From Acidobacteriota bacterium (GTDB lineage Bacteria > Acidobacteriota > Blastocatellia > Pyrinomonadales > Pyrinomonadaceae), in assembly GCA_003222895.1 (NCBI GenBank), contig QHXI01000082.1, forward strand, positions 1-33,800: 33,800 nucleotides of DNA, written 5' to 3'. Numbering within the stretch: position 1 is the stretch's first letter; every line of letters starts with the position of its first letter. Positions 1 through 33,800 of the stretch are shown here, one piece after another. The notes below the pieces were generated by a model. The model was not told the origin of the DNA. It did not search any database and saw only the letters and a program-made list of their open reading frames with translations. Position numbers and translations under genes: made by a program.

Positions 1-110
1 CCATACAGCCGAACTTCTCTGAACGTCGCACTGCCTGATTGCGACCATGGCGCGCAGTCTCGGGCGTGTGTAGAATAAGGCCGCGCCTCGCCTATCGAGG
101 CAACCGAAAC

Positions 111-695
111 ATGGCTTTACCGCAACAATATCTGCCGTCATTAACGCCAGAACAGTATCTCGATCTGGAACGTGCGTCCGAGATGAGACATGAGTTTCTG
201 GACGGCATCGTTTACGCGATGGCCGGTGAGAGTCCTGACCATAGTACGATTTGTTTCAATCTAGCGCCTATCACCGGACCTCAGATAAGAGAGAAGAACT
301 GTAGCGGTTTCTCGCCGAACATGAACGTGAGGACTGGCCTCGGTGATTTGTATGCGTACCCCGACTTGATGGTTGTGTGCGGACAGCCGATATTTCACGA
401 TGAACACGGCGACGTTCTACTCAACCCCACCGTTATCTTCGAAGTCCTCTCTCCTTCAACTGAAAAGTACGATCGAGGTGAAAAGTTTCGTCGCTACCGC
501 ACTGAGATCGATAGCTTGCATGACTACGTGCTGGTCGCTCAGGATCGGATGCTGATCGAGCACCATCATCGCGAAGCCGACGGAACGTGGAGTTCCAATG
601 CGATTACGGGTCGTGACGGCACGCTCACTCTCAACTCAATCGAGTGTGAGATTCCTCTGATCGAAGTTTATCGAAATACGAAAGTGACCGAATAG
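111..695 (+). CDS. Uma2 family (DUF820) PD-(D/E)XK endonuclease-like protein
   Basis: A 194-residue protein of the Uma2/DUF820 family, which has a restriction-endonuclease-like fold and is abundant in cyanobacteria and Acidobacteria; its cellular role is not established. The N-terminal MTPEEYL-like signature appears as LTPEQYLDLER, followed by RHEFLDGIVYAMAG. The PD-(D/E)XK residues are visible as D85 in YPDLMVV, E111 in IFEVLSPST and K125 in RGEKFRRYR, with the usual C-terminal strand DYVLVAQDRMLIEHH. I chose the ATG at 111 rather than the in-frame upstream start at 39 because it begins with the family-typical N-terminus and has GAGG about 10 bases upstream. The next gene starts 3 bases after its stop, so the two may be cotranscribed, although no functional link is obvious. 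Confidence 0.88.
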   Translation: MALPQQYLPSLTPEQYLDLERASEMRHEFLDGIVYAMAGESPDHSTICFNLAPITGPQIREKNCSGFSPNMNVRTGLGDLYAYPDLMVVCGQPIFHDEHGDVLLNPTVIFEVLSPSTEKYDRGEKFRRYRTEIDSLHDYVLVAQDRMLIEHHHREADGTWSSNAITGRDGTLTLNSIECEIPLIEVYRNTKVTE

Positions 696-698
696 ACA

Positions 699-1250
699 AT
701 GCGAAAGATCATTACACCGACCGCCACGCTGCTTTTCGCATTCGCGCTCATTGGGATCCCGGAAGCGTTTCACGCCGCGCCCGCACCTGAGCCGAATATC
801 AACATCAAGGGATACTACTCAAACGACAAAGCGCAACGCGGTCGCGTCGTGCGTGCGGCGATTGTGATCGACATTCCTTCGGGTTATCACGTGAATGCGA
901 ACCGCCCGCTCGGCAAGTACGCGATTCCCACGACGGCGAAAATCGAGGCGCCGAAGGGTGTTACGGTTGGTCCAATTTCGTTTCCGCGCGCAATCGTCCG
1001 CAAACTGAAAGCCGTCAACAACGAATCGCTGGCCGTTTATGAAGGCCGCGCGATTCTGCGATTCAATATCACCGTGCCCCCCAATTATTCGGACGGCTGG
1101 ATGAATTTGAAGGCCAAGCTGCGTTACCAAAGCTGTAACGACGAAGTCTGCTTTCCACCAAAGAACCAGGACATCGACATCGGCATCGGTATCGTTGGTC
1201 CAAATGATCGAGTGCAGCGTGCCAACGGCTGGGTGTTCGGCGGAAGATAA
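699..1250 (+). CDS. DsbD-alpha-like (DsbD N-terminal domain) periplasmic protein
   Basis: A 183-residue exported protein resembling the N-terminal (alpha) domain of thiol:disulfide interchange protein DsbD, without the transmembrane beta and thioredoxin-like gamma domains of the full ~560-residue protein. A signal peptide ends near residue 27 (AFHA|AP). The domain follows with PSGYHVNANRP around residues 60-70, and the diagnostic pair C146 and C151 in YQSCNDEVCFPP corresponds to the redox cysteines of the DsbD-alpha active site. In DsbD this domain passes electrons to periplasmic oxidised proteins. Here the electron donor must be encoded elsewhere, or the domain may only bind a partner. It starts 3 bases after the Uma2 gene. 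Confidence 0.8.
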   Translation: MRKIITPTATLLFAFALIGIPEAFHAAPAPEPNINIKGYYSNDKAQRGRVVRAAIVIDIPSGYHVNANRPLGKYAIPTTAKIEAPKGVTVGPISFPRAIVRKLKAVNNESLAVYEGRAILRFNITVPPNYSDGWMNLKAKLRYQSCNDEVCFPPKNQDIDIGIGIVGPNDRVQRANGWVFGGR

Positions 1251-1371
1251 ATTCAAGCGCCGGCATCCGGTCGGCGATGAGCGGGTGCCCTGCCCGCAGT
1301 CGAGTCGCGATCGCGCGTAAAAGAAATCTAGATCTTCAAGAGACAATTATCGCCCGAGAACGGAGGCCCTC

Positions 1372-1893
1372 ATGTTTCAAGATTTCCAAGTACCCACCTA
1401 CGCTGGATTCTGGTGGCGCGTTCTGGCGTACATCATCGACAGCCTGATCATGTCTGCGATCTTTTTTCCGCTGGGCATGGGCGTGGGGCTGGCCATCTCC
1501 GCCGGCGGTGATCCGAACTCTCCTTTGCTGCCGCTCGCGAACCTTGGCCTCAACGGTGTCTCGATCTTAGCCGGCTGGCTCTACCACGCTTTCCTCGAAA
1601 GCTCGTCATGGCAAGGCACGATCGGGAAGAAGGTGCTTGGGCTGCGGGTGACGGATCTGGACGGAAATCAGATTAGCTTCGGCAAAGCAACCGGCCGGTA
1701 TTTTGGCATGATCTTGTCGGGGATGATCTGCTTCGTTGGTTTCATCATGGTTGCGTTCACCGAAAAAAAGCAGGGTCTGCACGACATTATGGCAGGCACC
1801 TTGGTACTGAAAGGGCCCGGCGTCACGAGTTATCCAGTTCCGCCACCGCCGCCGGATTTCGGTTATCGAGGCGGCGGCCCGTTGAATATTTGA
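1372..1893 (+). CDS. RDD family integral membrane protein
   Basis: A 173-residue inner-membrane protein with the RDD-family layout. The R-D-type motif is YAGFWWRVLAYIIDSLI at residues 9-25, in the first membrane segment. A second hydrophobic segment lies around 55-70, then the family motif GTIGKKVLGLRVTDLDG around 82-98, and a third hydrophobic stretch at about 118-132. The tail is proline-rich (PVPPPPPDF), which is common in acidobacterial and actinobacterial RDD proteins. Function is generally unknown; some RDD proteins have been linked to Na+/H+ antiport. GGAGG lies 6 bases before the ATG. It converges on pgeF with a gap of only 15 bases. Confidence 0.87.
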   Translation: MFQDFQVPTYAGFWWRVLAYIIDSLIMSAIFFPLGMGVGLAISAGGDPNSPLLPLANLGLNGVSILAGWLYHAFLESSSWQGTIGKKVLGLRVTDLDGNQISFGKATGRYFGMILSGMICFVGFIMVAFTEKKQGLHDIMAGTLVLKGPGVTSYPVPPPPPDFGYRGGGPLNI

Positions 1894-1908
1894 TAGCGCG
1901 AGCCGGCT

Positions 1909-2784
1909 TTAGGCGCGAGTTCCGATCACCGACATTAGCCGTCCTACTCGGCCGTGCAACTTTTTTTCTTGTCGATAAGAAAAGAACAGATCGTTGCGAT
2001 CCATCGTGCAAAACGGAGCGAGGTGAATTCGATCGGCCGGAACGCCGGCGCTGATTACATGTTCACGGTTCGCTTGATGAAGATTAATGAGCGCGTGCCC
2101 GTCGCGTGTCGGCGTTAGCAGCTCGTCAGCATTCGCAAAGCGATCTTTGAAGACTTCGATCACATCGCTGCCGACTTCATAGCAACAGGCGTTCGCGGCT
2201 GGACCGATCGCGACGCGGAGATTCGCGACCTGTGCGCCATATTCGCTCTCCAGTTCTTCGACGGCGCGTTTCAAGATCGACGACGAGGTCCCTCGCCAGC
2301 CTGCGTGAACGGCCGCGAAGGCTCGCGTTACCGGGTCACCGATTAAGATCGGAACGCAGTCGGCGGTTTTCACGGCGAGCAAAACGTTCGGGGTGTTGCT
2401 GACCAGCGCGTCACAGTATTGATCGTCGCCGAGCACTTCAGGTTTTTGTTTGGCGTCGTCTTGAGAATGCACGACGCGGACATCGATGCCGTGAACTTGC
2501 CAACAGCCGGTGAGCAGCCACTGACCTTCGAACAGTTTGAGAAAGCGGCGGCGATTCTCGTAAATATTTTCGGCGTCGTCTTCGTTGAAGCCGGCGAGAT
2601 TTAACGCTTCCCTGGGCATCGAGCTGACGCCGCCGACTCGCGTCGAAAACGCATTTGTGAAACCATCTTGTTCCAGCGGCGCGCAGATTAACGCGCGCAC
2701 GCCGTCACGTTCGCGCCAGTAGAAACCGTTATCTTTGCGGGCGGCGGCCTGACGCCGCTTTGTTTCATCTTCCGTTGTGATCAT
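1909..2784 (-). CDS. pgeF: Peptidoglycan editing factor PgeF (YfiH/laccase-domain family)
   Basis: A multicopper-oxidoreductase-like (DUF152/YfiH) protein. Characterised members either remove mis-incorporated amino acids from peptidoglycan precursors or act as purine nucleoside phosphorylases. The zinc-binding residues are visible: H in CWQVHGIDV, C in KTADCVPILIGD and H in AAVHAGWRGT. The C-terminus has the typical CTMDRNDLFFSYRQ and GRVGRLMSVI. The start is uncertain. ATG at 2784 gives 291 residues; ATG codons at 2805 or 2802 give about 298 and a longer overlap with acpS. No convincing Shine-Dalgarno sequence precedes any of them. The 5' end overlaps the start of the divergent acpS gene under all three choices. 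Confidence 0.9.
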   Translation of the reverse strand: MITTEDETKRRQAAARKDNGFYWRERDGVRALICAPLEQDGFTNAFSTRVGGVSSMPREALNLAGFNEDDAENIYENRRRFLKLFEGQWLLTGCWQVHGIDVRVVHSQDDAKQKPEVLGDDQYCDALVSNTPNVLLAVKTADCVPILIGDPVTRAFAAVHAGWRGTSSSILKRAVEELESEYGAQVANLRVAIGPAANACCYEVGSDVIEVFKDRFANADELLTPTRDGHALINLHQANREHVISAGVPADRIHLAPFCTMDRNDLFFSYRQEKKLHGRVGRLMSVIGTRA

Positions 2785-3157
2785 TTCAATAGGAATTGAC
2801 ATCATCGAAGTTCGCCGCGTGCGCGAAACCGTCGCCCGTACGCCGCGTTTTGCCGAGCGCGTCTTTACCGAAGCCGAACGCGCGTATTGTGAATCGCGCG
2901 GCGCGGTCGCCGCGCAACATTATGCCGCGCGCTTCGCGGCAAAAGAAGCCGCGCTGAAAGCTCTGCAGACAGGATGGAGCGGCGGTATCAGCTGGCAAGA
3001 CATTGAAGTGACTGCAAAAGAATCCGGCGCACCTATGATTTTATTTCACGGCCGCGCCCGAGAATTGTACGAAGCTACCGGCGCCACCGCCGCGCACATC
3101 TCGATTGCCCATACGACCGAACACGCGATTGCTGAAGTGGTGTTGGAGAAGGATTGA
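2777..3157 (+). CDS. acpS: Holo-[acyl-carrier-protein] synthase
   Basis: A 126-residue enzyme that transfers 4'-phosphopantetheine from CoA to the serine of apo-ACP in fatty acid synthesis; cytosolic. Length and motifs are typical: ISIGIDIIEVRRV at the N-terminus carries the Mg2+-binding Asp, and RFAAKEAALKAL carries the second acidic ligand. The GTG start at 2777 is forced by the family N-terminus, which begins directly at the conserved GIDIIEV strand. No clear ribosome-binding site is visible. The gene diverges from pgeF and their starts overlap, so the regulatory and initiation sequences of each gene lie inside the other's coding region. Confidence 0.93.
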   Translation: MIISIGIDIIEVRRVRETVARTPRFAERVFTEAERAYCESRGAVAAQHYAARFAAKEAALKALQTGWSGGISWQDIEVTAKESGAPMILFHGRARELYEATGATAAHISIAHTTEHAIAEVVLEKD

Positions 3158-3189
3158 GATATTTAGGGGAGATTGTTTTGAGAAAGACA

Positions 3190-3227
3190 AAATGGCCGAC
3201 GCGAAGGTAGGTTCGCGTCAGCCATTT
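3190..3227 (-). terminator. Long hairpin, probable terminator of the small membrane-protein gene
   Basis: AAATGGC and GCCATTT flank an inner arm GACGCGAA/TTCGCGTC, giving a 16-position stem with one mismatch and the loop GGTAGG. Read on the minus strand it is followed by TTTTGTCTTTCTC, as expected for an intrinsic terminator of the gene ending at 3242. The plus-strand side lacks a T tract. Confidence 0.65.
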
Positions 3228-3241
3228 CCAGTATTCGGTGT

Positions 3242-3499
3242 TTACACAGGCGGGACTTCATCTTGTTTATCGGATTCTGCGGCATGGTGTTTCGCAGACA
3301 TCGCACTTAACTTCATCTTGATGAATTCAGCCAATGTCGTAGCGCCAGTTAGAATCAATATGCAGGCGCTTGCGACTACGGCGCAAAGAAACGCCTCGTA
3401 CAAGCGACCAACGCTGATCATCGAGGCAGATCCCGACAGCCCACCAATGTGCAACAGCATAACTGCAAGTTCAACGGTCTTCGTGCTTAAATTAAGCAT
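3242..3499 (-). CDS. Small hypothetical protein with one predicted membrane segment
   Basis: An 85-residue protein I do not recognise. It starts with a short polar stretch, has a moderately hydrophobic N-terminal half, a clear hydrophobic segment around residues 35-55 (AFLCAVVASACILILTG), and a charged C-terminal tail rich in K, D and E. The reading frame is supported by a strong AAGGGAGTG Shine-Dalgarno about 8 bases before the ATG and by a hairpin with a T tract directly after the stop. A plus-strand ORF also spans this region but has no such signals. It diverges from the sigma-factor gene at 3619, and the 119-base gap contains the palindrome GAGGCTctgAGCCTC. Its position suggests a role with the sigma/HxxxCxxC pair, but that is inference. 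Confidence 0.6.
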   Translation of the reverse strand: MLNLSTKTVELAVMLLHIGGLSGSASMISVGRLYEAFLCAVVASACILILTGATTLAEFIKMKLSAMSAKHHAAESDKQDEVPPV

Positions 3500-3618
3500 T
3501 CTTCACTCCCTTCCGAGGCTCTGAGCCTCTACTTCAGGAACACTTAATAAATTTTTCTTAAAAACTGACCGGATCTGTGTATATATGAGTAGAGCATCTT
3601 TTCCAAAGAGGGAAAGTG

Positions 3619-4242
3619 ATGAAGAAAGCAAGAAAACACGTAAAACCGTTAACCGATGACAATCGCGAGTATGTCGCGCAAGTGCACGACAGAACACGTA
3701 AACACGTTGAGAGATACAGCAAAGCCTTAGTCAATAGGAACGCCGCTGATGCGGACGACGTAACACAAGAAACCTACGCGAGATTTTCAGAGCGAGTAGG
3801 TAAATACGGTCCGCTCGAATCTGACCGACCTGAGAAGCCATATCTGCTCACCACTGCGAAGAACGCCAAGAGTAACCTGAATAGAAAGAATAAGCTTCCG
3901 GTTACGACGTTACAGAGTGATCAGGAAGAAATGGGTGATGCTCATCAAGACAGAGAAGCATCACGCGTGGCCGGAGAAAGAGCGTTTCGAGAATATGCGG
4001 CAGCAACGAGGCGAAGTACCTATTTGGATCGGTTCAAAGAATTGATACCGATCGTTCAATCACAACTCACTGCGGACGAGTGGCAATTAATTTTGCTTCG
4101 ATGGGTGGAAGGCATGCCCTTCGACGAAATAGCCATCGTTACCGGACAGCCGCTGGATCAAGTGAAATACAGGGTTAGCAGAGCCACCCAGCGAGCGAAA
4201 TACTATGCCGGCAAGCTATTGAGCCGACAACGAACAGAATAG
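3619..4242 (+). CDS. ECF-like RNA polymerase sigma factor
   Basis: A 207-residue sigma-70-family protein of ECF size. Region 2 is visible as DADDVTQETYARFSERVGK (region 2.2-like), followed by EKPYLLTTAKNAKSNLNRKNK, which fits 2.3-2.4. After a charged linker, region 4 appears as LTADEWQLILLRWVEGMPFDEIA with the helix-turn-helix continuing through QVKYRVSRATQRAK. I chose ATG at 3619 over GTG at 3616 because GAGGG at 3608-3612 is well placed. A weak promoter-like pair (TTAAAA at 3558, TATATA at 3580) lies upstream. The gene is A-richer than its neighbours and ends in a strong intrinsic terminator. Its targets are unknown; the adjacent gene at 4398 is a candidate regulator. Confidence 0.82.
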   Translation: MKKARKHVKPLTDDNREYVAQVHDRTRKHVERYSKALVNRNAADADDVTQETYARFSERVGKYGPLESDRPEKPYLLTTAKNAKSNLNRKNKLPVTTLQSDQEEMGDAHQDREASRVAGERAFREYAAATRRSTYLDRFKELIPIVQSQLTADEWQLILLRWVEGMPFDEIAIVTGQPLDQVKYRVSRATQRAKYYAGKLLSRQRTE

Positions 4243-4251
4243 ACCGATGGA

Positions 4252-4277
4252 CCCCCGCAGCACTGCGGGGGTTTTTT
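4252..4277 (+). terminator. Strong intrinsic terminator after the sigma-factor gene
   Basis: CCCCCGCAG and CTGCGGGGG form a 9-bp perfect stem around a CA centre, followed by TTTTTT. It lies 9 bases after the sigma stop codon, so the downstream HxxxCxxC gene is probably transcribed from its own promoter or by read-through. Confidence 0.9.
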
Positions 4278-4348
4278 CTTTTAACCACGGATAATCTGGT
4301 GCGAAAGTAACCTAGGCCAGAGCTTATTAAGCCAAAGTGGAGGTTGCA

Positions 4349-4378
4349 ATGCGAGACGTGGATAAGATTTCAAATTAG
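4349..4378 (+). CDS. Possible 9-codon leader ORF upstream of the HxxxCxxC gene
   Basis: ATG at 4349 is preceded by GGAGG at 4339-4343 with 5-base spacing, an ideal ribosome-binding site. The ORF reads MRDVDKISN and then TAG. It ends 19 bases before the ATG of the next gene, which has its own GGAGG. Such a layout fits a translated leader or a coupled upstream ORF. It could instead be a chance ORF next to a spurious Shine-Dalgarno; the peptide itself shows no run of regulatory codons. Confidence 0.35.
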   Translation: MRDVDKISN

Positions 4379-4397
4379 TCTCGGAGGAAGTTTCATA

Positions 4398-4817
4398 ATG
4401 TCACGACAGGAGACAAATGTTTTGTGGGAACTCGTGAGCGCAATGCACGATAACGAAAGGAGGCTAGACGATACTTCATCGGAGGTGTGTGAACAACGCG
4501 AGATTGGCAAACTGATTGAAGTGCTCGGTTACGATTTTCTGCTCGAAACGTTGGCACTTGAGCAGCGTGTCTTTGCTGCTGAGTATCCAACGATGACGTC
4601 AGTTGGTGAGGAAACCAGGCGATCCATCAAAGAGACTTTGAACAATCACTTTGAGCAATGCCGCTACTGTCAGATGGAAGCCAAGAAGGATCGAGCGTGG
4701 AGAAAAGAGTTTGCACATTTCCTGAGGACTGAAAAGGAAGTGGTAACGAAGATTTTGAAAGAAAAAAGGAGCACGCCACGGCGTAAACTACGCTCGTTCA
4801 AAGCCACTTCACGATAA
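4398..4817 (+). CDS. Hypothetical protein with HxxxCxxC motif, candidate soluble anti-sigma factor
   Basis: A 139-residue charged protein without a membrane segment. It carries H84-x3-C88-x2-C91 (HFEQCRYC), the signature of ZAS-type zinc-binding anti-sigma factors, and an extra cysteine at 31. The motif sits further from the N-terminus than in classic ZAS proteins, and the flanking helices do not otherwise look like a known family. The location directly after an ECF-like sigma factor supports a regulatory partnership, but the intervening terminator means the two are not simply an operon. ATG at 4398 has GGAGG at 4383-4387. The C-terminus is strongly basic (KEKRSTPRRKLRSFK). It is also possible that the Cys/His motif binds metal for an unrelated purpose. 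Confidence 0.6.
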   Translation: MSRQETNVLWELVSAMHDNERRLDDTSSEVCEQREIGKLIEVLGYDFLLETLALEQRVFAAEYPTMTSVGEETRRSIKETLNNHFEQCRYCQMEAKKDRAWRKEFAHFLRTEKEVVTKILKEKRSTPRRKLRSFKATSR

Positions 4818-4844
4818 GGTAGGTGATGTTTACTGCCGAACTGT

Positions 4845-4876
4845 AACAGCCCGTGCCTGGGTAGGCACGGGCTGTT
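4845..4876 (+). terminator. Hairpin terminator after the HxxxCxxC gene
   Basis: AACAGCCCGTGCC pairs perfectly with GGCACGGGCTGTT over 13 bp, with loop TGGGTA. It is followed by CGTGTTTAT, so the T tract is weak. It lies 28 bases after the stop codon and also separates this gene from the convergent PBP gene. Confidence 0.7.
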
Positions 4877-4990
4877 CGTGTTTATACGCGAATGCGAGTA
4901 AGAGGTTAATCATCGGTCGCCAACGACTGTCACAGACCTTCCGCACATCAAACCGCAGAGCCGCGAGCTATCTCATCGCTCTCATCTCAT

Positions 4991-7336
4991 TCACGAGAGA
5001 TTTCTTTCCGTAACGGTCCGTATCAACCCTTGTGTCACGGGCCGATGCGAATTCAGATCGCTTGAATCAAAATAAACATTGTGACGGAAGCATTCTGACG
5101 TTGGGGCTTGTTCGGTCAGCAAGGCCACGCGTTCATGCATCGGACATTTGCCGGTAGCTAATTCATCGGTGTCCGGATCGACTTCGGCGATGGTGATTCC
5201 TTCCGGCTGATCGAATGACGTGCCTCCGAGTTCGGGTCGAAAATCGATCGCGCCTTTCATGAATTCAGTCCACACCGGCAGCGCGGCTTCGGCGCCCGTT
5301 AATCCCAACTGTTGGTTGTCATCGAACCCAATCCAGACGGCGCAGACGAGGTTCGGCGTGTAACCTACGAACCATCCGTCACGCGAAGTTCCAGTCTTGC
5401 CGGCGACCGCTGTGTTGGCGATCGATCCGCGCGCCGCCCGGGCAGTGCCATGATCGATCACGCCCTGCAACATATCCGTGATGATGAACGCGGTCGTTGG
5501 AGCGATCACTTGATCGTCTGGTGACATGGCCTCGCTCACAATTACTTGCGGTTCGATTTTTTTGCCGCCGTTCGCAAACACTGCGTACGCCGCAGTCAAC
5601 TGCAGCGGAGTGACTTCCGTTGTGCCCAAAGCCAAAGCCGGATACGGAGTTGGTCGCGGCAAACCAAACTTCAAAGCGGTATTCGCCACCCGAGCCAGTC
5701 CCGTCTGCATTGCGACGTCGACAGTTACGACGTTGAGAGATTTGATTAGACCATCGCGCATCGGCAGATCGCGCATCGTGAATCCGCCGCCGTAATTCGC
5801 CGGTCGATATTTCCGCCCGGCGGCATAAGAAAATTCCTGCGGCGCATCCTTAAAAAGTTGCAGCGGAGACATCCCGCTCTCGAGCGCCGCCGCGTAAACG
5901 AACGGTTTGAAGGTCGAGCCCGGCTGTCGCTGCGCGTCGGTGGCGCGATTCAGTTGCGACTGTGCGTAATCGCGTCCGCCAACCATCGCGAGTACCTTTC
6001 CGGTTTTCGGATCGAGCGCAACCAACGCAACCTGGGGAGTCAAACCACGCGGCTGGTAGACCCGGTCTAAACGATCGAGTTGATGCTTGATTGCGTCTAA
6101 AGCGAGCCGTTCAAGATCTAAATCGAGCGTCGTGATTATTGGGGCGCCTTCTAAGCTCTCGCTAACAGTCGGACTGTTGACTCGATTGACGTAATCGATG
6201 AAGTAGGGCGCAACTGATTCGCGCGCCGGATCAAAGTTAGCAACCGACAGCGGTTCTTTAGCTGTCGCTGCCGCTTCATCCAGCGTGATGAAGCCATCGC
6301 GCGCCATGGTGCCGAGCACAGTGTTGCGTCGCTCGCGCGCCGCTGCGTTCTGCTGCGCCGGCGAATAGCGCGTCGGGCTCTGAATCATTCCGGCGATCGT
6401 GGCCGCTTCGGTCAGCGTCAACGCCTTCAGTTCTTTTCCGAAATATACATGCGCCGCCTGATCGACACCGCGCACGGCAATCGCGTCGCGCTGTCCGAGA
6501 TAGACTTCATTACAATACAGCGCGAAGATGTCTTCCTTCGATAAACGCCGTTCGAGCGTCAGCGCCAGCATTGCTTCAGCATACTTGCGCCGGAGCGTCC
6601 GTTCAGGCGTCAGGTATGTGTTCTTAATGAGTTGCTGGGTGATCGTGGATCCGCCCTGGCCAATTCTTTCGTCGCCAACGTTGCGCAGCAGAGCGCGCGC
6701 GACACCGACAATATCGACGCCATGATGATCGAAGAAACGCCGATCTTCGATTGACGTGATCGCATGGACCAGCATTGGCGGAATGTCTTTGAAAGACAGT
6801 TGCGTGCGCGCGCTGCTTTTCGACAAATTATTTGTCAGCGATTCCGGCGCGAGCCTGAACGCATCAAGCACGATGTCATCGCCAGTTATTTCAGCGATGC
6901 GATCTTGCGGTTCGAACTTTATGCGAACGAGAGAAGGATAACTGCCATTATTGTTCGGACGAATCTCGATCGAATCGTTTCGAACCGTGAAACCACCGTT
7001 CCAGACTTCACTCACGTCTTCATTTTCAACGTAGCCGGCACGGCGGAGAATCGCCGCCAATGCATCACGTGAATATTTCTGTCCGGCGCGCAGCGTTCGT
7101 GGGGCGGCATAAATTCCCGCGCGGCTAACCAGGTAGCCGTGCGCCATTCGCGCATCGACAATCTTCGCGTACGAGCGATAGGAATGAATAAAAAGAAATG
7201 CCAGCGCGCTTGCGGCCAGGATGAGAATCACAATCGAGATCCGGATCAGCCGCTTTGCTTTTCCGTTAGCCCGGCCGTTTATGGCTGGATTCACTGAGGA
7301 AAATGTTTTCTTGAGTCCCATTATTTGGGTTTTCAA
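4991..7336 (-). CDS. Bifunctional class A penicillin-binding protein (PBP1-type)
   Basis: A 781-residue peptidoglycan glycosyltransferase/transpeptidase anchored in the inner membrane. A basic N-terminus leads to a single membrane helix at about residues 31-51. A UB2H-like region follows (RAGIYAAPRTLRAGQKYSRD, 72-91), as in PBP1b. The GT51 domain shows the catalytic EDRRFFDHHG at 197-206, GQGGSTITQQLIKN at 226-239 and RRKYAEAMLALTLERRLSKE. The transpeptidase has S474-T-F-K477, S533-L-N and K647-T-G-T. All catalytic motifs are intact. Alternative start ATG at 7321 would remove five residues; neither start has a clear Shine-Dalgarno. A 10-bp perfect palindrome lies 33 bases upstream. Confidence 0.95.
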   Translation of the reverse strand: MKTQIMGLKKTFSSVNPAINGRANGKAKRLIRISIVILILAASALAFLFIHSYRSYAKIVDARMAHGYLVSRAGIYAAPRTLRAGQKYSRDALAAILRRAGYVENEDVSEVWNGGFTVRNDSIEIRPNNNGSYPSLVRIKFEPQDRIAEITGDDIVLDAFRLAPESLTNNLSKSSARTQLSFKDIPPMLVHAITSIEDRRFFDHHGVDIVGVARALLRNVGDERIGQGGSTITQQLIKNTYLTPERTLRRKYAEAMLALTLERRLSKEDIFALYCNEVYLGQRDAIAVRGVDQAAHVYFGKELKALTLTEAATIAGMIQSPTRYSPAQQNAAARERRNTVLGTMARDGFITLDEAAATAKEPLSVANFDPARESVAPYFIDYVNRVNSPTVSESLEGAPIITTLDLDLERLALDAIKHQLDRLDRVYQPRGLTPQVALVALDPKTGKVLAMVGGRDYAQSQLNRATDAQRQPGSTFKPFVYAAALESGMSPLQLFKDAPQEFSYAAGRKYRPANYGGGFTMRDLPMRDGLIKSLNVVTVDVAMQTGLARVANTALKFGLPRPTPYPALALGTTEVTPLQLTAAYAVFANGGKKIEPQVIVSEAMSPDDQVIAPTTAFIITDMLQGVIDHGTARAARGSIANTAVAGKTGTSRDGWFVGYTPNLVCAVWIGFDDNQQLGLTGAEAALPVWTEFMKGAIDFRPELGGTSFDQPEGITIAEVDPDTDELATGKCPMHERVALLTEQAPTSECFRHNVYFDSSDLNSHRPVTQGLIRTVTERNLS

Positions 7337-7368
7337 TTGTCGTCGACCGTCGAACGCGCGAAACTACA

Positions 7369-7389
7369 AAGCCTCCTTAAAGGAGGCTT
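7369..7389. promoter_or_regulatory. Perfect palindrome upstream of the PBP gene
   Basis: AAGCCTCCTT and AAGGAGGCTT form a perfect 10-bp inverted repeat around one central A, about 33 bases before the PBP start. It could be an operator or a leader hairpin. It has no T tract in either direction, so a terminator is less likely. Confidence 0.35.
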
Positions 7390-7476
7390 CACAAAGTCCC
7401 TGCTTCGAGCGATCCGTCAGTTTAATCCGTTACTCTATTTACAGTATTAATGGGGTCCAAATTCTAGAGGATTGAT

Positions 7477-7560
7477 GTCAGTACCACCTGCGTGAGCAGG
7501 TGGGTCAATGATTGAATCGAAGTGAACTTGATCCCATCCGCTGACGCGGATGGTACTGAC
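7477..7560. repeat. REPIN-like element, GTCAGTACC family, copy 1
   Basis: An 84-bp element bounded by GTCAGTACCA and its inverse TGGTACTGAC. Each end carries its own hairpin: CCACCTGCgtgaGCAGGTGG on the left and CCATCCGCtgacGCGGATGG (GCGGATGG as the right arm) on the right, with CTTGATCCCA before the second. A clearly related copy lies at 33685-33773. It is 8 bases from the stop codon of the patatin pseudogene. Confidence 0.8.
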
Positions 7561-7568
7561 TATCTGGT

Positions 7569-8344
7569 CTAAACGACGAATGTTTCGATGGGTTGCGCCA
7601 TTCCAGGGCGTTCGCCGATCAACTTCTTAATCGTCTCGATTGATTCTAAACCAGCTTCATAACCGGCCTGGATTAACTCGTCCGTACGGCGCGTTTGATC
7701 CCAGCGGATGTGACCTACCCTGGGCGCGATTAGGAGGTCAGCATTTTTGCGTTCCTGATTGGAAACGATTCGTTCGACGGCGATGAAAGTATAGGCCAGG
7801 ACGCCTAGCGCGGTGTGCGGCTGATCAAAAAAGCGGATCCCATCAGCGTTTACGTCGACGGCAATCACCAGGTCTGCGCCCAGATCGCGCGTGTGACTGA
7901 TCGGCAGGTTCGCAACGATGCCGCCATCGATCAGCAATCGTCCTTGATCATCGCGAATTGGAGCATAGATGGCCGGGATGCAGGCGCTGGCGCGAATCGC
8001 AAACGGAAGATCGCCTTTGTCACGAAAGACAATCAGCGATCCTTTCCGCAAAGATACTTTTCCATCCGAGCATTTGACTGCAAGCCCAATCGCGAGAAAG
8101 AAAGTCGCGCTGTGTGCCGCCAACGAAAGCCGTGCGCCATCTTTTGCAGTTGTTCGATTGAAAGTCCGGCCGCGTAACTGCCACCGACTAAGGCGCCGAC
8201 GGACGCCCCAGCAATCGCGTCAATCGGAATGTTGTTTTCTTCGAGCGCGCGCAGAACTCCGACGTGCGCGATGCCACGCGCTGCTCCGCCCGAAAGCGCG
8301 AGACCGATGCGCGGACGATTCGTGGTGCCGGTATCGGGAAGCAC
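7569..8344 (-). pseudogene. Patatin-like phospholipase (RssA/YchK type), frameshifted
   Basis: Two overlapping frames together make a patatin-like lipid acyl hydrolase. The 5' part (GTG start at 8344, ending at 8033) has the oxyanion-hole motif ALSGGAARG at 16-24 and the nucleophile elbow GASVG with S48. It runs to ARMEKYL and then stops in frame. The 3' part (open from about 8123 to 7569) continues with VSLRKGSL, then FAIRASACIPAIYAP and the catalytic Asp in LLIDGGIVANLP, and the family-typical end. The frames switch near 8040-8060. Compared with family members, about 30-40 residues between ARMEKYL and the RKGS/AIRAS block seem to be missing, so a small deletion with frameshift is more likely than one miscalled base. 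It follows the VWA gene by 18 bases. Sequencing error remains possible. Confidence 0.72.
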
Positions 8345-8362
8345 GTTCGTGATCGTACGCGA

Positions 8363-9460
8363 TTATTTTGCTTTCGGGTAGTAGCCTTCGCGAGCGCGCA
8401 CTCGTAGTTCGGGGTGGGCCGGTGCGCTGACGGCAATGCGGCGATACGCGCGGCTGCCGGATTCGTTGTTTGAGTAGTATTGCAGCAGGTACTGCGAACG
8501 AATTTCGGAAGCAATACGATTAAAGATTCCGGCGAGTTCACTCTCGTTCTTCGGCACGAACGCCGCGCCGCCGGTCGCTGCCGCGATTCGCTCCATACCT
8601 TGCTCCGATCGCGCCGTACGAACGTTCAGGTGCATCGTCTGGCCGCTCGGATTGATTGAATAGAAGGTTACCTCAGCGCGTTGTACCTCGCGTTGAGTAT
8701 CGAGTTGCGCCTGCTGAATCAGTTGAAGCTGCGCGTCCATCCCGATCAATTGAATTCCGCCGTTGCGCGTTTGCGCCGAGGACACGTTCAGAATTCGCGC
8801 CGTGTCATCGCCATCTGAAATCACCACCGCAATGCGACGGCGACCATTTGACGAAGATTGATCGAGGTATTTCGAAGCCGCCAACAGCGAATCATAAAAC
8901 GCCGTATAGCCGTTCGAAGGCTTCAGCGTCATGATGCTCTGCGAAGCGACTTGCGCAGTCGCCAGCCGCTGAATCAGCCGCGGCGTTTCATCTATCGCAA
9001 AAACTGTCGCGCGATCCTCAGGTTTCAGAACCTGTTTCAGAAAAGCGGCTGCGGCTTGTTGCTCAAAGTCGAAACGCGCGACGACGCTCCCGGATACGTC
9101 GATCAAAACAGCGATGTCCAGGGGCACCTGTTCAGGATCGCCGAGCTGCGTAAGCCGCTGCGTGCGTCCATCTTCTTCGATCCGAAAGTCTGTCGGCTTC
9201 AATCCGAGAACCGGTTGGCCCTGCGCGTCGGTGATTGACACCGGCACCATCACGAGATTGGAACTGATCTTAACAACCTCGTATTCGGGTGTTGGGGTTG
9301 GTTTGGGCTTGTATCGAAGTGGAGGCGGCGGTGGCGGCAGTTGTTTGACCTTCTGCGCCGATGTGATCGGCGCGATCAAAAAACCCGCCGCGCAAAAAAG
9401 AAAGGCCAGCGCCGTGATTAGCAGCGCCGGCGAAAAATGTCTAGGGTTTCTTAATTGCAT
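8363..9460 (-). CDS. Secreted VWA-domain protein (VWFA-related acidobacterial family), paralogue 1
   Basis: An exported protein of about 365 residues. A signal peptide ends near ITSA|QK, then a proline-rich spacer (PPPPPPLRYKPKPTPTP) that could cross the cell wall or periplasm. A beta-rich N-terminal domain (LVMVPVSITDAQGQPV) precedes the VWA domain, which has an intact MIDAS signature DVSGS and the later ISDGDD motif. The C-terminus, with SQYLLQYY and VRAREGYYP, matches the family end. Function is unknown; metal-dependent protein binding is likely. ATG at 9460 has GAGAG about 8 bases upstream; ATG at 9475 gives five more residues. Two paralogues lie at 27141 and 28635. It probably forms an operon with the broken patatin gene. 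Confidence 0.88.
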   Translation of the reverse strand: MQLRNPRHFSPALLITALAFLFCAAGFLIAPITSAQKVKQLPPPPPPLRYKPKPTPTPEYEVVKISSNLVMVPVSITDAQGQPVLGLKPTDFRIEEDGRTQRLTQLGDPEQVPLDIAVLIDVSGSVVARFDFEQQAAAAFLKQVLKPEDRATVFAIDETPRLIQRLATAQVASQSIMTLKPSNGYTAFYDSLLAASKYLDQSSSNGRRRIAVVISDGDDTARILNVSSAQTRNGGIQLIGMDAQLQLIQQAQLDTQREVQRAEVTFYSINPSGQTMHLNVRTARSEQGMERIAAATGGAAFVPKNESELAGIFNRIASEIRSQYLLQYYSNNESGSRAYRRIAVSAPAHPELRVRAREGYYPKAK

Positions 9461-9598
9461 TCGCCAATCTCTCATGCCGCCAGCTTGCGTTTGCTGACCT
9501 TTTTTATTTGACGCTCGTTGACGGCATGATAGTTGGCAATGAATAGCAACTTAAGTCGCGTTCGAAAAACGAACCAAGACGCAAATTGACAATTTGCG

Positions 9599-10636
9599 CT
9601 ACTGCCCGCTACCGCTGCTCGGATTCATGGTCGGCGCAGGCTGCGTCAGACCTTTGTTGACCAGTACCTTGACCTCAACCCGACGATTTTGCGTACGGCC
9701 TTCGCGAGTCTTGTTGTCGGCAACCGGATTCGATTCACCGAAACCGTACGGCGTCACGATGCGACGCAGCGGAATCTGATGATTCTCAACCAGGTAACGT
9801 ATTACGGCATCCGCCCGCCGTTGGCTCAGCGCGCGATTGCGAGCGGTGCTGCCCGTCGCATCGGCATAACCGGTAACCTCAAGCACGTAGCCCTTCGCGT
9901 TCAATGCCTTGGTAGCGATCTCGTCAAGCTTAGTCTTGGCGTCCGGATTCAGCACTGAGCTGCCGACGCGGAAGTTCACCGCGGCCGTTTCCTGCGGCAC
10001 GTAATCATCCAACGCCGAGATGCGGTCGTTGGTCGCGTTCACGCCGGCGACTGCGGCATCAGCAGTTTGCTGTGCAGCTTTGGCGCCGCCGCGTGCAGCG
10101 TTCGAGACCGCAGCAAGTTCGTCGAGTTGGCCGGACAGCTTCTGAGCATTCTGCTCAACTTCGCTTAAGCGGCCTTCCGACGCGCTGGCGCGTTCTTCGA
10201 GCGGTGTCGCGCGCGATTCAACCGCCCGGGCGGTGCGCATATCAGAGTCGTTGAAGCGAACTCTATCGGCTTCCAGTTCGCCACTTGATCCGCCGTGTCC
10301 TTCAACTTCCAAATTCAGGCCGCGAAGAATATTGGTCTGACCATAGTTGGTGCCGCTGCGCAGAAAACCGCCGCTGCTCTTGACTGAAGTTCGATCAGTC
10401 AGTCGCACGACGGTATCGACGCCGTTGAGATCGCGAACTGTGAACGTGTCCGCGTCACGCTTCACAACCACGCCTTTGATTTTCATTTTCTGGCCGCTTG
10501 AGACAGAGCGGGCTCTTGACGCATCAGTCGGCGCGTTGTTGGCAGTTTGTGTCGAGTTTTGTCCGAAAGCTAATGGGGAAAGAGCCAGCGCCAACCCGAA
10601 AGCAAGCGCCATCAATCGTAATGTTTTTGCGTTCAT
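9599..10636 (-). CDS. OmpA-family outer-membrane/peptidoglycan-binding protein
   Basis: A 345-residue exported protein. The signal peptide ends at SPLAFGQ. Next is a small beta domain (KIKGVVVKRDADTFTVRD, about 50-130) resembling DUF5666-type OB folds, then an Ala/Gln-rich predicted coiled coil (about 140-205). The C-terminal OmpA domain shows NFRVGSSVLNPDAK, the peptidoglycan-binding TGYADATGSTARNRALSQRRA and NRRVEVKVL. I chose ATG at 10636 because it gives a proper signal peptide and has TAAGGAG about 13 bases upstream; the frame is open to 10798 but that extension is not signal-like. It probably anchors the outer membrane to the cell wall. Confidence 0.88.
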   Translation of the reverse strand: MNAKTLRLMALAFGLALALSPLAFGQNSTQTANNAPTDASRARSVSSGQKMKIKGVVVKRDADTFTVRDLNGVDTVVRLTDRTSVKSSGGFLRSGTNYGQTNILRGLNLEVEGHGGSSGELEADRVRFNDSDMRTARAVESRATPLEERASASEGRLSEVEQNAQKLSGQLDELAAVSNAARGGAKAAQQTADAAVAGVNATNDRISALDDYVPQETAAVNFRVGSSVLNPDAKTKLDEIATKALNAKGYVLEVTGYADATGSTARNRALSQRRADAVIRYLVENHQIPLRRIVTPYGFGESNPVADNKTREGRTQNRRVEVKVLVNKGLTQPAPTMNPSSGSGQ

Positions 10637-10932
10637 GATTCGAATTTCACTCCTTAGTTTAGGTCGCGACGCGCAGCCCTGTCCGCGTCGGAAAATTTTG
10701 AGTTTGACGATGCACTCTTGAATCAAGTTGTCTGCCGAACGGCAAACCGATTTAGAGAACGTCGGGTTAACGAGCCGAACCAGGCTGGTGCTCATCAACT
10801 TGAACTCACGAATAGTATAGAACGAGGTGAGGCTGTCAAGAGATGAAAAGACGAAAACGCAGATTTGAAGCAGTTACTAGAGATTCACTAGTTGTTCGTT
10901 AGCGGATTGCAAGAAAAGCGTTGAAGCATCTA
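10637..10932. other. Gene-free stretch upstream of the OmpA-family gene
   Basis: Together with the adjacent repeat at 10933-11002 this makes about 366 bases without a convincing gene. It contains the OmpA ribosome-binding site and presumably its promoter. I see no RNA gene, strong hairpin or conserved ORF in it. Confidence 0.5.
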
Positions 10933-11002
10933 TCTCAGAAGCCCGATCGTCAGGGAGGTGAACTTAGGCATCGGGCCCTTGCTAACGCGCGGGCTTCTGA
11001 CA
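10933..11002. repeat. TGTCAGAAGCCCG inverted-repeat element, copy A
   Basis: A 70-bp element with terminal arms TCTCAGAAGCCCG and CGGGCTTCTGACA. The interior holds CGTCAGGGAGG near the left end and TTGCTAACGCG near the right end. Copy B at 16931-17001 is the same element in the opposite orientation, and a longer, degenerate copy C lies at 28522-28630. The right arm abuts the stop codon of the E2 gene at 11003 with no intervening base, so it may act as that operon's 3' end. Confidence 0.8.
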
Positions 11003-12484
11003 CTAGATCGCAAATTGCGCACGCTCGAGATGATCCTTGAGGTAAGCCAGAAATCTCTCGGCATCCGCGCCATCGATGATGCGATGATCGAAACTCAGTG
11101 CGAAGTAAACCATGTGACGAATCGCCATGTAGTCTTCGCCGTCCGAAGTCGTCAGCACCTTTGCGCGCTTCTCGATCTTGCCTACACCAAGAATTGCAAC
11201 CTGCGGCTGATTGATGATCGGTGTGCCAAACAATCCACCGAAGACGCCGGGGTTGGTGATCGTGAAAGTGCCGCCGGCAACTTCGTCAGGTTTCAGTTGT
11301 TTGGTGCGTGCCCTATCCGCTAGATCGTTAGCAGCGCGCGCCAGGCCTGAGATTGAAAGATCGTCAGCGCGCTTGATCACCGGAACAATCAAACCCCAAT
11401 CCAGCGCTACGGCCATGCCGAGATTGATGTCTCGCTTATAGATGATCTGATCGCCGCTGATTTGCGAATTGAAGATGGGGAACTTGCGAATCGCATCGGT
11501 AACAGCTTTGAAGATAAACGGCATGAACGTGAGTTTCGTGCCGGTCCGCTCCTGAAAAGCCTTGCGGTTTTCGTCGCGCAGCTTCGCCACCTTCGTTATG
11601 TCGATCTCGTAAACCGTCGTCACGTGTGCGGACGTGCGGCGCGAAGCGATCATGTGATCGGCGATCTTCTTGCGCATGACGCTCATCTGCTCGACGCGAT
11701 CGCCCTCGCCCGGTTTCATCGCCGGAACTTGTTGCGTTCCGGGCGCACCCATTTGCGGCGCGGCTTGTGAGGTCGCGCCCGCCGGCGGCGCAGCAACTCG
11801 CGGTGGCGCCGGCGTGCCCGATTCGATGAAGCTCAGAATGTCGTTCTTCGTCACGCGGCCGCTCATCCCGGTGCCTTCAAGCTGCTTGATGTCGATGCCG
11901 TGCTCTTCGGCAATCTTGCGGACCAGCGGACTCGATTTTGTACGACGGAGTTCGTCGGCAGTCGCGTTGTCATCTCCCGCGGGCGCTTTCGCAACTCCCG
12001 CGTCAGCCCTGCGCACCAGCGGTTTCACTTCTGTTTTATGCACTGCGGGGGGTGGCGGTGCGGGCTTTGATTCCGGCGCGCTTGCGATCACTGGCTTCGG
12101 TCGTTCAATTACGGCCGGAGTTTGCGCTTCAGGTTTCGGCGCTTCTGTCGTTGCGGGTTCGGGAGCCTCCTGTTCTTTCGCGGCGGTTTCGATTGTCGCT
12201 GCCGGCTGCTCGGTAGCCGGCGTTGGCGCGCTCGCGGGTTTGATTCCGTCGCCATCAAGCACAGCAACGACGGTATTCACTTCGACCGTCTCGCCTTCTT
12301 TATGTTTGATCTCAGTGAGCATTCCCGCTGCCGGTGCAGGAATCTCGGCGTCAACTTTGTCAGTCGAGATTTCGAAGAGTGGCTCGTCGCGTTCGACGTG
12401 ATCGCCGACGTTCTTCAGCCATTTCGTGATTGTTCCTTCCGCGATGGATTCGCCCATCTGCGGCATTACCACTTCAGTCGCCAT
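11003..12484 (-). CDS. 2-oxoacid dehydrogenase E2, dihydrolipoamide acyltransferase
   Basis: The 493-residue core subunit of a 2-oxoacid dehydrogenase complex. It takes the acyl group from E1 on a lipoyl arm and transfers it to CoA. One lipoyl domain carries the lipoylated lysine K43 in TDKVDAEIPAPAAG. A long Ala/Pro/Glu-rich linker (about 78-165) leads to the peripheral subunit-binding domain (SSPLVRKIAEEHGID, GTGMSGRVTKNDI). The catalytic domain ends with H467 and D471 in FDHRIIDGADAERF. GGAG lies 7 bases before the ATG. It is the last gene of the lpdA-E1alpha-E1beta-DUF4242-E2 cluster. Whether the substrate is pyruvate or branched-chain 2-oxoacids cannot be fixed by eye. Confidence 0.95.
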   Translation of the reverse strand: MATEVVMPQMGESIAEGTITKWLKNVGDHVERDEPLFEISTDKVDAEIPAPAAGMLTEIKHKEGETVEVNTVVAVLDGDGIKPASAPTPATEQPAATIETAAKEQEAPEPATTEAPKPEAQTPAVIERPKPVIASAPESKPAPPPPAVHKTEVKPLVRRADAGVAKAPAGDDNATADELRRTKSSPLVRKIAEEHGIDIKQLEGTGMSGRVTKNDILSFIESGTPAPPRVAAPPAGATSQAAPQMGAPGTQQVPAMKPGEGDRVEQMSVMRKKIADHMIASRRTSAHVTTVYEIDITKVAKLRDENRKAFQERTGTKLTFMPFIFKAVTDAIRKFPIFNSQISGDQIIYKRDINLGMAVALDWGLIVPVIKRADDLSISGLARAANDLADRARTKQLKPDEVAGGTFTITNPGVFGGLFGTPIINQPQVAILGVGKIEKRAKVLTTSDGEDYMAIRHMVYFALSFDHRIIDGADAERFLAYLKDHLERAQFAI

Positions 12485-12501
12485 GATGACTCCAGAATAA
12501 G

Positions 12502-12583
12502 CTGACAGCTTTCAGCATTCAGCTGTCAGAGGTTAATAGACGATTATGCTTTTGCCGACTGCTGAGAGCTGACAGCTGAAGGC
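12502..12583. repeat. CTGACAGCT inverted/direct repeat cluster
   Basis: CTGACAGCT at 12502-12510 and AGCTGTCAG at 12521-12529 form a perfect 9-bp inverted repeat in the gap before E2. A further CTGAGAGCTGACAGCTGAA-like copy at about 12562-12580 lies inside the 3' end of the DUF4242 gene. Such CAGCTGACAGC arrays are low-complexity extragenic repeats; here one appears to have contributed codons. Confidence 0.6.
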
Positions 12584-12852
12584 TCCGCCGTCGTCGGATC
12601 GATAACTGTTTTGATCTCGGAAATCTTATTCGCCGGAAAGCCGCCCTGCTGCGCATGCGCGCGAATCATGTCTTCGCTTGGCGCGATGTAAACACAATAA
12701 ACCTTATCGTCAGTCACATAGCTCTGCACCCATTGAATCTGTGGTCCGAGGTTTTGCAGCACGCTGCATGATTTCTGCGAAATGCCTTGCAGATCCTCCG
12801 CGGTCAAATTGCCTGCGCCCGGAATTTCTCGTTCGATAACATATTTCGGCAT
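12544..12852 (-). CDS. DUF4242 domain protein
   Basis: A 102-residue protein matching DUF4242 (SCO4226-like; a member has been described as nickel-binding). The family start MPKYVIEREIPGAGNLTAEDL and WVQSYVTDDKVYCVYIAPSEDMIRAHAQQGGFP are clear. GGAGG lies 7 bases before the ATG. It is embedded between the E1-beta and E2 genes of the 2-oxoacid dehydrogenase cluster, so it is probably cotranscribed. A role in the complex is unproven. The last dozen or so residues (PSAVSSQQSAKA) are encoded by the CAGCTGACAGC-type repeat and look like a recent C-terminal extension. Confidence 0.82.
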   Translation of the reverse strand: MPKYVIEREIPGAGNLTAEDLQGISQKSCSVLQNLGPQIQWVQSYVTDDKVYCVYIAPSEDMIRAHAQQGGFPANKISEIKTVIDPTTAEPSAVSSQQSAKA

Positions 12853-12890
12853 GTTAGTTCCTCCCTGATGATTCGTTCTTCTTTCTTACA

Positions 12891-12922
12891 ATTACCCGGT
12901 CGCTACCGCTCCCAGTACTGAC
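12891..12922. repeat. Possible solo arm related to the GTCAGTACC repeat family
   Basis: Read on the minus strand it begins GTCAGTACTGGGAGCGG, continues GTAGCGACC and ends GGGTAAT, the same outer pattern as the left arms at 7477 and 33685 (GTCAGTACC, hairpin, GGGT, AAT). It directly follows the E1-beta stop codon at 12923. The inner hairpin is imperfect, so the family assignment is tentative. Confidence 0.4.
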
Positions 12923-13951
12923 TCAATATGACGCCAGCTTGCGGGCTGCGTCCAAAACATCTTTCACTTGCGGCAAATAATAATCTTCAAGCGGTGGCGA
13001 GTAAGGCACCGGCGTGTCGATCGACGCGAGCCGCACCACCGGCGCATCGAGCCACTCAAAGGCTTCCTGCGAGATGATCGCGGAAATCTCGCCACCAATC
13101 CCGCCCGTCAATGACGCTTCATGAAGAATCATCACGCGACTGGTTTTTTTCACGCTCGCGAGAATAGCTTCCTTATCAAGCGGCGCCAGCGTGCGCAGAT
13201 CGATCACTTCAACGTCGAGTCCTTCCTTCTCCAACTCTTCCGCCGCATCGAGAGCGGTCAGCACCTGCGCGCCAAAAGTGATGATTGAAACGTCGCGACC
13301 CTCACGCGCCGTGCGCGCCTTGCCGATCTCGACGATGTAATCGTCTTCCGGCAGTTCTTCGCGCAAGCGCGGCAGACGATAAAGCTTCTTGTGCTCAAAG
13401 TAGAGTACCGGATCGGGATCGCGAATCGCCGCCTTAATCAATCCTTTCGCGTCGTACGCGGTCGCAGGTTCGACGATCTTCAGGCCCGCGGTGTTCAGGA
13501 AAAATGATTCTGCGTTCAGCGAATGAAACGGACCTGAGCGGACGCCTGAGCCGCACGGCCCGCGAAAGACTGCCGGAATGTTCGCGCCCCAACGATAGCG
13601 GCACTTGGCCGCATAGTTCGTCAACAGGTCGAAGCCGCACGAAATGAAGTCGATGAACTGAAATTCGGCGACCGGCTTCATGCCCATCAGTCCCGCGCCG
13701 CAAGCCGCGCCGACGATTGCCGCTTCCGAAATCGGCGTATCGATCACGCGCTCTTTCCCGAAGCGATCGATCAAGCCGTCAGTGACTTTGAACGCGCCGC
13801 CGTATGCACCGACGTCTTCGCCAATACAGAACACCGTCGGATCGCGTTCCATCTCTTCCCAGATGCCTTGCCGAATCGCCTCGACCAGCGTACTCATACC
13901 GCCACGCGGCGGGCGCTCAAGTTTGTGTTCTTTTTTTAGAGCGGTGGACAT
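12923..13951 (-). CDS. 2-oxoacid dehydrogenase E1 beta subunit
   Basis: A 342-residue thiamine-diphosphate-dependent decarboxylase subunit that pairs with the alpha subunit at 14177. Family motifs are MSTLVEAIRQGIWEEMERD, GEDVGAYGGAFKVTDGL, DTPISEAAIVGAACGAGLMG, and the C-terminal transketolase domain motifs VEVIDLRTLAPLDKEAI and VPYSPPLEDYYLP. The HKKLYR motif after VLYFE resembles branched-chain 2-oxoacid E1-beta proteins, but this is suggestive only. I chose ATG at 13951 because the upstream open frame to 14017 runs into the inverted-repeat element at 13981-14136. The upstream ribosome-binding site is weak. Confidence 0.93.
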   Translation of the reverse strand: MSTALKKEHKLERPPRGGMSTLVEAIRQGIWEEMERDPTVFCIGEDVGAYGGAFKVTDGLIDRFGKERVIDTPISEAAIVGAACGAGLMGMKPVAEFQFIDFISCGFDLLTNYAAKCRYRWGANIPAVFRGPCGSGVRSGPFHSLNAESFFLNTAGLKIVEPATAYDAKGLIKAAIRDPDPVLYFEHKKLYRLPRLREELPEDDYIVEIGKARTAREGRDVSIITFGAQVLTALDAAEELEKEGLDVEVIDLRTLAPLDKEAILASVKKTSRVMILHEASLTGGIGGEISAIISQEAFEWLDAPVVRLASIDTPVPYSPPLEDYYLPQVKDVLDAARKLASY

Positions 13952-13980
13952 CTCAATTCTTAATTGTAGCCATTCAAACA

Positions 13981-14136
13981 GTCGGCGTAGCCGACGGCAG
14001 AATTTAGCCCAGGGCAAGCGAAGCGGAACGAAGTGAAGCGAAGCGCCGCCCTGGGTATCATCGAAAAAAGAATTTTCAAAGCGAATTAATTAAGAACCTG
14101 ACCCTGGGCTAAATTCTGCCGCCAGCTGCGCTGGCT
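13981..14136. repeat. Composite inverted-repeat element between E1-beta and E1-alpha
   Basis: A symmetric element. The outer hairpins are GTCGGCgtaGCCGAC (13981-13995) and GCCAGCtgcGCTGGC (14121-14135). Inside them lies a perfect 20-bp inverted repeat, CGGCAGAATTTAGCCCAGGG at 13995-14014 and its complement at 14102-14121. The core contains GAAGC/GAACG reiterations (AGCGAAGCGGAACGAAG) and a second CCCTGGGT. It fills most of the 225-base gap in the operon. The CAGAATTTAGCCCAGGG arm looks like a dispersed extragenic repeat, but other copies lie outside this window if they exist. Confidence 0.8.
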
Positions 14137-14176
14137 AGTTAGTCTGTTTCTTCCGAGCGTCAGAATCATAAACGAT

Positions 14177-15322
14177 TCAGTTTTCCAAAATCTTCGGCCT
14201 AAACGCCGGCGGCACAATCGAGTTATCAAACACGCCGTGCGCCGCAACTTCGGCTTCAGGCATCGGTGAACTTTCTGCCCATTCGCAATCTTCATCGATC
14301 TCGTGCATCACGTCGGCGGCGATCTGGTCCAGCCTTTCTTTGGTCGCGACTTTCTCGTCGAGCAAGAATTTTTCAAAGCGATCGATCGGATCGTTGTGCT
14401 TCTCCCACCACTCGATCTCGCCCTCGGGCACGTAACGCTGATCGTCGTGTTCAGCGTGACCTTTACGCCGATAAGTTTTGGCTTCGATCAAAACTGCGCC
14501 GCGACCCGAACGCGCGTAATCAACGGCCTGCCTGGTCACTTCGTAGCAGGCGATCACGTCGTTACCGTCGACGATGTAGCCGGGAATTCCGAAGGCCGCA
14601 GCCTTCTCAGCGAGATTGCGCACCGCGGTCTGCAGGTTTGTCGGCGTCGAGTACGCATAACGGTTGTACTCAGCGATCGTGATCAGCGGCAGCTTCTGCA
14701 CCGCGGCGAAATTGACACCTTCGAAAAATGCGCCGGTGCTCGCGCCGCCGTCGCCGATGTAAGCGAGCCCGACAATATTTTTCTGCTGCATGCGCGCGGC
14801 GAGCAGGATGCCCGTCATCACCGGAATCATGTCGCCAAGATGCGAGATGGGACCAAGGAAGCCCTTGTCGAGTTCTCCAAAATGTACGTTGAGATCTTTT
14901 CCGCCCGAAGGTCCCCAAGCCTTGGCCATGTACTGCGCAAAAATCTGGCGCGGGCGAATACCTTTGACAAACACCGATCCGAGATCGCGAATGATCGGCG
15001 TGATAAAATCGTCCGAACGCAAGGCGTAAGCGGAACCGACCGCAGTCGCTTCCTGCCCGAGCGAACGGAAGACGCCGCCCACAACTTTCGTCTGGCGATA
15101 GAGATTAACGATGCGCTCTTCAACCAGCCGCGTGAGTTTCAGATAGCGAAACAAGTCGAGCATCTGATCAGGCGTCAGCGAAGTGTTCTTTATGCACGAC
15201 AGCGGCTGACCATCGGCAACTTTCCGCGGCGCATACTTTGTGCTGATGCGCATTTGGAAAGCCGGACGGCGACGCCGCGCGTTGCCCTTTCGCTTTTCGT
15301 TTTTCGGTTTTTCGTTGGCCAT
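14177..15322 (-). CDS. 2-oxoacid dehydrogenase E1 alpha subunit
   Basis: A 381-residue thiamine-diphosphate-binding subunit of the E1 heterotetramer. Visible motifs are RLVEERIVNLYRQTKVVGG, SLGQEATAVGSAYAL, the ThDP/Mg2+ motif starting GDGGASTG at 190 and ending at N220 (EYNRYAYSTP; the usual NN is YN here), and the C-terminal KTYRRKGHAEHDDQRY with the conserved RxxGHxxxDD-type loop. The N-terminus is lysine/arginine rich and variable, so the start is uncertain: ATG 15322, GTG 15325 and ATG 15253 are all possible, none with a clear ribosome-binding site. It follows lpdA and precedes E1-beta. Confidence 0.94.
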   Translation of the reverse strand: MANEKPKNEKRKGNARRRRPAFQMRISTKYAPRKVADGQPLSCIKNTSLTPDQMLDLFRYLKLTRLVEERIVNLYRQTKVVGGVFRSLGQEATAVGSAYALRSDDFITPIIRDLGSVFVKGIRPRQIFAQYMAKAWGPSGGKDLNVHFGELDKGFLGPISHLGDMIPVMTGILLAARMQQKNIVGLAYIGDGGASTGAFFEGVNFAAVQKLPLITIAEYNRYAYSTPTNLQTAVRNLAEKAAAFGIPGYIVDGNDVIACYEVTRQAVDYARSGRGAVLIEAKTYRRKGHAEHDDQRYVPEGEIEWWEKHNDPIDRFEKFLLDEKVATKERLDQIAADVMHEIDEDCEWAESSPMPEAEVAAHGVFDNSIVPPAFRPKILEN

Positions 15323-15326
15323 CACT

Positions 15327-15397
15327 TGTAGGGGCGGGGCTCGTCCCCGCCCGTGCTTTGCCGCAGTTTTCGGGCAGGGACAAGCCCTGCCCCTACA
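15327..15397. repeat. REPIN-like element, GTAGGGGCGGGG family
   Basis: Two 27-bp arms (15327-15353 and 15371-15397) in inverted orientation match at 24 of 27 positions. Each arm is itself a near palindrome (GGGCGGGG/CCCCGCCC). A 17-base spacer separates them. The element nearly fills the 79-base lpdA to E1-alpha gap and ends 5 bases from the lpdA stop codon. Confidence 0.8.
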
Positions 15398-15401
15398 TTT
15401 A

Positions 15402-16805
15402 TTAAATATGAATCGTCTTATCGTGCACGCCTTCGGCGGCTTCCATGACGGCTTCGGAAACTGTCGGATGCGCGTGCATCGTGTTGCCTAACTCTTCCGC
15501 GGTTGATTCAAGCTGCATCGCGACGCAGGCCTCAGCGATCAGCTCAGTCGCGTGCGGGCCGATGATGTGCACGCCGAGAATCTCGTCGTATTTCTTCTCA
15601 CTGACGACCTTCACGAATCCTTCTTCTTCGCCGATGATGCGCGCTTTGCCCGATGCCGAAAACGGAAATTTACCGACCTTAACGTCATAGCCGGCTTCTT
15701 TCGCTTTCGCTTCAGTCAAACCAACTGAGGCAACTTCCGGATCGCAGTAAGTGCAGTTCGGCACGAGACGCAGATTAATCGGCCGCGGATTCTTTCCGGC
15801 CAGATGCTCTACCGCGACTATGCCTTCTTTCGAAGCCAGGTGCGCCAGCAAAGGCGTCGGCACTACGTCGCCGATTGCATAGACACCCTTTTCTGCCGTC
15901 TGCTGATGCTCGTCGACTTGAATGAAACCTTTCTCGACTTTGATCTTGGTCTTCTCTAATCCAAGTCCTTCACTAAAAGGCATTCGACCCACCGCCACGA
16001 GAAGCATCTCTGCTTCGAACTTCACGTCTTCGCCTTTAGAAGTCTTGCCCGTGACTACGACTCCGCTGTCAGTCTTCTCAAGCTTTTCAAGTTTGGTGTC
16101 GACCTGAGATTTGATTCCGCGCTTACGAAACGATTTTGCAAGCTCAACAGAAACTTCCTCGTCTTCGAGCGGGACCAGTCGCGGGAGCAGTTCGACGATC
16201 GTCGTCTCTGCGCCGAAACGTGAATAGACGGAAGCGAACTCAACGCCGACGGCGCCTGCGCCCATGACGATCAAAGACTTCGGCACTTCGGTTAATTCGA
16301 GAATGTGATCGCTGTTGACGATCTGCTTGCCATCAGTTTCGAATCCCGGAATCGGCCGCACGACTGAGCCCGTTGCAATGATAATGTTCTTGGTTTGAAT
16401 CGTTTGTTCCGATCCATCTTCACCGGTGACTTCAACTTTTCCGGGTAAGGCCAGACGCGCCGTGCCTTTGAAGACTGTCACCTTATTCTTCTTCATCAGG
16501 TATTCGACGCCCTTCGAGTTCTTCATCACGACTTTGTCTTTGCGCTTCTGCACATCGGCAAACGCGAGCTGAATCGCAGAAGCCTGCACGCCGAAATCCG
16601 CCGCGTGCTGCATCTGCTCGTAAATATGCGCGGACATCAGAAGCTGCTTCGTTGGAATGCAACCACGCAAACCACACGTGCCGCCGAGACGCTTGTCTTT
16701 TTCGACCATCGCGACTTTCAAACCCAATTGTCCGGCGCGAATTGCGGCGACATACCCGCCCGGACCGGCGCCAATCACCGTTACGTCGAATTGTTCGTTA
16801 GCCAA
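15402..16805 (-). CDS. lpdA: Dihydrolipoyl dehydrogenase (E3)
   Basis: The flavoprotein that reoxidises the dihydrolipoyl arm of E2 with NAD+; 467 residues. The FAD-binding GxGxxG motif is VIGAGPGGYVAAIRAGQLG (10-28). The redox-active disulfide is C44 and C49 in GTCGLRGCIPTK; spacing is normal, although the usual LNV is replaced by GLR. The NAD-binding motif is VMGAGAVGVEFASVYSRFG and the C-terminal His-Glu pair lies in HAHPTVSEAV. I chose a TTG start at 16805 because it begins the family N-terminus (ANEQFDVTVIGAG) and has AGAGGAA about 7 bases upstream; the frame remains open to 16835. It is first in the dehydrogenase cluster. Confidence 0.95.
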   Translation of the reverse strand: MANEQFDVTVIGAGPGGYVAAIRAGQLGLKVAMVEKDKRLGGTCGLRGCIPTKQLLMSAHIYEQMQHAADFGVQASAIQLAFADVQKRKDKVVMKNSKGVEYLMKKNKVTVFKGTARLALPGKVEVTGEDGSEQTIQTKNIIIATGSVVRPIPGFETDGKQIVNSDHILELTEVPKSLIVMGAGAVGVEFASVYSRFGAETTIVELLPRLVPLEDEEVSVELAKSFRKRGIKSQVDTKLEKLEKTDSGVVVTGKTSKGEDVKFEAEMLLVAVGRMPFSEGLGLEKTKIKVEKGFIQVDEHQQTAEKGVYAIGDVVPTPLLAHLASKEGIVAVEHLAGKNPRPINLRLVPNCTYCDPEVASVGLTEAKAKEAGYDVKVGKFPFSASGKARIIGEEEGFVKVVSEKKYDEILGVHIIGPHATELIAEACVAMQLESTAEELGNTMHAHPTVSEAVMEAAEGVHDKTIHI

Positions 16806-16832
16806 TTTGAATTCCTCTCGAAAGCTGTAGCC

Positions 16833-16854
16833 CAATCCCGACGCATCGGGATTG
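16833..16854. repeat. Leader hairpin upstream of lpdA
   Basis: CAATCCCGA and TCGGGATTG form a perfect 9-bp stem with a 4-base loop, inside the probable 5' leader of the dehydrogenase operon. The arms, with the flanking GTAGCC, look like another short extragenic repeat; a regulatory hairpin is the alternative. There is no T tract. Confidence 0.5.
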
Positions 16855-16893
16855 CGTGATTAAATCGAGTCTTAGATCATTTGAAAGACTCGC

Positions 16894-16924
16894 ATTATAA
16901 TCGCTCGCGCAAGGTTTTCGCCAA
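16894..16924 (-). promoter_or_regulatory. Candidate sigma-70 promoter of the lpdA operon
   Basis: On the minus strand a perfect TATAAT (16894-16899) is preceded, with a 19-base spacer, by TTGGCG (16919-16924). The spacer is longer than the optimal 17. The -10 lies about 90 bases before the lpdA TTG start. Confidence 0.4.
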
Positions 16925-16930
16925 TTAGCA

Positions 16931-17001
16931 TGTCAGAAGCCCGCGCGTCAGCAACGGCCAGCTCGCGAAAGTTGCCCTCCCTGACGGTCGGGCTTCTGAC
17001 A
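16931..17001. repeat. TGTCAGAAGCCCG inverted-repeat element, copy B
   Basis: A 71-bp element with perfect 13-bp terminal arms TGTCAGAAGCCCG and CGGGCTTCTGACA. It is inverted relative to copy A; read on the minus strand it gives CCGTCAGGGAGGGCAACTT on the left and TTGCTGACGCG on the right, closely matching copy A. It sits between the divergent lpdA and rhodanese genes, 12 bases before the rhodanese ATG. Confidence 0.85.
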
Positions 17002-17012
17002 CATCCAAAACC

Positions 17013-17378
17013 ATGAAACATTCTGAAGGATTTCTAACAATAGTTAATGACTCGAAGAGCCGGATCAGGGAAGTCACCGTCCCGGAAACGCATGACCGTC
17101 TGAAGCGCAATCCGGATGCAAAGCTCGTCGACGTGCGCGAAGACAACGAATGGGACACGTCGCACGCGGCCGGCGCGATTCACCTCGGCAAAGGCATCAT
17201 CGAACGTGACATCGAAGCGACCGTGCCCGATAAATCAACCGAACTGATCTTGTATTGCGGTGGCGGCTATCGCTCGGCGCTGGCGGCGGACGTTTTGCAG
17301 GAGATGGGTTATACGAACGTCTTCTCGATGGCCGGTGGCTGGAAGGCCTGGAAAGATTCAGGCGCGCCGGTTGAGTGA
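17013..17378 (+). CDS. Rhodanese-like sulfurtransferase domain protein
   Basis: A 121-residue single-domain rhodanese, probably cytosolic, with the usual DVRED...GHxxGAIHL pattern seen as KLVDVREDNEWDTSHAAGAIHLGKG. The active-site loop is C82-GGGYR, so the catalytic cysteine is present and persulfide chemistry is plausible. The end, MAGGWKAWKDSGAP, is diagnostic of the family. The natural sulfur acceptor is unknown. Only 7 bases separate its stop from the next gene, so the two are probably cotranscribed. Copy B of the TGTCAGAAGCCCG element directly precedes the start, and no ribosome-binding site is evident there. Confidence 0.9.
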   Translation: MKHSEGFLTIVNDSKSRIREVTVPETHDRLKRNPDAKLVDVREDNEWDTSHAAGAIHLGKGIIERDIEATVPDKSTELILYCGGGYRSALAADVLQEMGYTNVFSMAGGWKAWKDSGAPVE

Positions 17379-17385
17379 TATTCAG

Positions 17386-18120
17386 ATGAGCGGCCACGCC
17401 TACTTCACGCCGGAACTATTCAAGTTCCTGCGGCAACTCGACAAGCACAATAATCGCGAATGGTTTCAAGAAAACAAGTCGCGCTATGAACAGTTTGTGC
17501 GCGATCCGTTCCTCAAGTTCATCGAAGATTTTCGTCCGAAGCTAAATGCGATCAGCCCGCACTTCATCGCTGATCCAAAGCCTGTCGGCGGATCGCTGTT
17601 GCGCATTTATCGCGACATGCGATTTCGCAAAGATCAAGCGCCGTACAAAACGATGATGGCTGCTCGATTTCCGCATCGAGCTTACAAAGAACGGATGGCT
17701 CCCGGTTTGTATCTGCATCTCGATCCGCAGCACAGCTTTTTTGCCTGTGGTCTGTGGCATCCCGATGGAGATACGCGTGCGTTAGTGCGCGACGCAATCA
17801 TTCGCGAATCGCAAAAATGGAAGCGAGCCGCGAAAAGCAAGACCTTCGCGTCGATCTGGGAGTTGTCGCGCGAATCATTCAAGCGTCTGCCGCCCGGCTG
17901 TGATCCCGATCATCCGTTTGCAGATGACTTCATGAGAAAGGATTTCGCTGCCGGCATGCGCTTTTCAGAGAAAGAAGTCTGCGGCGCGGACTTTCTCAAT
18001 CAAGTCACGAAAGCCACGAAGGCAGCCGCACCATTCCTGGAGTTCCTGACCCGGGCGGTGGGCTTGCCTTGGGCTCCGGGCGATCGCGCCGCTCGGCGTG
18101 AGATTCTTTTGGTCGAATAG
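17386..18120 (+). CDS. DUF2461 / TIGR02453 family protein
   Basis: A 244-residue protein of a widespread family of unknown function. Recognisable blocks are FTPELFKFLRQLDKHNNREWFQENKSRY (split around residues 7-34), LLRIYRDMRFRKDQAPYKT, PGLYLHLDPQHSFFACGLWHP, and the C-terminal DFADDFMRKDFA-like segment HPFADDFMRKDFAAG. Length is close to the family norm. I chose ATG at 17386, because the longer open frame from 17260 overlaps the rhodanese gene in another frame. It is coupled to the rhodanese gene by a 7-base gap; nothing in the sequence defines its biochemical role. Confidence 0.88.
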   Translation: MSGHAYFTPELFKFLRQLDKHNNREWFQENKSRYEQFVRDPFLKFIEDFRPKLNAISPHFIADPKPVGGSLLRIYRDMRFRKDQAPYKTMMAARFPHRAYKERMAPGLYLHLDPQHSFFACGLWHPDGDTRALVRDAIIRESQKWKRAAKSKTFASIWELSRESFKRLPPGCDPDHPFADDFMRKDFAAGMRFSEKEVCGADFLNQVTKATKAAAPFLEFLTRAVGLPWAPGDRAARREILLVE

Positions 18121-18275
18121 CGTTAAGCTCGCGTAACCAGATTGGTAAGCGGCGCGTCATAATTATCGAATCAGCCAGTTTTCCTTCGAAAACCGAGGTT
18201 CACCCGACAAACAGTTCACTTGCCGGAAGTTTTCCGGTCTGAACGATCCGAATTGCTGCAACACAGGAGAAAGTC

Positions 18276-21200
18276 ATGAAGAAACTCTACCCAGTAGCCC
18301 TCACTCTATTTGTTAGTCTGTTTATTTTCGCGTTCACGTCCGTCGCATTCGCGCGCGAAGCGAAGCTCGTTCGTTATCCCAGCTACTCAAACGGAAGCGT
18401 TGCGTTCACTTATCTCGGCGACATTTGGACGGCCGATGAAAACGGTCAGAACGTTCAGCGTCTGACGGTGAACAAAGCGCGGGATGCTTATCCGCGTTTC
18501 TCGCCGGACGGAAAGTGGATCGCGTTTTCGAGCGACCGCAATGGCAACCTCGATGTCTACATTATTCCCTCGACCGGCGGCACGCCGACGCAGTTGACGC
18601 ATCACTCGGCCGACGATGTCGTGCTCGGTTGGACGCCCGACGGCAAAGGCGTTCTGTTTAGCAGTCAACGCGGCGAAGATTTCATGGGCATACTTTACGT
18701 GGTGAGCACGAGTGGCGGCCTGCCGTGGAAGGCGGGGCCGGACATGGGCAACGCAGCGAGCTTTTCTCCTGATGGTTCGCGCATCGCCTACAACCCAAAA
18801 GGACAGGTTTACTGGCGCAAGTATTATCGCGGCGCTTACCAGACGGACGTTTGGATCGAAGACGTTTCTTCAAAGAAGTTCACGCAGCTGACTGATTTCG
18901 ATGGCCTTGATTCATGGCCGATGTGGAGCCGCGACGGCAACATTTACTTTGTCAGCGATCGCGACGGCAGTGGCTTAACGAACATCTGGCGCGAGTCTGA
19001 TAGCGGCGGCAAAGCGGAGAAAGTAACGTCGTTCAAGAGCGGTGACGTGCGCTTTCCGTCGATCAGTGCCGATGGGAAGACGATCGTTTTCGAACACGAT
19101 TTCGGAATTTGGAAACTCGACACGGGCAGCAAGAAAGCGTCGCCCATCAAGCTCGACATCGATGCTGAAACTGAGGAGAACGACAGCGAAATGCGCGCGT
19201 TTGCTTCCGAAGCTGATGATTACGATCTCGCTCCGAACGCTCGCCGAGTTGTGGTTTCAGTTCACGGCGAAGTCTTTACAGTGCCCGTCGAAGAAGGCGA
19301 CATCAAACAGATCACCGACAGTTCTGCGCGCGATCGCAGCGTCGGCTATTCGCCGGACGGAAAATGGATCGCGTTTATTTCGGATGCGAGCGGACGCGAA
19401 GAACTTTACGTGACTGCGACGGACGGCACGAGCCAGTCACAGAAGCTCACCGACATTGACGCGCTCAAGTTCGGCTACAACTGGTCGCCTGACTCGAAAG
19501 AGATTGCGTTCGTTTCTTCCGACAGCAAACTGCGCAAGTTGAACGTCACGAGCAAACAGATCGTCGAGCTCGATTCTTCGCGCTTCGGAAACATCTCGAC
19601 GCCGGAATGGTCGCCGGATGGAAAGTGGCTGGCTTTTTCGAAATCCGATGCGAGTCGCACGACTGACATTTATTTGATCTCGTCGTCCGGCAGCGACAAG
19701 GAAGCGCGCAAAGTTACATTCGACTCATACGATGAGCGCAGCCCGCGCTTCTCTCCCGACGGCCGCAAACTCTTCTTTGTTCGATCGGATTCCATTGGCG
19801 GAGGCGGTGGTGGATTCGGCAACGCCTCGGTGCAAATCTATTCAGTTGGATTGGAAAAACTCGAACGCGATCCTGACGATCCCGAAGAGAAACCCGAGAC
19901 CGCCCAAGGTCCGGCGCCCGACGGCGAAGAAGGCGCTGGCCCACAACGTCGCCCCACGGGACCGCGTCCGCCTCACGAAACAAAAGTTGATTGGGCGGGG
20001 ATGAAGCGGCGCACGCGCCAGGTCACGCGCATGCCGTTTCCGATCTCATCATTCACAATCGCGCCCGACAGCCGCACGATCGTCTTCATCACGACCGAGC
20101 CTGGCGCCACGTTTGCCACGCCGGTCATTTATTCGATTCAGGAAGACGGCAAGCGTTTGACGCGCGTTGCTGCCGGTGGTCCACCGACCACTGAAGGCGA
20201 AGGCGGCGGTGGTGGAGGATTCGGCGGAGGTATTAGCGATCTAAACATTTCGCGCGATGGCCGCACGCTTTTCTTCAGCGAACGCAACGCGATTTATTCA
20301 GTGCCGCTCGGCAGTGGCGCGTCCAGCCCAACGACTGCGGCCGGACGTGGTCCGGCAACCGGCAGTGAAGGCGGCGCGCGGCGGCGAATCAACTTCAACG
20401 TCCGCGTGAAGATCAATCGACCGGCAGAATGGGCCGAGATGTTCGGCGATGCCTGGCGCACGATGAAATATCGCTTCTACGATCCGGCGATGCATGGCAT
20501 GGATTGGGACGCAGCGAAAGCGAAGTACGGGCCGCTCGTCAAAGACGTCGGCGATCGTCAGGAACTTTTGAACATCATCAACGAGATGATTGGCGAGCTG
20601 AATGCTTCGCACACTGGCGCTGCACCGCCCCCGAGTGGACGCGCCGCGGGTGGAGTCTCGACCGGCAATCTCGGCGTCGAACTCGAACCTGACAAAGTCG
20701 CGGGGCGTTATCGCGTCTCGTACGTCTATGAAGATGGCCCAGCCGACAAGGATTGGGTCAAGGTAAACGTCGGCGATTACTTGATCGCGATCGGCGGCAA
20801 GCAAGTGAAGGTTGGCGATGAATACTGGGAGCTGCTGAACGATCGTCTGAATCGCAAGGTCGAAGTAACTTTCAATAAGAACCCTAACGAAGATGGAGCC
20901 TGGAAGACGCGCATCGAAACGATCAACGGCAACGCTTATTCGACGCTTCGTTACGATCGTTGGGTGAAAGAGCGGCGGCAAAAGGTTGATGAGCTGTCGA
21001 ATGGCCGCATCGGTTACCTGCACATTCGCGCGATGGACCAACCGAGTTTGCGCAAATTCGAAAAAGAGATTCGCGAGTTCCGCAACAAGGAAGCGCTGAT
21101 CATCGATCAGCGTTGGAACGGCGGCGGCAATATCGAGCAGGAGTTGCTGGCGATTCTGGTGCAGCGCGAATATCAAATCTGGCAACCGCGCGGGACCGAA

Positions 21201-21593
21201 GCCAGCGGCCGTCCGTTCGCCGGCTACTTTGGTCCGAAGGTCGTTTTGCAAAACTGGCGCTCAGCTTCGAACGCGGAAATGTTTCCGGCTGGATTCAAAG
21301 CGCTGGGACTCGGCAAGACAGTCGGCACGCCGACGATGGGCGCGGTGATTGGCACCGGCAGTTATTCTTTGATTGACGGCTCGACCGTGCGCACGCCGGG
21401 CGTCGGTGTATTCCTCGCTGATGCGAAACGCACGAACATGGAAAACTATGGAGTGCAACCGGACATCCGTGTGGACAATTCTCCGGAAGATAATCTTGCT
21501 GGTCGCGATCGCCAAATCGAAACCGCCGTCGAAGAATTGATGAAGCAGATCGGCGGACCCAAGCGGAATATCGCGAGCAAGGAACAGCAGTAG
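18276..21593 (+). CDS. Secreted tricorn-like S41 peptidase with beta-propeller and PDZ domains
   Basis: A 1105-residue protease. The signal peptide ends at VAFA|RE, so it acts in the periplasm or outside. About eleven PD40/WD40-like blades (for example SPDGKWIAFSSDRNG) cover residues 25-680, consistent with the two propellers of archaeal tricorn. Pro/Glu-rich and Gly-rich inserts (about 525-570 and 645-655) interrupt the second half. A tricorn core domain follows, with S778-H779 in NASHTG, then a PDZ domain (about 800-870), and the S41 domain with nucleophile S996 in RSASNAE and E1056 in MENYGVQPDI. The Ser-His-Ser-Glu tetrad of tricorn is therefore complete. GGAG precedes the ATG. It likely degrades peptides. 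Confidence 0.93.
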   Translation: MKKLYPVALTLFVSLFIFAFTSVAFAREAKLVRYPSYSNGSVAFTYLGDIWTADENGQNVQRLTVNKARDAYPRFSPDGKWIAFSSDRNGNLDVYIIPSTGGTPTQLTHHSADDVVLGWTPDGKGVLFSSQRGEDFMGILYVVSTSGGLPWKAGPDMGNAASFSPDGSRIAYNPKGQVYWRKYYRGAYQTDVWIEDVSSKKFTQLTDFDGLDSWPMWSRDGNIYFVSDRDGSGLTNIWRESDSGGKAEKVTSFKSGDVRFPSISADGKTIVFEHDFGIWKLDTGSKKASPIKLDIDAETEENDSEMRAFASEADDYDLAPNARRVVVSVHGEVFTVPVEEGDIKQITDSSARDRSVGYSPDGKWIAFISDASGREELYVTATDGTSQSQKLTDIDALKFGYNWSPDSKEIAFVSSDSKLRKLNVTSKQIVELDSSRFGNISTPEWSPDGKWLAFSKSDASRTTDIYLISSSGSDKEARKVTFDSYDERSPRFSPDGRKLFFVRSDSIGGGGGGFGNASVQIYSVGLEKLERDPDDPEEKPETAQGPAPDGEEGAGPQRRPTGPRPPHETKVDWAGMKRRTRQVTRMPFPISSFTIAPDSRTIVFITTEPGATFATPVIYSIQEDGKRLTRVAAGGPPTTEGEGGGGGGFGGGISDLNISRDGRTLFFSERNAIYSVPLGSGASSPTTAAGRGPATGSEGGARRRINFNVRVKINRPAEWAEMFGDAWRTMKYRFYDPAMHGMDWDAAKAKYGPLVKDVGDRQELLNIINEMIGELNASHTGAAPPPSGRAAGGVSTGNLGVELEPDKVAGRYRVSYVYEDGPADKDWVKVNVGDYLIAIGGKQVKVGDEYWELLNDRLNRKVEVTFNKNPNEDGAWKTRIETINGNAYSTLRYDRWVKERRQKVDELSNGRIGYLHIRAMDQPSLRKFEKEIREFRNKEALIIDQRWNGGGNIEQELLAILVQREYQIWQPRGTEASGRPFAGYFGPKVVLQNWRSASNAEMFPAGFKALGLGKTVGTPTMGAVIGTGSYSLIDGSTVRTPGVGVFLADAKRTNMENYGVQPDIRVDNSPEDNLAGRDRQIETAVEELMKQIGGPKRNIASKEQQ

Positions 21594-21739
21594 GGGTCAG
21601 TGTGGCGCAAGTTTTTGACTGGCGTCGGATGAACAAGGCTTCACCCAAGCGTCACTGAAATCATGGGCAGTGACCCTGGTTTTGCCTGTTTGCAAACCGC
21701 CTCGGAATGAAACTTTGCTTCCTCAAATTGCGAGGATAG

Positions 21740-21886
21740 CTACCAGCGGTGCTCACCACAACTATGCTGCCCGCCCTGGTGCGAAAATGTATTCACGCAC
21801 GGCGAGCCACATTGCGGGCAAACGGAACTACATTCGGTGATGATCATATCCACTATCCGGTGGAAAAGCCTGGCTATCTTGCGCAT
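21740..21886 (-). CDS. 48-residue Cys/His-rich microprotein
   Basis: A small ORF I do not recognise. It begins with a basic amphipathic stretch (MRKIARLFHRIVDMIITE) and continues with cysteines at 19, 23, 26, 30 and 43 and histidines at 36, 41 and 46: C-x3-C-x2-C-x3-C-x12-C. The CPQCG knuckle looks like half of a zinc ribbon. AAGGGAGAG lies about 6 bases before the ATG, a strong Shine-Dalgarno. It stands alone on the minus strand in a 524-base gap between plus-strand genes. Metal binding is plausible; function is unknown. The small size means chance occurrence is not excluded. Confidence 0.5.
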   Translation of the reverse strand: MRKIARLFHRIVDMIITECSSVCPQCGSPCVNTFSHQGGQHSCGEHRW

Positions 21887-22117
21887 AGTTTTCTCTCCCT
21901 TTGAAGATTAATGATCGAGGGCCCAAAAAAAAAGTACACCCCCGGACGATGGTTAAAGCGAGGGCTTCAGATTACCCGAATTTTGGAACCAGGTGAACCC
22001 CTGACGGTTTTCCGGGGAGTTTGGGTAGGCTTTCACTAGCGAACTGAGACAAGCATTTTCCATCTCTGCTCAATGATGCTAATCTCCCCGCCTTAATCGA
22101 ACCTTGCGGAGGTCGTA
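21887..22117. other. Intergenic stretch between the microprotein and the 121-residue gene
   Basis: Contains an A9 run near 21926-21934 and a CCCCtgacggttttcCGGGG-like hairpin around 22002-22018. It must hold promoters for the two divergent genes. No consensus promoter or known RNA motif was recognised. The 21594-21739 side carries a degenerate inverted repeat (GGGTCAGTG at 21594, CAGTGACCC at 21668) after the tricorn stop. Confidence 0.4.
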
Positions 22118-22483
22118 ATGAATCGTGACGCGGCGACAACCGAACGACTGCGGACTTTGATTGGGAAACTGCAATCGCTCACCGAAGCCGGCGATCTGCA
22201 TTGGGAGCGGCAGGCAGGATCGGCGCATCGTTATGCTCGCTGGAACAACAACCTGCTGATTCTCGGGCCAGCGACGCCTTTGAACGAAACCAAAGTGCCG
22301 CGCTATTTGTTCATTACGCCATTTAATTCTCCGGACTGTATCGAAATCAATTCTGATGATGCCGATCTCGGTGCACAAGTAACGCAGCTCGTTAAGGAAG
22401 TCGAGAAAGTCAGCAAGGCTGAACCGCCAACCGATCCGTTTGGCGTCACTGAGCAGATGCTCGAACGTCTGGAAAGTATGTAA
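22118..22483 (+). CDS. Hypothetical protein, first gene of the DUF1003/NRAMP cluster
   Basis: A 121-residue soluble protein that I do not recognise. It has an N-terminal predicted helix (TTERLRTLIGKLQSLTEAG), a central mixed region with HWERQAGSAHRYARWNNNLLIL and VPRYLFITPFNSPDCIEINSD, and a C-terminal acidic helix ending MLERLESM. There is no signal peptide or membrane segment. GGAGG lies about 6 bases before the ATG. It is followed after 48 bases by the cNMP/DUF1003 gene on the same strand and is likely in the same operon, though nothing in the protein links it to metal transport. Confidence 0.7.
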   Translation: MNRDAATTERLRTLIGKLQSLTEAGDLHWERQAGSAHRYARWNNNLLILGPATPLNETKVPRYLFITPFNSPDCIEINSDDADLGAQVTQLVKEVEKVSKAEPPTDPFGVTEQMLERLESM

Positions 22484-22531
22484 TCTTCAAGCGTGCTTGC
22501 GCGCATATCTTCATAAGAGAAGGACGATTCA

Positions 22532-23422
22532 ATGGCAGAGCTAAACAATTTGAGCGAAGAGGCGCAGAGCCTCGCCCGCGTTCCCCTTTTCAAGCGGCTT
22601 GAGCCGCAGGAACTCGAGAAGCTGGCCGAGGAAATCGATCAGGTTAATTATCCGGCCGGCGAAACGATCTTTAACGAACATGACCGCGGCGACGCGCTCT
22701 ACATTTTGGAAGAAGGCTCGGTCCGCATCTGGGTTTACGACGAAGATGTGAAACCAGTAACGCTGGCTGAATTGAAGCCGGGCGATTTCTTTGGCGAGCT
22801 GGCTGTGCTGGATCGCGGCGAGAGATCGAGCAGCGCCACCGCGATTACCGACATTCATCTGCATCGTCTGAGCAGCGACGACTTTCAAAAGTTTCTGATC
22901 GAGCATCCCGATGCGTCCATCGATGTCATCTGTGAAATTGCGCAAAGGATGCGCCAGACAAACCTGCTGGTTTCGCAACGCGCGTCGCGCAATATCAACG
23001 TCGAGATGGAAGCCAAGTCGACGATCGGTCAGCGCATTGCGGACAAGGTCGCATCGTTTGGCGGTTCGTGGACATTCATCATCATTTACTTGACCTTCCT
23101 GGTTGCGTGGATGGCATTCAATACTTTTGTGCTGGTCCACTATGGGCGCGGCGAAGAGGGCGCGCAGTTCGATCCTTATCCCTACATTCTGCTCAATTTG
23201 ATGCTTTCAATGACGGCAGCTTTGCAGGCGCCGATCATCATGATGTCGCAGAACCGCGCGGCGGAAAAAGATCGACTCGCCGCAGAGCAGGATTTCAAAG
23301 TGAATCTGAAGAGCGAAATAATGCTCGAAGAATTGATCCGCAAACAGCGCGAGCGCGACGCGCAGATCGATCAGCTCAATAAGGCCCTCGCGGCATTAGG
23401 ACAAGGTAAGCCAACACAATAA
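22532..23422 (+). CDS. Cyclic nucleotide-binding domain fused to DUF1003 membrane protein
   Basis: A 296-residue protein. The N-terminal half is a CRP-like cyclic nucleotide-binding domain: PAGETIFNEHDRGDALYILEEG and the phosphate-binding cassette FGELAVLDRGERSSSATA (87-104) with E89 and R98 present. A linker helix (about 130-160) leads to DUF1003: GGSWTFIIIYLTFLVAW (178-194), a second membrane helix at about 217-233, then QAPIIMMSQNRAAEKDR and a C-terminal coiled coil. DUF1003 function is unknown. The architecture suggests a ligand-gated inner-membrane regulator or channel-like partner. The NRAMP-like gene starts 16 bases downstream. Confidence 0.92.
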   Translation: MAELNNLSEEAQSLARVPLFKRLEPQELEKLAEEIDQVNYPAGETIFNEHDRGDALYILEEGSVRIWVYDEDVKPVTLAELKPGDFFGELAVLDRGERSSSATAITDIHLHRLSSDDFQKFLIEHPDASIDVICEIAQRMRQTNLLVSQRASRNINVEMEAKSTIGQRIADKVASFGGSWTFIIIYLTFLVAWMAFNTFVLVHYGRGEEGAQFDPYPYILLNLMLSMTAALQAPIIMMSQNRAAEKDRLAAEQDFKVNLKSEIMLEELIRKQRERDAQIDQLNKALAALGQGKPTQ

Positions 23423-23438
23423 CCCGGGGAATCTGGCA

Positions 23439-24770
23439 TTGAAGACCGAAGACCGGCTGAACATTTCCGGTGCGGAGTCTCATCGTGGCTCGCTCGAAGC
23501 CGCCATGATGCGCGAGCGGAATCCGGTCAAGCGGTTTTTCAAAATGCTGGGACCGGGACTTATCACCGGCGCTTCAGACGACGATCCTTCAGGCATTGGC
23601 ACCTACGCCGTTGCGGGTGCTTCACTTGGTTTCTCTACTTTATGGACCGCTCTCTTCAGCTTGCCGCTGATGATCGCGGTTCTGCTTACCTGCGCCAGGA
23701 TCGGGATGGTCAGCGGTGTCGGGTTAACTGCTGTCCTGCGCAGACACTATTCGCGGAATTTGTTGTATCTGACGGTAGGCGGATTGGTCGTCGCCAATAC
23801 CATCAACGTCGGCGCAGATATTGGAGCGATCGCCGCGGCGATCAATCTCCTCATCCCAGTGCCGGTGGCGGCGCTGATCGTGCCGATCGCTCTGATCATC
23901 CTCGCGGTGCAAATCTGGGGTTCGTACCGGCTGATTGCCAGGACGTTTAAATGGCTGACGGTCGCGCTGCTGGCTTATATTGGCGCTGCACTCTACGCAA
24001 AACCCGATGTGGTCGCGGTGCTCAAAGCGACGTTTATCCCACGACTCAGTTTTGATCCGAATTTTCTGGCGATGCTGGTAGCAATTCTCGGCACGACGAT
24101 TTCTCCCTATTTATTTTTTTGGCAGGCTAGTCAGGAAGTTGAGGAGGAAATCGGTTTTGGTCGCGTCACGCAGGCGCAGCGCCGCGGCGCAACGGATGCC
24201 GAGATGAAGTACGCGCGCTGGGATGTCTACATCGGAGGGTTCCTGTCGAACCTGGTGATGTACTTCATAATCCTGGCGACGGCGGCAACCTTATTCAAAG
24301 CCGGCCACACAAACATCCAGTCCGCTGCCGATGCAGCAGAGGCGCTGAGACCACTGGCTGGCCGCGGTGCAGAGATTCTCCTGGCTGTGGGTTTGATTGG
24401 CACGGGATTTTTGGCAGTTCCGATTCTTACGGGATCGAGCGCCTATGCCGTGACTGAAGCGTTCAAAGGAAGGTACGGGCTCAGTGAAAAATTTCGCGAC
24501 GCAAAATTGTTCTACGGAGTTATCATCGCCTCGACGTTGGTGGGGCTGCTGATAAACTTTGTCGGTATCAATCCGATCCGAGCGCTCTTTATGGCCGCAG
24601 TTATTAATGGCTTCCTGGCTCCGCCACTGCTCATGGTTATCATGCTCATTGCGAACAACCGGAAGGTCATGAAGGATCGGGTGAACGGTCGCTGGACCAA
24701 TATCTTCGGGTGGAGCACGACGCTGGTAATGTTCGTCGCCGCGGTTGCCTTAGTCTTAACCTGGAATTAA
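23439..24770 (+). CDS. NRAMP-like divalent metal transporter with non-canonical metal-site motifs
   Basis: A 443-residue polytopic inner-membrane protein of the NRAMP superfamily. The first helix carries LITGASDDDPSGIGTYAVAGA where canonical NRAMP proteins have DPGN. The helix corresponding to TM6 has TTISPYLFFWQASQEVEEE instead of the MPH motif. Such variants are common in bacteria and belong to a divergent branch, so substrate (Mn2+, Fe2+, Mg2+ or other) cannot be assumed. TTG at 23439 has GGGGA about 9 bases upstream; ATG at 23505 would start just before MRERNPVKRFFKMLGPG. The DUF1003 gene is 16 bases upstream and the barrel gene 28 bases downstream. Confidence 0.9.
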   Translation: MKTEDRLNISGAESHRGSLEAAMMRERNPVKRFFKMLGPGLITGASDDDPSGIGTYAVAGASLGFSTLWTALFSLPLMIAVLLTCARIGMVSGVGLTAVLRRHYSRNLLYLTVGGLVVANTINVGADIGAIAAAINLLIPVPVAALIVPIALIILAVQIWGSYRLIARTFKWLTVALLAYIGAALYAKPDVVAVLKATFIPRLSFDPNFLAMLVAILGTTISPYLFFWQASQEVEEEIGFGRVTQAQRRGATDAEMKYARWDVYIGGFLSNLVMYFIILATAATLFKAGHTNIQSAADAAEALRPLAGRGAEILLAVGLIGTGFLAVPILTGSSAYAVTEAFKGRYGLSEKFRDAKLFYGVIIASTLVGLLINFVGINPIRALFMAAVINGFLAPPLLMVIMLIANNRKVMKDRVNGRWTNIFGWSTTLVMFVAAVALVLTWN

Positions 24771-24798
24771 TTTTAACGCCGAACGAGATGGCGTTTTC

Positions 24799-25635
24799 AT
24801 GATTCGTAGACGACCAGAGAAGTACATAGATGTGACGCTCTTCGTGCGCATGATTTTTCTGACTCTGGTTCTTGTCTTATCAACTCTTACAGCGCCAGCC
24901 CAACAAACTTCCTCCAACGCGCAACCATCGCCGTCTCCGGACAGCTCAACCGCCAAACAGCCGGACCCACGCGATCCGGTTGAACGCTCAGATGAGTTCA
25001 AATCCAAATTAACCTTCGGCATCTACTTTATCCCGGGCGAGCGCGCTTACGATCTCAACCTGCGACACCAGTTTGGACAATGGACTGCCTGGATTGCCGG
25101 ATTCTACGATCCGAAGAGCAATAAGCTGCTGCGCGTCGGTGCGCAGTACGATTACAAGAAAGGCTGGCTGCATCTGGTGCCGACCCTGGAAGTCTCAACC
25201 ACGAGGGCGATGTCGGGATCGCTGTACTCCGAGCTGGGCTCGGGAAAAACTTATGCCATCGCCGGAATAGCGCGGACAAACCTGCGGCCTTTCTTCGATC
25301 TTTTTTGGGACCCCGGCGATTCAGTGCAGCTGGGCATCGGACACAAGATTAGCAACTACGATCGAATTCAAGGCTACACAATCTTTGATGTTCGTCTGCA
25401 CACCGAGCAACAAAACACTCATGTGCTTTGGCGCCACAAACTAAACGCAAATAATGGAATTACCCTTGACGCAGTTTTCAAATCAGGTCACGGCGATTCA
25501 GGAAAGTTCATTCGGACGGCGGGGATTGGCGTTTACTACGACCGGGAAAAATGGTTCTGGAAGCTCTATTTCGATCCACACGTGAACTTCGCCGATCACA
25601 CCATGGTGCGCGCCGGCATTGGATTAAAGTTCTAA
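24799..25635 (+). CDS. Predicted outer-membrane beta-barrel protein
   Basis: A 278-residue exported protein I cannot assign to a named family. A signal peptide ends near TLTA|PAQQ. A Ser/Pro/Gln-rich spacer (about 35-60) follows. The rest alternates hydrophobic and polar residues in many short strands (LTFGIYFIPGERAYDLNLRH, WKLYFDPHVNF) with Y, W and G enrichment, and the protein ends in ...AGIGLKF with a terminal phenylalanine, the usual signal for outer-membrane barrel insertion. It follows the NRAMP-like gene by 28 bases and may supply an outer-membrane route or sensing partner for the same substrate; that is inference. Confidence 0.72.
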   Translation: MIRRRPEKYIDVTLFVRMIFLTLVLVLSTLTAPAQQTSSNAQPSPSPDSSTAKQPDPRDPVERSDEFKSKLTFGIYFIPGERAYDLNLRHQFGQWTAWIAGFYDPKSNKLLRVGAQYDYKKGWLHLVPTLEVSTTRAMSGSLYSELGSGKTYAIAGIARTNLRPFFDLFWDPGDSVQLGIGHKISNYDRIQGYTIFDVRLHTEQQNTHVLWRHKLNANNGITLDAVFKSGHGDSGKFIRTAGIGVYYDREKWFWKLYFDPHVNFADHTMVRAGIGLKF

Positions 25636-25753
25636 CGCCGCCGTCTCTTAGTCTCAAACAAAACTTTACGAAACGAAGCTTGTACGAAAAAGAACACGAG
25701 TCTATGCTGAGGCGCAATTTTCGATAAACGCTCCGGAGAACGGCATCCGCACT

Positions 25754-27067
25754 TTGAAAAATCAAAGGGCACTAAAAATAGAAAAGAAATTGTTCTCGGC
25801 TCTTCACGCCTTCAAGTACCGCAATTTCAAACTCTTCTTTGGCGGCCAATTCATTTCGATCACCGGCAACTATATCCAGACTGTCGCGCAGGCGTGGCTG
25901 GTCTACCGGCTTACCGGTTCCGCGGCTCTGTTGGGTCTCGTCGCATTCTCCGGACAGATTTCCATTTTCATTCTTGCGCCGATCAGCGGCTTTGTCGCTG
26001 ACGTGAAATCACGGCGCGGCATTCTCTTCGCAACCCAAGTCGCGCCGATGTTGTTTAGTTTCGTGCTGGCCGGGCTCACATTGACTGGACGCGTTCAAGT
26101 TTGGCACGTCTTCACCATCGCCGCATTGCTCGGAGTCGTTAACGCATTCGACTTCCCGGTGCGTCAGGCCTTCGTCGCCGAGTTGGTAACCAAAGACGAT
26201 CTGATGAGTGCCGTCACGCTCAATTCGTCGATGATAAATAGCGCCCGCACGATTGGCCCAGGCATCGGCGGATTGTTGGTAGCCAGCGTCGGCGAAGGCT
26301 GGTGCTTTCTCGGCAACGCTTTGAGTTACGTCGCAGTGATTATCGGCCTGCTGATGATCAGAACAGAAGCCCAGCCGCACAAGCCCGCCCAACACTTTCG
26401 CGCGGGTATCGCAGAGGCCTTCAATTTTGTTCGCCACACCGGGCCGGTAGGAGCGTTGCTCGTACTGCTGGGCCTGATCAGTTTTATGGGATTGCGTTAT
26501 GAGATTTTGATGCCGGTTTACGCCCGAGAAATGTTGCACGGTGGACCAAGAGAATTCGGATTAATGATGGCAGCGTCGGGCATAGGCGCAATTGCCGGCT
26601 CCCTGGTGCTGGCCACTCTCGGGGACGTGCGAACGCTAGGCGATTGGGTGGGACTTGCCGCCGCCGGTTTCGGCGGCAGCCTGGTGCTGCTTTCATTCTC
26701 GCATTCCTTTGGCGTCTCGCTCATCGTGATGTTACTAATCGGGTTCACGATGGTGACTCAATTAGACGCTTCAAACACGTTGGTGCAACGAATCGTGCCG
26801 GACGAAATGCGCGGGCGTGTGATGGCGATTTGGACGATGATGTTAAGTGGACTGGCGCCGTTCGGATCGCTTTTGGTAGGGGCGCTGGCCCAGCGCTTCA
26901 CGGCGCGAAGAACGTTCGCTGCAGGTGGCATGGCCTGCGTAATGGGCGCCATGGCCTTTGGCTTTTGCCTGCCAATTCTGCAACGCGAGGCCCGCAAACT
27001 CATCACCCGGCGGCGGCGAGAAGATGGAGGCTCTGGTGCTAAAGAGGGAGTGAGTTTAACTCGCTAA
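25754..27067 (+). CDS. MFS transporter (EntS/MFS_3-like exporter)
   Basis: A 437-residue inner-membrane protein with about 12 predicted helices. It matches the EntS-like (transmembrane secretion effector, MFS_3) branch: ALHAFKYRNFKLFFGGQFISITGNYIQTVAQAWLVYRLTGSA at the N-terminus, the motif-A-like loop GFVADVKSRRGIL, AFDFPVRQAFVAELV, and LVQRIVPDEMRGRVMAIWTM in the second half. Members export small molecules such as siderophores or drugs. The start is a TTG at 25754 with GGAG about 15 bases upstream, so the exact start is uncertain. A 118-base gap separates it from the barrel gene, so cotranscription is possible but not clear. Confidence 0.9.
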   Translation: MKNQRALKIEKKLFSALHAFKYRNFKLFFGGQFISITGNYIQTVAQAWLVYRLTGSAALLGLVAFSGQISIFILAPISGFVADVKSRRGILFATQVAPMLFSFVLAGLTLTGRVQVWHVFTIAALLGVVNAFDFPVRQAFVAELVTKDDLMSAVTLNSSMINSARTIGPGIGGLLVASVGEGWCFLGNALSYVAVIIGLLMIRTEAQPHKPAQHFRAGIAEAFNFVRHTGPVGALLVLLGLISFMGLRYEILMPVYAREMLHGGPREFGLMMAASGIGAIAGSLVLATLGDVRTLGDWVGLAAAGFGGSLVLLSFSHSFGVSLIVMLLIGFTMVTQLDASNTLVQRIVPDEMRGRVMAIWTMMLSGLAPFGSLLVGALAQRFTARRTFAAGGMACVMGAMAFGFCLPILQREARKLITRRRREDGGSGAKEGVSLTR

Positions 27068-27140
27068 GATATAGCGGAACTCCATAACTTGAAGGCCCGC
27101 GAACCTCGGGTAATGATCAGCCCGAAGAGAGACGCAAAGA

Positions 27141-28379
27141 TTACGGCCGCCGCGGTTGATTGGTTGCCGGCGTAGCGGTTGTCTTGGCAGCCGGCTTCGT
27201 GGAAGTTCCAACTCCCGCCGTTCGGCCTGAGCGCGTCAAAGCAATACGCTTCTCGCTTCCAGTTGGCTGCGCAACATTGACCTTGATGGATCGATAGGTG
27301 CCGTCGTGCGCTTTGTTGGTCGGATCGTAGCTGATGACGTATTGCGTTCGCAGGTCGCGAACAATCTCGTTGGCAATTTGCGGCAGTTCCGAGATCGACT
27401 GCGGAAAGAAAGCCCGGCCACCTGTATCGCTCGCCAACTTATTGATTAGATTTACCGCTTTGTCGCGCGGACTCTTTCGAATCAAGCCCTTGTCGGCCTC
27501 CAATTCGTTCACGAATCCAATCACGAAAATCTGCACGTCTTCTTCCCGCAAACGCTGAAAAAGTTGTGAGTCTGTATAGTAGCTCGCGCGATCCTCGCCA
27601 TCGGTTACGACAATCAATGCGCGCCGGCGTCGATCATCGTCACCGCCGCTTTTGTATTCAGCTACGTGCTCAGCGGCGAGATACACTCCATCGATCACCG
27701 CCGTCTGCCCGCCTTCGATGTAAAGCGTATCGAGGCCGTCAAGCAAAGCATCTTTGCTGGGACTAAAGTCCTGGATAGTTTCGATCTTGTCGCTGCTGAT
27801 GAAGCGCTCGAGAAAAGTTTCGTCGCCTTTCCTGTTGCTGTTAATGATCGTCTTGGCGGCGTCGATCACCTGATTGAACTGCGGCCGCAACGATCCAGAG
27901 GTATCAACCGCGAGACCGTAGATAACCGGCACCTCTTCTTCCGTGAAAGCAAAGATTGGTTGCGGCATTCCGTCTTCTAAAACCTTGAATTCGTCTTTTC
28001 CAAGTCTATTTATCGGATGATTATTTCGATCAATCACGCGCACGTGCAGCGTCACCAGTTCGGTATTGATCTTCAGAATATCGTTGTCGCCAATCTCAGC
28101 AGAGTTTGGATCGGGCACTGGCGTCGGCTTTGGTTTCAGAACCGGCGGCGGTGGCGGCGCGCCGAGCTGCGGCGCGATGCGACGGCTTGGACCAGTCTGA
28201 GCCGGTGTTGCCACGGGCGTCGGCGTCGCAGTCATAGTTGTGGTTTGCCGCGGGCGCGAATCGGGCTGCTGAGCGCTGGTTCCGCTCACGATTAGCAACG
28301 AAACCGCGGCCAAAATCGTGGCCAGAAGCAAAAGCGTTTTTTGACGCGCCTTAAAGAGTTGAAACGTGCGAAATCTCAT
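27141..28379 (-). CDS. Secreted VWA-domain protein (VWFA-related acidobacterial family), paralogue 2
   Basis: A 412-residue exported protein. Signal peptide MRFRTFQLFKARQKTLLLLA... ends near SGTSA|QQ. Then come a Thr/Pro-rich region (TPTPVATPAQT) and PPPPPVLKPKPTPVPDPN, a beta domain beginning ILKINTELVTLHVRVIDRN, and the VWA domain with MIDAS signature DTSGS and the ITDGED-like motif VVTDGEDRA. The family ending RTQYVISYDPTN is present, followed by a Thr/Ala/Pro-rich tail. It converges with the MFS gene. It shares this architecture with the proteins at 8363 and 28635; a metal-dependent adhesion or assembly role is plausible but untested. Confidence 0.88.
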   Translation of the reverse strand: MRFRTFQLFKARQKTLLLLATILAAVSLLIVSGTSAQQPDSRPRQTTTMTATPTPVATPAQTGPSRRIAPQLGAPPPPPVLKPKPTPVPDPNSAEIGDNDILKINTELVTLHVRVIDRNNHPINRLGKDEFKVLEDGMPQPIFAFTEEEVPVIYGLAVDTSGSLRPQFNQVIDAAKTIINSNRKGDETFLERFISSDKIETIQDFSPSKDALLDGLDTLYIEGGQTAVIDGVYLAAEHVAEYKSGGDDDRRRRALIVVTDGEDRASYYTDSQLFQRLREEDVQIFVIGFVNELEADKGLIRKSPRDKAVNLINKLASDTGGRAFFPQSISELPQIANEIVRDLRTQYVISYDPTNKAHDGTYRSIKVNVAQPTGSEKRIALTRSGRTAGVGTSTKPAAKTTATPATNQPRRP

Positions 28380-28521
28380 TCTTGCTAAACCTTCTATGAA
28401 TAAAAGCTCAATGTCAAACGGTTTTCGGGATCGGGAGAGAACTGTGATCGGAATAAAGATGCGGGAAGGCTAGGATGGCGTTGCCGCACTGCCAATCTGT
28501 ATCGGCTTGAGGCCGAATTAG

Positions 28522-28630
28522 TGTCAGAAGCCCGACCAACCATGTCCCCATGCGAGCATCTCGCGTGGGGTGGTCGATGGGGAGGGCCGGAAACCGAAAC
28601 TTGCCCTCAATAGCGGTCGGGCTACTTAAA
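28522..28630. repeat. TGTCAGAAGCCCG inverted-repeat element, copy C (degenerate, long)
   Basis: The left arm TGTCAGAAGCCCG (28522-28534) is intact and the right end keeps GGTCGGGCT but then diverges (ACTTAAA). The interior is longer than in copies A and B and contains an extra palindromic insert (ACCAACCATGTCCCC... GGGGTGGT) besides the conserved GGGAGGGC and AACTTGCCCTC blocks. It ends about 5 bases from the stop codon of the VWA gene at 28635. Confidence 0.65.
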
Positions 28631-28634
28631 ACGC

Positions 28635-29729
28635 CTACTTAGGATTCGCGATCGCGAAGTATCCTTCTTTGCTGCGCACGAACAGGCGCGGCAGGCCGCG
28701 CGGCGGATTAACTTTTACTTTGATTTTGTGCCACTTGCCGTCGCTGGTGAAATTCGGTGGGCGATAGCCAATCGAATATTGATGGCGCAGCTCGAGCGCG
28801 ATCTGCTCAAAGATGTCATCCATCTCAGCGCCGCTGCGCGGATAGAAAGCCTTGCCGCCTGATACGCCGGCGAGTTCGTCGAGGATGCCCTGGCCTTCCA
28901 TGCCGAGGGCGCTGCCCACATCGCTGCCGCCAAGAATTCCAATCGCATAAAGCACGACGTCTGATTCTTTCAGCACGCGCCGCAGTTCATTGAACGTGTA
29001 CCGCGAGTTGTTGTCCTGGCCGTCGCTAATCAAGAGCAGCGCGCGCTTTGGATGCGTGCCCCGCTGTACGCGCTCAACCCCCAAATAGCATGCGTCGTAA
29101 AGCGCCGTGTTGTTCTTCGTCTGCACGAAGGTCAGTTTGTCGAGCACGGCCTGGCCGTCGCGCGTTCGATCCATCAAGAGTTGCGCGCGGGAATTGAAGC
29201 CAATCAGAAAATATTCGTCGCGATCGTGACTGGTTTGAATGAAGTGGGCCAGAGCGTCGCGTGCGCGATGCACCTTGTCGCCGCTCATCGAACCGGAAAC
29301 GTCGAACAAAATGCCGACGGAAACCGGCGCGTCTTCGTCGCTGAAAAACGTGATGTTCTGCTGTGATTTGTCGTCGAAGATCGAGAATGCGTTCTGGCTG
29401 AGACCCGAAACGAACCGGCCGTAGATGTCTGTCACCGTGACAGTGAAAGTGATCAAGTCCGTGTTCGTGATGACCGGAGCCTTCTCGTCGACTTCGCCCT
29501 GCGGCAGTTGAATCTTGGTCGAAGGCTTCTCCTGAGTTTTCTTGTTCGTATCTTCCGGCGGCGTTGGCGCCGGCGCGGGCTGAACGGTCAACAGCTCTTT
29601 CTTGTCAGTTTGCGGCGCTGCTTTTTCGTCAGGCTTCTGTTGAGCGATCGAGGTGCTGACAAAGATTAAGCTGGCGCTGATTGCGAAGAGAGTTAGCGCC
29701 GACAATGCAGCGCCACGACGCGATTTCAT
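28635..29729 (-). CDS. Secreted VWA-domain protein (VWFA-related acidobacterial family), paralogue 3
   Basis: A 364-residue exported protein. I start it at ATG 29729 because MKSRRGAALSALTLFAISASL is a clear signal peptide and a G-rich GGGGGG lies just upstream; the frame is open to 29906 but the extension is not signal-like. After a Lys/Pro/Thr-rich spacer comes a beta domain (TDLITFTVTVTDIYGRFVSGL), the VWA domain with MIDAS signature DVSGS and the LISDGQDN motif, and the family end RHQYSIGYRPPN, LFVRSKEGYF. It lies about 255 bases upstream of paralogue 2 on the same strand, with repeat copy C in the gap. Confidence 0.88.
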   Translation of the reverse strand: MKSRRGAALSALTLFAISASLIFVSTSIAQQKPDEKAAPQTDKKELLTVQPAPAPTPPEDTNKKTQEKPSTKIQLPQGEVDEKAPVITNTDLITFTVTVTDIYGRFVSGLSQNAFSIFDDKSQQNITFFSDEDAPVSVGILFDVSGSMSGDKVHRARDALAHFIQTSHDRDEYFLIGFNSRAQLLMDRTRDGQAVLDKLTFVQTKNNTALYDACYLGVERVQRGTHPKRALLLISDGQDNNSRYTFNELRRVLKESDVVLYAIGILGGSDVGSALGMEGQGILDELAGVSGGKAFYPRSGAEMDDIFEQIALELRHQYSIGYRPPNFTSDGKWHKIKVKVNPPRGLPRLFVRSKEGYFAIANPK

Positions 29730-30062
29730 GGTTCCCCCCTGTTCCCGGACGAGACGAGTCGCTGCAGTCGACCGGTTGGTAATTACACCGCTGTCTTTCG
29801 CTCGATGTAATAGCGAGCCGACTCTTGATCGCAGATCGAAAGGTTCCGCCTTCACTGATCCACTTTTTCTGCGCCGAGTTCTGGAGACTAGCCGGCGCAG
29901 ATCCAACTTCTCAAAACCAATCGTTTTCGGGGAGACGCTGCGCGCGCCTAAAGCAGTGACAAACTAATGGACGGCATTGTAGGACAGTCGCGGCGCACGC
30001 GCAAGAAGTATGAGGCTCGTGGTAATGGAATTATTGTGTCAATCATCGCGCGGGTTTCGCGG
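29730..30062. other. Gene-free stretch upstream of VWA paralogue 3
   Basis: A 333-base interval with no convincing gene. It contains two possible hairpins (ATTACA...TGTAAT near 29784-29813, and a GCGCC...GGCGC pair near 29872-29900) and presumably the promoter of the VWA gene. No RNA family was recognised. Confidence 0.45.
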
Positions 30063-30962
30063 TCACCGGTCGACAGCCCGGACATAAGACGTCATACGGG
30101 CCAGCGCGCTAATGTCATCGGGCATTAAGTCGAAGCGCTTCGGCTCTAATCTGATTCTGACGTTCCGGGTATGGGCGATTTTGTTGAAAGTCTTGAAAGA
30201 CATTCGGACAGAGAGGAACTGCGCGACATTTTCGGTCGTTCCAGACTCTTCGGTCGGCAGTAAACGAGCGGAGCCCTTCAGCGCGGGTTGGCCATCACAA
30301 TCAATCTCGACGTTCGCGTTGTCAGCAAACACCGGATTGTCTGAGTAGGAAGCGAAATCGAAGACCACATATTCCGGCGGGTCTATTTCACCATTTGGTT
30401 GCCGCGCGTCGCCTAAAGCCACAAAGTGGGGCACGAGTGCGATACCCTTCTTCATATCTCCTTCGAGCTGAATGCGCGTAATACTCACATCCGTCTGATT
30501 TGAATTCGGAAGGTATCGAACTACCGGCGCGCGAAGATCGGAAGTCTCACTTGATCCATTTCCGAGACTAGCTCCGTTCTTATCAAACCCAAAATTTTCA
30601 ATTACCACGTTGTAGTGCAACACGATGAATTTTGTTTCCGCCGTCATAAAGGCGATCCAGATTTGCTGGATTGGCTGAATGTCCTGATAGTTAAGTGCGA
30701 CGAAGCGCGCCGCATCCTGGGCCCGAGTCCAGCGCTCGTTTGAACTCTTTTTGTTCAAAGCGGAATTAACGAAGACGATACTGAGATAGCTGGAATTCCG
30801 AACATTAACGACAACCTCGTCGTGATACTTCTGGATTAGGTGTTGGCGAATCGCATTCTTCGCCGCAAACGATTTCACCAGCCGATTTGAGCATGCGTTC
30901 GTCACGAAAAGACAGACGATGCTAAAACAAATGACTTTCGTTCTGTTTCGATTAATCCTCAT
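30063..30962 (-). CDS. Hypothetical exported protein, possible lipoprotein
   Basis: A 299-residue protein of unknown family. The N-terminus RTKVICFSIVCLFVTNACSN looks like a signal peptide with a poor lipobox (TNAC), so lipid attachment at C24 is possible but not certain. The mature part is mixed alpha/beta with no recognised catalytic motif. The coding sequence is A/T-richer than its neighbours. Its ATG overlaps the stop codon of the helix-hairpin-helix gene by 4 bases (ATGA), so it is probably translationally coupled to that gene. The function of the pair is not evident. Confidence 0.72.
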   Translation of the reverse strand: MRINRNRTKVICFSIVCLFVTNACSNRLVKSFAAKNAIRQHLIQKYHDEVVVNVRNSSYLSIVFVNSALNKKSSNERWTRAQDAARFVALNYQDIQPIQQIWIAFMTAETKFIVLHYNVVIENFGFDKNGASLGNGSSETSDLRAPVVRYLPNSNQTDVSITRIQLEGDMKKGIALVPHFVALGDARQPNGEIDPPEYVVFDFASYSDNPVFADNANVEIDCDGQPALKGSARLLPTEESGTTENVAQFLSVRMSFKTFNKIAHTRNVRIRLEPKRFDLMPDDISALARMTSYVRAVDR

Positions 30963-31420
30963 TTGCGATCAGCCAGACTTCGCTTTATCCGATCTGCCGT
31001 CTTCGCCCCTATACCGTCAACCATTTCGAGTCCGCCGCCTTCGGCAAATTTGCGCAAGTCTTCGAGCGAAGCAATTTTGAATTTTTGATGGAGCATCGCG
31101 GCAGTCTTTGGCCCGATGCCGGGAAGCGAAAGCAGATCGAGAACGGTCGCCGGCGTTTCCGCGGTCAGCCTCTCCCAAGCTTCGAAAGTTCCCGAGTCGA
31201 TCAGCTCGACGATCTTTCCGGCCAGAGCTTTGCCGACTCCGGGAATCTCCAAAAGTCCGGTGACGCCTTGCTCTTTCGCGATTTCGCTCATCGGCGTCGG
31301 CCACGTTTCGATGGCTTCGGCGGCCATGCGATACGAGCGAAGCCGGAACGGATCTTCGCCGCGGACTTCCATTAGCGAAGCCATCTGATTGAACCGCCGC
31401 GCGATCTCTTCGTTGTCCAT
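30959..31420 (-). CDS. Helix-hairpin-helix protein resembling the N-terminal part of PolX/DNA polymerase beta
   Basis: A 153-residue DNA-binding protein. It matches the 8-kDa and fingers regions of family X polymerases: NEEIARRFNQMASLMEVRGEDPFR at the start, then three helix-hairpin-helix motifs, LLEIPGVGKALAGKI, LLSLPGIGPKTAAML and LEMVDGIGAKTADRI. It stops where PolX would continue into the palm and PHP domains (full PolX is about 570 residues), and no remnant of those domains lies downstream. Since the ORF ends cleanly and the next gene overlaps its stop, it looks like a genuine stand-alone protein rather than a broken gene. It may bind structured or damaged DNA. Confidence 0.85.
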   Translation of the reverse strand: MDNEEIARRFNQMASLMEVRGEDPFRLRSYRMAAEAIETWPTPMSEIAKEQGVTGLLEIPGVGKALAGKIVELIDSGTFEAWERLTAETPATVLDLLSLPGIGPKTAAMLHQKFKIASLEDLRKFAEGGGLEMVDGIGAKTADRIKRSLADRK

Positions 31421-31426
31421 GCGCGT

Positions 31427-31514
31427 GAATCGTAAATCGCGAATTGAAAATAGTAAATGCTGATTCCCAACCCGCGGCTCAGCTTTCCTATTAACGATTT
31501 ACGATTTACTATTC
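31427..31514. repeat. AATCGTAAATCG inverted repeat between divergent genes
   Basis: AATCGTAAATCG at 31428-31439 and CGATTTACGATT at 31495-31506 are perfect 12-bp inverse copies. A second pair, ATAGTAAAT (about 31450-31458) and ATTTACTAT (about 31504-31512), is nested with them. The AT-rich arms flank a GC-richer core containing CCCGCGG. It occupies the promoter region shared by the helix-hairpin-helix and S46 peptidase genes. Confidence 0.6.
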
Positions 31515-31592
31515 CGGCGCTTTCAGGCATCCAAAATGGAACACAAACGCTCTAAAAATCTTCTCCTCTCAAATCACTTGTTCGAGGTCAAA

Positions 31593-33674
31593 ATGAAATT
31601 TAGAAAATTCCTGTGCGCGATCATCGTCGCGCTATTCAGTTTACAGACGCTGCAATTTACCGCGCGCGCGGACGAAGGCATGTGGCCTTTTAATAACCTG
31701 CCGCGTGCCGAAATCAAACGGAAATACGGGTTCGAAATTACGGACGACTGGCTCAAGAAAGTACAGATGGCTTCGGTTCGATTCAATAACGGCGGCTCGG
31801 GATCGTTTGTCTCGCCGACGGGTTTGGTGTTGACGAACTATCACATCGTCGAAGATTTCGTCGGCGAAATGAGCACGCCGTCAAAGGATTATGCGAAAGA
31901 AGGTTTCGTCGCGCGCAAGGCCGCGGACGAAATGAAGATTCCCAATCTGGAACTGAACGTTTTGATGAGCATCGAAGACGTGACTGCGCGTGTTAACGGC
32001 GCGGTCAAGCCGGGCGCTTCTGACGCCGAAGCATTGGCGGCGCGCCGCGCGGAAATCGCGGCCATTGAATCTGAATCGACCAAGGCGACGGGTTTGCGCT
32101 CGGATGTCATTACGCTCTATCAGGGCGGGCAATACAATCTCTATCGCTACAAGAAGTACACCGACATGCGCCTCGTGTTCGTGCCTGAATTTCAGGCGGC
32201 GTTCTTTGGCGGCGATCCCGACAACTTCAATTTTCCGCGCTTCAACATCGACATGGCCCTGGTGCGCGTCTATGAAAACGACCAGCCGGTTCACCCCGCC
32301 AGCTATTTCAAATGGTCGACTGCCGGAGCGAAAGAAGGCGACCTCGCTTTCGTGATCGGCAATCCCGGCTCGACGGCCCGCTTGAACACCGTCGCTCATC
32401 TCGAAGAACTGCGCGACACGAGCATCCCGATCATCCTCCGTCTCTTGGAACGTCGCGAGGCGATGCTCAAGAAATATATGGCGACGGGCGACGAGCAGAC
32501 GCGCCGAGCTCAAAATGAATTGAACAGCATTCAGAACAGTCTCAAGGTCTATCGCGGACAGATTGCCGGCTTGAAAGACAAAGCCCTGATGGATCGCAAG
32601 GTGAGCGATGAAGCGGCGCTGCGTAAGTGGGTAGCCGCCGATCCGGAGCGACAAAAGAAATACGGCGACGCGTGGGATGCCATCGCCAAAGCGCACGGAA
32701 ACTATTCGTCGTACGCACGCGAAAGGAGAATCTTCGATCTGGGCGGCGGATTCAGCACCGCGCTGTTCGGATATGCGCGCACGATCGTGCGAATGGCAAC
32801 GGAAAAAGAGAAGCCGAACGCAGCGCGGCTGCCTGAATTCACTGACGCGCGGCTGGCTGCGATTCAGATGGCTTTATCCGCAGACACGCCATTCTTCGCT
32901 GACTTTGAAAAGCTAAAACTGGCCGATTCGCTCGCGTACATGCTCGAGCTGCTCCCGAACGATTCTTTGGCTAAGCAAATCATGCAAGGTAAGACGCCCG
33001 AAGCTCGCGCCGCAGAGCTAATCGACGGATCGAAACTGAACGATGTTGCCTATCGCAAACAACTCGCCGCCGCGAACCGGCAGACGATCGAAGCTGCAAC
33101 CGATCCGATGATCGTTTTGGCGCGCATGATTGACGACAAGGCCCGCGAGGTTCGCAAGCGTTACGAAAACGAAATCACCGGCGTCGATCGCACGAACTAC
33201 GCAAAGATCGCGCGCGCGCGTTTCGACAACGAAGGCACGAAGCTTTACCCCGACGCGACCTTTACGCTGCGGCTGTCATACGGGACGGTGAAGGGTTACA
33301 CAGAGAACGGCAAGCAGGTCGTGCCGTTCACCACGCTGGGCGGACTCTACGATCGCGCGGCCAGTCACAAATATGAGTTTCCTTACAACCTGCCGCCGCG
33401 TTGGATGGAGAAGAAGTCTTCGATCGATTTGAAGACGCCGTTCAATTTTGTTTCTACTGACGACATCATCGGCGGCAACTCCGGCTCGCCGACGATCAAT
33501 AAGAATGGCGAGCTGATTGGTTTGATTTTCGACGGCAACATTCAATCGCTCGTCGGGAATTTTATGTACGACGAATCCATCAATCGTGCGATTTCAGTTG
33601 ATGTACGCGCGATGAACCAAGTCTTGCGCAAAGTGTTCGACGCGAGCGAAATTGCCGATGAGTTGACGAAATAG
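31593..33674 (+). CDS. S46 family dipeptidyl-peptidase (DPP7/DPP11-like)
   Basis: A 693-residue exported serine peptidase that removes dipeptides from the N-terminus of peptides. Signal peptide MKFRKFLCAIIVALFSLQTL... ends near TARA|DE, followed by the family motif GMWPFNNLP. The chymotrypsin-like triad is visible as H84 in TNYHIVEDF (the family usually has TNHHC), D220 in NIDMALVRVY and S630 in GGNSGSP. G648 in IFDGN is at the position that is Gly in DPP7 and Arg in DPP11, suggesting hydrophobic rather than acidic P1 preference. I chose ATG 31593, which has GAGG at 31584-31587; the frame is open to 31536. Confidence 0.93.
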   Translation: MKFRKFLCAIIVALFSLQTLQFTARADEGMWPFNNLPRAEIKRKYGFEITDDWLKKVQMASVRFNNGGSGSFVSPTGLVLTNYHIVEDFVGEMSTPSKDYAKEGFVARKAADEMKIPNLELNVLMSIEDVTARVNGAVKPGASDAEALAARRAEIAAIESESTKATGLRSDVITLYQGGQYNLYRYKKYTDMRLVFVPEFQAAFFGGDPDNFNFPRFNIDMALVRVYENDQPVHPASYFKWSTAGAKEGDLAFVIGNPGSTARLNTVAHLEELRDTSIPIILRLLERREAMLKKYMATGDEQTRRAQNELNSIQNSLKVYRGQIAGLKDKALMDRKVSDEAALRKWVAADPERQKKYGDAWDAIAKAHGNYSSYARERRIFDLGGGFSTALFGYARTIVRMATEKEKPNAARLPEFTDARLAAIQMALSADTPFFADFEKLKLADSLAYMLELLPNDSLAKQIMQGKTPEARAAELIDGSKLNDVAYRKQLAAANRQTIEAATDPMIVLARMIDDKAREVRKRYENEITGVDRTNYAKIARARFDNEGTKLYPDATFTLRLSYGTVKGYTENGKQVVPFTTLGGLYDRAASHKYEFPYNLPPRWMEKKSSIDLKTPFNFVSTDDIIGGNSGSPTINKNGELIGLIFDGNIQSLVGNFMYDESINRAISVDVRAMNQVLRKVFDASEIADELTK

Positions 33675-33684
33675 AGCGAATCGG

Positions 33685-33773
33685 GTCAGTACCATCTGCG
33701 TCAGCGGATGGGTTAATCACTTCTTCCTGATAAAAGGAGTCTTGATCCCACCGCTTACGCAAGTGGTACTGAT
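33685..33773. repeat. REPIN-like element, GTCAGTACC family, copy 2
   Basis: An 89-bp element bounded by GTCAGTACCA and TGGTACTGAT. The left hairpin is CCATCTGCgtcaGCGGATGG (one G-T pair), and the right CCACCGCttacGCaaGTGG is imperfect. CTTGATCCCA before the right hairpin is identical to copy 1 at 7477-7560. It starts 11 bases after the S46 peptidase stop codon. Confidence 0.8.
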
Positions 33774-33800
33774 GTTATGAAGCAGCGCCTCCTTCGTGAG

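Follow-up and report, generated by a model that had tools for sequence, protein, structure and literature searches.

A candidate lineage-restricted zinc-knuckle microprotein gene in a rearrangement-prone spacer of an Acidobacteriota genome

Between a tricorn-like protease gene and a DUF1003/Nramp operon, the stretch of Acidobacteriota DNA analyzed here (33,800 nucleotides in all, called the window) contains an ORF of 48 codons that is dense in cysteine and histidine, and the question it raises is whether this is the gene of a zinc-binding microprotein or an open frame that arose by chance. If the gene is real, it would encode a metal-folded microprotein with almost no relatives, and the locus could help to show how small structured proteins originate in bacterial spacers or travel through them; if it is not, the locus warns against calling a gene from a good Shine-Dalgarno site and a convincing cysteine pattern. 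The features concerned are these:

21594 to 22045, no strand: part of the spacer without a match in the other family genomes searched (spacer searches of family genomes and local comparisons)
21740 to 21886, minus strand: 48-aa Cys/His-rich ORF, candidate zinc-binding microprotein (translation, and a partner ORF in genome G043 with ligands in register)
21893 to 21901, minus strand: Shine-Dalgarno-like AAGGGAGAG, its GGAG ending 8 bases before the ATG of the 48-aa ORF
22046 to 22117, plus strand: upstream region of a 121-aa gene, partly common to G006 (from 22071) and more weakly to G002 (from 22046) and G004 (from 22056) (spacer searches and local comparisons)

The reading frame, its start site and its codon use

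Translation of the minus-strand ORF at 21740-21886 gives MRKIARLFHRIVDMIITECSSVCPQCGSPCVNTFSHQGGQHSCGEHRW followed by a stop codon, a product of 48 residues with five cysteines (at 19, 23, 26, 30 and 43) and four histidines (at 9, 36, 41 and 46), three of the latter within residues 19-48. This translation and the AAGGGAGAG site confirm that the ORF exists as originally described, i.e. 48 residues on the minus strand with five cysteines, several histidines and a Shine-Dalgarno sequence. An SD-like 4-mer lies upstream of 48 of the 886 ATGs in the window (5.4%) compared with 5 of the 17 larger ORFs examined there, whose start codons were assigned mechanically; the site thus carries roughly fivefold weight in favor of the ORF.

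Since the window holds 214 ORFs of 35-70 aa, the length of the frame is uninformative; its Cys+His fraction ranks second among these 214 and is mildly beyond chance. The C-x2-C-x3-C codon pattern is seen four times in the window against 1.88 expected, and because 14 of 100 shuffles reach four, the motif says little by itself. Neither a promoter-like nor a terminator-like sequence was matched near the ORF, where the chance expectation is only 0.5 and 0.8, respectively. The fold of the ORF transcript is no better than that of shuffled sequences (z of -0.53; 51 of 200 as good), and Rfam returned no match at gathering scores and one at chance level (E 3.5).

Synonymous codon choice, scored against 22 larger ORFs of the window, is as low in 0.4% of gene-like draws and as high in 25% of random non-coding draws; among real gene pieces, 2 of 161 score as low. 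A cruder overall codon score, which for this ORF is biased by its cysteine content, places it under all 163 gene pieces and under about 95% of the 214 short ORFs. The codon use looks non-coding, which argues against a long-resident gene and less so against a young or imported one. It is also what would be expected if the ORF were a product of chance in rapidly changing non-coding DNA at a site of rearrangement, either untranslated or translated without function, an explanation that we rate at somewhat under an even chance. A chance origin would fit the abundance of short open frames, two of which (51 and 56 aa) overlap the 48-aa ORF on the opposite strand, and the presence of several C-x2-C-x3-C codon patterns in the window; the SD-like site, the Cys/His density and an in-register partner in another genus argue against such an origin.

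A partner frame in another genus and the search for further members

A protein search of 97 related genomes gave matches at E <= 1 in 43, the ORF's own genome included, and the best match outside it is in G043, which belongs to the same family and to a different genus; its E-value is 0.0119 when one genome is counted and about 1.2 when all 97 are. This partner is a Cys/His-rich, free-standing ORF of 42 residues (L003:1489-1617, minus strand). Alignment yields 12 invariant columns that include all five cysteines, three of the four histidines and one glycine, with a single 1-residue gap between ligands, so that the two share the pattern C-x3-C-x2-C-x3-C-x5-H-x(1,2)-G-x-H-x-C-x2-H; overall identity is 29%, and the N-termini align poorly. 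The partner resembles the 48-aa ORF in its ATG start, its short free-standing frame and the register of five cysteines and three histidines, but its N-terminus is shorter and acidic, and its neighbors differ.

When the partner was shuffled 20,000 times, no shuffle reached the local alignment score of 67, the best being 57. Compared by blastp without composition adjustment, the two score 30 bits; the E-value is 0.91 in a search space of 1e9 and would rise to tens if every frame of 535 Mb (a rough size estimate for the 119 family genomes) were counted. With composition adjustment blastp gives no match at E <= 10. Order-5 Markov DNA, from a model trained on the loci collected here and the window, contained no full ligand pattern in 1,550 Mb, a result that by itself limits the rate to no more than about one per 535 Mb; a factorized estimate in which residue frequencies are multiplied (second Markov run, 1,100 Mb) gives 0.0003 such matches expected per 535 Mb, and in that run the five cysteines alone in register are expected 14 times per 535 Mb. 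Since the ligand pattern was fixed after the match had been seen and other gap placements are possible, we judge a fair chance of the G043 match to be nearer 0.001-0.01. One independent sequence, G043, has the ligands in register, a match that is rare by the factorized estimate and not significant by E-value.

At E <= 0.1 the partner itself has no match in the remaining six genomes of its genus. The gene downstream of it, which we take to be SIMPL-like, is matched in four of the seven genomes of that genus, G043 included, and beside it in the other three of these lie five short ORFs with four or more cysteines, none of which has the ligand pattern. Upstream of the partner, a 174-aa ORF (148 residues searched) matches only G043 itself among 59 genomes.

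A profile built from the two sequences, and so bound to match both of them, was searched against overlapping genome sets. At E <= 0.02 it matched 6 of 162 genomes of the class, including the two known members, and 19 of 396 of the phylum, including the ORF's own genome and not G043, with part of each genome's candidates scored; at E <= 0.005 it matched 1 of 93 and 9 of 299 genomes of two other classes, again with part of each genome's candidates scored in the set of 299. All new matches have E above 0.001 and the ones inspected are without the pattern, so that no third member was found among the matches examined in the class, the phylum and the two other classes. Inspection of weak matches by eye (19, a further 8 of which 6 were genomic and 2 viral, and another 6) found the ligand pattern kept only in G043. 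A looser pattern was run over 106 records (381,289 bases, many overlapping); apart from the two ORFs in their various copies it picked up a single long frame, in L031, which was judged unrelated.

Several candidates were set aside. A match in G006, of the same genus as the ORF (L004; E 0.017, 42% over 35 residues, CSRCPACGSP), and a partly similar one in G012 (L006; E 0.039) are each broken by an internal stop codon and are missing ligands. Two Paenibacillus loci on genome contigs are alike only in a PQCGSPCVN-like stretch and were rejected as chance, and viral contigs gave no match in one search and two matches of 10 and 12 residues in another, rejected on inspection. With phages and plasmids, tblastn gave best E-values of 2 and 0.8 for the 48-aa ORF and no match for the partner; the best E-values were 0.22 with PHROGs and 0.43 and 0.13 in PDB sequence searches. 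The titles and abstract openings of the papers found on bacterial small zinc proteins contain no description of the ORF. Another reading takes the two frames as members of a sparse family of free-standing zinc-finger microproteins with the shared pattern, distributed patchily across the genera of a single bacterial family, which arise or are carried in spacers that rearrange and which annotation has missed; we regard it as rather unlikely.

The spacer and its neighbors

The ORF is flanked by the tricorn-like protease gene (PD40, Peptidase_S41 and Tricorn_C1 domains) and by the 121-aa gene, which has no Pfam match and is followed in the window by a cNMP-binding/DUF1003 gene and then by Nramp. 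The placement first given, between the protease and the DUF1003/Nramp operon, therefore holds, with the 121-aa gene as the operon-side neighbor. A close tricorn gene (85-100% identical) is present in six of the seven genomes of the genus, the ORF's own included, while G003 has only copies of 37% identity or less, and the 121-aa gene is present in 8 of 60 genomes, again counting the ORF's own.

From the tricorn stop to the start of the 121-aa gene there are 524 bases in the window vs 195 in G006 and 233 in G002, the genes being adjacent in both. Similarity to G006 stops at the tricorn stop and restarts at 22071, and a laxer local comparison widens the shared region upstream of the 121-aa gene to 22046 (G002). 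When 119 family genomes were searched with the spacer (21594-22110), it matched, itself apart, only G006 and G004, in each case over the end that borders the 121-aa gene; in its own genome the spacer is present in one copy. A search for a mobile element at the spacer found only short repeats, and a plasmid search gave no match.

Searches of the other six genomes of the genus returned no orthologue of the ORF; the best match there is the interrupted one in G006, which lies on a different contig, and the same-genus matches are at chance level. In the syntenic loci of relatives the ORF has no match of note (E 1.5 or worse). Orthologues with a conserved frame in close relatives, by which a conserved bacterial small-protein gene would be recognized, were thus found in none of the six, and the spacer around the ORF is unmatched in the family genomes searched. 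The original prediction named a lack of cysteine conservation in close relatives as what would tell against it, and the present result comes near to that, the ORF not being found at all. A chance origin is consistent with a spacer that, except by the 121-aa gene, is unmatched in 118 other family genomes, and with the presence in relatives of Nramp or other sequence at its position, indicating that the spacer turns over quickly.

In four relatives (G001, G003, G004 and G020) Nramp lies on the upstream side of the 121-aa gene, divergent from it and no more than a few hundred bases from its start, whereas in the window Nramp (23439-24770) follows DUF1003 on the same strand. These differences in placement are rearrangement around the spacer of the ORF, and they put the spacer at a rearrangement site. 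The 121-aa protein precedes cNMP-binding/DUF1003 in the window (22118-23422), and the same holds for all seven other genomes in which it is present; the two form a conserved, uncharacterized pair.

The ORF had been proposed as a possible zinc-knuckle regulator or metal buffer related to the neighboring metal-transport genes. The two are close, as the ORF and the 121-aa gene diverge from starts 231 bases apart, but among the other genomes with the 121-aa gene DUF1003 lies beside it in 7/7 and Nramp in 4/7, loci that contain no sign of the ORF, and the ORF is on the strand opposite to the operon and points away from it. The proposed tie is unsupported, and we consider it very improbable. Least probable of all is that the ORF is a decayed remnant of the divergent Nramp gene or of another gene: in the four relatives Nramp does read in the direction of the ORF close to the start of the 121-aa gene, but outside the upstream region of that gene the spacer has no match to those loci better than E 1.2, and Pfam gave nothing better than E 0.25 for four further short ORFs in the spacer.

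The candidate microprotein and its likeness to known systems

The reading of the ORF as a candidate gene is favored by the in-register partner in G043, the SD-like site, the Cys+His rank and a weak zinc-ribbon match, and disfavored by its codon use, the lack of a same-genus orthologue, the non-significant E-values, a partner that is itself unconserved and a poor AlphaFold model. Between a real, young zinc-binding microprotein and a chance ORF the odds are about even, and a candidate lineage-restricted zinc-knuckle microprotein gene in a rearrangement-prone spacer, with a product predicted to bind zinc, is a reading that we hold tentatively, as close to an even proposition.

On this candidate reading, the 48 codons would be a lineage-restricted microprotein gene in a spacer prone to rearrangement. 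Residues 3-15 may form a basic amphipathic helix, residues 19-46 may fold round one zinc ion held by C23-x2-C26 together with H41-x-C43, and C19, C30, H36 and H46 could provide a second site. The zinc-folded knob and helix would then act as a small adaptor binding protein or nucleic acid, rather than buffering metal for the Nramp operon. Of the zinc-knuckle regulator or metal buffer first suggested on account of the nearby metal genes, a zinc-knuckle-like module remains plausible, as the ligand register recurs in G043, and the metal-transport tie is the part that lacks support. AlphaFold run on the single sequence places a helix at residues 3-15 in a model of poor confidence (pLDDT 56.4). A similar Cys/His arrangement with a GHxGxH element probably occurs in larger proteins.

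With the 48-aa protein as query, NCBIfam gave no match and Pfam listed only Zn_Ribbon_TF (PF08271, TFIIB zinc-binding), a weak likeness at residues 22-45 (E 0.032) whose 14.2 bits are under the curated cut-off of 29 for that family. The ORF likewise has no match to the Pfam and NCBIfam models of the Ruc/FmdB zinc-ribbon family, FmdB presumably being the family name attached to Ruc-type small zinc-ribbon proteins. Ruc (Rv0991c) is a small protein that binds one zinc through a zinc ribbon of about 50 residues with four cysteines, followed by a disordered tail (PMC7448276). Both are bacterial and have a cysteine cluster, but the 48-aa ORF is without a family match. Taxonomically restricted short genes of E. 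coli O157:H7 are like the 48-aa ORF in being short, missed by annotation and narrow in distribution, and, whereas the ORF is known from sequence alone, they had the backing of ribosome footprints (PMC4765031).
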